From the NCBI RefSeq assembly GCF_019355395.1, contig NZ_CP048829.1, positions 1,825,501 to 1,889,500 on the forward strand: a stretch of 64,000 nucleotides of DNA. The letters are read 5' to 3'. This document shows, in pieces, positions 1 to 64,000 of this stretch. Every line of letters begins with the position of its first letter. Position 1 is the stretch's first letter. Below the pieces are notes generated by a model. That model was not told the origin of the DNA and did no database searches. It saw only the letters and a list, made by a program, of their open reading frames with translations. Both the position numbers and the translations under genes were made by a program. This stretch comes from Chordicoccus furentiruminis. GTDB taxonomy: Bacteria > Bacillota > Clostridia > Lachnospirales > Lachnospiraceae.

Positions 1-623
1 CGATCTACCGGGATTCGATTATCAACGCCAAATTCCTCGCCGGTGCCTCCGTGATCACATGGATTCTCTTCATGCTGGGCGGCGTGATGGCCGGCGCCGG
101 GATTCTGAAGACCGGCATCGGACCGTCGGGCGAGGAAGTGGCCCGTGTGCTCGTCTTCCTGGTGTTCGCCTCCGTCTATTGCTGCATGTGGTTGGCCTTC
201 TCGATCTTTCTGTCAGTGGTCTGCCGGCACGCGGCGACCGCTGCGATCGTCGCACTGGCGATCTGGCTTTTCACGACGATGTTCATGTCGCTGACGGCGA
301 GCGGCATCGCCAACGCGCTGTATCCGACGGACGGGGCCGGTGCGTATACGAACACGCTGAGCAACTACCAGCTGAAGCTGGGGCTGAACCGGCTGTCGCC
401 CTACTACCTCTTCAGTGAGGTGATCTCGACGATCCTCAACCCCAACGTCCGTTCCACGGGCATCACGACGATGTCGCAGTACCAGAACGCCGTGGCGGGC
501 TATCTGAGCTTCGGCCAGAGTCTGCTTCTGGTCTGGCCGCATCTCGTCTACATGATCGCGCTGGCCTGCGTGGCCTTCGCGGCGGCGTACATCTCCTTCA
601 TGAAACGGGAGATCCGCGCCTGA
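1..623 (+). CDS. ABC-2 type transporter permease, C-terminal part (gene cut by window edge)
   Basis: The reading frame is already open at base 3 and runs to the TGA ending at 623, so the true start lies left of the window. The visible ~206 residues hold several hydrophobic segments (around ITWILFMLGGVMAG, LVFLVFASVYCCMWLAFSIFL, ATAAIVALAIWLFTTMFMS, and HLVYMIALACVAFAAAYISF near the end), followed by the short basic tail MKREIRA. This layout, with an extracellular loop before the last helix, is typical of ABC-2 export permeases. The phrase AFSIFLSVVCRHAATAAIVALAIW resembles the conserved part of that family. The substrate cannot be inferred; the ATPase partner would lie upstream. A strong terminator follows directly, so this is the last gene of its operon. 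Confidence 0.75.
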   Translation, partial: IYRDSIINAKFLAGASVITWILFMLGGVMAGAGILKTGIGPSGEEVARVLVFLVFASVYCCMWLAFSIFLSVVCRHAATAAIVALAIWLFTTMFMSLTASGIANALYPTDGAGAYTNTLSNYQLKLGLNRLSPYYLFSEVISTILNPNVRSTGITTMSQYQNAVAGYLSFGQSLLLVWPHLVYMIALACVAFAAAYISFMKREIRA

Positions 624-645
624 CCATCCATATCGGCACATCAAG

Positions 646-689
646 AGGCCGTCCTTCCGGGAGAACCGATACCGGAAGGACGGCCTTTT
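646..689 (+). terminator. Rho-independent terminator after the ABC permease gene
   Basis: A perfect 15-bp stem (AGGCCGTCCTTCCGG at 646-660 pairing with 672-686) with an 11-nt loop is followed by TTTT. It separates the permease operon from queT. Confidence 0.9.
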
Positions 690-800
690 GATGCATTTTA
701 TTGGTGAGGAGGCTTTATCAGCCCCCGCTCCGGCACCGGTTGCATTTTCATCCGATGCGCGGTACACTGTACGGCGGCGCAAATCTGACTATGCAGCGCC

Positions 801-843
801 CGTGAGTTTGAAGCCATCCTCACGTAAAACAAAACCACGGAGG
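801..843 (+). promoter_or_regulatory. Candidate preQ1-I-type riboswitch in the queT leader
   Basis: A 6-bp hairpin, CGTGAG (801-806) with CTCACG (819-824), encloses a 12-nt loop that ends in C just before the 3' strand. It is followed by an A-rich tail (TAAAACAAAACC) that runs straight into the Shine-Dalgarno GGAGGG, with the ATG at 852. The small P1 stem, 12-nt loop with a terminal C, A-rich tail and a purine run able to pair back to the loop is the architecture of class I preQ1 riboswitches that act on translation. The downstream gene is a QueT-type transporter, a known member of the preQ1 regulon. P2 pairing is not certain by eye, so this remains a candidate. Confidence 0.45.
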
Positions 844-851
844 GATTTTTT

Positions 852-1352
852 ATGAAACACAAACAGGTTCTGTTTCTCACCCAGGCCGCTGTCATTGCGG
901 CCGTCTACGTCGTTCTGACGATGGTGTTCGCGCCGATTTCTTTCGGACAGTCCGGAGTTGACGTCCGGATCGCGGAAGCGCTGACGATTCTGCCGGTTTT
1001 CACGCCGGCGGCGGTTCCGGGGCTGTTCGTGGGCTGTCTGCTGGCGAATATTCTGGGCGGATCCATTCTCTGGGATGTTCTGTTCGGAAGCCTCGCGACG
1101 CTGATCGGCGCGGCGGGATGCCGGATGCTCCGCCATCACCGCTGGCTCGCGCCGCTGGTGACAGTGGCGGCCAATACCGTCGTCGTCCCGCTGGTGCTCA
1201 TCTACGGCTACGGACTCGCGATGCCGCTTCCGCTGCTGATGGCATCGGTCGGCGCCGGAGAAGTGCTCAGCGCCTACGTTCTGGGAGAAGTGCTGTACGC
1301 GGCCCTTCGTCCGATCCGCGCACATCTCTTCGGCGCGGCGCAGGCAGGCTGA
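852..1352 (+). CDS. queT: QueT-family queuosine-precursor transporter
   Basis: The 166-residue, almost entirely hydrophobic protein has about five membrane segments. It matches the QueT (DUF988) family of small S-component-like ECF transporters: the N-terminal helix LTQAAVIAAVYVVLTMVFAP, the motif SFGQSGVDVRIAEALTILP with its conserved VRIAEAL, and a second GLFVGCLLANILGG block. Members import preQ0/preQ1 (7-deazaguanine precursors of queuosine) with the general ECF module, which is not encoded nearby. The start is the ATG at 852, seven bases after GGAGGG. A preQ1-like leader precedes it, which supports the assignment. It is a single-gene unit between a terminator and crcB. Confidence 0.85.
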   Translation: MKHKQVLFLTQAAVIAAVYVVLTMVFAPISFGQSGVDVRIAEALTILPVFTPAAVPGLFVGCLLANILGGSILWDVLFGSLATLIGAAGCRMLRHHRWLAPLVTVAANTVVVPLVLIYGYGLAMPLPLLMASVGAGEVLSAYVLGEVLYAALRPIRAHLFGAAQAG

Positions 1353-1490
1353 ACGCGTCTTTTCTGACCCGCCTTTGCGGGACATCGGAAAAGGGGCTCC
1401 CGCAGCGGACCCGGATCTCCGGATTCGGGATGTGAGGAACACGCTGACCATGGATGACCTGTGGATGAGAATACTGTAGGAGGAGACATG

Positions 1491-1856
1491 ATGACGGGAT
1501 GGATGCTTGCGGGCGCGGGAGGCGCCGCCGGAGCTGTACTCCGATATCTGATCGGACTTCTGCCGATGAATCCGGAGAACGGATTTCCGATCAAGACGCT
1601 TCTGATAAATCTTGCCGGATCCTTTACGATCGGGATGATCGCGGCGCTGGCCGCGAAAAACGCCATGAATCCGAAGCTTGTGGTCTTTCTGAAGGCCGGC
1701 GTCTGCGGCGGGTTCACCACCTTTTCCTCCTTCGCGCTTGAGACGCAGCAGCTGACGCAGAAGGGAGAAAGCGGGATGGCTTTTCTCTATGTGCTGCTCA
1801 GCGTTCTGCTTGGCGTGAGTATGGTTTTCCTCGCAGAAAAGGCGGTCGGGGTTTGA
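1491..1856 (+). CDS. crcB: CrcB/Fluc fluoride channel
   Basis: A 121-residue membrane protein with four hydrophobic helices, the usual length for CrcB/Fluc, which forms dual-topology dimers and exports fluoride. Family marks are GAGGAAGAVLRYLIG at the N-terminus, TLLINLAGSFTIG (the conserved N with a following G-S-F), and CGGFTTFSSFALE (the G-x-T-T-F-S-T/S-F signature holding the Na+ and phenylalanine-box residues). An in-frame GTG exists at 1461, but AGGAGGAG at 1478-1485 fits ATG 1491 (spacing about 5-6), with ATG 1488 as the alternative. No convincing fluoride riboswitch was seen between queT and crcB. A single copy is present, as in homodimeric systems. Confidence 0.92.
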   Translation: MTGWMLAGAGGAAGAVLRYLIGLLPMNPENGFPIKTLLINLAGSFTIGMIAALAAKNAMNPKLVVFLKAGVCGGFTTFSSFALETQQLTQKGESGMAFLYVLLSVLLGVSMVFLAEKAVGV

Positions 1857-1860
1857 AAGC

Positions 1861-1901
1861 CCGGCCTTCTGCCGTCCGAGACGGCAGGAGGCCGGTTTTT
1901 T
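1861..1901 (+). terminator. Rho-independent terminator after crcB
   Basis: A 15-bp near-perfect stem (CCGGCCTTCTGCCGT with ACGGCAGGAGGCCGG; one mismatch region) and a 5-nt loop are followed by six T residues. Confidence 0.92.
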
Positions 1902-1935
1902 GTTGTTCTTCCGACAGCCGTGTTCCGCTTCTCCG

Positions 1936-1963
1936 AAAAAGGAATGCGGCGTGATTCCTTTTT
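1936..1963. terminator. AT-rich bidirectional terminator-like hairpin
   Basis: AAAAAGGAAT (1936-1945) pairs with ATTCCTTTTT (1954-1963) around an 8-nt loop, giving U-tracts in both directions. It could insulate the cas operon from crcB. Confidence 0.5.
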
Positions 1964-2296
1964 CATCAGCATAACCGCCTCCGGAGGAATCCGCCATCAG
2001 GGACAAGTAAAGATAAGGATAAACCTTTGTAAACCGATAAAGCTTTGTGGGAAAGAATACCCGTATTCAGCGGGACTGAACAGGTGCCTTTTTTGTTGCT
2101 GCTGATAGGGAGAAGGCGATATGCGATACAAATAGATCAGTTCCACTGCTCATAAGTACAGAAAAATGTACAGGACGAATGATATAACATCACTGTCACA
2201 AAAAAACGTCTGAGCGAAGTTATCATGACTCGAAATCTGGTGCCGATGTTTTTAATCGGAAAAATCAATAAAAAAAGAAAACACAAAGGGAAAGCA

Positions 2297-2305
2297 TGGT
2301 AAAAT
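2297..2305 (+). promoter_or_regulatory. Possible extended -10 promoter of the cas operon
   Basis: TGGTAAAAT lies 34 bp before the cas3 start. There is a TG one base upstream of TAAAAT, but no good -35 box 17 bp upstream, so this is a weak call. Confidence 0.3.
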
Positions 2306-2338
2306 ATAGCCAACTCAACCGGGGCGGAGCGATTGAAA

Positions 2339-5140
2339 ATGGACGATGATATTTCAAAATGGCTGGCAGCCAAATCAGGGCGAAACGATCGCAGCATATG
2401 GCTTCCATTGAGAATGCACCTGGAAGATACATCCGATATGATGGGCCTTCTGGTTAATCAATGGCTTCCCGATTCTGAAAAAAGGGCGATGGATCTGCCC
2501 GGAGATGAAGAAGAGCTCGTCAGGATGGCGAAGCTTCTGGGCGGTCTCCATGATATAGGGAAAGCCACACCGCTTTTTCAAAGTATGATCCTTCAAAACA
2601 TTGACGAGGTGGGAGAACGTCTGGATGAGATGGGGCTTCCTGTTTCAAGAGCATCTGCCTTTGTCAACCGAAAGGAGTCATCCCACCCACTTGCGGGAGA
2701 GACGGTCCTTCTGAAGATGGGATTTCCTGCCGGCGTTGCGTCGGTTGTTGGTGCACATCATGGAAAACCAAGGAAAATCATTAACAGTCTGACAGGAGAC
2801 CTGATTGCAGAGCAGCTCAGTCTCGTTTCGAGCTGTCACATGAATTATTATGATTCAAAAGATATGAATACCTCCGGGATCTGGCGTTCACTACGCGGGA
2901 GGATTGTCGATGAAGTTCTGCGGGGGTCGGGATATGCCGAAATAAAGGATATACCGGAAATTTCATACAAGGCACAGGTGTTGTTTACCGGCCTGCTGAT
3001 TATGGCGGACTGGATCGCCAGCAACACGGAATATTTTCCGCTGATCTCTTCCGATGACTGCGGAGATGAGCAAAATGATCGGAGCCGGATGCAGAGGGCG
3101 TGGAATTCGCTTGCTTTGCCTGAATGCTGGGCTTCCTCCTGCATTGCAATGGATGATGCGGGCTTTCAGAACCGGTTCGGCTTTATGCCGAACGCGGTTC
3201 AGAAAGCAATGATAAAGGCAGCGGAACAGTCAGAACATCCGGGAATTTATATACTGGAAGCGCCCATGGGAGTTGGGAAAACGGAAGCCGCACTGGCGGC
3301 AGCCAGTATTCAGGCTGGCAAATACCGCTGTGGCGGCCTGTATTTCGGATTGCCTACGCAGGCAACGTCTAATGGCATCTTTCCCAGGATTGAATCATGG
3401 GCAAGATCTGAGGCGGAGGAAGAGTCCGGGGAGGAGGGCGATCAGGTCACGCTTGGTATCCGGCTGGCGCATGGCGCAGCGGAAATGAATGATGACTACC
3501 GGTCGGTTTTTCATGGAACGGCTCAGATCAATGATGACGGGCGGGAAGACACAAATTTAATCGTACATCCTTGGTTTGAGGGAAGAAAACAAGCGCTGCT
3601 GACTGATTTCGTCATTGGAACAGTAGACCAGTTTCTGATGACTGCGCTTAAGCAGAAACATGTCATGCTCCGCCATCTGGGTATTGCGGGCAAAGTCGTG
3701 ATCATTGACGAATGCCATGCGTATGACGCCTATATGAATCAGTATCTGGAGATGGCGCTGTGCTGGATGGGGGCATATGGCGTACCGGTAATTCTTCTAT
3801 CCGCGACGCTTCCCTATGAGCGACGCAGCCGCCTGATCCGGTCCTATCAGCAGTTAAATCCAGCGGTTCCTGATTCTGAGAAAGAATCGTGGATGGTCAG
3901 CAAATCGTACCCTCTGCTGACATGGACAGATGGCAGGCAGGTCAATCAGAAACGGATCGCCATGACCGGGGGCAAGCGGATGGTGCGCATTCTGAAGACA
4001 GAGGAGGCAAATCTGATCAGTCTGCTCAGAGACAAACTGGCGGACGGAGGATGCGCAGGTATTATCGTGAATACGGTGAAACGAGCTCAGACGCTGGCGC
4101 GGACAGTGCTGAAGGAACTGCCTGATGAAAACATCATCGTTTATCATGCAGGCTTTACTATGGAGCAGAGAGCGGCGCTGGAGAAGGAGCTGCTGCGCCG
4201 TCTCGGCCCGGGTTCCGGACCGGAAGAACGAAACCATCTCGTGGTTATCGGAACACAGGTGATAGAGCAGTCTCTGGATATCGACTTTGATTTTCTGGTG
4301 ACGGATCTTTGCCCGGTTGACCTGCTGCTGCAGAGAATAGGCAGACTTCACAGACATGCCCGGCATGATGCGTTTCGCCCGGTCGGGATGAAGCAGGCTG
4401 TCTGTGCCGTAGTGGGCGCAGGAGCGGAAGACGAGACAGAGGCTGGTTCAAAAGCAGTGTATGGCGAATACCTTCTTCTCAGAACCAGAGAAATTCTTCC
4501 GGACCGGATTTTGCTTCCGACGGATATCTCTGAACTCGTACAGGATGTCTATGATCGTTCTTTCGTGCTTCAACCTGAGACAGAGAGACATGCGGAGGAA
4601 GACTATGATCGGAAAATCAAAGACAAGCAGAAACGTGCGAATGCATATCGGCTCTCACCCCCGGTAAATCAGAGAAGGAGGCTGAAGCAAAAAACGATCG
4701 ACGGGATGCTGGATGAAATGATATCCAACGATGTGGAGGCAGAGGCATGTGTCAGAGACGGACAGGATTCGGTAGAGGCAATTCTGCTGCAATATGTTCC
4801 GGAGAAGCATGCGCTTACTCCGCTGTGCGATCCGTCCGTTCTTCTGCTTTCGGATGAAAGACTGTCCGAAGAAGAAGAGAAGCTGGTCTTTCGCCAGAAG
4901 ATTCGCCTCCCTGCAGTATTCGGACGGGGCGACCTGATCGACCGTGTAATTCGGGAACTTGAAAACATGACCAACCGATGGGTGGGTACATGGGTTCGTG
5001 AAAACCGACTGCTGATGGGTGAGCTTTTTATGGTTCTGGACGAGAAGGGAAAGGGGATTCTGGGAGGATATTCGATCTCTTACTCAAACCGGCTGGGCTT
5101 TCAGTATGAAAAGGTGGGAAACGAGAATGAAAACAGTTGA
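2339..5140 (+). CDS. cas3: Cas3 HD nuclease-helicase, type I-E
   Basis: Cas3 is the effector nuclease-helicase that Cascade recruits to unwind and degrade target DNA. The 933-residue protein has an N-terminal HD domain (H27, then H71-D72 in GGLHDIGK, and an AHHGKP motif near residue 144). An SF2 helicase follows: Walker A APMGVGKTEAA near 308, the DEAH-type box DECHAYD near 456, SATLP near 486, and QRIGRLHRH near 665. A C-terminal domain completes it, as in typical I-E Cas3. The frame also allows TTG at 2333, but GGAG at 2326-2329 fits ATG 2339 better. The stop overlaps the cse1 start by 14 bp, so cas3 is translationally coupled to the rest. All catalytic motifs appear intact. Confidence 0.96.
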   Translation: MDDDISKWLAAKSGRNDRSIWLPLRMHLEDTSDMMGLLVNQWLPDSEKRAMDLPGDEEELVRMAKLLGGLHDIGKATPLFQSMILQNIDEVGERLDEMGLPVSRASAFVNRKESSHPLAGETVLLKMGFPAGVASVVGAHHGKPRKIINSLTGDLIAEQLSLVSSCHMNYYDSKDMNTSGIWRSLRGRIVDEVLRGSGYAEIKDIPEISYKAQVLFTGLLIMADWIASNTEYFPLISSDDCGDEQNDRSRMQRAWNSLALPECWASSCIAMDDAGFQNRFGFMPNAVQKAMIKAAEQSEHPGIYILEAPMGVGKTEAALAAASIQAGKYRCGGLYFGLPTQATSNGIFPRIESWARSEAEEESGEEGDQVTLGIRLAHGAAEMNDDYRSVFHGTAQINDDGREDTNLIVHPWFEGRKQALLTDFVIGTVDQFLMTALKQKHVMLRHLGIAGKVVIIDECHAYDAYMNQYLEMALCWMGAYGVPVILLSATLPYERRSRLIRSYQQLNPAVPDSEKESWMVSKSYPLLTWTDGRQVNQKRIAMTGGKRMVRILKTEEANLISLLRDKLADGGCAGIIVNTVKRAQTLARTVLKELPDENIIVYHAGFTMEQRAALEKELLRRLGPGSGPEERNHLVVIGTQVIEQSLDIDFDFLVTDLCPVDLLLQRIGRLHRHARHDAFRPVGMKQAVCAVVGAGAEDETEAGSKAVYGEYLLLRTREILPDRILLPTDISELVQDVYDRSFVLQPETERHAEEDYDRKIKDKQKRANAYRLSPPVNQRRRLKQKTIDGMLDEMISNDVEAEACVRDGQDSVEAILLQYVPEKHALTPLCDPSVLLLSDERLSEEEEKLVFRQKIRLPAVFGRGDLIDRVIRELENMTNRWVGTWVRENRLLMGELFMVLDEKGKGILGGYSISYSNRLGFQYEKVGNENENS

Positions 5141-6749
5141 ATTTAATCTGGCGGACGAACCATGGATCCGGGTGATCAGGCATGATCTGACAGAAGAGAC
5201 GGTTTCACTTAGCGAGGTGATGCTTCACGCTCAGGAATATGAAGATCTGAACGGGGAAAATCAACCGCAGAACTTTGCTGTTCTGAGAGTGCTGACGGCA
5301 CTGGCTTATACGATTTTTTCCCGTACAGATGCAGACGGGAACCCAGATGATCTGACGGCGCATGAAGAACTGACAGATGCGCAGGAAACGGCGCTGCTAC
5401 GGTGGGAAGACCTCTGGAATGCCGGAGGCTTTCCGGCTGGACCGGTGGAATCGTACATGCAGAAACATCACGACTGCTTCTGGCTATTTCATCCGACGAA
5501 CCCGTTTGGCCAGGTGCCGGAAGCGAAGAAAGGCACCGAATACGGCGTATCCAAGCTGATCGGGGACATCTCAGAGAGCGGGAATAAAATCCGGCTGTTC
5601 GCGGGACGAAGCGGGAGCGGAAAAGAAAAAATCCGATATGGAGAGGCTGCGAGATGGCTGCTGTATATCAATGCGTTTGACGACACATCCGCAAAACCGA
5701 AACAGAAAGGTCTGCCGTCGCCCGGAGCCGGATGGGTTGGCAAACTTGGCATGATAGAGGGCGTGGGAAGAAATCTGTTCGAGACGATCATGCTGAATCT
5801 TACCTTCCTTCAGGATGGCGCCGAACCGTGGCAGGATGAAGCAGATCCTAACTGGGAGCATGATCCGAAACCGGATGAAAGAACAGAAATTGCTGTTCCA
5901 TGTAATCCTGCCTCTTTGCTTACGCTCCAGTCAAGACGGATCCTGCTTGATCGCAAGGAAGGATTTGTAACGGGATATCGTTTACTGGGGGGCGATTTCT
6001 TTTCCGCTGATGAGGCATTCCAGGAACAGATGACTGTATGGCGATACGTCAAGCAGGGGAAGCAAACGCTTTTCCGTCCCAGAAGAATGGAACCATCCAG
6101 ACAGATGTGGAGAGATTTTGGGAATTTCTTTATCGGAGGTGAGGAAAATCATATTCCCGGCGTCGTAAGCTGGTTCTCTTCTCTGCGCGATGAACAGCTG
6201 ATTCCATCGTCTATGGCAGCACGCTTTCGTGCGGTTTCGATGAAATATGGAGACAAGGATTTTTATATCAGTGATATTTCCAGTGATATTCTGACGATGA
6301 GTTCGGATCTCCTGAGAAAATCCGAAGCCGCGCTCCGAAACCGAATCGATGAGCAGGTCAAAAAGTGTGATCAGGCAGCTGTGGCATTCCATTATCTGGT
6401 CTATGATATTTATGTGGCTGGAGGAGGCGATACCGAAAAGAAAACCAATGAAGGGAAAGAACGCTTCTATCAGATGATTGATGAGCCGTTCAGACAGTGG
6501 CTGATGCAGATTGACGCGAATGAAGATCCGGACAGGATTGCACGAAGATTTCTTGAGTGGGAGGAAAGAGCAAGGACGATGGCTTGCAGGCTGGCGGAGC
6601 AGATCGAGAAAGAGGCCGGAATGAATGCCTATACAGGACATTATGTTTATGACAGGAAAAAGGATACGGAACTTCGTTTTTCTGTTCCGGAAGCGGATCT
6701 GAAATTCAGAAGGAAAATATATCAGATTTACCCGAAGGCAGGTGAATAA
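5127..6749 (+). CDS. cse1: Cascade large subunit Cse1 (Cas8e)
   Basis: The 540-residue protein begins MKTVEFNLADEPWIRV, the characteristic start of Cse1/CasA (N-L-x-x-x-P-W-I). It is the large subunit that recognises the PAM and recruits Cas3. Further family features are the internal FWLFHPTNPFGQVPEA block, the NPASLLTLQSRRILL segment, and a C-terminal helical bundle. The open frame extends upstream to 5019 inside cas3, but ATG 5127 is the only start that gives the family N-terminus. It overlaps the end of cas3 by 14 bp, and its own stop lies against the cse2 start. Length is normal. Confidence 0.93.
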   Translation: MKTVEFNLADEPWIRVIRHDLTEETVSLSEVMLHAQEYEDLNGENQPQNFAVLRVLTALAYTIFSRTDADGNPDDLTAHEELTDAQETALLRWEDLWNAGGFPAGPVESYMQKHHDCFWLFHPTNPFGQVPEAKKGTEYGVSKLIGDISESGNKIRLFAGRSGSGKEKIRYGEAARWLLYINAFDDTSAKPKQKGLPSPGAGWVGKLGMIEGVGRNLFETIMLNLTFLQDGAEPWQDEADPNWEHDPKPDERTEIAVPCNPASLLTLQSRRILLDRKEGFVTGYRLLGGDFFSADEAFQEQMTVWRYVKQGKQTLFRPRRMEPSRQMWRDFGNFFIGGEENHIPGVVSWFSSLRDEQLIPSSMAARFRAVSMKYGDKDFYISDISSDILTMSSDLLRKSEAALRNRIDEQVKKCDQAAVAFHYLVYDIYVAGGGDTEKKTNEGKERFYQMIDEPFRQWLMQIDANEDPDRIARRFLEWEERARTMACRLAEQIEKEAGMNAYTGHYVYDRKKDTELRFSVPEADLKFRRKIYQIYPKAGE

Positions 6750-6750
6750 T

Positions 6751-7338
6751 GTGAAACAAAGCGAAGCGATCAGGAGGTATGTGCAAAGCAGGCTGATCTA
6801 TCTGCAGAGCATTGCAGGAATGGGTTCCGGAAAGGCGGAGCTGGCCCGGCTCAGGAGGGGAACCGGTAAAAGCCCGGGTGAATTGCCCGAGCTTTGGGGA
6901 ATCTTTCTGGAGGATCTTCCGACAGGGCTTCAGGGAACGGGGAAACAGCCGGGCCGTTCCGAGTGGTCCGTTTATACCGTGCTTACGCTGTATGCGGTTC
7001 ATCAGCAAGGCCAGAATCAGTCGATGTATCTGGAGGGAAATACACTCGGCAAGGCGATTCGCCAGCTTGTGCCGACAGCTGATCAGGATGCCGAGATGAG
7101 AGTTCTCAGAAGGTTTAACCAGATGGCGACTTCTTCCGATATGCTGGAATTGTCCTATCATCTGCGGGGGATTATCGAATTGCTCCGCTCAGAAAGCATA
7201 CCGCTGGATTATGTTGATCTGGCTGAAGATCTGTACTGGTATCAGGACGAGGAAAGAAGAACATCTGTGCGGTTAAAGTGGGGACGCGCGTACTATCAAT
7301 TCAAACAGAATGAGAAAGAGGAGAAGAGTGATGAGTGA
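6751..7338 (+). CDS. cse2: Cascade small subunit Cse2 (Cas11e)
   Basis: A 195-residue, mostly helical basic protein at the expected position between cse1 and cas7. Recognition rests on order and on features of CasB/Cse2: the WSVYTVLTLYAVHQQG segment, the GKAIRQLV region, the RRFNQMATSSDMLELSYHLRGIIELLRS segment, and the YVDLAEDLYWYQ block near the C-terminus. Two Cse2 copies form the belly of Cascade and stabilise crRNA and the displaced strand. Two GTG starts are possible, 6742 and 6751. The AGG at 6740-6742 is well spaced for 6751, whereas 6742 would sit almost on its ribosome site. It overlaps cas7 by 8 bp. Confidence 0.9.
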   Translation: MKQSEAIRRYVQSRLIYLQSIAGMGSGKAELARLRRGTGKSPGELPELWGIFLEDLPTGLQGTGKQPGRSEWSVYTVLTLYAVHQQGQNQSMYLEGNTLGKAIRQLVPTADQDAEMRVLRRFNQMATSSDMLELSYHLRGIIELLRSESIPLDYVDLAEDLYWYQDEERRTSVRLKWGRAYYQFKQNEKEEKSDE

Positions 7339-8401
7339 ACAGATCTTTGTCGATATCCATATTCTGCAGACCGTTCCGCCCAGCTGCGTGAACAGAGACG
7401 ACACCGGAAGCCCGAAGACCGCGGTCTACGGAGGCACCACACGCGCACGGGTTTCATCACAGGCCTGGAAGCATGCGATGCGGACGGACTTTCTGAAACG
7501 TTTTCCGCAGGGAGAACTTGGAAAACGAACAAAGCATGTAGTGGAACTGGTGAAAAACGATATTATTTTATGTGATCCGACAGTGGAACAGTCAGCGGCA
7601 GAAAAAATGGCGATGGACGCATTGAGCAATGCCGGGCTGAAGATAAAGAGTGCAGAGAGCGGAACAGATGCTCTGTTCTTTATAAGCGAAAAACAGGTTC
7701 GGGCAATCGCGGAACTGGCCGTGGCAAAGGAAAAAGATAAAAAGAAGTATTCTGCAGCGCTGAAGGAAAATCCGTCCATCGACATGATTCTGTTTGGCCG
7801 GATGGTGGCGAGTGATCCTTCTCTTAATTATGACGCGACAGCTCAGGTTGCTCACAGTATTTCGACTCATACAGTGCATAATGAGTACGACTATTTCACG
7901 GCTGTTGACGACTGCGCACGGGAGGATAACGCAGGAGCCGGCCATCTGGGAACGGTGGAGTTCAACTCAGCCACATTGTATCGTTATGCTACGGTCAATG
8001 CCGGCGTACTTGCCGGATTTGCCGGGAAAGAAGCGGTGAATGCAATAGAACGCTTTGCAGAATCCTTTATTTATTCTATGCCCACGGGAAGAGAAAATAC
8101 ATTCGCTAATCGCACACTTCCGAGCGATATTTACATTTGCGTCAGAACGGACCAGCCCGTTAATCTCTGCGGCGCGTTCGAACGTCCGGTGCGCGCGGGA
8201 CAGGACGGCTATGTACCCGCTTCCGAAAAAGCGTTTGTTGAATACGCGAAAAATCTGTACGCAGCTTATGATAATGCGCCGGACGCAGAATTTGGAATGG
8301 GGGACGGCATCGGAGCATTAGTGCAGCCGACTGCTCTTCCGGACGTGCTGAGTCAGCTTCGGGAATATCTGGAGCATGCGATCGGGAGTGATCAGTCATG
8401 A
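7331..8401 (+). CDS. cas7: Cascade backbone subunit Cas7e (Cse4/CasC)
   Basis: Cas7 polymerises along the crRNA spacer as the Cascade backbone. This 356-residue RAMP protein has the family opening IFVDIHILQTVPPSCVNRDD followed by TGSPKTAVYGGTTRARVSSQAWKHAMR, and later DYFTAVDD and LGTVEFNSATLYRYATVN, a strong Cse4 signature. The annotated frame could start at 7310, but ATG 7331 follows a purine-rich GAGGAGAAGAG and gives the conserved N-terminus. It overlaps the end of cse2 and shares ATGA with cas5, which points to translational coupling. Confidence 0.95.
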   Translation: MSEQIFVDIHILQTVPPSCVNRDDTGSPKTAVYGGTTRARVSSQAWKHAMRTDFLKRFPQGELGKRTKHVVELVKNDIILCDPTVEQSAAEKMAMDALSNAGLKIKSAESGTDALFFISEKQVRAIAELAVAKEKDKKKYSAALKENPSIDMILFGRMVASDPSLNYDATAQVAHSISTHTVHNEYDYFTAVDDCAREDNAGAGHLGTVEFNSATLYRYATVNAGVLAGFAGKEAVNAIERFAESFIYSMPTGRENTFANRTLPSDIYICVRTDQPVNLCGAFERPVRAGQDGYVPASEKAFVEYAKNLYAAYDNAPDAEFGMGDGIGALVQPTALPDVLSQLREYLEHAIGSDQS

Positions 8402-9111
8402 GCACGCTGCTGATGCGGCTCGCGGCTCCCCTTCAGTCGTGGGGCGATGATTCAAAATTCAATACAAGACGGACACTGTCCATTCCGACCAGAAGCGGAG
8501 TTCTCGGAATGCTGGCCTCGGCTTTGGGAAGAAGGCGCGATGAATCCTGCGAGGATTTCCGTAACGTGATCATGGGGGTGCGCGTTGACCAGCCCGGTGT
8601 GCTCCTGAGGGATTTCCATATGGTACACGGAGAAAAGCAGGCGGATGTAACGGAACGTTATTACATGAGCGATGCGGTGTATCTGGTTGGACTCTATTCT
8701 GAAGATACATTGCAGCTGGCTGCCTTTGATAAGGCTCTTTGCCATCCGGTTTTCCCATTGTATTTGGGAAGAAGGTCCTGCCCGCCGTCTTTTCCCGTGT
8801 CACTCGGACTTCGTGAAGAGCCTTTGCTGGAGGCACTGCGAAATGAAAAATGGCAGATTCCGGCTTGGAGGCAGGTGCATTCTAATCCCAATCTCCGTAT
8901 CGTTGTTGAGGGAACGCCGGATCGGGGACTTGAGTATCACAGGCTGAAAGATGATCCGGTGTCATTCAGCCCGGTTCATCGGGAGTATAGATATCGATAT
9001 GCAGTTGAGCAGGGATCCGTCCATATGGACGGATCTGAAGAAACCGATCATGATGCGTTCCGGGAACTGGATGAGGTGAATAAAAATGTATATGACAAGG
9101 GTGAGACTTGA
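8398..9111 (+). CDS. cas5: Cascade subunit Cas5e (CasD)
   Basis: The 237-residue RAMP protein starts STLLMRLAAPLQSWGDDSKFNTRRT, the canonical Cas5e N-terminus (L-x-G/A-P-L-Q-S-W-G with the following R-x-T). It continues PTRSGVLGMLASALGRRR, also typical. Cas5e caps the 5' handle of the crRNA in Cascade. The start ATG overlaps the cas7 stop as ATGA. Its 3' end overlaps cas6e by 26 bp. The family length is about 220-250 residues, so this is complete. Confidence 0.95.
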   Translation: MSTLLMRLAAPLQSWGDDSKFNTRRTLSIPTRSGVLGMLASALGRRRDESCEDFRNVIMGVRVDQPGVLLRDFHMVHGEKQADVTERYYMSDAVYLVGLYSEDTLQLAAFDKALCHPVFPLYLGRRSCPPSFPVSLGLREEPLLEALRNEKWQIPAWRQVHSNPNLRIVVEGTPDRGLEYHRLKDDPVSFSPVHREYRYRYAVEQGSVHMDGSEETDHDAFRELDEVNKNVYDKGET

Positions 9112-9727
9112 TTCATCCAAAAGGAAAACCATGGAAGCTCTTGCCAACCCCAATCTGATGCACGGTGCGGTTGAGCATGCTTTCACGGATTACGGAAGTC
9201 GTCATCTCTGGCGTATCGATCCATTGCATGGGGTATATTATCTTCTTATCGTCAGTGAGATAGCACCGGATACGGCTGGGATCGTAAGCCAGTTCGGAAT
9301 GGAACCCGCATCGGAAAGCAGTGCAGTCAGAGCGTATACGCCCTTCCTTGATAAGATTCAGCAGGGAAGCCGCTGGCATTTTCGTATAGCGGCGACACCG
9401 ACTCACAGCGTTTCACAAGGAGAAGGAAAGCGGGGAAAGGTGTATCCGCATGTTTCGCCGCGCCATCAGATACAGTGGCTGATTGATCAGGGTCGCAGGC
9501 ATGGATTTGAGGTGAGTGAAGACGCCGTTCAGATTCTTCAGGATCGACAGGTGACTTTCCGGAAAGGCGAACAACACCGAACCCGGGTGTCGATGATCCA
9601 TGTCGTTTTTGAAGGGACATTGAAGGTGACTGATGCGGATGCGTTTCGTGAGGCACTGGTGAAAGGGATCGGGCGTGAAAAGGCTTTCGGATCAGGGATG
9701 CTTACGATCGCAGGTGAAATTAGATGA
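9086..9727 (+). CDS. cas6e: CRISPR RNA endoribonuclease Cas6e (CasE/Cse3)
   Basis: Cas6e cuts the pre-crRNA at the base of each repeat hairpin and stays bound to the 3' handle. The 213-residue protein begins MYMTRVRLD and contains the conserved HGAVEHAF early helix (the position of the catalytic His in CasE), SRWHFRIAATPTHS, and the glycine-rich C-terminal loop KGIGREKAFGSGMLTI, a hallmark of Cas6/RAMP proteins. The repeat of the adjacent array has the strong GC hairpin this enzyme needs. The start at 9086 has GAGGTG eight bases upstream. It overlaps cas5 and, by ATGA, cas1. Confidence 0.95.
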   Translation: MYMTRVRLDSSKRKTMEALANPNLMHGAVEHAFTDYGSRHLWRIDPLHGVYYLLIVSEIAPDTAGIVSQFGMEPASESSAVRAYTPFLDKIQQGSRWHFRIAATPTHSVSQGEGKRGKVYPHVSPRHQIQWLIDQGRRHGFEVSEDAVQILQDRQVTFRKGEQHRTRVSMIHVVFEGTLKVTDADAFREALVKGIGREKAFGSGMLTIAGEIR

Positions 9728-10680
9728 GTGAGACGATTCCCGGAATTGAGCAGCCGGATCTGCAGGCACTGCCGCAGATCCGGGACCGGATGACGTTTAT
9801 TTATCTCGAGCATTGCGACATCAACCGGAAAGACAGTGCAATTACAGTGACGGATCAAAATGGAATTGTGTATATACCGGCAGCGGCACTATCCGTCCTA
9901 TTGCTTGGACCGGGAACGAATTTGACGCATCGTGCAATGGAGCTGATCGGAGAGGCGGGCGTAAGTGTCGTATGGGTTGGAGAACAGGGCGTACGCTATT
10001 ATGCTGGCGGGCGGCCACTGACACACCATTCATCATTATTGCTGCAGCAGGCCAGAATGGTCAGTAATCAGAGGCTCCACCTGATGGTCGTCCGCAAAAT
10101 GTATCAGCTGCGTTTTCCGGATGAAGACGTATCAAAACTAACTCTGCAGCAGTTAAGAGGACGGGAAGGAAGCAGAATCCGGGGCGTTTATCGGGAAGCA
10201 TCCAGAAAATGGAATGTTCCTTGGAATGGAAGGGAATACGACCCGGATCATTTCGAGTCCAGTGATGATGTGAATAAAGCATTGTCTATAGGACATGCCT
10301 GTCTTTATGGACTGATGCATGCTGTCATTACCGCTTTGGGATGCTCAGCCGGACTCGGTTTTGTTCATGTCGGGCATGATTGCTCTTTTGTTTATGATAT
10401 GGCGGATCTGTATAAGGCAGAGGTGACGATACCGATAGCATTTGAAATAGCATCACGGAAGACTGCTGATTTGGAGCGGACTGTCCGGCATCGTGTACGG
10501 GATGAAATGGTTCAAAAACACATTCTTGAACGTGCGGTTCATGATGTGCAGTGGCTTCTTAAAGAGACGGATGACATCAAGGATAACGCAGGCGATGTGA
10601 GTGCGGTCTATCTCTGGGACAACAAACAGGGAGCAGTGGCTAATGGCAGACAATATCATGAAAAAGGAAATCCGTCATGA
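9724..10680 (+). CDS. cas1: Cas1e integrase
   Basis: Cas1 forms the spacer-integration complex with Cas2. The 318-residue protein shows the I-E pattern: N-terminal beta domain with DRMTFIYLEHCDINRKDSAI, then the catalytic helical domain with Glu in RGREGSRIR, His in LGFVHVGHD, and Asp in YDMADLYKAEV. VNKALSIGHACLYGLMHAVI is also a Cas1e signature. All three metal ligands appear present, so it should be active. ATGA overlaps link it to cas6e and cas2. Confidence 0.96.
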   Translation: MSETIPGIEQPDLQALPQIRDRMTFIYLEHCDINRKDSAITVTDQNGIVYIPAAALSVLLLGPGTNLTHRAMELIGEAGVSVVWVGEQGVRYYAGGRPLTHHSSLLLQQARMVSNQRLHLMVVRKMYQLRFPDEDVSKLTLQQLRGREGSRIRGVYREASRKWNVPWNGREYDPDHFESSDDVNKALSIGHACLYGLMHAVITALGCSAGLGFVHVGHDCSFVYDMADLYKAEVTIPIAFEIASRKTADLERTVRHRVRDEMVQKHILERAVHDVQWLLKETDDIKDNAGDVSAVYLWDNKQGAVANGRQYHEKGNPS

Positions 10681-11549
10681 CAGTTGTTACGGTGTCTGAT
10701 TGCCCGCCCAGCCTGCGGGGTGATTTGACCAAGTGGCTATTTGAAATTAATACAGGAGTATATGTTGGGAATCTTCCTGCAAGGGTGAGAGAAGAATTAT
10801 GGAAAAGAATCTGCGATCATCTGGGCAGTGGATATGCAACGATGGTCTATAACGCATCTAACGAACAGGGTATGCAATTCCGTACATGGAACTCAGAATG
10901 GGATCCTGTGGATTTTGATGGAGTCACTCTCATGCGGCACCCGCTTCCGGATTCGGGTCGGAAAAGCAAAGAGTATAAAAGCAATGCAGAGATTTTTCGC
11001 ATGGCCAGGAGAAAAACGAAAAGCAAGCGGGCTTCCGGTGCATTGCCTGATTTTTCGGTAGTAGATTTAGAAACAAGCGGTCTGGATCCGGAAAAAGATC
11101 GCATTATTGAATTGGGAGCTGTTCGAATTCGTGATCACAAGATAGACAAAACCTTTTCCAGACTCATTTATTCTGACCAAAAACTGTCGGAGAAGATTCA
11201 TTCATTGACAGGCATAGAATCGTCTGAATTGGAAACAGCAGGAGTTGATCTGAGAGACGCTATTTCTGATCTGCTGAAGTTTGTAGGCACAGATACACTG
11301 CTCTTTTACCATTCTTCGTTTGATCTTGCTTTTTTGCTTCATGCATGTCAATCCTGCGGGCGCGCAGCATTGAATAACAGATCGATTGATGTAATGCGGA
11401 TTGTAAAAAAGCAAATCCCCTTTCTTGACAATTATAAGCTTGCGACCATTTCGGCACATCTTGGATTGCAGGAACAAACACATCGAGCTTTGGATGATTG
11501 TATCTTGACGTATCAGGTTTATGCGAAGTTAAATGAAATGGGCGCATAA
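10677..11549 (+). CDS. cas2: Cas2e fused to a DEDDh (DnaQ-like) 3'-5' exonuclease domain
   Basis: Residues 1-95 are Cas2e (MTVVTVSDCPPSLRGDLTKW, then GVYVGNLPARVREELW and FDGVTLMRHPL). After a basic linker (RMARRKTKSKRASG), residues ~120-290 form a complete DEDDh exonuclease. ExoI is VVDLETSGLD, ExoII is FYHSSFDLAFLLHA, and ExoIII has HRALDDC with the catalytic His and Asp. The family as a whole trims nucleic acid 3' ends. In related I-E systems with a Cas2-DnaQ fusion the domain is known to trim prespacers before integration, replacing the host exonucleases used elsewhere. Normal Cas2e is about 95 residues, so the fusion triples its size. It is the last cas gene. Confidence 0.95.
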   Translation: MTVVTVSDCPPSLRGDLTKWLFEINTGVYVGNLPARVREELWKRICDHLGSGYATMVYNASNEQGMQFRTWNSEWDPVDFDGVTLMRHPLPDSGRKSKEYKSNAEIFRMARRKTKSKRASGALPDFSVVDLETSGLDPEKDRIIELGAVRIRDHKIDKTFSRLIYSDQKLSEKIHSLTGIESSELETAGVDLRDAISDLLKFVGTDTLLFYHSSFDLAFLLHACQSCGRAALNNRSIDVMRIVKKQIPFLDNYKLATISAHLGLQEQTHRALDDCILTYQVYAKLNEMGA

Positions 11550-11586
11550 AAAAAGCGGGATGGCGTTTTCTGGGGATTTTTTTAGT
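11550..11586 (+). promoter_or_regulatory. Short putative CRISPR leader
   Basis: Only 37 bp separate the cas2 stop from the first repeat. The stretch has an A-run, a GC-rich middle and a T-run (TTTTTTTAGT) right before the repeat. Repeats at this end are uniform and those at the far end are degenerate, which places the leader here. No promoter or IHF-like site is obvious, so the functional leader may extend into the 3' end of cas2. Confidence 0.55.
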
Positions 11587-14500
11587 GTGGACCCCGCGCG
11601 AGCGGGGATGATCCTCGACATGCCAACAACGATCCCTGCTATGACCGGTGGACCCCGCGCGAGCGGGGATGATCCTCCTTGACTGGCTCGGGATCGAGAC
11701 AAAGTGGGGTGGACCCCGCGCGAGCGGGGATGATCCTCTGTGGGAACGTGAGCCTTGTCGAACCAAAAAGTGGACCCCGCGCGAGCGGGGATGATCCTGA
11801 CTGCGACACAAGATGGATCCTGCGGATGTGGTGGACCCCGCGCGAGCGGGGATGATCCTACTCTTGTGTGGGAACTTTCTTTTTTGTTCCCGTGGACCCC
11901 GCGCGAGCGGGGATGATCCCTGCTGCTTGGTGCCGTTCACGTCCGACTTGACGTGGACCCCGCGCGAGCGGGGATGATCCTGAAGCGTCGTACATCTACG
12001 ACAGCGACAACGAGTGGACCCCGCGCGAGCGGGGATGATCCTTGCACAGTCTACGCTGTGCAGTTGGGAGAAAGGTGGACCCCGCGCGAGCGGGGATGAT
12101 CCCACGTCCGTATCGATCCCGTACACGCTCCCGTCGTGGACCCCGCGCGAGCGGGGATGATCCTATACGGCTCCGTCGTGATACCGGTCGTATGCAGTGG
12201 ACCCCGCGCGAGCGGGGATGATCCCCGCTCATATAGCCTCAAGCAGGTCGAGCAGGAGTGGACCCCGCGCGAGCGGGGATGATCCTCCGTAGAGCCCGGC
12301 AAAGTCCCTGATCTCCGCGTGGACCCCGCGCGAGCGGGGATGATCCTCGCCCGCTTGGTTGGCCTGCACGCCAAACGCCGTGGACCCCGCGCGAGCGGGG
12401 ATGATCCTGCAACAGACATGCATTTCCGCGCCTGCAACCTGTGGACCCCGCGCGAGCGGGGATGATCCCAATGCGACCATCCGCGCTCTGATCGCGGGTC
12501 AGTGGACCCCGCGCGAGCGGGGATGATCCTGCGTCCCATGTGTCCGCCGCATCAATCGCGGCGTGGACCCCGCGCGAGCGGGGATGATCCTCCACGCTGT
12601 CAGCACACGCGTCAGCGATCAGCGTGGACCCCGCGCGAGCGGGGATGATCCTTTGCTTACAGGATCACGATCTGGAGTCGGATGGTGGACCCCGCGCGAG
12701 CGGGGATGATCCCTCTGTCATGGTCACGTCCGCGAAGCGGTTGGTGTGGACCCCGCGCGAGCGGGGATGATCCCATACATTTGCGCAAATGCCAACATGC
12801 AAGCGCGTGGACCCCGCGCGAGCGGGGATGATCCTCGTGCGGCAGTCCGTATAGTCACCGCCGGAACGTGGACCCCGCGCGAGCGGGGATGATCCTGCTC
12901 CGCATATTCGGATTGGTAAGTTGGATGGGTGGACCCCGCGCGAGCGGGGATGATCCTATCTTTGTCCGGCTTGATCGTGATGCCGATGTGTGGACCCCGC
13001 GCGAGCGGGGATGATCCCCGCCATGGGATGGAAAACCATAACGAAACCAAGTGGACCCCGCGCGAGCGGGGATGATCCTTTCACGTCCGGCAAGCTGACA
13101 TTGGTCACGCCGTGGACCCCGCGCGAGCGGGGATGATCCTCAGCGCCTGCATCGCCCGGTCCAGCGCCTTCCGTGGACCCCGCGCGAGCGGGGATGATCC
13201 TATGCTCAATCTCTGACTCGAGATTACAGGCCGGTGGACCCCGCGCGAGCGGGGATGATCCCAAGCCGGTCTCTTTTTTATACCTTGGAGGTGAGTGGAC
13301 CCCGCGCGAGCGGGGATGATCCTATCTTAATTCTGGAAACCAAAAGCACAAACTTGTGGACCCCGCGCGAGCGGGGATGATCCTACGTCCGGAGAATGTC
13401 CCGCAGCATCGCCTGCGTGGACCCCGCGCGAGCGGGGATGATCCCGGATCAAGGCATTTTTCGGCTCGACGCGCCTCGTGGACCCCGCGCGAGCGGGGAT
13501 GATCCTAACTTAGAATTAACTTAGAATAACTTACATTAGTGGACCCCGCGCGAGCGGGGATGATCCCAGCCTTCTTCCGGGCAGACTCCGCGTTCGTGAG
13601 TGGACCCCGCGCGAGCGGGGATGATCCCAACGTCTGGTCACCGGAGACGTATCCAGCAGGGTGGACCCCGCGCGAGCGGGGATGATCCTGGCTCGGGATC
13701 GAGACTAAGTGGGACCGCGAGTGGACCCCGCGCGAGCGGGGATGATCCCCAGTTCCGCGCCGACGGATCGGGCAAAGACTGGTGGACCCCGCGCGAGCGG
13801 GGATGATCCTGTGAAATCTCCGTTCCCGTCGCGCCCGAGCTGGTGGACCCCGCGCGAGCGGGGATGATCCTCCACGGCTCCACGATGCAGGTGACGGACG
13901 GCAGTGGACCCCGCGCGAGCGGGGATGATCCTCTCCGGCGTGGGCGATGCACTGACCAAGGGCGGTGGACCCCGCGCGAGCGGGGATGATCCAAGGCTAC
14001 GAGTGGCTCGCTCGGGACTCAGATGGTGGACCCCGCGCGAGCGGGGATGATCCCTGCCCGGCTTGGCTAAGCCGGGCATTGATAAGGTGGACCCCGCGCG
14101 AGCGGGGATGATCCTCACGTCGATGTGTTTGAAATGGGCCAGCCAAAGTGGACCCCGCGCGAGCGGGGATGATCCTCTCCGGCGTGGGCGATGCGCTGAC
14201 CAAGGGTGGTGGACCCCGCGCGAGCGGGGATGATCCTGTGGTTGGTGCGTGTGAAGGAGGACGAGATGGGTGGACCCCGCGCGAGCGGGGATGATCCTAT
14301 CAGCTTTTACGTCGCGGATTCTGGAGAAAAGTGGACCCCGCGCGAGCAGGGATGATCCCACCATCGGAGAGCTGACAGATGGCATGCTCGAGTGGACCCC
14401 GCGCGAGCGGGGATGATCCTTTCCGGCGCCGTGATGGCGCAGGTGATCGACAGTGGACCCCGCGCGAGCGGGGATGATCCTCCGCATGCCTCATTTTTCC

Positions 14501-15763
14501 GTTAAGTGGCACAGTGGACCCCGCGCGAGCGGGGATGATCCTCCTCTGGGTCCTGCACTATCGGGAAATACTGAGTGGACCCCGCGCGAGCGGGGATGAT
14601 CCCGAGACGTTCCTCTGCCTTCGGAAGCGCAGCCAGTGGACCCCGCGCGAGCGGGGATGATCCTGTTTTCATATCCCCAGCTCCTCCGGCGTGTAGGTGG
14701 ACCCCGCGCGAGCGGGGATGATCCATGTCCTCCACGACCTCCACCGCCATCGCGCTAGTGGACCCCGCGCGAGCGGGGATGATCCTAATACCACCGTCCC
14801 GCGATTATGACAAGTGTCGTGGACCCCGCGCGAGCGGGGATGATCCTAGAGGCTGCTTTGCCGCTAAAAAAGGCGAAGAGTGGACCCCGCGCGAGCGGGG
14901 ATGATCCGAATGCAGACGAATCACATCGGAGGAGGGGTGAGTGGACCCCGCGCGAGCGGGGATGATCCGGCTCCTCCGAGTCGATCATCCAGTCACGGCC
15001 CGTGGACCCCGCGCGAGCGGGAGTGATCCCAAGATGGCCTGCGGCACGGAGAGTTCATGACGGTGGACCCCGTGCGAGCGGGAATGATCCTATCTCCTGT
15101 TTGCCGCCTATCAGGCGGCCCTGGTGGACCCCGCGCAAGCGGGGATGATCCCAATACGTAATAGGAATGTGATATTATGACAAAGTGGACCCCGCGCGAG
15201 CGGGGATGATCCTTTGGGGACACTGGCTTCCAGCTGTTCCAGTACGTGGACCCCGCGCGAGCGGGGATGATCCCAATACGTAATAGGAATGTGATATTAT
15301 GACAAAGTGGACCCCGCCCGAGCGGGGATGATCCTATCACGACGCCGATTGTGGATGCCCGCTTACAGTGGACCCCGCACGAGCGGGGATGATCCTATCG
15401 TATACTTTGGAGCGGACAACGCGGAGCCGTGGACCCCGCACGAGCGGGGATGATCCTTCTTCCGGCATTCGGAGCCAGTCCGAGAACGCGTGGACCCCGC
15501 GCGAGCGGGGATGATCGCTCTGCGGTCTGATCCTGATATCCCTCATGAGCGTGGACCCCGCGCGAGCGGGGATGATACCGGTACTGAGACCAGATGTCGA
15601 TCGCGTTGTGCGTGGACCCCGCGCGAGCGGGGATGATCCTTCGTGCTGGTGCTCAGACAATCGGTTCTTGGAGCGTGGACCCCGCGCGAGCGGGGATGAT
15701 CCCTACCCACGACTTAAGACGCGGGCTTGAAAAAGGTGTCCCCCGCGCAAGCGGGGACAATCT
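11587..15763 (+). CRISPR. Type I-E CRISPR array, 69 repeats and 68 spacers
   Basis: The 28-bp repeat begins GTGGACCCC, has the hairpin core CCCCGCGCGAGCGGGG and ends ATGATCC, very close to known I-E repeats. By hand count there are 69 repeats (starts 11587, 11648, 11709 ... 15675, 15736). The period is 61 bp, leaving 33 nt between repeats (or 29+32 if one base is assigned to the repeat). Exceptions are one 32-nt spacer (13689-13720) and one 35-nt spacer (15640-15674). Repeats are near-identical up to 14941, apart from one G-to-A change in the repeat at 14331. From 15002 on they accumulate changes, and the last (15736-15763) differs at several sites, marking the leader-distal end. Orientation by repeat type, cas position and decay all agree on the plus strand. 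Confidence 0.98.
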
Positions 15764-16073
15764 CGATTGAGAAGGTGAGAATAATGTGGGATAATCATAT
15801 CAGCAGCCGTTAGCACAAGAGCAGTGCCCTTTACGTAAGCGCGGAGTTCCGAGGTGCGAATCCCGGACGGCTGTGCAGCATAGAGCAAAAGTACCCTGTG
15901 AACAACCGAACAACCATGTTTCTGTCGGCGGACACTCCGGTCATCTTGATCGGCCTCGAAAGGTGGTATTCTTGAAGCAGCCTGCTGAGGAAGCGCCGAC
16001 GGTCAGCGAACCAGTGCATCCCAACGGAAATAATCAGGCGATAGGAAATGTCTTTGATGACAGCGGAATCGAG

Positions 16074-16147
16074 GGCGTATTCCGGAATGGACGAAAGAAT
16101 ACTGGCCGGAGGCGCACTCCGGAATGGGCGAAAGCATATTGTCCGGA
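16074..16147. repeat. Two tandem 37-bp imperfect repeats
   Basis: Units 16074-16110 and 16111-16147 match at 31 of 37 positions. Both contain TCCGGAATGG, CGAAAG and end in CCGGA. They could be multiple transposase-binding sites of a lost insertion element; this is inference. Confidence 0.6.
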
Positions 16148-16205
16148 ATCGCATACTGATCCTGATGGAGGACGCGTTCCATTGTTCTCTGTCAATCCCT
16201 GAGAT

Positions 16206-16237
16206 ATCGCGCCCGCACAGGGAGCGTGGATTGAAAT
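16206..16237 (+). repeat. Solitary 32-bp type I-C-like CRISPR repeat
   Basis: The 32-bp element starts ATCGCGCCC, has a short dyad around GCACAGGG and ends GCGTGGATTGAAAT, the hallmark 3' end and exact length of type I-C repeats. It is unrelated to the I-E repeat of the adjacent array. No second copy lies one spacer length (about 33-36 bp) to either side, and no I-C cas genes are in the window. Confidence 0.65.
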
Positions 16238-16380
16238 CAATCAGCAGTGGATCATGTTAAGTTCCGCAGGGTGTGGTACTGCGCTGATGGAAGAGAGGAA
16301 CGGAAAGAACAAAAGCGTGCTCAGACATTGAGCAGCGCTGTGTTTCGCGCAAACCGAACATAGAGAAAAGGAAGATTTGA

Positions 16381-19300
16381 ATGCAGCTGACTGATTATTT
16401 TGACTGGCAGAGTGCGTTTGACCGGACTGTGCTGGAAAACGGACGGGATCTGTACGACGCCGGCAAGGCGAAAAAGCTGACCGTGGATGAAGAGGAAACG
16501 GCGCTGACGTTCCGGGCGACAGTCAGAACGGAACGAAATTACAGGCCGGTGCTGCGAATTGATCAGGCGAAGGGAAAAATCGATCTGACATGTGACTGCG
16601 AGGAGTCAAAAAAACGATACTGCGTGCATATGGCTGCGCTTTTTTTTATGGCAGAAGATTATGTCAGTCAGATTCCGGATCTGAACGAGCTTTTGGACAA
16701 TGCAGCCGGCGCCGCGGAGAGACAGGAAGAGCAGCACGCAGCCGATACAATCGTGGAGGGACAAGTTGCCCGGAAGATGAAAAACGCTGATAACGGCACG
16801 CTGCCCGGGGAGAAAAACGACAGCTCACTCGATGCGCTGAATGATTTGATTAAAAGCAGTCAGGCGGCCGAGGATGAATCAGACCGCCGGTCGGATGCGG
16901 CCATGATTTCAAATGATGCATACCACTATTTTCGGGCGGATCTCCTGGAAGCGGATGCGCATCTGTCGATACAGCTCAGAAGGAAGGCCGAGCGGCTGAT
17001 CCGGAGAGAGCAGCCGGAGGGAATCAGTCTGAGCTTCGGCTACGAAGGGCCGGCGGACGGTCAGATGGTCGGAACCGGCGAACTGACGGCCCGGGACGGA
17101 AGCTGGAAAGCGAAAATCGTATTTGACAGGACTCGGCTCCTGGGTATGCGGTGCTCAGGCTGGAGGTGCGGGCATAGCTACGATCCGGGCGCATTCCGCC
17201 ACGGCGATATCTGTGAGCATGAAGCGGCCGTTCTGCTGATGACGGTTCAGGCGCTTCGCGAGCATGCTTATGGAGACGCGACAGATCTCGCCGCAGCCCG
17301 GTTTCTTGATCAGAGTATAGCAGGATCGGCCGGAGTTTTGGAGAATGCACACGGCGAAGGAACGGGTGTGCAGCAGACGATTCTTCCCCGTGCGACCATT
17401 GAGGATAATTCGATGGAGCTCTCTTTCCGTTTCGGAGACTGCGGGAAGGCGTCGCGATTCTATAAGGTGAAAAACATACCGGAATTTCTTCAGGAGATGA
17501 AGGAAGGTGCGGTTCACCGGTTCGGGAAAAACTATGAGACGAGACTTCTCGCGGATCAGCTGGATGAAAACGGCCGCCTCTGGTACGGTTTTATGAGGGA
17601 TATGGTAGAGGATGAGGAAATGCATGCCAGCCATTATCCGGACCGGCAGACCCGGTTCGGTTCCTTCTATGATCCGTACAGACGAATGAATTTCACGGAC
17701 AGCCTCCCGCTTTACGGATTCTGGCTGGACCGTTTTTATCGCAGCCTTGAAGAACAGCACCTGGAAATCGAAGCGATTGATGTATCGAATCACGAGGAGA
17801 AGCGGAGCATGCATCTGTCCGCCTCCGGGTCTTATTTCCAGCCGGAGCTCACCGTCAGTCCGCTGAAGGAGGGAAAGGAATTCGCCGGCGTGAAGGTATC
17901 CGGTGATCTGCCGCACGCGATTATGGGTCAGGACAGCGCGTACTGCATTCGGGACGGTGTCATTTCCCGAATGAATCCGGAAAGCTTCCGGAGTCTGAGC
18001 CCGCTGACGCAGCATTCGGAGTCGGGGCATTTTGAAGCCCGGATCGGACGTCTTCATCTGGCGGACTTCTATCACAAGGCGCTGCCGAATCTGAAAAAAT
18101 CCATGACGGTCAGCGAGAAGCGGAAAGAGGAGATTCTGCCCTATCTGCCTCCGGAGTCCCAGATTGTATTCTATCTTGACATTGTATATGGTGTGCCGGT
18201 TGCGCGGGTTACGGCGGGGTATGGAAGCCGGACTGAGGATGTGGCGGATCTGCTGACGGAGAGAACGCCGGAGTCTTATCGTGATCAGGAGAAGGAGCGC
18301 CTTGCGCTGAACACAGTGATGCGCTATCTTCCGAAATATGATACGGTACGGAATTTGTTTTTCGGCCCGGACGAGGATGACCTTTACCGTCTTCTCAGCA
18401 GCGGTGTGGATGCGCTGCTCTCGGTCGGTGAAGTCCGGAGCACCGAGCGGTTCAAACGGCTTGGCGTAACGAGACATATGCAGATGAACATCGGCGTGTC
18501 TCTTGAGAACAATCTGCTCGATCTGAATGTATCGAGCCCGGATATCTCGGAACAGGAACTGCTCGAGCTGCTGCTGACGTATCAGCTGAAGAAAAAGAAA
18601 TATTACCGGCTGAAAAGCGGTTCGTTCATTTCCCTTGAGGAAGACCCGGAGAACACGGTAACCCGTCTTGCGGAGATGATGGACGCGCTTCAGCTTACGC
18701 CGCGTGAATTTGTCCGTGGACATATGAATCTTCCGGCTTACCGCGCCCTGTACATTGACCGGATGATGGAAGAGATGGATTCGGTCTATGCCGACCGGGA
18801 TGCGCATTTCAGGGCGCTGATACGGGGATTCCGGACAGTCAGCGACGCCGAGGATCCGGTTCCGGCCGGACTTGCGGCATCGCTTCGCCGCTATCAGGAA
18901 ACCGGGTTCAGATGGATGAGAATGCTGGACCGAAACGGTTTCGGCGGAATTCTGGCCGATGAGATGGGACTGGGAAAAACGATTCAGATGATCGCGGTCC
19001 TGCTGGCTGAGCGGGAATCGGGAGGACCGCGGACGGTCTCCATCGTGGTATGTCCGGCGGCGCTTGTTTATAACTGGGAAGCCGAAATTCACCGTTTCGC
19101 ACCGGGCCTCACCGCTGTGACCGTAACAGGGACGCAGCAGGAGAGACGGACTCTTCTGGCATATGTGGAGGAGGCCGCGGCGAATGCGGTTCCTCCGGAT
19201 ATGCTGATTACATCGTTTGATCTGCTGAAGCGGGACATCGATTCGTATGAGAAGATCCGGTTCCGCTATGCGGTTGTGGACGAAGCGCAGTATATCAAGA

Positions 19301-20292
19301 ACAGTCGTACGGCCGCCGCTAAATCCGTGAAGCTGCTGAAGGCAGCCGCCCGCTTCGCGCTGACCGGCACGCCGATTGAAAACCGGCTGAGCGAGCTGTG
19401 GAGCATCTTCGATTTTCTGATGCCGGGGTTTCTGTACGGCTACGATACGTTCCGCAGCACGTTTGAGGCGCCGATCGTGAAAAACGAGGATGAAGAGGCG
19501 AAGACACAGCTGAGCCGGATGGTCACGCCGTTTATCCTGCGGAGAAAGAAGAGCGATGTCCTGAAGGACCTCCCGGATAAGATCGAGGAAATCCGTTACG
19601 CGGGTCTTGGAAAAGAGCAGCAGAAGCTGTATGACGCTGAAGTGGTGCTGCTGAAGAAGCAGCTGGAAGGACAGAGCGAGGAGGAATTCCGGAGAGGCAA
19701 AATTCAGGTGCTGGCCGAACTGACGCGGATCCGTCAGATCTGCTGCGATCCGGCGCTCTGCTTTGAAGAATACCGGGGCGGTTCCGCGAAACGGGAAGCC
19801 TGCATCGAACTGATACGAAGCTGCGCGGACGGCGGGCACAAGGCGCTTGTTTTCTCGCAGTTCACTTCGATGCTCGAGCTATTGGAGAAGGATCTGGAAA
19901 AGGAAGGCCTTCCCTGCTACAAAATCACAGGACAGACGCCGAAGGAAAAGCGGCTTGAACTGGTAGAAGCGTTCAACTCGGACGACGTGCCGGTGTTTCT
20001 GATTTCCCTGAAGGCGGGCGGCACCGGGCTCAATCTGACCGGCGCGGATATCGTGATTCACTATGATCCATGGTGGAATTTTGCCGTCCAGAACCAGGCG
20101 ACCGACCGGGCCCACCGGATCGGCCAGAAACGTGTCGTCAGCGTGTACCGCATCATTGCCCGGGGGACGATCGAGGAGAAAATCGTGGACATGCAGGAGG
20201 CAAAGCGGAAGCTGTCGGACGATGTGCTGAATGAGGAAGGCGTCTCGAGCGCGGCTCTGGACCGGGACGAACTGCTGAAGCTGCTGTCATGA
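16381..20292 (+). CDS. SWIM zinc finger plus SNF2-family helicase (HepA-like)
   Basis: The 1303-residue protein carries an N-terminal SWIM zinc finger (CDCEESKKRYCVH near residue 75), a second Cys/His cluster (GWRCGHSYDPGAFRHGDICEH near 260), a long bacterial SNF2-associated middle, and a complete SF2 Snf2 motor. The motor has ADEMGLGKTIQ near 858, the DEAQ box VVDEAQYIKN near 965, LTGTPIENRLSELWS, VFSQFTSMLELL, and GGTGLNLTGADIVIHYDPWWN with QATDRAHRIGQ. Such proteins are ATP-driven DNA translocases acting on nucleoprotein, and the SWIM domain probably binds DNA or protein. The start ATG 16381 follows AAGGAAG. It is next to the CRISPR array, but similar genes are common housekeeping or defence-associated loci, so a link to CRISPR is unproven. 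It is probably monocistronic, with a terminator downstream. Confidence 0.9.
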   Translation: MQLTDYFDWQSAFDRTVLENGRDLYDAGKAKKLTVDEEETALTFRATVRTERNYRPVLRIDQAKGKIDLTCDCEESKKRYCVHMAALFFMAEDYVSQIPDLNELLDNAAGAAERQEEQHAADTIVEGQVARKMKNADNGTLPGEKNDSSLDALNDLIKSSQAAEDESDRRSDAAMISNDAYHYFRADLLEADAHLSIQLRRKAERLIRREQPEGISLSFGYEGPADGQMVGTGELTARDGSWKAKIVFDRTRLLGMRCSGWRCGHSYDPGAFRHGDICEHEAAVLLMTVQALREHAYGDATDLAAARFLDQSIAGSAGVLENAHGEGTGVQQTILPRATIEDNSMELSFRFGDCGKASRFYKVKNIPEFLQEMKEGAVHRFGKNYETRLLADQLDENGRLWYGFMRDMVEDEEMHASHYPDRQTRFGSFYDPYRRMNFTDSLPLYGFWLDRFYRSLEEQHLEIEAIDVSNHEEKRSMHLSASGSYFQPELTVSPLKEGKEFAGVKVSGDLPHAIMGQDSAYCIRDGVISRMNPESFRSLSPLTQHSESGHFEARIGRLHLADFYHKALPNLKKSMTVSEKRKEEILPYLPPESQIVFYLDIVYGVPVARVTAGYGSRTEDVADLLTERTPESYRDQEKERLALNTVMRYLPKYDTVRNLFFGPDEDDLYRLLSSGVDALLSVGEVRSTERFKRLGVTRHMQMNIGVSLENNLLDLNVSSPDISEQELLELLLTYQLKKKKYYRLKSGSFISLEEDPENTVTRLAEMMDALQLTPREFVRGHMNLPAYRALYIDRMMEEMDSVYADRDAHFRALIRGFRTVSDAEDPVPAGLAASLRRYQETGFRWMRMLDRNGFGGILADEMGLGKTIQMIAVLLAERESGGPRTVSIVVCPAALVYNWEAEIHRFAPGLTAVTVTGTQQERRTLLAYVEEAAANAVPPDMLITSFDLLKRDIDSYEKIRFRYAVVDEAQYIKNSRTAAAKSVKLLKAAARFALTGTPIENRLSELWSIFDFLMPGFLYGYDTFRSTFEAPIVKNEDEEAKTQLSRMVTPFILRRKKSDVLKDLPDKIEEIRYAGLGKEQQKLYDAEVVLLKKQLEGQSEEEFRRGKIQVLAELTRIRQICCDPALCFEEYRGGSAKREACIELIRSCADGGHKALVFSQFTSMLELLEKDLEKEGLPCYKITGQTPKEKRLELVEAFNSDDVPVFLISLKAGGTGLNLTGADIVIHYDPWWNFAVQNQATDRAHRIGQKRVVSVYRIIARGTIEEKIVDMQEAKRKLSDDVLNEEGVSSAALDRDELLKLLS

Positions 20293-20395
20293 GGCGGAAA
20301 ACCGGTCTGCCCGTCCGCAGCTGCGGTATGATCAAAGAAAGAGTCTGCGGCGGATGAAGGATGAAGACGGACGATGAATCAAGAGGCGAATGCGA

Positions 20396-20429
20396 GTGCG
20401 GAGAAGCGATATTTCTCCGCACGATTTTT
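20396..20429 (+). terminator. Rho-independent terminator downstream of the SNF2 gene
   Basis: GTGCGGAGAA (20396-20405) pairs perfectly with TTCTCCGCAC (20413-20422) around a 7-nt loop, followed by GATTTTTA. Confidence 0.75.
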
Positions 20430-20482
20430 ATATTACGACCATCGGGATGCGGTTCACTGCTCAGGTAAAACTCTGAACCGGA

Positions 20483-20511
20483 TTGACAGTGAAGCTCGAA
20501 TGCGCTATATA
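20483..20511 (+). promoter_or_regulatory. Sigma-A promoter of the DeoR-type regulator operon
   Basis: TTGACA (20483-20488), 17-bp spacer, TATATA (20506-20511). Transcription would start near 20518, leaving a leader of about 60 nt before the ATG at 20579. Confidence 0.75.
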
Positions 20512-20537
20512 TGATGTTGATATGAAAGAGTAGCGTA

Positions 20538-20549
20538 TTTCGAACGAAA
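20538..20549. promoter_or_regulatory. Possible operator for the DeoR-type regulator
   Basis: The dyad TTTCG-AA-CGAAA lies in the leader, 20 bp after the predicted start of transcription and 30 bp before the regulator gene. Its position would suit autorepression. The link to the regulator is inference from position and symmetry. Confidence 0.4.
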
Positions 20550-20578
20550 GCGATGACGTACGGGGAAGGCTGAAAAGC

Positions 20579-21364
20579 ATGGACAGCAAAATGAGAAGGC
20601 ACAACCAGATTCTCTCCTTACTGAGCAGACAGTCCAGACTATCCGTCAATGAGCTGAGTGATGTGCTGGGGACTTCGGCTGCGACGGTCCGGAAAGATCT
20701 GGCTGCGCTGGAGGAGCGGCAGCTGATCCGCAGAGAGCAGGGATACGCCTCTCTTGAAACAGAGAACCCGATCTCCAGAAGGATGGCTTTCCACTATGCC
20801 GCAAAATCGGAGATTGCTTCGAGTGCTGCGGATCTCGTGCGCGATGGAGACACGGTTTTCATTGAATCCGGATCGACGTGCATTTTGCTTGCGGAAGAAC
20901 TCAGGCGGCGGAAGACGACGGTCAATATTGTGACAAATTCGGTTTTTATGGCAGCCTATCTGAAGGAAACGGGGCATCTCAGACTTACGCTGACCGGGGG
21001 CGATTATCAGTCGGATTCCATGGCGCTGGTCGGACCTCTGGCGGTTCGAAGCCTTTCAAATTTTCATGTGAAGTATTTTTTTACGGGAGCGGACGGATAC
21101 AGCCCGGACATCGGCTTCAGCGGGGACAACCTGCTTCGGGTTGAACTGCTTCACAGAATGGCAGCCCAGGCGGATCGCACGGTTCTGCTGTTTCATCATG
21201 AAAAATTCAGCCACAAGGGGACGCTTCCCCTGTTTTCGGAGAAGGAAATCGATATTTTGATCACGGAAGCACCGGTCAGAGATGCGGCTCTGCTTGAAAG
21301 ACTGCGGACGGCAGGCGTTGAGATTACGGTAACCGGTGACGCAGAGCCATTTACAGGTTTATGA
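20579..21364 (+). CDS. DeoR/GlpR-family transcriptional regulator
   Basis: The 261-residue protein has the DeoR-type N-terminal helix-turn-helix (HNQILSLLSRQSRLSVNELSDVLGTSAATVRKDL, residues ~8-42, with the V-R-K/R-D-L recognition end). A C-terminal sugar-phosphate sensor domain follows, with DGDTVFIESGSTCILLAEEL and VTNSVFMAAYL, the ISOCOT-type phosphate-binding signatures, and FFTGADGYSPDIGFSGDN. Such repressors are usually relieved by phosphorylated sugar intermediates. It precedes an aldolase gene and overlaps the extended upstream frame of that gene, so it probably controls the FSA-DeoC-epimerase-dehydrogenase unit and itself. GGGGAAGG precedes the start at a normal distance. Confidence 0.9.
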   Translation: MDSKMRRHNQILSLLSRQSRLSVNELSDVLGTSAATVRKDLAALEERQLIRREQGYASLETENPISRRMAFHYAAKSEIASSAADLVRDGDTVFIESGSTCILLAEELRRRKTTVNIVTNSVFMAAYLKETGHLRLTLTGGDYQSDSMALVGPLAVRSLSNFHVKYFFTGADGYSPDIGFSGDNLLRVELLHRMAAQADRTVLLFHHEKFSHKGTLPLFSEKEIDILITEAPVRDAALLERLRTAGVEITVTGDAEPFTGL

Positions 21365-21437
21365 GGAGGTCAGCCGCTTCCCGCCGGCATGCATCCACGA
21401 ATTGAAACAGTTTCAGAGCTTACGAGGAGGATCGCTT

Positions 21438-22115
21438 ATGGAAGTCATGATTGATACTGCCAACACAGATCTCATTGAGAAGTACAATGATATTTATGAT
21501 CTGGCCGGCGTGACATGCAACCCGTCGATTCTGGCAAAAGAGAAGCCGGATTTTTACGGTATTCTTGACCGGATCCGCAAGATCATCGGGCCGGACAGGA
21601 GCCTGCATATCCAGCTGACGGCCAGTACGGCTGAGGATATGCTGAGAGAAGCGGAGACATTGACGGATCGTTACGGAAAAGAAGCCACTTATCTCAAGGT
21701 TCCGGCGAACGAAACGGGAATCAGGGTGATGAAACGGCTTAAGCAGAAAGGATGCAGGGTCACCGCGACGGCGATTTACACTTCCATGCAGGGTATGCTT
21801 GCCATGTCAGTCGGAGCGGACTATCTGGCGCCTTACTACAATCGTATGGAAAACAACAATTATGACCCGAGAAAGCAGATTTCGGAGATGGCGTATCTGA
21901 TTGACCGGTACCATCTGCCGACTAAGATTGTGGCGGCCAGCTTCCGGAATCCCAGACAGATCATGGACGCATATATGGCGGGCGCGCAGGCTGTTACCGC
22001 CAGCCCCGAGCTTCTCACTATGATGGTGGATACGCCGAATGTGGCGGATGCGCTTGAGAAATTCAGCGGGGACTGGCGGAAGAATTACGGGGATAAGAGG
22101 ATTTTTGAGCTGTGA
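21438..22115 (+). CDS. fsa: Fructose-6-phosphate aldolase-like / small transaldolase
   Basis: The 225-residue protein has the length and signature of the FSA/TalC group: MIDTANTDLIEKYNDIYDLAGVTCNPSIL at the N-terminus, the Schiff-base lysine in ATYLKVPANETG, and VTATAIYTSMQGMLAMSVGADYLAPYYNRMENN. FSA reversibly cleaves fructose 6-phosphate to dihydroxyacetone and glyceraldehyde 3-phosphate, and relatives accept other ketose phosphates. The frame opens at 21336 within the deoR gene, but ATG 21438 is seven bases after GAGGAGG and gives the family start. The gap to deoR is 73 bp, so the two are probably co-transcribed. Confidence 0.88.
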   Translation: MEVMIDTANTDLIEKYNDIYDLAGVTCNPSILAKEKPDFYGILDRIRKIIGPDRSLHIQLTASTAEDMLREAETLTDRYGKEATYLKVPANETGIRVMKRLKQKGCRVTATAIYTSMQGMLAMSVGADYLAPYYNRMENNNYDPRKQISEMAYLIDRYHLPTKIVAASFRNPRQIMDAYMAGAQAVTASPELLTMMVDTPNVADALEKFSGDWRKNYGDKRIFEL

Positions 22116-22217
22116 TTTGAAAGAAAGGATGCATAAGGCCGGGCTGGGAAACAAATATCACAAACGAGTGCTTTCATAACGGACAGTAGTTTTACTGACT
22201 CGGATCAAAAATATGCC

Positions 22218-22223
22218 TATAAT
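22218..22223 (+). promoter_or_regulatory. Possible promoter -10 box upstream of the first deoC
   Basis: A consensus TATAAT lies 80 bp before the deoC start in a 187-bp AT-rich gap. The -35 region is weak (ACTGAC at about 18 bp spacing). An AACC-GTAT-GGTT dyad follows at about 22241. A second promoter within this unit is possible. Confidence 0.4.
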
Positions 22224-22302
22224 CCCAATGACTTTTGAAACCGTATGGTTGAATTAGGAATTTGGGGAGGCAGCAAATATTAATATATACAGGAGAAGAG
22301 CT

Positions 22303-22986
22303 ATGGAACTTACAATCAGACAGGTGGCACAGATGATTGATCATACAAATCTTCATGCATATGCCACGACAGATGACTTTAAAAAACTTTGTGACGAAGC
22401 AAGAACGTTTGGGTTTAAGTCGGTTGCAATAAACACTTATCCGGTGAAAATCTGCAGGGAATTTTTGAAGGGATCGGAAGTGCTGACCGGTGCAGCTGTC
22501 AGCTTCCCTCTAGGGCAAACAACGATTCAGTCGAAAATGGATGAGGTGAAAAACGCGATTGCCGACGGGTGTCAGGAGTTTGACTATGTCATGAATGTGG
22601 GCAAAGCGAAGGAGCATGATTATGCATATATCAGGAAAGAGATGGAGCAGCTTGTCGCTTTGGCGAGACGGAGTGAGATTTGCTGCAAGGTTATTTTTGA
22701 AACCTGTTACCTGACAGAGAGCGAAATCATACAAGTGGCAAAAATCGCTTCTGAAGTGAAGCCTGATTTTATCAAAACAAGCACGGGATTTGCTACGGCT
22801 GGAGCGACAGCTGAGAACGTCCGACTGATGAAACAATATTGCGGTCCGGATGTGCAGGTGAAAGCAGCGGGCGGCATTCGGTCGTATGAAGCCTTGAAGC
22901 AGATGGCAGAAGCCGGGGCAACGAGAATCGGTACATCAAGCGGAATCAAGATTATCGAAGAGATGAAAGCGCTCGGACTGAAATAA
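22303..22986 (+). CDS. deoC: Deoxyribose-phosphate aldolase-like protein (first copy)
   Basis: The 227-residue TIM-barrel class I aldolase has MIDHTNLHAYATTDDF at the N-terminus, FDYVMNVGKAKEHDY (the aspartate region of the active site), the Schiff-base lysine in PDFIKTSTGFATAGAT, and the proton-relay lysine in VKAAGGIRSYEAL. The family cleaves 2-deoxyribose 5-phosphate to acetaldehyde and glyceraldehyde 3-phosphate. This copy is more divergent than the one at 33622 (LHAY in place of LLKP after DHT), so it may use another substrate. It is followed 49 bp later by the epimerase gene. Base composition is lower in GC than the fsa gene. Confidence 0.88.
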   Translation: MELTIRQVAQMIDHTNLHAYATTDDFKKLCDEARTFGFKSVAINTYPVKICREFLKGSEVLTGAAVSFPLGQTTIQSKMDEVKNAIADGCQEFDYVMNVGKAKEHDYAYIRKEMEQLVALARRSEICCKVIFETCYLTESEIIQVAKIASEVKPDFIKTSTGFATAGATAENVRLMKQYCGPDVQVKAAGGIRSYEALKQMAEAGATRIGTSSGIKIIEEMKALGLK

Positions 22987-23035
22987 GAGCAAAATCTTAA
23001 ACAGATGAAGTCTGTGTTAAAGCGAGGGATCTGCG

Positions 23036-23878
23036 ATGGAACTTGGTATTCATGCGTATGAATGGTGCAGCGAATGGTCCAATGAGACTCTCGGGATCAT
23101 CGATACTGTCAGGAATCTCGGATTCGATTTTATTGAAATACCGCTTATGCGGTTGGATCTGTTTGATCCTATATCTGTAAAAGAAAAACTTGACGGCTTT
23201 GGCATTACAACTTCAAATGTTATTCTTTCACCGGAGCATGACATTACATCATTTGATCCGGAAATCAGAAAGAACGGTACCCGATATCTGAAGGACTGCG
23301 TCAAGGCTTCGGCGGAGGCGGGCGCGAAAATGTTTTCGGGGGTCATCTATTCACAGTATCTGAAAAATGCCAGGCATATGCCAAGTGAGCAGGAGTGGGA
23401 ATTCAGCGCATCCTGTCTCAGAGAGGTTGCCCGATACGCTCAGGAGTTTGGCGTTCACATTGCGTTTGAGCCTGTTACCCGATATGAATCTTACTTGCTG
23501 AATACAGCGGAAGAAGCAAATAAGTTAATCGATATGATTGGCGAGCCAAACGTACATATTCATCTGGACTCTTATCATATGAATGTGGAAGAGAAAAATT
23601 TCCATCAGGCGGTTCTTACAGCTGGCAAACGTTTATCTAATTTTCATATGTGTGAAAATGATAGGGGAATCCCGGGGACTGGTCATGTTGATTGGGATGG
23701 CATTTTCAGCGCATTTAAAGAGATTGGTTTTAACGGATATCTTGGCTTTGAAGGCTTTTCTGACTGCACAGACAATATGAGCACCTGGGTTTGGCGGAAA
23801 CTGGCTCCAGATGCTGAAACTTATGTACGAGAAAGCATTTCCTTCGCGCGTAAAATGCTTGATAAGTATCAGCTGTGA
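23036..23878 (+). CDS. Ketose 3-epimerase-like sugar isomerase (TIM barrel, first copy)
   Basis: The 280-residue protein belongs to the D-tagatose/D-psicose 3-epimerase branch of the AP-endonuclease-2-type TIM barrels. The predicted metal ligands are all visible: Glu in AFEPVTRYESYLLNT (near 150), Asp in HIHLDSYHMNVEE (near 183), His in NFHMCENDR (near 210), and Glu in LGFEGFSD (near 245). The RYESYLxNT and LDSYHMN strings are near-diagnostic. These enzymes epimerise free ketoses such as fructose/psicose or ribulose/xylulose. It sits between deoC and a dehydrogenase, and has a paralogue at 34572. Confidence 0.85.
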   Translation: MELGIHAYEWCSEWSNETLGIIDTVRNLGFDFIEIPLMRLDLFDPISVKEKLDGFGITTSNVILSPEHDITSFDPEIRKNGTRYLKDCVKASAEAGAKMFSGVIYSQYLKNARHMPSEQEWEFSASCLREVARYAQEFGVHIAFEPVTRYESYLLNTAEEANKLIDMIGEPNVHIHLDSYHMNVEEKNFHQAVLTAGKRLSNFHMCENDRGIPGTGHVDWDGIFSAFKEIGFNGYLGFEGFSDCTDNMSTWVWRKLAPDAETYVRESISFARKMLDKYQL

Positions 23879-23955
23879 GGTTTGGCTCGGTGTTCATGGG
23901 ACTGAGTTCCCATATCAAATGACTGTGACAGATGACGGAAGCGAGGCGATACTTT

Positions 23956-24978
23956 ATGAAAGCTGTATTTGTAAAATCCCCGTATCAATTCGAACTTCGT
24001 GAAGTGCCAGTCCCAGGCATCGGTATAGACGATGTGCTCGTGAAAGTAGAGGCTTGCGCTGTGTGCGGAACGGATTTGCACGAAGCAGCATCTGATGCAA
24101 AGGATTGGAAAAGCTTCGGACATGAGATCGCGGGTACGGTTGTCCGATGCGGATCGAATGTGAGCAGTATCAGGGAAGGCGATTCAGTCGTTATTGAAAG
24201 CGGAACTTTTTGTCATCTCTGTGAAAATTGCAGAAACGGCAGGACAGATTTATGCCAGCATGGATTCAGTGTTATTGAAGATGTTGAAATAAGCGGATAC
24301 TCAGAATATCTTGCTGTTCCGGCACAGGCAGCTGTGAAGTTTTCAAAAGACAAGCTCTCATATCAGGAGGCGGCGCTGACAGAACCACTGGGTGTTGCGC
24401 TGGATCTGTTTTACACAACAGGGATTGAACTAAATGATGACGTGGCAGTAGTTGGGCTTGGCCCGATAGGACTCATGGAGATTGCTTTAGCAAAGGCAAC
24501 CGGTGCGCGAAATGTCTATGCAATCCAGAGAAGCAGACAATCAAAGGCCCGGATTGAGATGGCCAGAAAATTAGGCGCAACGGATGTTATAATCTCATCA
24601 GAAACACCGATGGATCAGTATCCTTTTCCACGCGGCGGAGTCAACAAGATAATGATTACAGCCGCACCTTCGGTCATTCCGGACACATTCAGAATTGCTT
24701 TGTACGGCGGTATTATCGGGTTTATTGGCATTGATATGAACCACGGCAATATATCCTTTAATGCGAACGACTTCCATTTTAAAAAACTGCAGCTGCGAGC
24801 TTCGTACGCGGTTCCGGCATTATGGTTTCCTCGCGCACTCGAACTTCTTGAAAACAAAATAGTTGATCCGGATCTTTTTATTACTCAAACATTTGCAATG
24901 CAGGATATTGAAAAAATGTTTTGCAAGGCGCGGGATGACAAGGGCGACGTGATTAAAATGGTTATGGTAAATCCGTGA
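23956..24978 (+). CDS. Zinc-dependent sugar alcohol/sorbitol-type dehydrogenase
   Basis: The 340-residue medium-chain dehydrogenase has the catalytic zinc ligands in ACAVCGTDLHE and SFGHEIAGTV, four structural-zinc cysteines in CHLCENCRNGRTDLC, and a Rossmann fold motif VAVVGLGPIGLMEIALAKATG. It should oxidise a polyol or reduce a ketose with NAD(H), feeding or draining the epimerase step upstream. The frame opens at 23932, but ATG 23956 (MKAVFVKSPYQFELREVPVP) is the family start. It is the last gene of this unit; a terminator follows at 25064. Confidence 0.88.
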   Translation: MKAVFVKSPYQFELREVPVPGIGIDDVLVKVEACAVCGTDLHEAASDAKDWKSFGHEIAGTVVRCGSNVSSIREGDSVVIESGTFCHLCENCRNGRTDLCQHGFSVIEDVEISGYSEYLAVPAQAAVKFSKDKLSYQEAALTEPLGVALDLFYTTGIELNDDVAVVGLGPIGLMEIALAKATGARNVYAIQRSRQSKARIEMARKLGATDVIISSETPMDQYPFPRGGVNKIMITAAPSVIPDTFRIALYGGIIGFIGIDMNHGNISFNANDFHFKKLQLRASYAVPALWFPRALELLENKIVDPDLFITQTFAMQDIEKMFCKARDDKGDVIKMVMVNP

Positions 24979-25063
24979 CGGTGTGATGACCCTTAGATGC
25001 CTGAACGAATGAAGAATGGTATTTTAGTATGTTATTCATGTGCTGATTCTACAGAGCAATGAT

Positions 25064-25099
25064 AAAAGCCGCTGGCCGCGTATTGGCCGACGGCTTTTT
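25064..25099 (+). terminator. Rho-independent terminator after the dehydrogenase gene
   Basis: AGCCG-C-TGGCC pairs with GGCC-G-ACGGCT around a short loop, preceded by AAAA and followed by TTTTTC. It lies in a 345-bp intergenic region (24979-25323) that otherwise holds only the lacI promoter and operator. Confidence 0.75.
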
Positions 25100-25267
25100 C
25101 TATTTTAGAGGATAGTGGTAGAAGCTAAGAATGCCTGATGAGCTGAGTGTGGAACAGAATAAAAAGAGGGAACCGGTAACATACAAAGAAGAACGACAAA
25201 ATGCAGCATAATGCACAAAACTGTTAAACATACTTCGAATAATATAATAATTATTCTAAATACAGTG

Positions 25268-25296
25268 TTGACATATGTGCAATACAGTACTATATT
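25268..25296 (+). promoter_or_regulatory. Sigma-A promoter of the LacI/sugar ABC operon
   Basis: TTGACA (25268-25273), exactly 17 bp, TATATT (25291-25296). It drives a ~10-kb set of same-strand genes. Confidence 0.88.
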
Positions 25297-25308
25297 GTAA
25301 ACAGGATA

Positions 25309-25322
25309 TGGAAGCGATTACA
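25309..25322. promoter_or_regulatory. cre / LacI-family operator overlapping the lacI ribosome site
   Basis: TGGAAGCGATTACA fits the catabolite-responsive element consensus TGNAANCGNWNNCA at every fixed position. It begins about 13 bp after the -10 box and ends just before the ATG at 25324, so bound CcpA, or the LacI protein encoded next, would block early elongation or initiation. Which protein binds cannot be decided from sequence. Confidence 0.7.
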
Positions 25323-25323
25323 T

Positions 25324-26439
25324 ATGGACAAGAAAGTTACGATTGCGGATATTGCGAGACTGGCGGGAACGTCTAAAACAACGGTTTCCAGGGTGATTAA
25401 TGGAAACGGCTATGTAAGCGAAGAAACAAGAAATAACATACTGAAAATAATTGATGAAACGAAATTTATTCCGTCAAGTGCAGCCAGAACGCTTGCGAGT
25501 CATACGTCAAAACTAATAGGCGTGGTTGTTCCTGAGATTGAAAATGAGTTTTTTACAAGCGTATTGAAGGGGATTAGCGCAGCCGCAGATGAAAGCGGTT
25601 ACATATTACTGTACTTTGATACGAATAATGACTTTTTGAAAGAGAGAAAAGCACTCATTGAACTTCGAAGTCTGGATTTGCTGGGACTGATTATTACTCC
25701 GACCTCGGACTATGGCAGACCGGAAGATGATGAGCAAAACCGAGAGTATCACGCTATTTTGCGAAATCTGAATATCCCTGTGGTGGAGATGGACCGAAGC
25801 GTCAAAGATACAGAATGGGACGGGGTCTTCTTTGAAAACTATAAGGCGGCATACGCCGCAACCAAAATTCTTGCGGATCAGGGGTATGGCAATATTGCCA
25901 CTATAACTGGAGATTTAAATATTCAGATTGGCAGGGAGCGGTTTAGGGGATATGAAGATGCCTTACGGGATGCTGGATTAGCAGTAAGAAATGAGCTTAT
26001 TTTTAAAGGTGATTTTTCTGTAGACACTGCTTATCGGATCGGGATGAAAATGCTGTCTGGAGCGACAATTCCTGATGCCGTTTTTACAGCTAACAATTCG
26101 ACATCAATGGGATTTATTCGGGCTGTGCGTGAAATGAAAATGAAGCTGGGCCGTGAGATCGCCATGATAGGCATTGATCAGATTAAAGCGCTTGACAATA
26201 TCGGGTACAACTACAGCTATATTGCGCGGGACTGTGCCGAAATGGGCAGAATCGCTATGAGAATGCTGGATGAGCGAATCAACAAGAAGAAGACGAGTCG
26301 GAATATGGTTTATATTCCGTATCGTGTGGAATTGAAGGGATCTGAACGAAACGAACGGTTTGCTTTGAACCGCGGGAATGACAGTCAGGCAAAGGCTGTT
26401 GTTATAGAAAAACATATTCAAAAGGAGGCTTCAGAATGA
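25324..26439 (+). CDS. LacI-family transcriptional regulator
   Basis: The 371-residue protein starts with a textbook LacI helix-turn-helix and hinge (VTIADIARLAGTSKTTVSRVINGNGYVSEETRNNI, residues ~5-40, then SSAARTLASHTSKLIGVVVPEIEN). A periplasmic-binding-protein-like sensor domain follows. It heads the ABC-transporter operon and overlaps the next gene by 4 bp (ATGA), so it is the likely local repressor, responding to the imported sugar. An operator-like site lies immediately upstream of its start. Confidence 0.92.
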   Translation: MDKKVTIADIARLAGTSKTTVSRVINGNGYVSEETRNNILKIIDETKFIPSSAARTLASHTSKLIGVVVPEIENEFFTSVLKGISAAADESGYILLYFDTNNDFLKERKALIELRSLDLLGLIITPTSDYGRPEDDEQNREYHAILRNLNIPVVEMDRSVKDTEWDGVFFENYKAAYAATKILADQGYGNIATITGDLNIQIGRERFRGYEDALRDAGLAVRNELIFKGDFSVDTAYRIGMKMLSGATIPDAVFTANNSTSMGFIRAVREMKMKLGREIAMIGIDQIKALDNIGYNYSYIARDCAEMGRIAMRMLDERINKKKTSRNMVYIPYRVELKGSERNERFALNRGNDSQAKAVVIEKHIQKEASE

Positions 26440-27467
26440 GAAAGAAAGTACTTGCAACTCTATTGGCTCTGGGAATGGCAGTGACCGGAACAGTTGTCCC
26501 ATGTGCGGCTTCTTCTTCAACTGCGGAGGCTCCGGGGGATCAGGTTAACATTTCCTTCCTGATTAAGGCTACGGATTCGGATTTCTGGCAGCAGGCGGTT
26601 GTCGGAGCGAAAAACTTTGCTTTTGAGCATCCGGACGTCAATTTGACTGTTCAGGGGCCGGTTTCCGAGGCGGATACTGCTGAACAGACGGAAATTCTTG
26701 ACAATATTCTGACTACGAACCCGGATGGTATCGCAGCAGCCCCTACACTTGAGGACAATCTTTCCGCCGGATTCGATGAAGCGGCCAAGAAGAATATTCC
26801 GGTGGCCGTGTTCGATAACCAGCCATCAACAGAGAATTATATCTCACTGTTTGCGACAGACACGATTTCTGCAGGTAAGGCGGTCGGAGAAGCGTTCCTG
26901 AAGGAATTGGATCAGAGAGGTGTTGAGAAGAAAGGCGTTGTTGGCTTGATTTCCCCGATGGCAGGTTCACTTACGGTGTCCAGACGTGAAGAGGGGTTCA
27001 AAGAGTATTTAAAGGACAATGCTCCTGACATCAAGGTGCTGGACCCCATTTATACAGATAACGATATTCCGAAGTCCCTGCAGGCTGCAGAAGATATCTA
27101 TACTGCAAATCAGGATGATCTGCTTGGATATTTCGCTTCGAACAATGCAACCGGCGATGGCCTCTCACAGTTCATGACGGAAAATGATCTTGGAAGCAAG
27201 CTGGTTGCATGCGCATTTGACTCGGATGAGGCGGAAATCAATGCGGTTCGCGACGGACAGCTGTTCCTGACGGCAGTTCAGAATCCTTATGAAATGGGTT
27301 ATCAGTCGGTACAGTGTGTTTATGACGTAATCAAGGGCACGAAAAAGGCAGCTGACTTTGAAAAATTTACGGATACGGGAATCAGCCTGATTACGCAGGA
27401 AAATGTCGATTCAGATGATATGAAGGGCATAATTGATCCGTTCTCCCTGAAGAAGTATAAGGACTGA
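26436..27467 (+). CDS. Ribose-type sugar ABC transporter substrate-binding protein
   Basis: The 343-residue exported protein has a basic N-terminus, a hydrophobic core (VLATLLALGMAVTGTVVP) and a cysteine before AASSS. The lipobox VVPC is non-ideal because of the proline, so lipidation is uncertain. The mature part is an RbsB-like binding protein: VNISFLIKATDSDFWQQAVVGA, DGIAAAPTLEDNLSAGFDEAAKKNIPVAVFDNQ and the C-terminal QNPYEMGYQSVQCVYDVI. It catches a pentose or related sugar outside the cell and passes it to the ATPase/permease pair downstream. AAAGGAGG precedes the start. Confidence 0.9.
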   Translation: MRKKVLATLLALGMAVTGTVVPCAASSSTAEAPGDQVNISFLIKATDSDFWQQAVVGAKNFAFEHPDVNLTVQGPVSEADTAEQTEILDNILTTNPDGIAAAPTLEDNLSAGFDEAAKKNIPVAVFDNQPSTENYISLFATDTISAGKAVGEAFLKELDQRGVEKKGVVGLISPMAGSLTVSRREEGFKEYLKDNAPDIKVLDPIYTDNDIPKSLQAAEDIYTANQDDLLGYFASNNATGDGLSQFMTENDLGSKLVACAFDSDEAEINAVRDGQLFLTAVQNPYEMGYQSVQCVYDVIKGTKKAADFEKFTDTGISLITQENVDSDDMKGIIDPFSLKKYKD

Positions 27468-27532
27468 TATGGCTGGTTTTTGTGAAGAATAATCTACCAC
27501 AGATTCGCTGCGTATTTTCAGGAAGGTTTGAG

Positions 27533-27570
27533 GCAGGGCACTGGGCCGGAGGACCCGATGCCCTGCTTTT
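27533..27570 (+). terminator. Intra-operon attenuating terminator after the binding-protein gene
   Basis: GCAGGGCA (27533-27540) pairs with TGCCCTGC (27559-27566), with an inner GGG/CCC pairing, followed by TTTT. It stands between the binding protein and the ATPase gene, where partial termination would give excess binding protein, as is common in ABC sugar operons. Confidence 0.7.
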
Positions 27571-27610
27571 ATCAACTCAGCGGATCTACGGAAAGGAGAG
27601 CGAAAGCTGT

Positions 27611-29128
27611 ATGTCAAATGACTCCAAAGTGCTTGTGAGAATGGAGAATATATCCAAAGAATTTCCAGGCGTCAAAGCGTTGTCAAATGTCAGTTTTGAC
27701 GTCAGGGAAGGAGAGGTGCATGCGCTGGTGGGAGAAAACGGCGCAGGAAAATCAACACTGATCAAGATCTTGATGGGTGTATATCCGCCTTCCGAAGGGA
27801 AGGTTTTTGTTAATGGAGAGGAGGTTCACTGCAAATCGCCAGGAGAGGCTTTGGAGAAAGGACTGGGAGCTGTATACCAGGATATTACCTTGGCTAATCA
27901 TCTGACGGTTGGAGAGAACTTTTTTCTCGGTCATCTCCTTAAGAAAGGACCGATTGTCGACTGGGGGAAGATGTATAAGATCAGCCAGGCGACCTTGAAG
28001 GACTTGAACATTGATATTAATTCAAGAAGCAAGGTCAGGGATTTGACGATTGGGCAGCAGGAAATGGTATCGATCGCGAAGATTATCTATCAGAAGGCAA
28101 ATATTCTGGTTTTTGATGAACCTACCGCGCTCTTGACCAATGAAGAAGTGGAAATTCTGTTCAAACTGATTAGGGATCTGCGAGATCGAGGGTATGGAAT
28201 TATATATATCTCTCACCGAATGGAAGAGATTTTTTCGTTATGCGACCGAGTGACGGTCCTTAAAAATGGCGAATATGTAGATACGCTGAACGTTCGTGAC
28301 ACAGACGAAAAAGGTCTTGTCAGAATGATGGTCGGACGTAATGTAGAAGATCTGTATGGCATTGAGCATCCAAAGAAGGGGGATGTTGTTCTGCGTGTTG
28401 ATCATCTGACAGGAAAGGCTTTTCAGAATATAAGTTTCGAGGTTCACGCCGGAGAAATATTTGGCATGTTTGGCTTGATCGGAGCTGGAAGAACTGAGGT
28501 TTGCCGGGCGATCTTCGGCGCTGACAAATACGATTCAGGTCAGGTTTTTATCCATGAAAAAGCAATACACAACCAGAAGCCGATTGAAGGAATTCGTAAC
28601 TCGATTGCATTTCTGACAGAGGACAGAAAAAAAGAAGGACTTTGTCTTGGACTGTCCGTTGAGAAAAATATCAATATGGCTTCGTATCCGGCGATTTCGA
28701 ACGGCGGTATTGTCAATCTGAAAAAAGAAAAAGCACGAGCTGAACAATATGTTCAGGAGGTTAATATTAAGACTCCTGCTGTGAGCCAGCTTTGTAAGAA
28801 TTTATCAGGAGGAAATCAGCAGAAGGTTGTAATCAGCAAATGGCTGTGCTGCGACAGTGATGTTTTCATTTTTGATGAACCGACTGTCGGTGTGGACGTC
28901 GGAGCGAAAGTTGAAATATACAAGCTGATTGAACAGCTTACGAGGAAGGGAAAAGCGGTTATTCTGATCTCATCTTATTTGCCTGAGGTGATGGGGCTGG
29001 CTGACAAACTGTTTATTATGTCAGAAGGAAAGGCTATGGGACTGCTTGATCGCTCTGAATTCTATGATGCCAACCATAAACTGAATGAGGCAGCTGCTCT
29101 TGAAAAAGCATCCGGAATTAATTCGTAA
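27611..29128 (+). CDS. Ribose-type sugar ABC transporter ATP-binding protein (double ATPase)
   Basis: The 505-residue RbsA-like protein has two ATPase halves in tandem. The first has Walker A GENGAGKST, the signature LTIGQQEMVSIAK and Walker B ILVFDEPTALL. The second has a degenerate P-loop (GLIGAGRTEVCRA), the signature LSGGNQQKVVISKWL, and Walker B VFIFDEPTVGVDVG. This one-active, one-degenerate-site pattern is typical of sugar RbsA/MglA proteins. The open frame reaches back to 27482, but ATG 27611 (MSNDSKVLVRMENISKEFPGV) with GGAAAGGAG upstream gives the family start. Confidence 0.93.
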   Translation: MSNDSKVLVRMENISKEFPGVKALSNVSFDVREGEVHALVGENGAGKSTLIKILMGVYPPSEGKVFVNGEEVHCKSPGEALEKGLGAVYQDITLANHLTVGENFFLGHLLKKGPIVDWGKMYKISQATLKDLNIDINSRSKVRDLTIGQQEMVSIAKIIYQKANILVFDEPTALLTNEEVEILFKLIRDLRDRGYGIIYISHRMEEIFSLCDRVTVLKNGEYVDTLNVRDTDEKGLVRMMVGRNVEDLYGIEHPKKGDVVLRVDHLTGKAFQNISFEVHAGEIFGMFGLIGAGRTEVCRAIFGADKYDSGQVFIHEKAIHNQKPIEGIRNSIAFLTEDRKKEGLCLGLSVEKNINMASYPAISNGGIVNLKKEKARAEQYVQEVNIKTPAVSQLCKNLSGGNQQKVVISKWLCCDSDVFIFDEPTVGVDVGAKVEIYKLIEQLTRKGKAVILISSYLPEVMGLADKLFIMSEGKAMGLLDRSEFYDANHKLNEAAALEKASGINS

Positions 29129-29146
29129 AATGAGAGGCGGTACAAT

Positions 29147-30097
29147 ATGAAAAAAGCAAAGTCAGAGGGATTCAAAACATTCCTGAACGGGTATGGAGTC
29201 GTCACCATTGTTTTAATCGCAGTGTTTATTGTGATGAGTTTCCTCAGCAAAAACTTCATGACCGGAGTCAATATGTACAACCTGATGCGGTCAACAGCAG
29301 TATATGGCATTATAGCCCTTGCCATGACCTTTGTCATTGTTACGGGCGGCATTGATTTGTCTGTCGGCACGCATGTCGGGATGGCGGGTATGGTTGTTGC
29401 CTTGCTAACAGTTAATCAGGTTTGCGGAATTTGGCCGGCTGTTTTTATTGCACTGGCACTTTGCGCAGTGATCGGACTGATTAATGGGATCATGATTTAC
29501 GACGGCGGACTTCCCCCATTCATTGCCACACTGGGAATGATGATGATCACGCGGGCGATTATCCTTCTGATCTCCAATGCAAAAAACATCACCGGGCTTC
29601 CGCAATCCTTTTTGGCTGTATCAAAGATGAAAGTCGGCCCGATTCCCTTTATGGCCGTAGTGTGGTTCATAGCGATTGCAATCTCTTTCTTTATCTTTAA
29701 ATATACCGTGTTTGGAAGAAATGTTTTTTCGGTCGGATCTAATATTGAAGCCGCACGCCTTTCAGGTATCCCGGTCAGAAGAACTACATATGGAGTTTAC
29801 GTTCTTTCGGGAATATTTTGCGGAGTCGGCGGTATTCTTCTGACATCCCGCGTGGCCAGTGGTATTCCTACATTGGGCACTGGCTATGAGATGAACGCCA
29901 TTGCCGCGGCGGTGGTCGGCGGAGCATCAATGAATGGCGGCGAAGGTTATATCGGAGGAACGGTGGTTGGTTCTATCCTTATTGCGACGATCGCGAATGC
30001 CGGCACGTTGCTGGGGCTGAATTCTAATATTACGGATATCATTGTAGGAGTGCTGATTGTTGCCTCTGTTCTCATTGACAAGTTCAGAAAGCATTAA
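29147..30097 (+). CDS. Ribose-type sugar ABC transporter permease
   Basis: The 316-residue membrane protein has 8-10 hydrophobic segments and RbsC-family motifs: MTFVIVTGGIDLSVGT near residue 63 and IAAAVVGGASMNGGEGYIGGT near 260, the ATPase-contacting loop. It forms the homodimeric channel for the binding protein and ATPase encoded just upstream. GAGGCGG precedes the start; the gap to the ATPase gene is 18 bp. Confidence 0.93.
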   Translation: MKKAKSEGFKTFLNGYGVVTIVLIAVFIVMSFLSKNFMTGVNMYNLMRSTAVYGIIALAMTFVIVTGGIDLSVGTHVGMAGMVVALLTVNQVCGIWPAVFIALALCAVIGLINGIMIYDGGLPPFIATLGMMMITRAIILLISNAKNITGLPQSFLAVSKMKVGPIPFMAVVWFIAIAISFFIFKYTVFGRNVFSVGSNIEAARLSGIPVRRTTYGVYVLSGIFCGVGGILLTSRVASGIPTLGTGYEMNAIAAAVVGGASMNGGEGYIGGTVVGSILIATIANAGTLLGLNSNITDIIVGVLIVASVLIDKFRKH

Positions 30098-30117
30098 CAG
30101 AAAAAGGGGAGTGCGCC

Positions 30118-30567
30118 ATGAGATTTGATCTGCATGAAGGAATACTGAACTGTCAGCTCAAAAGAGTATTAGCTGAAGCTGGGCATATGGACTGGCTGAT
30201 GCTCTCAGATGCTGCGATGCCGGTTCCGATTGACAAGGAAAGAGTGGATTTGGCTATAGTCAAAGGATTGCCCAGACAACTGTCTGTTTTAAAAGCGATC
30301 ATACAGGAAAAGCCGATTGAGAAGATATATATGGCTTCCGAAGTGAAGGAAGTCAGTCCCAAATATCTTTCGAAGGTCAGAGAACTTCTGAAGGAAAGTG
30401 ATACCGAGCTTGAATTTGTTCCCCATGAGACGCTGAAGAAAATGTCCAGAGATTATAACACACGAGCCTGTATCCGTACGGGCGAATGCACAAGTTACTC
30501 GACCATGATTCTTGATATCGGAGTTTCCTATGGGGGCGATGATGACACGGATTTTCATGCGGTTTGA
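30118..30567 (+). CDS. RbsD/FucU-family sugar mutarotase (first copy)
   Basis: The 149-residue protein matches the RbsD/FucU fold. The N-terminal H-x-x-L/I motif is degenerate (LHEGILNCQLKRVLAEAGHMDWLMLSDAAMPVP), and RVDLAIVKGLPRQLSVLKAIIQEKPIEKIYMASE and RTGECTSYSTMILDIGV follow. RbsD interconverts beta-pyranose and beta-furanose forms so ribokinase gets its substrate. It lies between the permease and ribokinase genes. A second, shorter RbsD follows ribokinase, so one may have taken another sugar. Confidence 0.85.
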   Translation: MRFDLHEGILNCQLKRVLAEAGHMDWLMLSDAAMPVPIDKERVDLAIVKGLPRQLSVLKAIIQEKPIEKIYMASEVKEVSPKYLSKVRELLKESDTELEFVPHETLKKMSRDYNTRACIRTGECTSYSTMILDIGVSYGGDDDTDFHAV

Positions 30568-30645
30568 AAGCTGGTCTGTCCATCGTTTGAGATAAATCTG
30601 TGTACTCATAATCAGATCGATGAAGCATGAGAGGAGGGAATTTCT

Positions 30646-31587
30646 TTGAAAAAAAAGATATTGATGTTTGGAAGCTTTGTCGTAGACCTGACCGGCAGAG
30701 GCCCTCATCTCCCTGTCCCCGGAGAGACAGTTAAAAGCGGTTATTTTAAGATGGGGCCGGGTGGAAAGGGATACAATCAGGGGATCGCGGCTTTCCAATC
30801 AGGCGGTGAAGTAACAATCGTAACAAAGCTTGGAAATGATCTGTTTGCCAATATCGCATTGGATTTCATGAAGAATCTCGGCATGGATACGTCCAGAATA
30901 CTGAGAACAGATGAATATTCAACAGGAACCGCATTAATAGAAGTAGACGAGAAAACCGGTCAGAACGCAATCATGGTTATTCCATCAGCCTGTGATCATA
31001 TTACGGATGATGAAGTGGACAGTCTGAAGGATTTGATTAGTTCGTCCGATATTGTGCTGACCCAGCTGGAAACAAATTACAGTGCACTGTCACGTCTTAT
31101 TGATCTTGCTTATTCAGCGGGCAAGCAGATTGTTCTAAATACAGCACCGGTACAACCGGTCAGTGACAAGCTTCTTGCGAAATGCAGTATCGTTACGCCG
31201 AACGAAGTAGAGGCCGCTGCTTTGAGCGGTATACCCGTGACAGATGAAAAAAGCGCATCAGCAGCAGCCGGTTATTTTCTGAAGAAAGGTGTGAAGGCTG
31301 TTATTATTACGATGGGAGAGAAAGGAGCTTTTGTAACGGACGGAAAAACAGAAAAGATGATTCCGGCTTATCCGGTGCAAGCTCTTGATACGACTGGCGC
31401 CGGGGATGCTTATAATGGCGGTCTTGTTACGGCGCTTTCAGAAGGAAAAGACATTTTTGAAGCAGCACGGTTCGCGAGCGCGGTAGGAGCTTTGGCTGTA
31501 CAGAAGATCGGTACCGCACCGGCAATGCCGCGAAGGGATGAAATCGACGCGTTTATTGCGTCGAGAGGAAAGGAGAACGAGGAATGA
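30646..31587 (+). CDS. rbsK: Ribokinase-like PfkB-family sugar kinase
   Basis: The 313-residue PfkB kinase contains the N-terminal GGKGYNQGIAA motif (residues ~43-53) and the C-terminal anion-hole/catalytic motif DTTGAGDAYNGGLVTAL (Asp base in GAGD). It would phosphorylate the imported pentose or ketose with ATP. The start is TTG at 30646, seven bases after GAGGAGGG; no in-frame ATG fits. Its stop overlaps the start of the second rbsD-like gene (ATGA). Confidence 0.9.
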   Translation: MKKKILMFGSFVVDLTGRGPHLPVPGETVKSGYFKMGPGGKGYNQGIAAFQSGGEVTIVTKLGNDLFANIALDFMKNLGMDTSRILRTDEYSTGTALIEVDEKTGQNAIMVIPSACDHITDDEVDSLKDLISSSDIVLTQLETNYSALSRLIDLAYSAGKQIVLNTAPVQPVSDKLLAKCSIVTPNEVEAAALSGIPVTDEKSASAAAGYFLKKGVKAVIITMGEKGAFVTDGKTEKMIPAYPVQALDTTGAGDAYNGGLVTALSEGKDIFEAARFASAVGALAVQKIGTAPAMPRRDEIDAFIASRGKENEE

Positions 31588-31988
31588 AGACAAGCGGAAT
31601 ACTTCACCCTCAGCTGGTGCGGATTCTGGCCGAGATCCGTCATAAGGATACAATCGTTATAGGAGATGCCGGACTGCCGGTTCCGGATGGAGTAGAGCGT
31701 GTGGATCTTGACTTTATACCAGGACAGCTACCTTATCTTGATGTTTTGAAGGCCGTTTTGCAGGAACAGAATAATAACTTTGAAGCGGCAGTGTTCGCAG
31801 ATGAAGCTAAAACGGTATCTCCGGATTTCCATCGAAAAGCGCTGGCTCTGCTTCCAGATGGAATTGATATCAGCTATGTTCCTCATGTTCAACTCAAGGA
31901 AATGTCAGGAGATGCAAAAGCGATTATTCTGACAGGAGAATTCACCCCCTATACTAATGTTATTCTGAGATCCGGATGCGCGTATTGA
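31584..31988 (+). CDS. rbsD: RbsD-like D-ribose pyranase (second copy)
   Basis: The 134-residue protein is a closer match to true RbsD than the first copy: KTSGILHPQLVRILAEIRHKDTIVIGDAGLPVP with the catalytic His region and GDAGLPVP motif, RVDLDFIPGQLPYLDVLKAVL, HVQLKEMSGDAKAIILTGEFTPYTNVIL. It catalyses pyranose-furanose exchange. It overlaps rbsK by 4 bp. Two different RbsD homologues flanking one kinase is unusual. Confidence 0.88.
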   Translation: MKTSGILHPQLVRILAEIRHKDTIVIGDAGLPVPDGVERVDLDFIPGQLPYLDVLKAVLQEQNNNFEAAVFADEAKTVSPDFHRKALALLPDGIDISYVPHVQLKEMSGDAKAIILTGEFTPYTNVILRSGCAY

Positions 31989-32075
31989 TTACAGAGGAAT
32001 AAAAAAACAGCAGATAATCGATCTTGGATAACTGAACTGAAAAGCCAATCATACGAAGGAGGTGACATTTGAACT

Positions 32076-33608
32076 ATGAGTGATCAGTATCTGATTGCGT
32101 ATGATATTGGAACGTCAGGAACCAAGGCATCATTATACAGTGCGGATGGACGTATGCTCCATCGGTGTACGGTTGGATACGAAATCAGCTACAGGTCAGG
32201 AGGAAGAGTAGAGCAGTATCCTGACGATTGGTGGAATGCAGTTGTGACTGCGACCAGGAAACTGACTGAAAACGCTGATGGGCGAGCAGTAGCAGCTGTT
32301 TCCTTTTCCGGACAGATGATGGGCTGCCTTCTGATAGATCGGGATGGGAAGCCACTTGGCAATTCCATTATATGGGCAGATACCAGAGCGCAGGATGAAG
32401 CAGAAATTCTTTCTAAGCGCGTTGGCGAAGAAAGAGGCTATCAAATCCTTGGACATCGGATCAGTTGCAGTTACAGCATTGAAAAACTGATGTGGCTCAA
32501 AAAAAATGAGCCGGAGCGCTATGAACAAGGCTTCAAAATGATTCAAGCCAAGGATTACATCATTTTGAAGATGACAGGCAGAGTGGTTAGTGATTATTCG
32601 GATGGATCCGGTACGAACGGGATGGACCTTCTCAATAATTGCTGGTCACGGGAAGTTCTAGATGCCGCAGGACTTGATATGGATAAGATGCCGGAGCTGG
32701 TGCAGTCTGCCGAGGTTGTCGGGCATCTGACCAAAGAGTCTGCATCGCTGCTTCATCTATCAGAGGATGTTAAAGTAGTGGCTGGAGGCGGAGATGGACC
32801 ATGTGCGACACTCGGCTCTGGATGCGTCAGAAATGGTCAGTATTATCTGACATTTGGCACTTCTGCATGGGTTTCTGGAACGTCTGCCAAACCAAGGGCG
32901 GATGAAAAACATATATTGTTTACTTTTTCACATGTTATTCCCGGGATGTATTCACCGACTGGGACGATGCAGGCGGCGGGCAGCTCCTATGCATACATGA
33001 AAAAAACTTTTTGCCAGGAGGAAATCCAACGCGCAGAGCAGGAAAAGCGAAATGTCTATGATATACTCGACGAAATGATTGAGAAGGTTCCTGCTGGATC
33101 AGATCATCTCCTTTATCTGCCCTATTTGAATGGAGAAAGAGCTCCTCGCTGGAATCCGAACGCTTCGGGTGCTTTTCTTGGGATGACAATGGAACATACC
33201 AAAGCACATTATCTCCGAGCAGCGCTTGAAGGCGTAGCGATGAATCTGGACTTGATACTGAAAGCCCATAGAGAGCATGAAGAGATAAATCGGCTGATCC
33301 TGACCGGCGGAGGCGCAAAAGGCGATATTGTAGCCAGAATACTTGCGGACGTCACTGGATGTGAGATGGTACGGCCAGATCATGTGGAAGATGCAACATC
33401 TATGGCGGCGGCTGTCCTGGCAGGCTTCGGTGCGGGAATTTACCGGAATTTTGACGCGATTAATTTGTATCTTAAATTCGGACAGCCGATCAGGCCGGAC
33501 GAACAGAACCATAAGATTTATCAGAAACTGGAAAAAGTATTCGACGATGTCTATTACGCTCTGGAGCCATATTTTAAGGAGATACAGGGTAATAAGGCGA
33601 CAAGATAA
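32076..33608 (+). CDS. FGGY-family carbohydrate kinase (xylulokinase-like)
   Basis: The 510-residue kinase shows the FGGY nucleotide-fold opening [21 protein letters not shown], the substrate motif [26 protein letters not shown], and the C-terminal ATP motif [22 protein letters not shown]. The family phosphorylates ketoses or polyols such as xylulose, ribulose or glycerol. Together with the ribokinase it gives the cluster two kinases, probably for an aldose/furanose and a ketose. AAGGAGGTGA lies nine bases before the ATG. Confidence 0.9.
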
Positions 33609-33621
33609 GGAGTATAGTAAG

Positions 33622-34287
33622 ATGGAGATTACGAGGAAAAATGTAGCGGGCATCATTGACCACACATTGCTGAAGCCGGAAGCCAGCGAGACGCAGATTG
33701 CGAAGCTGTGCAGCGAGGCGATGGAGTACCATTTCGCTTCGGTATGTGTCAATCCGGGATATGTGAAGCAGTGCGCGGAGACGCTGAAGGACAGCTCTGT
33801 CAATGTCTGCACGGTGATCGGATTCCCTCTCGGCGCGACGACGACGGAATCGAAAGCGTTCGAGGCGAAAAACGCAGTTGAGAACGGCGCGGATGAAGTG
33901 GACATGGTCGTCAATGTCGGAAAGATCAAGTCCGGAGACTGGGATTTCGTGAAGAAAGACATCGAAGCGGTTGTGCAGGCGGCGGGCGGTCATCTCGTCA
34001 AGGTGATCATCGAAACCTGTCTGCTGACGGATGATGAAAAGGTGAAGGTCTGCCTTACCGCGAAGGAGGCCGGAGCGGATTTTGTGAAGACGTCGACCGG
34101 TTTTTCGACCGGCGGCGCGAAGCCGGAAGATGTCGCGCTGATGCGCAGGACGGTCGGACCGGATATGGGTGTAAAAGCTTCCGGTGGGATTCATACTGCC
34201 GAGGAAGCGATTGCCTGCATCAAAGCGGGCGCGAACCGGCTTGGCTGCAGCGCGGGCGTGCAGATCATAAGCGGAATACCGGAGTGA
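33622..34287 (+). CDS. deoC: Deoxyribose-phosphate aldolase (second copy)
   Basis: The 221-residue protein is a standard Deo[66 protein letters not shown], Schiff-base lysine in [16 protein letters not shown], second lysine in [13 protein letters not shown]. It is higher in GC than the kinase gene before it. The open frame runs back to 33343 inside the kinase gene, but ATG 33622 with AAGGAG nine bases upstream is the true start. It is the second DeoC within 12 kb; the remnant of hxlB begins at its stop codon. Confidence 0.94.
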
Positions 34288-34495
34288 ACTTCCGTCCCTA
34301 ACCGATGTAGCCGAGAGAATGACCGAACTTCTGTCGAATGTATCAGAAACGCAGGTCGAAGATTTTTGTCATACGCTGCGGCTCGCAGGCCGAATTTTTA
34401 CTGGAGGGGCCGGTCGCAGCGGTCTGGTCTCGAAATCCTTTGCAATGCGGCTGATTTATGAAGCGGGATTTACAGATCGGCTTAGTCAGGACTGA
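34286..34495 (+). pseudogene. hxlB: 6-phospho-3-hexuloisomerase (HxlB/PHI) N-terminal remnant
   Basis: In the frame starting near 34286 the sequence reads LTDVAERMTELLSNVS, then ETQVEDFCHTLRLAGRIFT, then GGAGRSGLVSKSFAMRLIY and EAGF, ending at TGA 34493-34495. This is the N-terminal third of a SIS-domain hexuloisomerase: the string RIF-x-x-GAGRSGL-x-x-K-S-FAMRL is the family signature. About 110-120 residues of the fold (including the catalytic end) are missing, and no start codon with a ribosome site is seen. It sits between deoC and the second epimerase, so the operon has lost a ribulose-monophosphate-type isomerase. This short frame is easy to miss because it lacks a proper start. Confidence 0.85.
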
Positions 34496-34571
34496 TCGCG
34501 AGAGCGATGAGTCGGATTCTGAATGAGGAAGATTGACAGTCTGCGCGAGAAATAAAACGGAGGCGGGTACG

Positions 34572-35447
34572 ATGAAGCTGAAGTATGGAATATATTATGC
34601 TTATTGGGAGAAGGAATGGGACGCGGATTACCGGTATTATGTCAAGAAGGTTGCGCGTCTTGGCTTCGATGCGCTTGAGATCGGATGCAGCGCCTTGCCT
34701 GATTATACCGATGCTGCTGTCCGAGAACTTCGCCAATGTGCGAAAGATGAAGGAATCGAGCTGACAGGGGGGTATGGACCCAGACCGATCCATAATGTTG
34801 GATCCAGCGATGAGAAAATTCGGGAAGGCGCGTTTGAGTGGTATAAACGCTGTTTTGATAAAATGGCACAACTGGACATGCATGTACTCGGTGGTGCACT
34901 GTATTATTACTGGCCTGTGGATTTTCATACAGTGGGTCCTAAGGAAGAAGAGTGGAAACGGGCAGTAGAAGGAATGCAAAGACTGGCGCCTCTGGCTGAG
35001 GCCTGCGGTATTACGCTCGGCATGGAAGTGATCAACAGGTACGAAAGTTATCTGATCAATACATGCGATGAGTGTGTCCAGTTTGTCAGAGAAGTCGGTG
35101 CTCCGAACGTGAAAGTGATGCTGGATACATATCATATGAATATCGAGGAGGATGATCTCGGTGGGGCGATTCGTCACGCCGGTCATCTGCTGGGACATTT
35201 CCATGTTGGAGAATGCAATAGAAAAGTGCCTGGAATGGGACGAATTCCCTGGAGAGAGATAGGAACTGCTCTTAGAGACATCAATTATAATGGGTATGTT
35301 GTCATGGAACCGTTTGTTCGTATGGGAGGAACGGTCGGCAGGAATATCGGTGTATGGAGAGACATCAGTCAGGGCGCTGGTGAGGAAAATCTGGACCGCG
35401 ACGCACGTGAATCGTGCAGGTTCCTGCATTATGTATTTGAAGACTGA
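34572..35447 (+). CDS. D-psicose/D-tagatose 3-epimerase-like protein (second copy)
   Basis: The 291-residue TIM-barrel epimerase begins MKLKYGIYYAYWEKEW, typical of psicose 3-epimerases. Metal ligands are Glu in LGMEVINRYESYLINT, Asp in VKVMLDTYHMNIEE, His in LGHFHVGECNRKVPG and Glu in YVVMEPFVRMGG. The GECNRKVPGMG string is closer to characterised D-psicose (allulose) 3-epimerases than the copy at 23036. It would interconvert free ketohexoses at C3. The ORF opens at 34533, but ATG 34572 follows GGAGGCGGG. It is the last gene of the operon, before a terminator. Confidence 0.88.
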   Translation: MKLKYGIYYAYWEKEWDADYRYYVKKVARLGFDALEIGCSALPDYTDAAVRELRQCAKDEGIELTGGYGPRPIHNVGSSDEKIREGAFEWYKRCFDKMAQLDMHVLGGALYYYWPVDFHTVGPKEEEWKRAVEGMQRLAPLAEACGITLGMEVINRYESYLINTCDECVQFVREVGAPNVKVMLDTYHMNIEEDDLGGAIRHAGHLLGHFHVGECNRKVPGMGRIPWREIGTALRDINYNGYVVMEPFVRMGGTVGRNIGVWRDISQGAGEENLDRDARESCRFLHYVFED

Positions 35448-35467
35448 AACCATCATCCGCTTCAGCG

Positions 35468-35511
35468 GGCAGGCATTCTGTGAGGACGGATCGCAGGATG
35501 CCTGTCTTTTT
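35468..35511 (+). terminator. Rho-independent terminator ending the sugar operon
   Basis: GGCAGGCAT (35468-35476) pairs with ATGCCTGTC (35498-35506) with one wobble, plus an inner CTG/CAG pairing, followed by TTTTTC. Confidence 0.7.
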
Positions 35512-35690
35512 CATGGTTTCTTTTACGGCCAAAGGGCATTTATAAGAAAAAGTAAGGATTTCTTCACCATTCTTTAGATTTTCCTTAGGGAAAATTGTAT
35601 ATACTGAAACGGTGCTTATAAAAAGGGCTTATGAACAGAGCGCATGAATCGGAAACGATCCATAGTTCGAAACGGACGAAGAGGTGTCTG

Positions 35691-37220
35691 ATGAAAAATG
35701 TTCTTGAAATGCTGGAGCAGACGGCGGAGCGGTATCCGGAGCGAACCGCGGTCTCGGATCAGCAGACGTCGCTCACGTGGGCGGAGCTGCGGCGCCGGGC
35801 CGGAGGCATCGGCGCCGTGCTGGCGGACGAGCTGGAGGGAAACCAGCCGGTTGTCGTGTTCGCGGCGAAGCGGGTGGCCACACTGGCGATCCAGCTTGGT
35901 ATCGTCTACGCGGGCGGATTCTATGTCCCGGTCAGCCGCGACCAGCCGGCCGAGCGGATCGGGCGGATCCTGCGGAGACTGGGCCGGCCGCTGGTGATCG
36001 CGGCTGACAGTCTGAGATCGCTGGTGGAGGAGACCGGCTTTGGCGGAACGGTTCTTTCAGCGGAGGCGCTTTATGCGCAAGAGGCGGGCAGTCCGGACGA
36101 ACGCCTTCGGGCAGTCCGGAGCCGCGCCTCGGAGAAGGATCTTCTCTACGGGATTTTCACCTCCGGGTCCTCCGGCGAACCGAAGTGCGTCTCGGTCAGC
36201 CATCGGGCTGTGCTCGATTTCATCGCGCATTTCACCCGGCTCTTCGGGATCAGCGCGGCGGACCGGATCGGCAATCAGGCTCCGTTTGACTTCGATGTTT
36301 CAGTGAAGGACATCTATTCCGCGATGGCGACCGGTGCGGAGCTGGTGCTGATCGACCGGAAGCTGTTCTCTCTGCCCGCGAAGCTGATCGACTACCTGAA
36401 TGAGCGGAAAGTCACGGTTCTCACCTGGGCTGTGTCCGCACTCACGACGGTTTCCACGCTGAAGGGCCTGGACTATGATGTGCCGAAGTCCGTGCGCATC
36501 ATTCTGTTCAGCGGGGAAGCGATGCCGCTCAAGCAGCTGAAAGTATGGCGAGGGGCGATGCCGGGGACGGAATTCGTCAATCTTTACGGCCCTTCCGAGA
36601 TCACCTGTAACTGCACCTTCTACCGGATCCCGGCGGACGCGCCGGAGGATCTCGATTGCCTTCCGATCGGAAAGCCCTTCCCGGGGCGGACGGTCCGGCT
36701 GCTGGACGAAGCGGGGTGTGAGGTGACGGAGCCGGGGAAGCCGGGTGAGATCTGCGTCTCCGGCGAGTCGCTGGCGGAGGGCTACTATCATGATCCGGAG
36801 CGGACCGCGAAGAGCTTTGTTCTCTTTGAGAACGCGGAGGGCCGGCAGGAGCGGATGTACCGGACTGGCGACCTCGCGCATTTTGATCCGTCGGGCAATC
36901 TTGTTTTCGAGGGACGGAAGGACTTCCAGATCAAGCTGATGGGCCACCGCATCGAACTCGAGGAGATCGAGAAGGCGATGACCGACACGGACGGAGTGGC
37001 CGAGGCCTGCTGCATTTTTCTTCCGGAAACGAGAAAGATCGTCGCCTTCTTCACCGGTACGGAGGACAGCCGTCAGGTCCGGATGGATCTCGTGACGCGG
37101 CTGCCCCGATATATGATTCCGGGAAAATTCATCCGGCTGGACCGTTTTCCTCTGAACAAGAACGGCAAGAAGGACCGGAATGAGCTCCGGCGTCTCGCGA
37201 TAGGGGGAAGAAAGGCATGA
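35691..37220 (+). CDS. Amino-acid adenylation enzyme (DltA-like)
   Basis: The 509-residue AMP-forming ligase has the full adenylation-domain motif set: FTSGSSGEPKCVSVSH near 155, NLYGPSEITC near 300, EGYYHDPERTAKSF, MYRTGDLAHFD near 386, and the C-terminal lysine in LNKNGKKDRNEL. Domain order and length fit DltA, which activates D-alanine and loads it on a carrier protein. The neighbours (carrier protein, MBOAT, SGNH protein) support a dlt-like envelope-modifying role, but the amino acid here is not evident. The frame opens at 35631; ATG 35691 after GAGGTG gives the family N-terminus. It overlaps the PLP gene by ATGA. Confidence 0.88.
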   Translation: MKNVLEMLEQTAERYPERTAVSDQQTSLTWAELRRRAGGIGAVLADELEGNQPVVVFAAKRVATLAIQLGIVYAGGFYVPVSRDQPAERIGRILRRLGRPLVIAADSLRSLVEETGFGGTVLSAEALYAQEAGSPDERLRAVRSRASEKDLLYGIFTSGSSGEPKCVSVSHRAVLDFIAHFTRLFGISAADRIGNQAPFDFDVSVKDIYSAMATGAELVLIDRKLFSLPAKLIDYLNERKVTVLTWAVSALTTVSTLKGLDYDVPKSVRIILFSGEAMPLKQLKVWRGAMPGTEFVNLYGPSEITCNCTFYRIPADAPEDLDCLPIGKPFPGRTVRLLDEAGCEVTEPGKPGEICVSGESLAEGYYHDPERTAKSFVLFENAEGRQERMYRTGDLAHFDPSGNLVFEGRKDFQIKLMGHRIELEEIEKAMTDTDGVAEACCIFLPETRKIVAFFTGTEDSRQVRMDLVTRLPRYMIPGKFIRLDRFPLNKNGKKDRNELRRLAIGGRKA

Positions 37221-38413
37221 CTGACTCGGAGCTGAGGGAGGCGGCCGCCCGGACGGGCACGCCGGCTTATATTTTCGATCTGGACGAGGCCCGGACCCGG
37301 GCCGGAGCCGTGCGGGCGATGCTGGGCGGCGGGATCGGCCTCTGCTTCGCGATGAAGAGCAATCCGTTCCTCACGGGTGCGCTGGCTTCCTGCGTGGACC
37401 GGATCGAGTGCTGCTCGGTCGGTGAGTTCCGGATCGCTGCGGCGCAGTCGGTTCCGCCGGAAAAGATTCTCTTCTCCGGCGTGCTGAAGACGGAGGAGGA
37501 CATCGCGGAGGTCATGGACCGCTGCGGAGCCCGGTGCCTTTATACAGCGGAGTCGCCGGCCCAGTTCTGCATGCTGGAGGAGGCGGCCGCCCGGCGCGGG
37601 ATACGGGTGCGGGTGCTGCTCCGGCTGACGGGCGGAAATCAGTTCGGGATGGCCTTCGGAGATCTCATGCCGCTGTATGAGGCGGCGGAGACATCGGACG
37701 CCGTTTCGATCGCCGGCATCCATTTCTTCACCGGCACGCAGAAGCATTTCGCCCCGATCCGGAAGGAGCTGAAGACGCTCGGGGAACGGATGGACGAGAT
37801 CCGTTCCCGCGGATGGCCGGTTCCGGAGCTGGAATACGGACCGGGCTTTCCCGTCCGCTACTTTGAGCAGGAGCGGGAGCCGCTGCGGGAGGATGATGTC
37901 CGGGAGACTGTCCGGCTCGCCGGGGCGCTCGGCGCCGGCCGGGTGACGTTTGAGATGGGCCGTTTTCTCGCGGCTTCCTGTGGCGTGTATCTCACGAAGA
38001 TTCTGGACCTGAAGCGGGGAGAAGAGCCGGACGCGCCGGCCATCTGCATCACGGACGGCGGGATCCACCAGATTCAGTACGACGGCCAGTTCCGCGGCAT
38101 GTTCACTCCGGAGATCCGGGTGCTGCGGGAGAGGCCGGATGCGGCGGAAGCGAAAACCGGCCTCTATACGCTCTGCGGCTCACTCTGCACGGCCAACGAC
38201 GTGCTCTGCGGAAAGTACGCCGCGTCCGGTCTGCGGCCGGGCGATCTGCTTGCGTTCGGTCGGACAGGAGCGTACAGTGCCTTCGAGGGGATGGCGCTTT
38301 TTCTGAGCCATGATCTGCCGGCCGTCGCGCTGCGAAGCGCGGAGGAAGGGCTGCGGGTCGTCCGGGACAGGCAGCCGACATGGATTCTGAATACGTACAC
38401 ACAGAAAGGATAA
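37217..38413 (+). CDS. Fold-type III PLP enzyme (LysA/ODC-like decarboxylase or racemase) in a dlt-like cluster
   Basis: The 398-residue protein opens GTPAYIFDLDEARTRAGAVR and has the PLP lysine in LCFAMKSNPFL near residue 45, the barrel string GIHFFTGTQKHF, the phosphate-binding ELEYGPGFPVRYF, and the C-terminal dimer-interface CGSLCTANDVL and GAYSAFEGMALFLS. Architecture is that of diaminopimelate/ornithine decarboxylases. CGSLCTANDVL replaces the usual G-x-x-C-E-S-x-D, with Cys kept but Glu-Ser changed to Thr-Ala. The standard dltABCD operon has no such gene. It may produce the amino acid or amine that the adenylating enzyme loads; this is inference. Overlaps and tight spacing show co-translation with its neighbours. 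Confidence 0.85.
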   Translation: MTDSELREAAARTGTPAYIFDLDEARTRAGAVRAMLGGGIGLCFAMKSNPFLTGALASCVDRIECCSVGEFRIAAAQSVPPEKILFSGVLKTEEDIAEVMDRCGARCLYTAESPAQFCMLEEAAARRGIRVRVLLRLTGGNQFGMAFGDLMPLYEAAETSDAVSIAGIHFFTGTQKHFAPIRKELKTLGERMDEIRSRGWPVPELEYGPGFPVRYFEQEREPLREDDVRETVRLAGALGAGRVTFEMGRFLAASCGVYLTKILDLKRGEEPDAPAICITDGGIHQIQYDGQFRGMFTPEIRVLRERPDAAEAKTGLYTLCGSLCTANDVLCGKYAASGLRPGDLLAFGRTGAYSAFEGMALFLSHDLPAVALRSAEEGLRVVRDRQPTWILNTYTQKG

Positions 38414-38416
38414 AAA

Positions 38417-38656
38417 ATGAGCGATACGTTAAAGAAGGAAATCACGGATATGCTGATGGAGATCGATGATTCCATCGATTATGAAGAGGAGACGCATCTG
38501 GTGGACGATCATCTTCTGGATTCCTTCGGCATCATCACGCTGATCGCGGATCTGGAGGACCGGTACGGGGTTTCCGTCAACGCCGCCGAGCTTGTCCCGG
38601 AAAACCTGAATTCCGTGGACGCGATCTGTGAGATGGTGCGGAAACTGAAGGCATAA
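38417..38656 (+). CDS. Acyl/aminoacyl carrier protein (DltC-like)
   Basis: The 79-residue acidic helical protein has the 4'-phosphopantetheine site Ser in HLLDSFGIITLI (residue ~36) and a C-terminal helix typical of carrier proteins. DltC has the same length and the LDS motif. It should carry the activated amino acid or amine as a thioester from the adenylation enzyme to the MBOAT system. It starts 3 bp after the PLP gene's stop. Confidence 0.9.
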   Translation: MSDTLKKEITDMLMEIDDSIDYEEETHLVDDHLLDSFGIITLIADLEDRYGVSVNAAELVPENLNSVDAICEMVRKLKA

Positions 38657-38660
38657 TGGT

Positions 38661-40220
38661 ATGACGTATTTTGACGCGCTGTATCTGTTTCTGATGCTGC
38701 CGGTTCTGCTGGCGGTCTATCAGCTTCTTCCGAAGCGCTTCCGCTGGATCAGTCTGCTGGCGGCCAGTCTGCTCTTTTACTGGTCCCTGAGCGGCAGACT
38801 GATCGTCTGGGTGCTGTTGGCCTCTGTGTGGACGTGGCTGTTCGGGCTTTTGATCGCCTGCTCGGCCGCTGAGCGGAAGGCAGGCGGTGCGAAGAAGACG
38901 CTTCCGCTTTCCCCCGACGCGCTCCGTAATATCGCGGTCGCGGGACTTCTCGGTACGCTCGCGGTCCTCAAGTATACGGGCTTCATCGAGATGAACATCG
39001 GACGGCTGATCCGGCTGGCGAATCCCGCCTATCAGATCACCTGGAAGAATTTTGCGCTTCCGATCGGAATCTCTTTCTATACGCTGGATGCGGTCGGCTA
39101 TCTGGTGGATATCAGCTGGGAGAAAATGCAGCCGGAGCGCAGCCCGTTCCGGATGCTTCTCTACCTCAGCTTCTTTCCGAAGGTGATGGAGGGGCCGATC
39201 CTCAGCGGCGGCGCACTCCGGGAGGCTCTGTTCGCCGGAGAATCCGTCAGGAGCGGGAATCTGGCGCACGGCTCGATCCGGATCTGCTGGGGCCTTTTCA
39301 AGGAGCTGGTGATCGCGAACCGGCTTGCGATTCCGGTCAACATGATCTTCGATCACTACACCGATTATCACGGGGCCGTGACGGCGGTGTCCGGGATCCT
39401 TTACGCCCTCCAGCTGTACATGGACTTCTCCGGCACGATGGATGTGGTTATCGGGTCGGCGGAGCTGTTCGGCATCCGGATGCCGGAGAACTTCAGCCAG
39501 CCCTTCTTCGCGAAGAATGCGTCGGAGTTCTGGCGCCGGTGGCATATTTCTCTGGGCGTCTGGTTCCGCACATACATTTTCTATCCGGTTTCGCTCTCGA
39601 AGCCGGTTATGAAGTGGAATCTGTATTCCAGAAAAAAGTACGGCCGGTACGTCATGATGCTCGGCACATCGGCGATGTGTCTCTTCCCGGTCTGGCTCGC
39701 CAATGGACTCTGGCATGGCCCTCAGTGGAACTATATCTTCTACGGAATGTATTACTTTGTCATTCTGATGCTGGAGACCGCGCTGGGACCGGTCCGGAAG
39801 AAAGCGGAGAAGCGTCTGCGCCGCACGAAGCGTATGCATCTGTGGAATGCATTCCTCATCCTGAAGACATGGATCGTCATCTTCACGGGCGAGATGTTCT
39901 TTCGCGCGAACGGCGTCAGAGCGGGCTTCTCGATGTTCGCCAGCATGTTCCGGGGCTTTTCTCTCAGGACGCTGACGGACGGGACGATGCTCCGTATGGG
40001 ACTCAGCGAGACAGGCTTCACGGTCGCGTTCCTCGGGATTCTTGTGGTTCTCATCTACGACATCTGTCAGGAGAAGCATCTGATTCCGGACGGCCGTCTT
40101 GGACGCTGGGAGACGCCGGTCCGGTGGACGCTTTACTACGCGCTGATTTTTGCGGTCTTTATTTTCGGTGCTTACGGCGCCGGCTATCAGAAAGTGGATA
40201 TGATTTATGCGGGATTCTGA
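38661..40220 (+). CDS. MBOAT O-acyltransferase (DltB-like)
   Basis: The 519-residue polytopic protein has about 10-11 membrane segments and MBOAT-family motifs: PKVMEGPILSGG, LYMDFSGTMDVVIG, ASEFWRRWHISLGVWFRTYIFYPVSL (the conserved WRRWHISL), and the catalytic-histidine motif LANGLWHGPQWNYIFYG. DltB/AlgI proteins pass an acyl or alanyl group from a carrier across the membrane to an extracellular polymer. It follows the carrier gene by 4 bp and overlaps the SGNH gene by 14 bp. Confidence 0.93.
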   Translation: MTYFDALYLFLMLPVLLAVYQLLPKRFRWISLLAASLLFYWSLSGRLIVWVLLASVWTWLFGLLIACSAAERKAGGAKKTLPLSPDALRNIAVAGLLGTLAVLKYTGFIEMNIGRLIRLANPAYQITWKNFALPIGISFYTLDAVGYLVDISWEKMQPERSPFRMLLYLSFFPKVMEGPILSGGALREALFAGESVRSGNLAHGSIRICWGLFKELVIANRLAIPVNMIFDHYTDYHGAVTAVSGILYALQLYMDFSGTMDVVIGSAELFGIRMPENFSQPFFAKNASEFWRRWHISLGVWFRTYIFYPVSLSKPVMKWNLYSRKKYGRYVMMLGTSAMCLFPVWLANGLWHGPQWNYIFYGMYYFVILMLETALGPVRKKAEKRLRRTKRMHLWNAFLILKTWIVIFTGEMFFRANGVRAGFSMFASMFRGFSLRTLTDGTMLRMGLSETGFTVAFLGILVVLIYDICQEKHLIPDGRLGRWETPVRWTLYYALIFAVFIFGAYGAGYQKVDMIYAGF

Positions 40221-41220
40221 TCATCGGAGCAGGCGGCTTGCGTCTTTCTGGCGGCCGCTGCTCTTTTTCCTGATTCTTTGCATCCTGATGGAGGGGATGT
40301 CCTTCATCGTGGTGCGCAGCGCGTATCTCACCGGCGGCGATTCAGGCGGCCGGAACGCAGTTTATTTCCAGATTGAGAACGAGAAGCCGCAGACGATTCA
40401 GATCGTCAATGTCGGCGACAGTCTGAGCTACACCGCCTTTTCCCCGATGCAGGTCTGGCGGGATTACGGCCTGACTTCCATTGACTGCGGGCAGCCGGGT
40501 CAGCGGACGGAGGCCGCCTGCTCGGTGCTTCAGGCCGTTTTCAAGAGCCAGAAGCCGGCCGTCGTGCTGATGGAGGCGCACTGTCTGTTTGTCTCCGATC
40601 AGGGCGCGAAGGAGCTGGAGAATCAGTTCGGCGAACTGCTGGGGCGCGTTTTCCCGATCGTCCGCTATCACAGCTTCTGGAACAAGGATACATGGGGCGA
40701 GGGACGCCGCGGCGCTTATCAGGGGTTCCGGATCCGGGCGAGCATCAACCCGTATACCAAAGGGGATTATATGAGCCGCAGGATGAAACGAACGGCGATT
40801 CCGGACGCGAACCGGGAGTCGCTCGCGGAGCTCCGGGAACTCTGCGACGAGAACGGCGCGCAGCTCGTGCTGTACAGCTCACCGTCGCCGCGGAACTACA
40901 ACCGGAAGCGGGTGAAGACCCTTCTGCGGACGGCGAAGGAGCTGGGGGTCCCCTGTGTGGATCTGAACGAGAGACAAAAGGCCGTCGGCATTGACTGGCA
41001 TACGGACAGTCTGGACGGCGGCGATCATCTGAATATTTCCGGCGCCCAGAAGACCACGGCCTATCTGATGCAGTATCTGAAGCGTGATCTCGGAATCCGT
41101 TTCGGGGAGCGCGCCGGAAAAATATCGGTTTCCTGCTGGAACGATCTGGCGTCGGAGTATCAGAAGATTGCGAAGAAAGAACTGAAGCGGATCCGGGAAG
41201 TGAAGACGGCGAAGGCGTAA
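40207..41220 (+). CDS. Membrane-anchored SGNH-type protein (DltD-like)
   Basis: The 337-residue protein has an N-terminal basic stretch and one membrane anchor (PLLFFLILCILMEGMSFIVV), then an extracellular domain. It has the SGNH nucleophile motif NVGDSLSYTAF (Ser near 72) and the C-terminal Asp-x-x-His region DSLDGGDHLNISG. DltD and AlgX/J-like proteins with this plan complete transfer to the polymer outside the cell. The mature region does not look like classical DltD in detail, so the acceptor polymer is unknown. Its stop codon lies in the loop of the terminator hairpin. Confidence 0.82.
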   Translation: MRDSDHRSRRLASFWRPLLFFLILCILMEGMSFIVVRSAYLTGGDSGGRNAVYFQIENEKPQTIQIVNVGDSLSYTAFSPMQVWRDYGLTSIDCGQPGQRTEAACSVLQAVFKSQKPAVVLMEAHCLFVSDQGAKELENQFGELLGRVFPIVRYHSFWNKDTWGEGRRGAYQGFRIRASINPYTKGDYMSRRMKRTAIPDANRESLAELRELCDENGAQLVLYSSPSPRNYNRKRVKTLLRTAKELGVPCVDLNERQKAVGIDWHTDSLDGGDHLNISGAQKTTAYLMQYLKRDLGIRFGERAGKISVSCWNDLASEYQKIAKKELKRIREVKTAKA

Positions 41221-41235
41221 GCCTTCGCCGTCTTC
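41202..41235. terminator. Terminator hairpin between convergent genes
   Basis: A perfect 15-bp stem (GAAGACGGCGAAGGC with GCCTTCGCCGTCTTC) and a GTAA loop overlap the stop of the SGNH gene. Trailing T's are few on either strand, so efficiency is uncertain. Confidence 0.6.
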
Positions 41236-41249
41236 ATTTCATAAAAGGG

Positions 41250-44132
41250 TTAAACCGGATCCGGCTGCCCGGATGCGGCGTCTTGCCCGCTCTCGTCCGG
41301 CGTGTCAAAGGAAACCGGGTTCGCGATGCCGTAGCTCGAGGTCGCGAAGACGTATGTGATTCGTTCTCCGTTTTCTGTGAGACGGGCGAGCTGTCCGTGA
41401 AGTTCTCTGCCATCGAGTCGGTACGGGAAATCAAGGACACCCGGTCTTAAGGCCGCCTGCTTCATGAAGGACAGGAACAAGCCGTGAACCGCTGTGCCGT
41501 CAGCCAGTTCCTGATAGAGATTCGGCTGTCTGAGATACGGCTCGAAAAGGGTAAGCATTTCCTGGGTGGCACGCATGAAAAAGATATGATCCTGATTTCT
41601 TTCCAGGACGGCTTTGGCAAACACCAGTTTCGGCTGGCCGGGTGCGTAAAATCCGGGTTCGATCGGAATGGACAGATTGATGTTGGCTGCCGGACGGTAG
41701 AAGACGACATCGTCCCTGTCCGTGATTTCTCTTACAAAGCGGCTCTTCATCAATTCATCAAGCGGAAGCGGCCGGCTGAAAAGGAATCCCTGAATGAAAT
41801 TGACGCCCCACTGTTTCGCGTACCAGAACTGCTCCGGATCCTCCACGCCCTCCGCGATCATCAGACATCCGGTACGGTGACACATTTCCACGATGGAGCG
41901 GATGATGATGTGGGATTTGTCGTTGTCCCAGAAATGTGTGAGGAAGGACTGGTCCAGCTTGACGCCGCTGACACTGTAGTCCTGCAATGCGTGCAGAGAG
42001 GACTCGCCTGTACCGAAGTCATCCAGCCAGAAGCGGTATCCGTTTCGCAGCAGATGTGCGACGCCATTCCGGATGCGGATGCCGCTGTCGATGGCGGATT
42101 CCGTGATCTCGAACTGGATCAGATCCTTCGCGAAGCCGTACGGGGCGAGAATACGGTCAATTTCTGCCGGCATATCCGTCATCCCGAAGTCCGTCCGTGA
42201 GAGATTGACAGTGATGAACAGATCGTTCGAGATGAGCGCTCGGTTGCGGCTCAGATCTTCACAAACCCGTTTCAGCATATGCAGATCCAGTTTGTATGAT
42301 TCCTTCTGCTTTTCGAGGGCAGGGATGAAGTCAGCAGGAGAAATGGCACCCTTTTCCGGGTCATTCCACCGCGCCAGCGCCTCGAAACCGCAGGTTTTCC
42401 GGCTCAGCGACCCGATGAACGGCTGGTAGAAGGGAACGATCAGGCCTTTTTCCAGCGCTTCATCCAGATGATTCCGGACGAAGGTATCCCATTTCTGGCC
42501 TTCCGCCATCCGTGCGTCGTACAGACAGATGCTGCCGAACGCCGTTGCTTCAGTACAGCTGCATGCATACTTCGCATTGTAGAATGCCGTCATAAAGCCG
42601 GTCTTGTGATCTCCGGCAGGACAGCGGAAGATGCCGGTCCGGAACTGAATGATGTAGGAAGGGATCAGTTTTGCGGCATCGTGCTGAACGGCAGTGAGGC
42701 GGGACTCGATCTCTGCCTCCGGGAGCGTGGAGAGAAGGACGAAGTGATCGCTGTCCGGGTTCGCGAGATCTTCACGCGGAAAGCGCTTCAGAAGCTCTTC
42801 CGACATCCGCTCAAGGAGCCAGCTGCCTTTCCGATATCCGAACCGCTCGTTCAGTTCCGTAAAGTGACAGAGATCCAGAAAGGCGACGGCCCGCTCCTCT
42901 TCCGCGTGAGCCTGAAACCGGGGCTCCAGCGAACTGAATGAGGGCAGCGTTTCCAGTGCGGCGGTGGAGCGGCCGGCGGTTTTCCGGCTCATCTTCATCC
43001 GGCCGCCCGCGAGACGCTGGCCGTCCGGATGATTCTTGACCTGATAGAGCCAGGTGTCGGCAATCTGGATGCAGCTCCGCAGATCCGCCTCGTTCAGAGG
43101 GAAGCCGCAGCAGTATCCGATGCTCATTCCGACGCGGATTTCCGGATCGCTTTCTTTTGAGAGCCGCTGCATTTCTTCCAGCTTGCGGCGGAACCCGTCT
43201 GTGTCATGAGTGATGGAAATGATCATCATCTCGTCGCCGCCGTACCGGTAGCAGCGGTCCTCCGGCTGGCTGAAGACGGTCATCATATTCCGGCCGATAA
43301 AGCTGAGAACCCGGTCTCCGTATACATGGCCGTAGGTGTCGTTGATGTGCTTGAAGGAATCGATGTCGAGGAGGGCGAGACAGATCTCCTTTGACAGAAA
43401 TTCCGGAAAGTCATTCCGCAGAGCCGTCCGGTTCAGAAGACCGGTCAGGCCGTCCCGGCGCACCTCTCCGGTGAGCGTCTTCTCGTGCTGCATCAGGTGA
43501 ATCCGCACGGATTCATAGCGGACATAAGAGTTCCACCGGAGCTGGCAGACGGCGATGCAGAACAGATGGAAGGCGGTCAGATCGGTCCAGTCCTGCCAGG
43601 CGGTCGGTCGGCTGATCAGAGAGAAGACAACCGTCAGAGCCCCGATGTTGACGGAGGCGTTCAGTATCGTCTCCTTGAAATCATACAGCGGAAGCAGATA
43701 GATGATCATGGAGATCAGGATATATTCGAAAAAAAAGCTGCTCCCTTTTTCCGTGCTGAAGAACGTGAAGCTGGCGAGGATCATGCCGGTCACGCGGTAT
43801 GACCGCAGCAGCAAAGCGTATTTTCGGATGGTTTTCGAACCTTTGTTATACCGCGCCGTCGCCGCCGCGATGAGGAACGCGAAAACCAGGTTGCAGATAA
43901 GCAGCAATGCGTAGACAAAGGTCGCGTTGATCTGGGGCAGAACCTGCCCTCTCTCATGCGGCGCGTAGACCTGAATCAGTCCGATCGTGGACAGAAAGAT
44001 GAAAAGCAGTGCCGCGCTGAAGCAGAAATACAGATTGCGGTGCGTCCATTCGTCGATGAAGGAAGGTTCCTGATTTAATTCCTTATCGTTCTCATGAAAA
44101 ATGAAACCTGTTCCCTCAAACAGTTTTTTCAT
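41250..44132 (-). CDS. Membrane GGDEF-(degenerate GGDEF)-EAL protein
   Basis: The 960-residue protein has six or more N-terminal membrane segments (residues ~35-205). A GGDEF domain follows with DGLTGLLNRTAL, the metal-binding LLDIDSFKHINDTYGH and signature RYGGDEMMI. Next is a second GGDEF-like domain whose signature is NPDSDHFVLL, lacking the catalytic residues. Then comes an EAL domain with GFEALARWND, FEITESAI, WLDDFGTGESSL, VKLDQSF and AEGVEDPEQ, all the main metal/catalytic residues. It ends in a ~130-residue tail. It should make and/or break c-di-GMP at the membrane. It is transcribed opposite to all neighbours and has its own -10-like box. Confidence 0.92.
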   Translation of the reverse strand: MKKLFEGTGFIFHENDKELNQEPSFIDEWTHRNLYFCFSAALLFIFLSTIGLIQVYAPHERGQVLPQINATFVYALLLICNLVFAFLIAAATARYNKGSKTIRKYALLLRSYRVTGMILASFTFFSTEKGSSFFFEYILISMIIYLLPLYDFKETILNASVNIGALTVVFSLISRPTAWQDWTDLTAFHLFCIAVCQLRWNSYVRYESVRIHLMQHEKTLTGEVRRDGLTGLLNRTALRNDFPEFLSKEICLALLDIDSFKHINDTYGHVYGDRVLSFIGRNMMTVFSQPEDRCYRYGGDEMMIISITHDTDGFRRKLEEMQRLSKESDPEIRVGMSIGYCCGFPLNEADLRSCIQIADTWLYQVKNHPDGQRLAGGRMKMSRKTAGRSTAALETLPSFSSLEPRFQAHAEEERAVAFLDLCHFTELNERFGYRKGSWLLERMSEELLKRFPREDLANPDSDHFVLLSTLPEAEIESRLTAVQHDAAKLIPSYIIQFRTGIFRCPAGDHKTGFMTAFYNAKYACSCTEATAFGSICLYDARMAEGQKWDTFVRNHLDEALEKGLIVPFYQPFIGSLSRKTCGFEALARWNDPEKGAISPADFIPALEKQKESYKLDLHMLKRVCEDLSRNRALISNDLFITVNLSRTDFGMTDMPAEIDRILAPYGFAKDLIQFEITESAIDSGIRIRNGVAHLLRNGYRFWLDDFGTGESSLHALQDYSVSGVKLDQSFLTHFWDNDKSHIIIRSIVEMCHRTGCLMIAEGVEDPEQFWYAKQWGVNFIQGFLFSRPLPLDELMKSRFVREITDRDDVVFYRPAANINLSIPIEPGFYAPGQPKLVFAKAVLERNQDHIFFMRATQEMLTLFEPYLRQPNLYQELADGTAVHGLFLSFMKQAALRPGVLDFPYRLDGRELHGQLARLTENGERITYVFATSSYGIANPVSFDTPDESGQDAASGQPDPV

Positions 44133-44185
44133 ATGATCATATCTCCTGCTGCAAAACGTAGGAGCCGGGAACGGCTCCGCTGGTT

Positions 44186-44191
44186 ATTATA
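44186..44191 (-). promoter_or_regulatory. Possible -10 box for the GGDEF/EAL gene
   Basis: TATAAT on the minus strand, 53 bp before the gene start. The leader contains a stable hairpin, GGAGCCG-GGAA-CGGCTCC, at 44161-44177. The -35 is not clear. Confidence 0.4.
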
Positions 44192-44293
44192 CTCCAGATG
44201 ACAAGTCTGCGGAGAAATGAAATGGAGAAGAATCTCCGCGTGATCTGTTCGTGGAAGAACTGATTTTACGCGCACGAAAAATATCCGGAAAAA

Positions 44294-44320
44294 TTAGCAC
44301 TCTAACCTTGACAGTGCTAA
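44294..44320. promoter_or_regulatory. CIRCE operator (HrcA-binding) of clpB
   Basis: TTAGCACTC, 9-bp spacer, CAGTGCTAA. It matches the CIRCE consensus (TTAGCACTC-N9-GAGTGCTAA) with one mismatch and overlaps the -35 box, so HrcA should repress clpB without heat stress. Confidence 0.93.
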
Positions 44321-44336
44321 TCCCCGGTGCTATAGT
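44308..44336 (+). promoter_or_regulatory. Sigma-A promoter of clpB
   Basis: TTGACA (44308-44313), 17 bp, TATAGT (44331-44336). The -35 box lies inside the CIRCE dyad. Confidence 0.9.
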
Positions 44337-44418
44337 GGTGCCAGTGTGATAGAGATGATAGAACACACCATGAATTCATGAATTGAATACAGCCCGCGAA
44401 AGAGGGGAGGCGTTACAT

Positions 44419-47022
<2,604 letters not shown>

Positions 47023-47055
47023 TGATTTTCCGAACAGGCAGCCGACAGGCGATAA

Positions 47056-47091
47056 GGGGCCGGACCGCATCGAAAGGTGCGGTCCGGCCCC
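47056..47091 (+). terminator. Strong hairpin downstream of clpB
   Basis: GGGGCCGGACCGCA pairs perfectly with TGCGGTCCGGCCCC over 14 bp with an 8-nt loop. The T-tract is poor (CTGTCTGCGTC), so it may be an RNA-stabilising hairpin as well as a terminator. Confidence 0.55.
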
Positions 47092-47166
47092 CTGTCTGCG
47101 TCTTGGGGATTTGCACTTAAGGGGACGGCTCCGCAGAATACCGGTGCGCGCCGGCCCGATCTGCCT

Positions 47167-47172
47167 TATAAT
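47167..47172 (+). promoter_or_regulatory. Possible -10 box for nadE
   Basis: A consensus TATAAT lies 47 bp before the nadE start in a 196-bp gap. No good -35 box lies 16-18 bp upstream. Confidence 0.4.
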
Positions 47173-47218
47173 GATGACGTCACGTAAGCAAAAGAACAGA
47201 GACAGTGAGGAGAACGGC

Positions 47219-49381
47219 ATGAAAGACGGATTTGTGCGCGTCGCGGCGGTGACCCCGACGGTGACGGTTGCGGACTGCATTTCCAACAGAATGGAGATCG
47301 AGCGGAGGATCCGCCAGCTGAAGGAAGCGGACCCGAAGGTAATCGTGTTTCCGGAGCTTTGCCTCACGGGGTACGAGTGCCGCGACCTGTTCTGGCAGTC
47401 GGAGCTGCTGCGTTCGGCGATGGAGCAGCTCGCGATTCTCGCGGAGCATACCGCGGACGTGGACGCGCTGCTGTTCGTCGGGCTGCCGGTGGAGGCGTGC
47501 GGCAAGCTGTACAACTGCGCCGCGGCGCTTTGCCACGGCCGGATCCTCGGCTTCGTCCCGAAAACGAATCTGCCTTCCTACGATGAGTTCTATGAGGCGC
47601 GGAATTTCGAGCCGGCGCCGGAACGAACCGTAACGGTGCGGGCGGCCGGCCGTGAGGTGCCGCTGGGAACCCGTCTGCTGTTTCAGGCGACGTCGATGCC
47701 GCGGCTGATCGTCGGAGCGGAGATATGCGAGGACCTCTGGGTGCCGTGTCCTCCCTCCGTCAGCCATATCCGCGCCGGCGCCACCGTCATCGTGAACCTC
47801 TCCGCGTCGGACGAGCTGGTGGGCAAGGACAGCTACCGCCGGACGCTCGTCAAAAGCCACTCGGGAAGCTGCATCTGCGGCTACATCTACGCGACGGCGG
47901 GCGAAGGGGAGTCCTCGACGGACCTCGTCTTCGGCGGACAGAACATGATCGCGGAGAACGGCACGCTGCTGGCTGAGGCGAAGCTGTTCGCCAATGAGAC
48001 GGTCTGCGCGGATCTCGATGTCGATCGCCTCGTCTCCGAACGCCGGCGGATGACCTCGTTCCCGGCACAGTATATCCGGGAAGCGGAGCCGTATACGGTG
48101 ATTCCGTTTCAGATCCAGCTCCGCGAAACGGCTCTGATCCGTGCCTTTGATCCGCATCCGTTCGTGCCTTCCTCGAAGGAGGACCGCGACCGCCGCTGTG
48201 AGGAGATCCTGATGATTCAGGCGATGGGACTTAAAAAACGGCTGGCGCACACCCACGCGAAGACGGCGGTGATCGGCATTTCCGGCGGACTGGATTCGAC
48301 GCTGGCGCTGCTGGTGACAGCCCGGGCCTTCGATCTGCTGGGCCTTCCGCGGTCGCAGATCCTCTCCGTGACGATGCCCTGCTTCGGAACCACGGACCGC
48401 ACGTATCGCAACGCCGTGACCCTCACCGGCAATCTCGGCGCGACGCTTCGGGAAGTGAATCTCCGGGAGGCGGTGCTGCGGCATTTCGGGGATATCGGCC
48501 AGGACCCGGAGGTTCATGATGTGACGTATGAGAACGGCCAGGCCCGGGAGCGCACCCAGGTTCTGATGGATCTCGCCAACCAGTCAGGCGGCCTTGTGAT
48601 CGGCACCGGCGATCTGTCGGAGCTGGCGCTGGGATGGGCGACCTACAACGGCGACCATATGTCGATGTACGCGGTGAACGCTTCGGTGCCGAAGACACTG
48701 GTGCGTCATCTGGTCCGCTACTACGCGGATACCTGCGGGGATGCGACGCTGCGCCGGACGCTGCTGGATATTCTCGCGACGCCGGTGTCGCCGGAGCTGC
48801 TCCCGCCGTCGGAGGGCGAGATCGCCCAGAAGACCGAGGATCTCGTGGGGCCCTACGAGCTTCACGATTTCTTCCTCTATTACATGCTCCGGCTGGGATT
48901 CCCGCCGGCCAAGATCTACCGGATCGCGGCGGCGGTGTTTGCGGACGGGAACAGTCACGCGGGAGCCGGTTCGGAAGGAGAGGCGGAGGAGCCGGTCTCT
49001 GGGAGCGCTGCTGCGGGTATGACGGAGGATGACACGGACGGAACATCTGGTGATGGCGCTGCGGCCGGCGGGACGGCGCCTCATTCGGACGGAACGGCGC
49101 CTCATTCGGACGGAACGTCCGGGAATAGCGCCGCGGCCGGCGATGCGGAGGACGATCCGGACCACACGCTGGGCGCCGGCCATTACGACCGCGCCACGAT
49201 TCTCAGATGGCTGAAGATATTCTACCGCCGGTTCTTCGCCCAGCAGTTCAAGCGGAGCTGTCTGCCGGACGGTCCGAAGGTCGGTACGGTCGCCGTCTCG
49301 CCCAGAGGCAATCTGCGGATGCCCTCCGACGCGTCGGCGCGGATCTGGCTTGAGGAGCTGGAGAAACTGGGGGAGGCGTGA
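47219..49381 (+). CDS. nadE: Glutamine-dependent NAD+ synthetase with a low-complexity insertion
   Basis: The 720-residue enzyme joins a nitrilase-type glutaminase to an NAD synthetase. The glutaminase triad is Glu in VFPELCLTGYE, Lys in GFVPKTNLPSYDEF and Cys in GAEICEDLWVP. The synthetase P-loop is IGISGGLDSTLALL near residue 357, followed by GTGDLSELALGWATYNGDHM. It converts nicotinate adenine dinucleotide to NAD with ammonia from glutamine. Between FPPAKIYRIAAAVF (residue ~570) and HYDRATILRWLKIFYRRFFAQQ (~650), where the family normally has a short loop, lie about 70 Gly/Ala/Ser/Asp/Glu-rich residues. The extended frame opens at 47111; ATG 47219 with GAGGAG six bases upstream is chosen. 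Confidence 0.95.
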   Translation: MKDGFVRVAAVTPTVTVADCISNRMEIERRIRQLKEADPKVIVFPELCLTGYECRDLFWQSELLRSAMEQLAILAEHTADVDALLFVGLPVEACGKLYNCAAALCHGRILGFVPKTNLPSYDEFYEARNFEPAPERTVTVRAAGREVPLGTRLLFQATSMPRLIVGAEICEDLWVPCPPSVSHIRAGATVIVNLSASDELVGKDSYRRTLVKSHSGSCICGYIYATAGEGESSTDLVFGGQNMIAENGTLLAEAKLFANETVCADLDVDRLVSERRRMTSFPAQYIREAEPYTVIPFQIQLRETALIRAFDPHPFVPSSKEDRDRRCEEILMIQAMGLKKRLAHTHAKTAVIGISGGLDSTLALLVTARAFDLLGLPRSQILSVTMPCFGTTDRTYRNAVTLTGNLGATLREVNLREAVLRHFGDIGQDPEVHDVTYENGQARERTQVLMDLANQSGGLVIGTGDLSELALGWATYNGDHMSMYAVNASVPKTLVRHLVRYYADTCGDATLRRTLLDILATPVSPELLPPSEGEIAQKTEDLVGPYELHDFFLYYMLRLGFPPAKIYRIAAAVFADGNSHAGAGSEGEAEEPVSGSAAAGMTEDDTDGTSGDGAAAGGTAPHSDGTAPHSDGTSGNSAAAGDAEDDPDHTLGAGHYDRATILRWLKIFYRRFFAQQFKRSCLPDGPKVGTVAVSPRGNLRMPSDASARIWLEELEKLGEA
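49070..49111 (+). repeat. 21-bp tandem repeat inside the nadE insertion
   Basis: Two copies (49070-49090, 49091-49111) differing at one base encode GTAPHSD twice, followed by GTSG. Replication slippage in low-complexity coding DNA is the likely origin. Confidence 0.85.
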
Positions 49382-49531
49382 TTACCCGGTTCATCTCATT
49401 GCGGTACGTTGGAAAAGGAGATCTGCGGTCAGACTGAGGCCAACGGCCTGCCTTGACGGATCACCGTGATAAACATAATATCGCAATATACGAAATTGTG
49501 AAACTGCGAAACTGCGAAAGGAGGGATGGAA

Positions 49532-50620
49532 ATGGTGATTCTGGATGTCAGACTGAAAAAGATCTATGGGTTTGATGAATTTCATATGAATTTTTCTTAT
49601 CCAAGAAAACTGTCCGCCTCCCTTTTAGGCAATGAAACACTGGAAGGCCGCAGCCGTTTCCGCTATAAAAAGGCGGTGATTCTGATGGGCACCAATGCGA
49701 CGGGAAAAACAAGTCTCGGAAAAGCGCTCCTGAAAATATTCAGTTCGATAAGAGAAGCGAATGAAGCGATTTTGCGGGATCTGCCGTCAGGCGATACTCC
49801 GGCGGAATTTCAGGTCGATTTTGTGAATGAAGGGTATGTACTCCATCGTTTTTCAGGGATCATTGAAAAAGATAATGTCAATATCCGTTATTTTGCCGCG
49901 GACATCGAAGAAATGGATTCTTATGAAATGACTGTGCTGAAGCTGGAGGAAAAGACGGCGGAAATTAACGGGAGCCTGAAGGAATTGCGGAAGACTGTCG
50001 GTACGCTTCGTTATCGTTTCGCTTATCCTGAAATTGAAAAATCACTTCGCGTGAAAGAGATTGGTCAGGAGGAAATGCTCAGGACACTCCGGGCGGTAAT
50101 CGGAACTCTTGACCCGACGCTGACCGATGTGTCGATTGCGAAAGATCTGAAGGATTCCTTTGTGATCCGGCGGCGTGGTGAAGAAATCATTATTCAGGAC
50201 GGCAATCTTCTGAACCGTGACCTTCTGTCAAGCGGAACAGCGGAAGGAATTGACGTCGCGGTTTTTCTTGCCGCGATGCTGTCACAGATCGAAGGCTTTT
50301 ACTACTGCGATGAGCATTTTTCCTACATTGAAAGCGCGATAGAAAAAAGAATTTTCGGACTTATGGTGGAACGGCTGAAGGGGAACGGGCAGCTGATCTT
50401 TACCACGCACAACACGGATATGCTGACCCTGAATCTTCCGAAACACAGCTTTGCTTTCCTGCGCAAGGAAATTGATGCAGAAAAGTACATTGTATCGGTC
50501 ACGTTTGCATCCGATATTCTGAAACGGAACACAGACTCGGTAAAATGCGCGATGGAGAATGACGCGTTTGAATCGCTTCCGGATGACTCCCTCCTTGACG
50601 AGCTGGAGGTGGCGGATTGA
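49532..50620 (+). CDS. AAA/ABC-type ATPase of a two-gene putative defence pair
   Basis: The 362-residue protein is an SMC/OLD-like ATPase: Walker A LMGTNATGKTSLGKAL near residue 55, a helical insert rich in Glu/Lys (~130-185), signature LLSSGTAEGIDVAVFLAAML near 235, Walker B-like GFYYCDEHFSYIES near 257, and H-loop IFTTHNTDMLTL near 291. It belongs broadly to the AAA15/AAA21 ATPases found in OLD, PARIS, AbiL/RloA and similar phage-defence systems; I cannot name the subfamily. The ATG at 49526 abuts its ribosome site, so ATG 49532 is better. It overlaps the next gene by 1-4 bp. The pair is clearly AT-richer than flanking nadE and mannosidase, a sign of acquisition. Confidence 0.75.
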   Translation: MVILDVRLKKIYGFDEFHMNFSYPRKLSASLLGNETLEGRSRFRYKKAVILMGTNATGKTSLGKALLKIFSSIREANEAILRDLPSGDTPAEFQVDFVNEGYVLHRFSGIIEKDNVNIRYFAADIEEMDSYEMTVLKLEEKTAEINGSLKELRKTVGTLRYRFAYPEIEKSLRVKEIGQEEMLRTLRAVIGTLDPTLTDVSIAKDLKDSFVIRRRGEEIIIQDGNLLNRDLLSSGTAEGIDVAVFLAAMLSQIEGFYYCDEHFSYIESAIEKRIFGLMVERLKGNGQLIFTTHNTDMLTLNLPKHSFAFLRKEIDAEKYIVSVTFASDILKRNTDSVKCAMENDAFESLPDDSLLDELEVAD

Positions 50621-51129
50621 TGATAAATCGAAAGTGCTGCTATTTTACAGAAGGGCAGTGCGAAGAAAGACTGGTCAGGGCGCTGAAATTAAAACCGGCG
50701 TTATTGATCCCCGGAAAAGTTAAAACATTCAATGTTGTACAAAACGTACTTCCGATTTCGATACTGATGACAATCGAACCGGGAAGTATGGTCGTTCTGG
50801 TTTTTGATACGGATAAGGAAGAGATAAGTCATTTGAAACGAAATATTGAACTGTTGAAAAAGCGGTGTCTCGACGTCGAGGTTCTGACTGTTTTGCAGGT
50901 GCTTAACTTTGAGGATGAAATGGAACGGGCAACCGATGTGCTGCGAGCCGGGCAATTGACTAAGAGCAGAACGGCAGACGATTTTAAGAGTGCTGTCAAC
51001 AGAATGAAAGACATTGAGTTTCGACGAGCATTAATGCGGCATAAATTGAACATGTCTGATTTGTGGGCGAAGGAGCCGCCGAAATCTTTTTATTCATTTT
51101 CTCAGGATTCCGCGAAAATAAAGGGATAA
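50620..51129 (+). CDS. Small TOPRIM/RloB-like partner protein of the AAA ATPase
   Basis: The 169-residue protein has an N-terminal CCYFTEGQCEERLVRAL and, about 55 residues later, VVLVFDTDKEEISHLK. The E-G-x-x-x-E plus D-x-D-x-E spacing is that of a minimal TOPRIM fold, the metal-dependent nuclease/primase core seen in OLD and in the partner genes of PARIS and AbiL/RloAB-type systems. The C-terminal part is basic and helical. Identification is by motif only and no close family is recognised. It starts at ATG 50620 overlapping the ATPase stop, so the two proteins are made together. The low GC is shared with the ATPase. Confidence 0.6.
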   Translation: MINRKCCYFTEGQCEERLVRALKLKPALLIPGKVKTFNVVQNVLPISILMTIEPGSMVVLVFDTDKEEISHLKRNIELLKKRCLDVEVLTVLQVLNFEDEMERATDVLRAGQLTKSRTADDFKSAVNRMKDIEFRRALMRHKLNMSDLWAKEPPKSFYSFSQDSAKIKG

Positions 51130-51166
51130 AACAGCAGCGACTGACAGTATAAGGAGCCCCCCGACC

Positions 51167-54100
51167 ATGCATTTCATCAAGGAACGTATCGGAAAACTGA
51201 TTGACGATCTCGGCAGACTGATTTATCCGGAGAGTGTACCGGTGGAAGAGATCCGGATCATGCACTCGACGGACGGCCGGGAGGACCCGGCGGAGCTGGA
51301 TCCGTCCGGCTGGGAGCCGTTTGAGCGGAGGAACCTCTGGGGCGGCCACCGCGAGTATTACTGGTTCGCCTTCACGGCGGAGATTCCGGAGGGCTGGGAC
51401 GGAGAGTGCGCCGTGCTCGAGGTGAAGACCGGACGGGAAGGAAGCTGGGACGCGACCAACCCGCAGTTCAGCGCGTTCATCGACGGACGGCGTGTGCAGG
51501 GGCTGGACGTGAACCACCGGGAGCTGATCCTGACGGACCGGGCGGTGCCGGGCGCGGCGTATCAGGTGCTTCTGGCGGCCTTCACCGGCGACCAGAACTT
51601 CCGTCTTGAGATGGACGTCTCGCTGAAAAGACTCGACCGGAGGACCGAGTCGTACTACTACGACCTGAAGGTGCCGTATGACACCGCCCGGCTCCTGAAA
51701 CCGGATGATCCGGCGTACATCACGATCATCCGGGAACTGAACGAGTCGCTGAACCGGCTGGATCTGCGAGAGGAGGGATCGCCGGCGTACTACCGGAGTC
51801 TCGAGGACGCCCGGTCGTATCTGAAGGAGCATTTTTACGAGGCAGCCTGCGACGGGGAGAAAGCACCGGTGATCTGCTGCGTCGGGCACACGCATATCGA
51901 TGTGGCCTGGCTCTGGACGCTTCCGGTCACCCGGGACAAGGCGGTCCGCAGCTTCTCCACGGTGCTGGAGCTGATGAAGCGGTATCCGGAATACCGCTTT
52001 ATGTCCAGCCAGCCGCAGCTCTACGCCTATGTGAAGGAGGCGGCGCCGGACGTCTACGAACAGATCCGCGAGCGCGTCCGGGAAGGACGCTGGGAAGCGG
52101 AGGGCGGCATGTGGCTGGAGGCGGACTGCAATCTGGCCTCAGGCGAGGCGCTGTCGCGGCAGTTTCTCTACGGAAAGCGTTTTTTCCGGAAGGAGTTCGG
52201 GAAGGACAGCGAGATTCTCTGGCTGCCGGACGTGTTCGGCTATTCCGCGGCGCTGCCGCAGATCATGAAACTCTGCGGCATCCGGTATTTCATGACCACG
52301 AAGATTTCGTGGAACGAGACGAACATGATGCCCGTCGATACGTTTCTCTGGGAAGGCATCGACGGCACGAGGCGGCTCACGCATTTCATCCCGACCCGCG
52401 ACTACAACCGGGCGGCGGAGGAGAACGGGACGGAGACCGAACATTTCACGACCTACAACGGCTTCCTGAATCCGTCCCAGATGAAGGGCGCGTGGGCGCG
52501 CTACAATAACAAGGACCTGAACGATGAGGTGCTCTGCAGTTTCGGCTACGGCGACGGGGGCGGCGGTCCGACCCGCGGCCAGCTTGAGAACCAGCGGAGG
52601 ATGGCGAAGGGGATTCCGGGACTTCCGCGGACGAAGATGACGACCGCGAGGGCGTTTTTCGAGGATCTCGACCGGAAGACCTCGGGATCGAAGGCTCTTC
52701 CGGTCTGGAAGGGCGAGCTGTATCTCGAGTATCACCGCGGCACATACACCACAATGGCGCGGAACAAGAAGTGGAACCGGCGCGCGGAGTTCGTGCTGCA
52801 GGACGCCGAGACGTATGCGGTGATGGCGTCGCATCTCGCGGGCGCGCCCTATCCGAAGGCGAAGCTCGACGGGGAGTGGATCACGCTGCTGCGGAATCAG
52901 TTCCACGATATTCTGCCCGGTTCCGCGATTCATGAGGTCTATGAGGACTCGAAGCGGGAGTATCTCGCGCTGTTTCAGGAGAATCGGGACATGCAGGCCG
53001 CGGCTCTTCAGCTTCTGGCGGACCGGATCAGCGCGCCGGCCGGCACGCTGGCTGTGTTCAATCCCAATTCCTTTGACGGAACGGGGATCGTGACCTTCCG
53101 GATGCCGGAGGGGACGGATGCATGTTCCGTATGGGACGGAAATCGCCGCCTTCCGGCTCAGAAAACGGAGGACGGCTGGATCTTCTGCGCGGAGAACGTG
53201 CCGCCGAAGGGATACCGGACCTTCCGGACGGAGGAGGGAACGCCGGCGGAGGACGGTTCGTCCGGGCTCGACGTCTCGGAGAGCAGGCTTGAGAACCGCT
53301 GGTTCCGGATCACGCTGAACGGGAAGGGGCAGATGGGGCAGGTCTACGACAAGCGGGCCCGGAGAAATCTGTTCCCGGAAGGAAAAGCCGGCAATGTGAT
53401 CGTCTGCTATGAGGACCGTCCTCACAACTACGACGCGTGGGACATCAACAGCTACTACACGGAAAAGTCGTGGGAGGTGGACAGCGTCACATCCGTCAGG
53501 GTGACCGAGCGCGGTCCCGTGCGGGCGACGGTCCGGATCGAGCGGCCGTTCCTCCGCTCCGTGATCGTGCAGTTTGTCTCTGTCTACGCGGACATCCCCC
53601 GGATCGATATCCGGAACGAGATCGACTGGCGGGAGCATCAGCTGCTGAAGAACCATTTCCCTGCGGATGTCCACGCCAACGAGGCGGTCTACGACATTCA
53701 GTACGGAAATGTGGTGAGAAATACAACCGACAACACGTCATGGGACTGGTCGAAGTTCGAGGTCTGCCATCACAAGTGGCTGGATGTGGCGGAGGACGAC
53801 TACGGGCTCAGCGTGCTGAATGACTGCAAGTACGGCGTCTCGGTGCGCGGGACGGATATCGGCCTCACGATGCTGAAATCGCCGCGCTATCCGAACCCGA
53901 CGGCGGACAAGGAGCACCATACCTTCACGTATTCGCTGTTTCCTCATGAGGGGACATGGAAGACGGCCGGAACGGTCAGGGAGGCCTACATGCTGAACAA
54001 CCCGATGCGGGCCGTCGTCAAGCGGACGGAGGGCGGGACGCTTCCGGACCTGCTTTCCTTCGTCCGGGTCTGCACGGAGGACGGCCGTCCGGCTGAGAAT

Positions 54101-54349
54101 GTGGTCATCGAGACGGTGAAGCGGGCGGAGGATTCCGACGCCGTGATCGTCCGGCTCTATGAATGCTTCAACCGGCGGACGCGGGTCGTGCTGAAGGCGG
54201 CGGAGCGGATCCGGAGCGCCGAATTCTGCAATATCATGGAAGAGGAGGCGGTTCCGGCGGATTTCGACGGGCACGGCGTGGCCTTTACCATGATGCCGTA
54301 TGAGATCCGGACGATCCGGCTTGAGACGGAAGCAAAAGATTCCGATTGA
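51167..54349 (+). CDS. Alpha-mannosidase, glycoside hydrolase family 38
   Basis: The 1060-residue enzyme has the GH38 zinc-binding catalytic core, CVGHTHIDVAWLWTLPVTRDK near residue 240, EGGMWLEADCNLASGEAL near 312, and the nucleophile Asp in WLPDVFGYSAALPQI near 355. FRNEFHDILPGSAIHEVYED-like HDILPGSAIHEVYED follows near 582, and then beta-sandwich domains. No signal peptide is present, so it probably trims imported mannosides or N-glycan fragments in the cytoplasm. The start follows AAGGAG. GC is high, in contrast to the AAA/TOPRIM pair 38 bp upstream. Confidence 0.93.
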   Translation: MHFIKERIGKLIDDLGRLIYPESVPVEEIRIMHSTDGREDPAELDPSGWEPFERRNLWGGHREYYWFAFTAEIPEGWDGECAVLEVKTGREGSWDATNPQFSAFIDGRRVQGLDVNHRELILTDRAVPGAAYQVLLAAFTGDQNFRLEMDVSLKRLDRRTESYYYDLKVPYDTARLLKPDDPAYITIIRELNESLNRLDLREEGSPAYYRSLEDARSYLKEHFYEAACDGEKAPVICCVGHTHIDVAWLWTLPVTRDKAVRSFSTVLELMKRYPEYRFMSSQPQLYAYVKEAAPDVYEQIRERVREGRWEAEGGMWLEADCNLASGEALSRQFLYGKRFFRKEFGKDSEILWLPDVFGYSAALPQIMKLCGIRYFMTTKISWNETNMMPVDTFLWEGIDGTRRLTHFIPTRDYNRAAEENGTETEHFTTYNGFLNPSQMKGAWARYNNKDLNDEVLCSFGYGDGGGGPTRGQLENQRRMAKGIPGLPRTKMTTARAFFEDLDRKTSGSKALPVWKGELYLEYHRGTYTTMARNKKWNRRAEFVLQDAETYAVMASHLAGAPYPKAKLDGEWITLLRNQFHDILPGSAIHEVYEDSKREYLALFQENRDMQAAALQLLADRISAPAGTLAVFNPNSFDGTGIVTFRMPEGTDACSVWDGNRRLPAQKTEDGWIFCAENVPPKGYRTFRTEEGTPAEDGSSGLDVSESRLENRWFRITLNGKGQMGQVYDKRARRNLFPEGKAGNVIVCYEDRPHNYDAWDINSYYTEKSWEVDSVTSVRVTERGPVRATVRIERPFLRSVIVQFVSVYADIPRIDIRNEIDWREHQLLKNHFPADVHANEAVYDIQYGNVVRNTTDNTSWDWSKFEVCHHKWLDVAEDDYGLSVLNDCKYGVSVRGTDIGLTMLKSPRYPNPTADKEHHTFTYSLFPHEGTWKTAGTVREAYMLNNPMRAVVKRTEGGTLPDLLSFVRVCTEDGRPAENVVIETVKRAEDSDAVIVRLYECFNRRTRVVLKAAERIRSAEFCNIMEEEAVPADFDGHGVAFTMMPYEIRTIRLETEAKDSD

Positions 54350-54375
54350 ATTTCCAAAAGGGGACAAGGTACAAT
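54346..54375 (+). promoter_or_regulatory. Likely promoter of the MFS transporter gene
   Basis: TTGAAT (54346-54351), 18 bp, TACAAT (54370-54375), overlapping the end of the mannosidase gene. Confidence 0.5.
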
Positions 54376-54425
54376 AGCTCCTGTCCGGCTGTCGGAAAAG
54401 GAGCCGGAGGAGAAGGAGAACGGAA

Positions 54426-55577
54426 ATGGGATCTTTGCTGCTTGCTGTCATTTATCTGATTTTCATCAGTCTGGGACTTCCCGACTCGCTGCTCGGTTCG
54501 GGCTGGCCGAAGATGCAGACGGTCTTCGGCGTGCCTTCGTCCTACGCGGGCTATGTCTCGATGGCGATTGCCTTCATGACGATTATCTCCGCGCTGATCA
54601 GCCCGCGGCTGATGCGGAAATTTCATACGAAGTGGATCGTCATCGTGTCGATCGCGCTGACGGTGCTCGGCCTTCTCGGCTTTTCCGTCTCGGCGCGCTA
54701 CTGGATGCTGTTTCTCTTCGCGGTGCCGTACGGACTCGGCGCCGGTTCGATCGACGCCGCGGTCAATCATTATGTGGCGGACAACTATCCTTCGTCCGTC
54801 ATGAACTTTCTGCACTGCTTCTACGGCGTCGGAGCGGTGATCAGCCCGAACATCATGGCGCTCGCGCTGAAGAGGGCGAGATGGAACGAGGGCTACCGCT
54901 GGACGGCGTACCTTCAGATCGCGATCCTCATCGTCTGCATCATCTCGCTCCCGCTCTGGAAGCAGAATGAAAGCGGGGACGAAGGCAGCGCGGCGGACAG
55001 CGCGGGGATCCGGGAGACGCTGAAAGTGCCGGGCGTCGTGCTGACGCTGATCGCGTTCTTCGCGTACTGCTCCGGCGAGGCGACCTGCTTCCTCTGGACT
55101 CCGAGCTACTTCGCGGGTACCAGGGCGGGTCTCACGGACGGAATGGTCGCCTCCTTCGGCTCGCTGGTCTTCGGCGGACTGATGCTCGGGCGGCTTCTCG
55201 CGGGCTTTGTCTCGAACCGGCTCGGTGACCGGAAACTCGTCCGGATCGGCATTGCGGTGGAACTGGCGGGTATTTTCCTTGTTTTCCTGCCTTCCCGGAG
55301 CTATCTTCCGGCCGCGGCCGGCTTCGTGACGATCGGTACGGGGATGGGCCCGGTCTATCCGGCGATACAGCATATGGCGCCGTCCCATTTCGGGAAACGT
55401 TACAGCGCGGCGGTGATCGGCCTTCAGATGGCGTCGGCCTACACCGGCAGCACGTTTATGCCGATGGTGTTCGGGCATATCCAGCAGAGCATCGGGATCG
55501 GCGTCATGCCGGTGTACCTTCTGATTTTTGCGGTGATGAACATCGGCTTCCTCGAGGCATCCTACCGGGCGCACTGA
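54426..55577 (+). CDS. Major facilitator superfamily transporter
   Basis: The 383-residue protein has about 11-12 membrane segments, the A-type loop after helix 2 (LISPRLMRKFHTKWIV), GAGSIDAAVNHYVADNY in helix 4, a charged central loop (residues ~178-198), and GRLLAGFVSNRLGDRKLV after helix 8. This resembles the FucP/sugar permease branch (GAGSIDAAxN). It lies next to the mannosidase gene, so it may import a mannoside or free sugar; the substrate is not determinable. GGAGAAGGAG precedes the start. Confidence 0.85.
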   Translation: MGSLLLAVIYLIFISLGLPDSLLGSGWPKMQTVFGVPSSYAGYVSMAIAFMTIISALISPRLMRKFHTKWIVIVSIALTVLGLLGFSVSARYWMLFLFAVPYGLGAGSIDAAVNHYVADNYPSSVMNFLHCFYGVGAVISPNIMALALKRARWNEGYRWTAYLQIAILIVCIISLPLWKQNESGDEGSAADSAGIRETLKVPGVVLTLIAFFAYCSGEATCFLWTPSYFAGTRAGLTDGMVASFGSLVFGGLMLGRLLAGFVSNRLGDRKLVRIGIAVELAGIFLVFLPSRSYLPAAAGFVTIGTGMGPVYPAIQHMAPSHFGKRYSAAVIGLQMASAYTGSTFMPMVFGHIQQSIGIGVMPVYLLIFAVMNIGFLEASYRAH

Positions 55578-55773
55578 GTGAAGCGCGTTTGCGGGAAATG
55601 CGCCGGAGGAAGACTGCGGAAGAGGAATAACAGGGCGTGACCGCAAAATCGGTTCACGGGAATGTCCGGTGGAACCAGATGAGGCTGGTGTTCTGAAAAG
55701 GAAGACCCGCCTTGTTTTTTTATGGCCTGTAGAGCGCCGGGCCTTCCCCGGCGAGAAAGGACAGCACTAAATT

Positions 55774-56916
55774 ATGAAGATAGTGGTTGCCGTCGATTCC
55801 TTCAAGGGCTCGCTCAGCTCGCTTGACGCGGGCGGAGCCGTCCGCGACGGGATCCTTCGGGCGTTTCCGGACGCGGAGGTCGAGGTGTGTCCGCTGGCAG
55901 ACGGCGGGGAGGGAACCGCGGAAGCGCTGACGCTCGGGATGGGCGGCTCGATGCGGACAGCCGCGGTGACAGGCCCGCTCGGAGAGCAGAGAGAGGCCCG
56001 GTACGGCGTGCTGCGGGACGGCCGGACGGCGGTGATGGAGATGGCGGAAGCCGCCGGTATCACGCTGCTCGGAAGGGACCGGCTGAATCCGATGCGTGCG
56101 ACGACCTGCGGGGTGGGCGAGATGATCCTTGATGCGGTTCGCGGGGGCTGCCGCCGCTTCATCATCGGCATCGGTGGTTCGGCCACCAACGACGGCGGGG
56201 CCGGTATGCTGCAGGCGCTGGGCTTCGGTCTGCTGGACGCGGAAGGCCGGGCGATTCCGTCCGGAGCGGAGGGGCTGACCTCGCTTGCAGAGATCACAGA
56301 TGACCATGTGCCGCCGGTGCTTCGGGAATGCCGTTTCCGGATCGCCTGTGATGTGCGGAATCCGCTCTGCGGCGCACGGGGGGCGAGCGCCGTGTTCGGA
56401 CCGCAGAAGGGCGCGGACGCGGAGATGGTCAGCCGGATGGACGCGAATCTGGCCCGCTTCGCGGCGCTGACGAAAAGAAAACATCCGGAGGCGGACCCGG
56501 ACGCGCCGGGAAGCGGCGCCGCGGGCGGGCTCGGCTTCGCTTTTTCCGCTTATCTTCATGCCTCCCTGGAACGGGGCGTCCGGATCGTGCTGGAAGAGTC
56601 GGATCTCGCCGGCAAGGTGAAGGATGCGGATCTTGTCATCACCGGAGAAGGCTGTCTGGACGGCCAGACGGTGATGGGCAAGGCGCCGGCCGGCGCCGCG
56701 GAGATCGCGAAGCGGTACGGAAAGCCGGTGCTCGCGCTGGCCGGGACTGTCTCCGAAGGGGCGGCGGCTTGCAACGGGCACGGCATCGACGCGTTCTTTC
56801 CGATCCTGCAGCGTCCCGGGACGCTTCAGGAGGCGATGGATGCCGAAACCGCCCGGAGCAATCTCAGGCGGACGGCGGAGCAGGCGGTCCGGCTGTTCGC
56901 GGCGGGGCGGCGCTGA
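55774..56916 (+). CDS. glxK: Glycerate kinase
   Basis: The 380-residue protein is a GK-I family glycerate kinase: MKIVVAVDSFKGSLSSLDAG, VCPLADGGEGTAEALT, RRFIIGIGGSATNDGGAGMLQALGFGLLD, and ADLVITGEGCLDGQTVMGKAPAGAAEIAKRYGKPVLALAGTV, all canonical. It converts D-glycerate to 2- or 3-phosphoglycerate. The gap to the MFS gene is 196 bp and holds a T-run (TTTTTTT) that may end the upstream unit. No glyoxylate/tartronate genes are adjacent. Confidence 0.95.
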   Translation: MKIVVAVDSFKGSLSSLDAGGAVRDGILRAFPDAEVEVCPLADGGEGTAEALTLGMGGSMRTAAVTGPLGEQREARYGVLRDGRTAVMEMAEAAGITLLGRDRLNPMRATTCGVGEMILDAVRGGCRRFIIGIGGSATNDGGAGMLQALGFGLLDAEGRAIPSGAEGLTSLAEITDDHVPPVLRECRFRIACDVRNPLCGARGASAVFGPQKGADAEMVSRMDANLARFAALTKRKHPEADPDAPGSGAAGGLGFAFSAYLHASLERGVRIVLEESDLAGKVKDADLVITGEGCLDGQTVMGKAPAGAAEIAKRYGKPVLALAGTVSEGAAACNGHGIDAFFPILQRPGTLQEAMDAETARSNLRRTAEQAVRLFAAGRR

Positions 56917-57339
56917 GACGGCGGAAGCGGGCGTGACCGGGACGCGCGGTCAGACGCCCGGACGGGAATTAAACGGGCGGGCCGCAGGCAGTGAGCTGTG
57001 GCTGAGCATGAGCAGCGGGCGGGCCGTAGAAAAAGGGTGCCGGGGCAACCCATCAGAAGCGACCGCAACGGACGACCGGATCGAGGGCGGAAGGGAGAGA
57101 AACGAAACGCCCGCGGCTGGCGCAGCCTGCAGCATCAGACTCCCGGACATGTTTTACTTTCAGTTTGTTTTTTGCTTGGGAGACGGTCAAAAATCTCATA
57201 TCAAATAGACACATTGTCACATCTGTCTTATTATAAAGTTTAAGGAAGCGGCGTATCGAACGGATTGGCATTTCCGTATATTCGTACAGCGCGCAGCTTC
57301 GTTTTACTGAGGGCAGTCAGTGATGAGAGGTTTTGCGAT
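56917..57339. other. 423-bp intergenic region before the giant surface protein
   Basis: No gene is supported. The first half is GC-rich with two CGGGCGGGCCG copies about 44 bp apart. It contains possible hairpins (GGGTGCCGGGGCAACCC near 57036) but no riboswitch class I can name. The second half is AT-rich and carries a promoter. Confidence 0.6.
57206..57234 (+). promoter_or_regulatory. Promoter of the surface-protein gene
   Basis: TAGACA (57206-57211), 17 bp, TATTAT (57229-57234), about 105 bp before the ATG. GAGAGG precedes the start codon. Confidence 0.6.
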
Positions 57340-60300
57340 ATGAGGCGTTCGTTCGAGGGGAAAAGGCATCAGCCGGCGAAATCAGAAGAAAAAAGAAAAA
57401 GATGTGACAGAAAGCACAGAGGCTTCGGCTTTTTCTGCGCCTTTTTGCTGTGCGCGGGATTGATCTCCGGCGGCGCGGCAGTTTCCGGCGAGTCGGGCGC
57501 GCAGGAGGCGGTGAACGCCGAAGCGCCCGCCGATGACGCGGTTCAGCCGGAGGTTCCGGCACAGCCGGTGGAAGAGGCGCAGCAGAATACGCCCGCTCCG
57601 GAGGATACGGAAGGCGGAGGAGAGGCGGGTCAGCAGCAGGAAGAGACGCCGGATCAGCAGCAGGAAGAGCTGTATCCTGAGGATGACGGAAACGGGGAAG
57701 AGTCCGTTCCGTCGGTTTCCCGGCCGGATGCCGGATCCGCTGAAAGCAGCGCCGCGCCGGTCGGAACGACGGCGGAGCCGCTCACCGTTTCCGTCACGAC
57801 AGCGATGAAGTACGCCTTCGCGGGCGAGAACGCGCTGACGTTTGAGACGCAGATTACCGGCGGCACGGAGCCGTTTGAAACTTCCTATGAGATTGATCGG
57901 GACGGAACGCCGGTCTGGTCGGCTCGGGAGTATCAGCCGGAGTTGACGTATATGCCCGAAGAGGCGGGCGGCTATGAGCTCGTGCTGAGCGTCACGGATG
58001 CCGCCGGTCAGGCGGCGTCCGGCCGCTGCGCCATTCCGGTGGCGGTGCGCCACGAGGAGAGCCCGTCGGACTGGGAGCCGGCATTGAAGGAAGTCCGGAT
58101 GACCGGCCGCTACGCGGAGGACCTGCTCGCGATCGCGCGCACGCAGCTGGGCTACACGGAGAGCGCGGACAATTTCATTGTGACAGAGGAAGGCGCCCGT
58201 CAGGGCTACACCCGGTACGGGCAGTGGCAGGGGGACGCCTATGAGCCGTGGGACGCCGCGTTCGCGGCCTTCTGCCTCTACTACGCGGGCGTCCGGGACG
58301 TGCCGGCCGACACGAAAGCGGAGAAGTGGGCCGATGAACTGAAGCGGCGCGGGATGTACCGCGATCTGACGGCGGAGAACCGCCCGGAGGAGGGGGATTT
58401 CCTTTTCACCCGGGACGGGGAAGTGACGCGGATCGGACTGGTCGAAAAGACGGATGATACGGGCGTGACCGCCATCGAAGGCGACGTCGGCGGCGCAGTC
58501 GCCCGCGTGACATACGGCTGGGACGACGCGCGGCTTGCGGGCTTCGGCGATCCGCGGACGACGCTGACGGACGAGGCGGCGGGCGTCACCGTCACCGGCA
58601 TTTTTCCGGAGGGCGCGACCCTTACGGTTCAGCTGCTCGCGGAGGACGCGGACGGCTTCACGGAGGCGCAGGACCGGATTCACGCGGCGCTCTCTCCGCT
58701 CTACGACCGGTATGCGGTCAATCTCGCGGATGTGACGGAGACAGCGGTGTACGTCCCGTCTCTGACCGTGAACGGGGAGGTGGTCTCCCCGTGCAAAAAG
58801 GTACGGGTCGGCGTCTCGGCATGCGGCGGACGGTTCGCGGGTCACGGCGATGTCCGCGTCCTGACGTTTTCGGACGAGCAGACGGAGCTTCTTTCGGCGG
58901 AAGAAAAAGACGGCGGGGACGGAGCGGACGCGATTGTGAGTGCGTCGTTCCGCACGGACCGTCTGTCGGAATTTGCGCTGACGGCGGTGGCGCCGGACAG
59001 GCTCACGATGCGCCGGACCGCGGCGGACGGCGATGCGAAGGTGACGGTGACGTACGGCACCGGCGCGGGCGTGCCGGAGTCGGCGGAGCTCAGGGTGAGG
59101 CAGATTCGCGGCGACGGAGACGACGCGGATCGCGCGGAATATCAGAAGCGTCAGGCGGAGGCGGCCGCCCTTCTCGAAACGGAAGCGGGCGGTGAAAACG
59201 CGGCTTCTCAGCCGGATACCGCGGCCTCCGGTTCGCCGGGGAACGCAGAAAATGCAGACGTCAGCCGGCAGACGGATCAGAATGCGGAGAATGCAGCCGC
59301 CGATCAGCAGGCAGACCAGAACGCGGAGAATGTAGCCGCCGATCAGACTGAAGATTCCAAAGAATATGCTGCCTATATGGAGGAAGTCGAAGCGGCACTG
59401 GCATCCGGTCGCAAAGTCCAGATGGCGAAGCTTTTTGACATCACAATTTTGGACAAGGAAGGAAATGAGGTTGAGCCCCTCACCCCTGTGTGCGCCAATA
59501 TCGAGTTTGTGCCGAAGGAAGTTCAGGAAGGAACAGATCTCGAACTCTACCAATTCCAGACAGAGGGCGAGAAGCCCCAGGTCATGGAGAATGTGGAAGT
59601 GCTCACTGACGATGACAACATCGTGAATGGAATCGAGTTCGAGACAGACGGATTCTCAGTATATGGCATTGTCGGAACAGAAGTTCTGACCGGCGGCGTG
59701 ATGACAGCAGACGGCGATTCCTACTCCGTTACTGTCAAGTACGACAAGTACGCAGAGATCCCGGATGATGCAGTTCTGGTAGCTACTGAAGTACAGAATT
59801 CATCAAGACTCTATCAGTCTTATATGAGTGAAGCAGAAGATGCCCTGACCAGCGACAGCGACGCAGAGATCAGCTTCGCAAGATTCTTCGATGTCAGCAT
59901 CATGGCAGACGGTGAGAAGATCCAGCCGGCTACACCGGCAGAAGTCATCATCGACTACAACGAGTCCCAGGAGATCACCGAGGGCACAGAGGTCAGCACC
60001 CTGCAGTTTGGTGACAGCGTACCGGCCACAGTGGATGCAGCAGTCAGCGGTACCGATACACAGGTAGACGGTGTCAGCTTCCAGGCTGAAGAAGTATCCG
60101 TGTACGGTATTGTGGGGACGGAAAGCATAACGGTACCGTTCACTACTGGAGATGGACGCACATATGAAGTCACTGTCGACTTTGATAAAGACGCAGGCAT
60201 TCCGGAAGATGCACAGCTTAAGGTATCTGAAGTCACAGAAGATAACAGCAAGTACGATGACTATGTAGAGCAGGCAGCGGATGCCATCGACAGCCGCGCA

Positions 60301-63300
60301 GAAGCTCTCAACTATATCAAGCTGCTCAACATTGAGATTGTTGATGAAAACGGTGACAAGGTAGATCTGGAAGCCCCGGTCGATGTTACGATCAAACTGC
60401 TGGACAAAGAGCAAAATGAAGAAGAGCAGACCCAGGTTGTGCACTTTGAAGGTGCGAATGAGATGCCGGTGGTATTGGACAGTTCGGCAGAGGCTGATAC
60501 CGTCAGTTTTTCTGCAGATGGTTTTTCAGTCTATGCCATCGTGTATACGGTGGACTTCGAGTATTCCGTGAACGGCAAAATGTACCAGTTCAGCCTTCCC
60601 GGAGGCGGATTTGTAAGCTTTACAGACCTTGTGGAAGTGTTGGGTATAATTGGTGATACGAACTCTGGGAAAAACGGGGACGAAAATGGGTCGGTAAGCG
60701 CAGAAAATACCGAGGAAAACGCCGCCAACGAAGGGACAGAAGAGAATAGTGTAAATTCCGATACGAACACAGCGCTCACACTGGGTGATGTGGAAGTCAG
60801 CGAGGCCACAAGGAAATTCGTGGAGGACGTGGCTTCTGTGGAGTTCAGCAGCCCTGAACTTGTAGATGTCAGCAAGGTTGATGCCGATACCACGGTTGGT
60901 CAGATTAAAGAGAGCCGTGGGTTGGAATGCCAGTACAGCGCGGAGCTGACGGAAGCGCAGATCGCGGAGATAAATGCGCAGACGGTGGAGGCCGGAGACT
61001 GGGCTCTGATCAGTGTGCAGCCGTTTACGAGTGAAGAGACGCTGACAGTCACCATGAAGGATGGGGATCAGTTCGTTGTGAGGGTGACGGATGCACAGAT
61101 TTCCACACATGTGATTACGGCGGACGGCAAAGATTATATTATTACTGTGACCTATGGGTCGGAAGCTGGCATTCCTGATGGGGCGGAGCTGACCGCCAGA
61201 GAACTCCTGCCTGGGACAGAGGAGTATGAGGCGCATTATACGCAGATGATTGCCGCAGTTGAGGGCGAGGTGTCCGATTCGGATCTGGACGACGAGATGA
61301 ATGCGGCCTTTGCCGAAGCTGGTCTGGAAGTCGTGAATCCGCAATCGGCGGTTGAGGTGGCATTTGCTCGGTTCTTTGATATTTCCATCTGGAAGGATGG
61401 CGCGGAAATCGAGCCGTTGACACCGGTTCAAGTTGAGATTCAGTACAATGAGCCGGTAAGTGTCGATTCCAGTGCTGAGGCAGAAGTCGTCCATTTCGCA
61501 GAGGACGGCATCGAGTTGATTGATCCGGATACGGATTTGAGCGAATCCTCCGGTGAAGGGATTTCCTCCTTTACCTACCAGCAGTCCAGCTTCTCGATTT
61601 CCGCTACGTTGCTAAAGTACACAACCGGCATCCAGAACGGGAACTATCTTATCATCAGGGGAGTAAAAGATGAGAATAATGTTGAGCACTGGTACGCACT
61701 GAAGGCGGACGGCTCTACAATAGAAGTGACGAAAAAGGGAGATACGATCACGAGATTAGACTGGTATGCGGATGACGTGTTCTGGACATTTACCAATGCA
61801 GGTAACGGTCAGTATTACATACAGAACCGGTCAAACAGAAATAGTTACTTGGTGCTATTTAATAACATTGTAGGCAATTGGGATCAGCTGATCAAAGTGG
61901 AAGTGCCGGACGGCAGGAGAACCGTATATCTGAAGAACCCCGATAATACGGGACTGAGGTTCAACGGCAGTAAACATCAGTTTTTTCTGGGCAGTCGAGG
62001 GGATGGTAAAGCAGAGCAAGTCTACCTTGCCAGATTGAATTCTGAAATTCCTCAAGGCCGAGGCTATAATCTGACACCGGCTGGGGAGACGGACCTCGGT
62101 GATCTGAACGCCTGGAAGGACAAAGTCGAAAACAGCAAGATCATCGTGGATAAAACCGCCAGCGTGGTCGACTATGACAACAGAATATATCAAATTGACT
62201 TGAAGGCACTTTCCGATATCACGATTATATCCAACAAGATTGATCTGGAACTGATTGTCGATACTTCACGTTCGATGTATTTCCCCGCCAATCTGAGTCC
62301 AGTATCCGGTTATTACTTTACAAGCATAATGGGCAATGATTCCCATAGTTTGGAAAAACAGCTATCGTGGCTGGATAAAAACCAGATCTATTATTTTATC
62401 GGGAATGGGGAACAGGCGACAGTCTACGCCCTGTATTATGCGGCTTCCGGGACGAACCTGAATGATTACACTGGTGACCAATGCTGGAAGTTTGTTGACG
62501 CGTCCTATATGAATCCGCCAGATGCGGGCAGCATGAACCAATCCGACAGGCTGAACAGGCTTGTGGGAGCACGTATCGACGATCTGGCCTATAATATCTG
62601 CAATCAGAACAGCGATGGTGGCGGATGCAGGCTTTATACTGCGTCATCCTCCATCACACGCCTGGCGTATCTGAAAGAAGCTGTGCGTATTGCCAGCGAG
62701 ATCGTATATGCCGTTGACAAGGACAATCGAATCGGTCTTGTGACCTTCAACAGCAGTGCAAAAGATCAGGGATTCTACGATTACAAAAACAGGACCGGGC
62801 TATACGGCAAAATCAACAATATTTCCCTTGTGGGAGGCACCCGACAGGACCTTGGTCTTGAAACCGGCAAGAGCCAGCTTGACAGCAATGGCAGGGCGGA
62901 TGCGCAAAAGATCGCCATACTGATTACTGACGGTGCACCGAACATGCAGGATAGCAATAAGAACCAAATTCCTAGTGATACGGCGTGGACGATGATTGGC
63001 GAAAAGGCCAGCGCCTTGAAGGGCACCAATTCCTCCAATGCCAAGCTTTATACGCTGGGGCTTAGCCTGGATATGGTTGGCGGCAATAACCAGCGCCATC
63101 TAGATGGTTTGGCTTCAGAAGAGGATGGCGTCACCCGGCATTTCAACGCCAGCAACGGGCCTGCTATTGTCAGGGCGGTCAAGGATTTGATCGATACACT
63201 GATGTACGATGTTACCTTAGAAGCGGAAGTCACGGATGTATTGGATCCTGCATTCTATCCCGTAGACAAAAACGGTAATCCGATTGCTGTCGGGGATTAC

Positions 63301-64000
63301 ACCGATGAGAACGGCAAGAGGTACAACTGGTCCATGGCTACTGTCGACGGCGCAGAATGCTGGAAGATCACATATTATGATCAGGAGGTTGGCCGCGGCG
63401 AGAAGAACGCAGATAATACCATCAAGACGCCGGGATGGCAGAAGTCGTTCTACGTTAAGGCGAAGGAGGACTTCCTGGGCGGCAATGATATCGAAACCAA
63501 CCGATATAAATCCAGCAACAATCGTGTCAAACCGATTAAATACGTCTACAAGGAACGCGGTACCAATGCGACCAAGAAGGTGGATCCTCCTTCGAACGCG
63601 CCGTGGGGCATATTTATAAATACCCCCACCGTCAATGTCGATGAGCTGCATCTTACGGAGCACAGCACCGAATGGACGGTCTACATGGGCATCGAAGTGA
63701 AGCCTGAGGATCAAGTGAAGGCGTTGTGGGACGAGATTAAGGTTAAGCAGGTCGTTAAGACAAACGGCACCGCGAACAATGGTACAACCATCACCAAAGG
63801 CGACAAGAAATGGTATTCCAAGACCGATACGAAGGATACCGCTGCGCCTGATAAAGAGTATTCCAGCCTGCCGATCAACCGGTATTTCACGGACGTAGAC
63901 TTCAACACGCTGCTCAACCAGCTGAAAACGCAAGACAGTGCAGAAAAGACCATAAACTACACGGCCTATGGACACCAGCCCGGTACGATCACGGTGAAGC
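57340..64000 (+). CDS. Giant secreted surface protein with dead CHAP-like domain, repeats and VWA domain (3' end beyond window)
   Basis: One frame stays open from ATG 57340 to the window edge, at least 2220 residues. It has a basic N-terminus and a hydrophobic signal segment (FGFFCAFLLCAGLISGGAAVSG, ~29-50), then a Pro/Glu/Gln-rich disordered stretch. At ~270-390 a CHAP-like fold carries EPWDAAFAAFCLYYAG and TRIGLVEK, where the catalytic Cys and His are replaced. After an Ala/Asn/Asp/Gln linker come four related modules of ~100-150 residues (markers SVYGIVGTE, SYSVTVKYDKYAEIPDDA, TYEVTVDFDKDAGIPEDA, YIITVTYGSEAGIPDGAEL). A VWA domain follows with MIDAS IVDTSRSMYF near 1645 and ITDGAPN near 1862, then pilin/adhesin-like beta modules. 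It is probably a cell-wall adhesin; any anchor would lie beyond the edge. Confidence 0.88.
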   Translation, partial: MRRSFEGKRHQPAKSEEKRKRCDRKHRGFGFFCAFLLCAGLISGGAAVSGESGAQEAVNAEAPADDAVQPEVPAQPVEEAQQNTPAPEDTEGGGEAGQQQEETPDQQQEELYPEDDGNGEESVPSVSRPDAGSAESSAAPVGTTAEPLTVSVTTAMKYAFAGENALTFETQITGGTEPFETSYEIDRDGTPVWSAREYQPELTYMPEEAGGYELVLSVTDAAGQAASGRCAIPVAVRHEESPSDWEPALKEVRMTGRYAEDLLAIARTQLGYTESADNFIVTEEGARQGYTRYGQWQGDAYEPWDAAFAAFCLYYAGVRDVPADTKAEKWADELKRRGMYRDLTAENRPEEGDFLFTRDGEVTRIGLVEKTDDTGVTAIEGDVGGAVARVTYGWDDARLAGFGDPRTTLTDEAAGVTVTGIFPEGATLTVQLLAEDADGFTEAQDRIHAALSPLYDRYAVNLADVTETAVYVPSLTVNGEVVSPCKKVRVGVSACGGRFAGHGDVRVLTFSDEQTELLSAEEKDGGDGADAIVSASFRTDRLSEFALTAVAPDRLTMRRTAADGDAKVTVTYGTGAGVPESAELRVRQIRGDGDDADRAEYQKRQAEAAALLETEAGGENAASQPDTAASGSPGNAENADVSRQTDQNAENAAADQQADQNAENVAADQTEDSKEYAAYMEEVEAALASGRKVQMAKLFDITILDKEGNEVEPLTPVCANIEFVPKEVQEGTDLELYQFQTEGEKPQVMENVEVLTDDDNIVNGIEFETDGFSVYGIVGTEVLTGGVMTADGDSYSVTVKYDKYAEIPDDAVLVATEVQNSSRLYQSYMSEAEDALTSDSDAEISFARFFDVSIMADGEKIQPATPAEVIIDYNESQEITEGTEVSTLQFGDSVPATVDAAVSGTDTQVDGVSFQAEEVSVYGIVGTESITVPFTTGDGRTYEVTVDFDKDAGIPEDAQLKVSEVTEDNSKYDDYVEQAADAIDSRAEALNYIKLLNIEIVDENGDKVDLEAPVDVTIKLLDKEQNEEEQTQVVHFEGANEMPVVLDSSAEADTVSFSADGFSVYAIVYTVDFEYSVNGKMYQFSLPGGGFVSFTDLVEVLGIIGDTNSGKNGDENGSVSAENTEENAANEGTEENSVNSDTNTALTLGDVEVSEATRKFVEDVASVEFSSPELVDVSKVDADTTVGQIKESRGLECQYSAELTEAQIAEINAQTVEAGDWALISVQPFTSEETLTVTMKDGDQFVVRVTDAQISTHVITADGKDYIITVTYGSEAGIPDGAELTARELLPGTEEYEAHYTQMIAAVEGEVSDSDLDDEMNAAFAEAGLEVVNPQSAVEVAFARFFDISIWKDGAEIEPLTPVQVEIQYNEPVSVDSSAEAEVVHFAEDGIELIDPDTDLSESSGEGISSFTYQQSSFSISATLLKYTTGIQNGNYLIIRGVKDENNVEHWYALKADGSTIEVTKKGDTITRLDWYADDVFWTFTNAGNGQYYIQNRSNRNSYLVLFNNIVGNWDQLIKVEVPDGRRTVYLKNPDNTGLRFNGSKHQFFLGSRGDGKAEQVYLARLNSEIPQGRGYNLTPAGETDLGDLNAWKDKVENSKIIVDKTASVVDYDNRIYQIDLKALSDITIISNKIDLELIVDTSRSMYFPANLSPVSGYYFTSIMGNDSHSLEKQLSWLDKNQIYYFIGNGEQATVYALYYAASGTNLNDYTGDQCWKFVDASYMNPPDAGSMNQSDRLNRLVGARIDDLAYNICNQNSDGGGCRLYTASSSITRLAYLKEAVRIASEIVYAVDKDNRIGLVTFNSSAKDQGFYDYKNRTGLYGKINNISLVGGTRQDLGLETGKSQLDSNGRADAQKIAILITDGAPNMQDSNKNQIPSDTAWTMIGEKASALKGTNSSNAKLYTLGLSLDMVGGNNQRHLDGLASEEDGVTRHFNASNGPAIVRAVKDLIDTLMYDVTLEAEVTDVLDPAFYPVDKNGNPIAVGDYTDENGKRYNWSMATVDGAECWKITYYDQEVGRGEKNADNTIKTPGWQKSFYVKAKEDFLGGNDIETNRYKSSNNRVKPIKYVYKERGTNATKKVDPPSNAPWGIFINTPTVNVDELHLTEHSTEWTVYMGIEVKPEDQVKALWDEIKVKQVVKTNGTANNGTTITKGDKKWYSKTDTKDTAAPDKEYSSLPINRYFTDVDFNTLLNQLKTQDSAEKTINYTAYGHQPGTITVK

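Follow-up and report, generated by a model that had tools for sequence, protein, structure and literature searches.

The window analyzed here, a 64,000-nt stretch of Chordicoccus furentiruminis DNA (GCF_019355395.1, NZ_CP048829.1 positions 1,825,501-1,889,500, forward strand), carries a five-gene set which we think somewhat likely to be a Dlt-like operon for surface aminoacylation with its own decarboxylase acting on the carrier. The system probably attaches a small amine-bearing acid other than D-Ala, such as beta-alanine or GABA. In the proposed mechanism, the adenylation enzyme (A) would adenylate an acidic amino acid at its side-chain carboxyl, with L-Asp favored and L-Glu next, and load it on the carrier protein. 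The PLP enzyme would strip the free alpha-carboxylate on the carrier by the logic of BtrK and VinO, giving a beta-alanyl- or 4-aminobutyryl-carrier. The MBOAT channel, together with the membrane-anchored SGNH protein, would then carry this group through the membrane and place it on a hydroxyl group of a surface polymer. The end product would be an ester bearing a primary amine on that polymer, and its likely effect would be a lowered surface negative charge.

The initial annotation placed five coupled genes here, and the ORF reading of the window found all of them, co-directional and tightly packed on the + strand at 35691-41220. The features are as follows.

35467..35507, + strand: terminator-like hairpin of 17 pairs with a T-rich tail (consensus match only)
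35691..37220, + strand: adenylation enzyme (A), DltA/NRPS A-domain-like (ORF, models, pocket code)
37217..38413, + strand: fold-III PLP decarboxylase, BtrK-like (ORF; Lys47, Glu246, Cys324, LCTxxD within CGSLCTANDVL)
38417..38656, + strand: stand-alone carrier protein (DSFG phosphopantetheine serine)
38661..40220, + strand: membrane acyltransferase of the MBOAT family, DltB-like (WHG histidine H352, conserved)
40207..41220, + strand: membrane-anchored SGNH protein, DltD-like role (GDS serine S72, DHLN histidine H274)

The junctions in gene order are a 4-base overlap, a 3-base gap, a 4-base gap, and a 14-base overlap. The hairpin separates the set from the upstream genes, and the downstream gene is convergent. 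A ribosome-binding-like AGAGGTG lies ahead of the ATG at 35691; an alternative longer frame of A opens at 35631.

Gene neighborhoods were compared at 81 sites, namely 80 loci fetched with the PLP enzyme and the window itself. The A gene lies on the same strand within 6 kb of the PLP gene at 80 of the 81 sites, and MBOAT and SGNH genes are partners at 76 and 67. The five-gene arrangement is not chance, because all five genes are found on one strand within 6 kb at 61/81 sites. A and the PLP enzyme are kept together in two gene orders, and where a genome has a close A (E<=1.3e-132), the PLP gene is present too in 26 of 27 cases. At least 584 relatives of the PLP enzyme were confirmed, 80 of them with gene neighbors checked; judged from sequence, the five-gene system is common in gut Clostridia, being present in many of them. 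A response regulator and kinase follow 3' of the set in 19 of 69 loci, versus 11 such regulators among 596 background genes (78 of the 81 sites entered this count), which suggests envelope regulation.

The PLP enzyme matches Orn_Arg_deC_N (PF02784) with 57.7 bits, over the Pfam cut-off. Its best PDB match as a single sequence is BtrK (4.1e-23), in a near tie with DAPDC (5.8e-23), and a 20-member profile scored BtrK at 197.9, 6knh (SbnH) at 176.5, and the best DAPDC at 170.3 bits. The active-site string CGSLCTANDVL had been described as unlike that of known decarboxylases. This was wrong, as it is the LCTxxD of BtrK and SbnH, where diaminopimelate decarboxylases carry C-E. BtrK and SbnH both decarboxylate conjugated amino acids, the conjugation partner being a carrier or citrate. 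According to the available excerpts, BtrK acts on carrier-bound Glu-BtrI (PMC7857480) and VinO, which we liken by its published reaction and not by sequence, acts on carrier-bound 3-MeAsp-VinL (PMC11284099). Since SbnH has LCTxxD but a citrate-conjugate substrate, the motif is not a specific mark of carriers.

The PLP Lys and the catalytic Cys are present in 48/48 family members, and the Arg-Pro that follows the DGG strand in DAPDC is present in 0/48. Position 325 is Thr in 47 members and Ser in one; it is Thr in BtrK and SbnH and Glu in 3/3 DAPDC-type controls. The window enzyme thus shows the BtrK-like combination of LCTxxD, PLP Lys, and catalytic Cys without Arg-Pro. A loose C-E-[STN] pattern occurs in 1/48 members, off the aligned column. 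Because the 80 named loci were fetched with patterns including CGSLCT, an unbiased view of motif conservation comes solely from the 20 sequences retrieved by similarity, all of which (20/20) keep the motif. In the biased, pattern-fetched set, LCT is found at 76 of 78 loci, with one LCS and one LCE; the LCE case (L070) looks like a LysA-like neighbor picked in error. A tree of 24 of the 48 sequences placed the family with BtrK and SbnH apart from three DAPDC-type rows (support 99/97, with a long-branch warning). Foldseek ranked nine DAPDC chains above BtrK by E-value, and BtrK ties for the best TM-score (0.87).

The TIGR03099 and LysA models give nearly equal scores on the PLP family. For the window enzyme, TIGR03099 is the best NCBIfam match (131.8 bits, below its cut-off of 478.45), and the LysA model TIGR01048 gives 127.8 bits (below its cut-off of 297.9). 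We rejected its identity as LysA on this score, on the absence of the LysA-type C-E and Arg-Pro residues, and on a separate LysA candidate elsewhere in the genome, which scores 263.4 bits with TIGR01048 and is also under the cut-off. Alanine racemase was rejected as well; PF00842 is matched in the genome solely at C1:32356-32739, outside the window. The initial annotation had held a racemase to be as likely as a decarboxylase, which fits neither this location nor the BtrK match. It had also named a known LysA or alanine racemase as the finding that would undo its proposal, and the sequence points to neither.

The A enzyme matches AMP-binding PF00501 with 220.5 bits, over the Pfam cut-off. In sequence it resembles NRPS A domains (tyrocidine synthase, 245.5 bits) at least as closely as DltA (214.8 bits). 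Its pocket code is D-V-K-T-L-S-L-C-N (GrsA positions 235, 236, 239, 278, 299, 301, 322, 330, and 331). Pockets were read in 75 of the 81 sites, excluding fragments of up to 380 residues and those not near the PLP call. Lys/Arg239 and Ser301 are both conserved in 75/75, Asp235 in 64, and Val236 in 63; the class-2 A enzymes (11/75) are without Asp235. Two DltA controls, one of which (L125) is just under the DltA model cut-off, have L236, M/L239, and C301, where the window A has V, K, and S. A DltA-like protein at E<=1e-150 was found in 1 of 119 genomes of the phylum, itself under the cut-off. The Met contacting the D-Ala methyl in DltA is taken here to be position 239. Leu, Met, and Cys contact this methyl in DltA, as the accessible part of one study describes (PMC11253843). 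On these residues the adenylation pocket is not D-Ala-like, and the strict D-Ala specificity that would have contradicted the initial annotation is not indicated. Its proposal of a substrate other than D-Ala, made on site, is probable.

Among the VinN-type pocket features taken from the same partial source (PMC11253843), Asp235, an enlarged residue 236, and Ser301 are found in the window A as D, V, and S; VinN itself has Phe at 236. A beta-switched TycA had fixed A236V, according to that source. The shortened beta13-beta14 loop and K330/R331 are not found, as the window A has no gap against DltA and carries C330/N331. SlgN1 is described there as holding the same acid in reversed orientation, so acid binding by a pocket does not tell which carboxyl gets loaded.

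It is also conceivable, though in our view unlikely, that decarboxylation comes first: the PLP enzyme would act on a free acidic amino acid, A would load the resulting beta-alanine, GABA, or related omega-amino acid, and the remaining steps would be dlt-like. No PLP gene was found at E<=1e-10 for two class-1-pocket clusters, L129 (fetched DNA and genome G043, 94% complete) and L131 (fetched DNA and genome G006, 90% complete), and therefore the class-1 pocket may work without a decarboxylase. The contig of L129 ends about 0.7 kb beyond the cluster. Supply before loading would explain these clusters, as general metabolism could provide the omega-amino acid. Val236 would accommodate beta-amino acids, according to the part of PMC11253843 available. 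However, Lys/Arg239 would have no obvious partner in beta-alanine or GABA, and BtrK and SbnH, which the profile places nearest to the PLP enzyme, use conjugated substrates. The vicenistatin adenylation enzyme is also described, in the excerpt available, as refusing the decarboxylated product (PMC11284099).

A different A class was used to seed an order-wide sample, which contained 4 DVK-pocket loci and 21 others. The PLP gene lies beside A or one gene away at 4/4 DVK-pocket loci and near A at 0/21 non-DVK loci within the DNA examined. A racemase-like neighbor is found at 7 of the 21, seed included, and that of the seed locus reaches the cysteate racemase cut-off; such neighbors suit an acidic substrate for K239 pockets. 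K239-pocket sister clusters with no PLP gene in the DNA examined, many with a racemase-like neighbor instead, and two DVK clusters also without it would fit a PLP enzyme with a separate role, such as in polyamine or lysine metabolism, and an operon that loads an acidic or different amino acid without altering it. We regard this as more doubtful still, given the pairing of A and PLP in two gene orders, the 26/27 genomes, and the missing DAPDC-type residues. In the sister clusters, other pockets go with other accessory genes. We tentatively suggest that Clostridia may possess one Dlt-like chassis (A, carrier, MBOAT, and SGNH) with interchangeable chemistry modules, each placing a different group on the surface. 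The modules would be a DVK pocket with an on-carrier decarboxylase, an IAR pocket with that decarboxylase and a different gene order, a DAKCAGLGM pocket with a racemase-like or transglutaminase-like neighbor, and a DSKD pocket with a GNAT enzyme. If true, this would amount to a surface code beyond D-alanine, written in amine- or acid-bearing groups.

The remaining proteins show dlt-type features, with the carrier serine, the MBOAT WHG histidine, and the SGNH fold all present. The carrier (PP-binding PF00550, 26.0 bits) and the MBOAT protein (PF03062, 47.6 bits) are over their Pfam cut-offs. The SGNH gene has no Pfam match, and a Foldseek search with its model (pLDDT 89.9) retrieved SGNH/GDSL hydrolases, with DltD ranking lower. 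A search of the genome for DltD (PF04914) at E<=0.01 found nothing, with the control positive in B. subtilis and L. lactis. By these models, the five-gene set is not the standard dlt operon, because the DltA (TIGR01734, 289.9 of 559.85 bits), DltB (TIGR04091, 132 of 375), and DltC (TIGR01688, 23.9 of 52.35) scores are below cut-off and the genome is without DltD; the initial annotation was right to set it apart as a dlt-like loading and export set with its own PLP enzyme. A standard dlt operon elsewhere in the genome was rejected, as DltD was not found. At E<=1e-10 the genome has a single further A match, a gene of acyl-ligase type adjoining SGNH and MBOAT genes, with no carrier detected beside it. 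Three sulfatase-family genes in the genome have LtaS scores of 29 to 38 bits versus a cut-off of 970, and Glyphos_transf had no match in the search for teichoic-acid acceptor genes.

DltA, DltB, and DltC are among the best named matches, although all below cut-off, and the alanine racemase model weakly matches 7/48 PLP members (best 4.3e-08). An ordinary dlt operon whose D-Ala comes from a divergent alanine racemase is nevertheless very improbable, since the sole alanine-racemase C-domain lies elsewhere, the best PLP matches are decarboxylases, the pocket is without the D-Ala contacts of DltA, and the genome is without DltD. It is equally improbable that MBOAT/SGNH acylates the diffusible product of a small secondary-metabolite or siderophore-type pathway: the best solved relatives of A and PLP are natural-product enzymes, but the set has no further biosynthetic gene, MBOAT and SGNH are frequent partners, and two-component genes follow at 19 of 69 loci.

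D-alanylation is the textbook Gram-positive route to surface-charge tuning and cationic-peptide resistance. A parallel system widespread in gut Clostridia, one probably making its own omega-aminoacyl group, would cause a substituent sought as D-Ala to be missed in these bacteria. Among the literature matches listed, none describes a dlt-like operon with a decarboxylase, which is weak evidence of absence from narrow searches that covered subscription journals thinly. The set shares with dltABCD a stand-alone adenylation enzyme, a carrier, a DltB-like MBOAT, and an SGNH protein in the place of DltD, whereas it adds a PLP decarboxylase and differs from DltA at pocket residues 236, 239, 301, 330, and 331. 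The exosortase-A-associated pair TIGR03098/TIGR03099 has the same kinds of AMP-ligase and PLP decarboxylase, but the window enzymes are far below the cut-offs (592.35 for TIGR03098 and 478.45 for TIGR03099). The AlmE system uses glycine and has, to our knowledge, no decarboxylase and another transferase. AlmE is likewise a stand-alone A enzyme modifying an envelope glycan (lipopolysaccharide) with an amino acid, according to the portion of the source available (PMC11253843). BtrI/BtrK of butirosin share the fold-III LCTxxD PLP decarboxylase working with a carrier. Their loading enzyme BtrJ is an ATP-grasp ligase, unlike the A-domain enzyme of the window set, and we know of no MBOAT/SGNH in that pathway. 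BtrK converts Glu-BtrI to GABA-BtrI, as given in the available excerpt (PMC7857480). VinN/VinL/VinO (and FlvN), as far as the available excerpts describe them, show the same order of steps, in which an A-domain enzyme charges a stand-alone carrier with an acidic amino acid and PLP decarboxylation follows there. VinN shares Ser301 with the window A and differs in its loop and K330/R331, and its product feeds a polyketide synthase as a macrolactam starter unit, whereas that of the window set would go to the cell surface.

On balance we lean slightly towards a system in which the adenylation enzyme (A) would attach an acidic amino acid to the carrier protein (CP), the PLP enzyme would take off its alpha-carboxylate while the residue is on the carrier, and the MBOAT and SGNH proteins would move the omega-aminoacyl group outward. 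The five genes are present as the initial annotation described them, on one strand and overlapping or at most 4 bases apart.

35467-35507: terminator-like hairpin, upstream of the five-gene set
35691-41220, + strand: five-gene set (A, PLP enzyme, carrier, MBOAT, SGNH)

The downstream gene is convergent and GGDEF/EAL-like by reading. Upstream, a sugar-catabolism run (29147-35447; ABC permease, mutarotase-like pair, ribokinase-, xylulokinase- and aldolase-like genes) was recognized by eye, with no connection to the cluster apparent by the same inspection. Pfam places the first protein among AMP-binding enzymes, the second among ornithine/DAP/arginine-type PLP decarboxylases, the third among phosphopantetheine carriers and the fourth in the MBOAT family. 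The fifth protein had no match in Pfam or NCBIfam and no significant match in the PDB sequence search. Its AlphaFold model, built from 41 sequences (pLDDT 89.9, pTM 0.89), matched SGNH/GDSL hydrolases in Foldseek (best E 2.7e-06), with DltD 6pfx at rank 30 (E 4.7e-05). Among 41 homologues, Ser72 of the GDS motif is invariant and His274 is at least 90% conserved. We kept the set out of the dlt operon class because four tested defining features failed.

The PLP enzyme was found in 35 of 99 related genomes and 9 of 54 genera (similarity search, E<=1e-10), a few weak matches among the 35 possibly being LysA; A, carrier and MBOAT adjoin it at 21 of the 30 loci from this search (flanks of up to 1.5 kb). 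A pattern scan of GTDB genomes yielded at least 584 confirmed relatives, and the best 80 of these were fetched, mostly from Lachnospiraceae, judged by record titles, but also from Ruminococcus, Erysipelotrichaceae, Mogibacterium and others. With the window included (81 sites), and counting same-strand genes no more than 6 kb from the PLP gene, A occurs at 80, the carrier at 77, MBOAT at 76 and SGNH at 67, and the complete set at 61; these partner counts are lower bounds because several contigs end inside the cluster. The commonest orders are A-PLP-CP-MBOAT-SGNH (43), MBOAT-SGNH-A-PLP-CP (11) and A-CP-PLP-MBOAT-SGNH (6), others being rarer. A response regulator lies within the first two downstream genes, followed by a histidine kinase, at 19 of 69 loci with downstream sequence (background, 11 such regulators among 596 genes).

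The single PLP-enzyme sequence gave a near tie in the PDB between BtrK (4.1e-23) and diaminopimelate decarboxylase (DAPDC, 5.8e-23), and the family profile ranked BtrK (197.9 bits) above SbnH (6knh, 176.5) and the best DAPDC (170.3). The NCBIfam models TIGR03099 (131.8 bits) and LysA (127.8) both scored far under cut-off for the window enzyme; each matches all 48 aligned family members, with almost equal best E-values. In Foldseek, the structure model (pLDDT 90.8) retrieved nine DAPDC chains first by E-value and BtrK 7ru7 tenth, the latter sharing the best TM-score (0.87) among the 50 matches listed. In the tree, the family clusters with BtrK and SbnH (support 99/97), but the program flagged long branches. 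The PLP lysine, Glu246, Cys324 and Asp328 occur in 48/48 members. At position 325, 47 members carry Thr and one carries Ser; BtrK and SbnH have Thr there, and the three DAPDC-type controls, one of which is the window genome's LysA candidate, have Glu. Glu357 is present in 48/48 members and 0/5 controls. The Arg-Pro that follows the DAG/DAC-type strand in DAPDC-type controls is missing from all 48 members. We take the missing residues to be DAPDC's typical substrate contacts, and the comparison therefore indicates a decarboxylase core lacking them. Judged from the alignment, the LCTxxD motif (within CGSLCTANDVL in the window) is common to two decarboxylases of conjugated amino acids: in the available text of PMC7857480, BtrK decarboxylates carrier-bound Glu and SbnH acts on a citryl conjugate.

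The pocket of A was compared across 75 A proteins, all with the A10 lysine. Class 1 (64/75) has D235, V236 (I in one), K239 and S301, mostly with L322, C330 and N331, and the order A-PLP in 64/64; class 2 (11/75) has I235, A236, R239, S301, Q322, A330 and S331, and the order A-CP-PLP in 11/11. The control pockets are D-L-M-T-M-C-T-V-A (B. subtilis DltA) and D-L-L-I-L-C-L-V-A (DltA-like L125), and in the PDB sequence search A is no nearer DltA (214.8 bits) than NRPS domains. As far as the available part of PMC11253843 describes them, Leu, Met and Cys of DltA touch the D-Ala methyl, VinN carries Ser301 and Phe236, and a beta-selective TycA fixed A236V. We equate the DltA Met with position 239. 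The pocket of the window enzyme thus carries a charge suited to a carboxylate and some hallmarks of an amino group in a shifted position. VinN's shortened loop and K330/R331 are missing from it. The same part of that source reports that an identical acid can bind SlgN1 in reverse orientation. By chemical reasoning, on-carrier action of the PLP enzyme would require side-chain loading, because an alpha-carboxyl thioester cannot lose that carboxyl. The favoured candidate is Asp through its beta-carboxyl, and next Glu through its gamma-carboxyl.

A matches at E<=1.3e-132 occur in 27 of the same 99 related genomes, 26 of them with a PLP match at E<=1e-40 (counted by hand from two tables that include the window genome). 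In the one exception, G043, and in a further genome, G006 (A at 1.4e-115), the inspected clusters show a class-1 pocket but lack a PLP gene, evidence against the PLP enzyme being strictly required. Seeded with a class-3 A enzyme, a search across 146 genomes in the order gave 25 loci; because of that seed, the counts from it are not population figures. At the four with a D235-V236-K239 (DVK) pocket, PLP adjoins A in three and the carrier sits between them in one; none of the other 21, four of them clusters already inspected, has PLP within flanks of up to 1.5 kb. This co-occurrence has a chance of 1 in 12,650 under random assignment (by hand, ignoring relatedness and cut contigs). Twelve loci have DAKCAGLGM/I pockets, with a transglutaminase-like match at 11 and a racemase-like neighbour at seven, including the seed L138, whose protein exceeds the NCBI cysteate racemase cut-off (203 vs 190 bits). 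The racemase-like neighbours suggest that a variant of the system handles a D-acidic amino acid (or D-cysteate). A gene matching cysteate/aspartate racemase models adjoins the class-3 DAKCAGLGM A gene at L137:5080-5772 and L138-L144. Five of five DSKD loci (L149-L153, with L152 and L134 denoting one site) have a GNAT acetyltransferase gene between A and carrier; this pocket resembles the glutamate code DAKDLGVVD. The remaining four loci have other pockets. Transglutaminase-like proteins repeatedly adjoin PLP-free Dlt-like clusters (L129, L130, L135, L137, L138-L143, L145-L148, L157), the L130 protein with an Ig-like domain over cut-off.

The window genome holds a second MBOAT/SGNH cluster (L121:2921-7610; C1:2854920-2859609), whose A gene resembles an acyl-CoA ligase; no carrier protein was detected at the locus. 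At a third, SGNH-MBOAT cluster (L122:2975-7414; C1:1653474-1657913), a carrier-protein match (E 9.5e-27) lies about 1.4 kb downstream and a DltA-like enzyme was not found. With regard to the acceptor, three sulfatase-family genes of this genome have weak LtaS-type scores, and a search for Glyphos_transf gave no match.

The individual parts of such a system are already known; the literature searched, limited in coverage, held no match for on-carrier decarboxylation joined to a Dlt-type export pair. The predicted decarboxylation would resemble that by VinO after loading by VinN, as given in the available part of PMC11284099, and that by BtrK on BtrI. The outward transfer would resemble the general MBOAT-SGNH scheme, as outlined in the accessible portion of PMC12148441.
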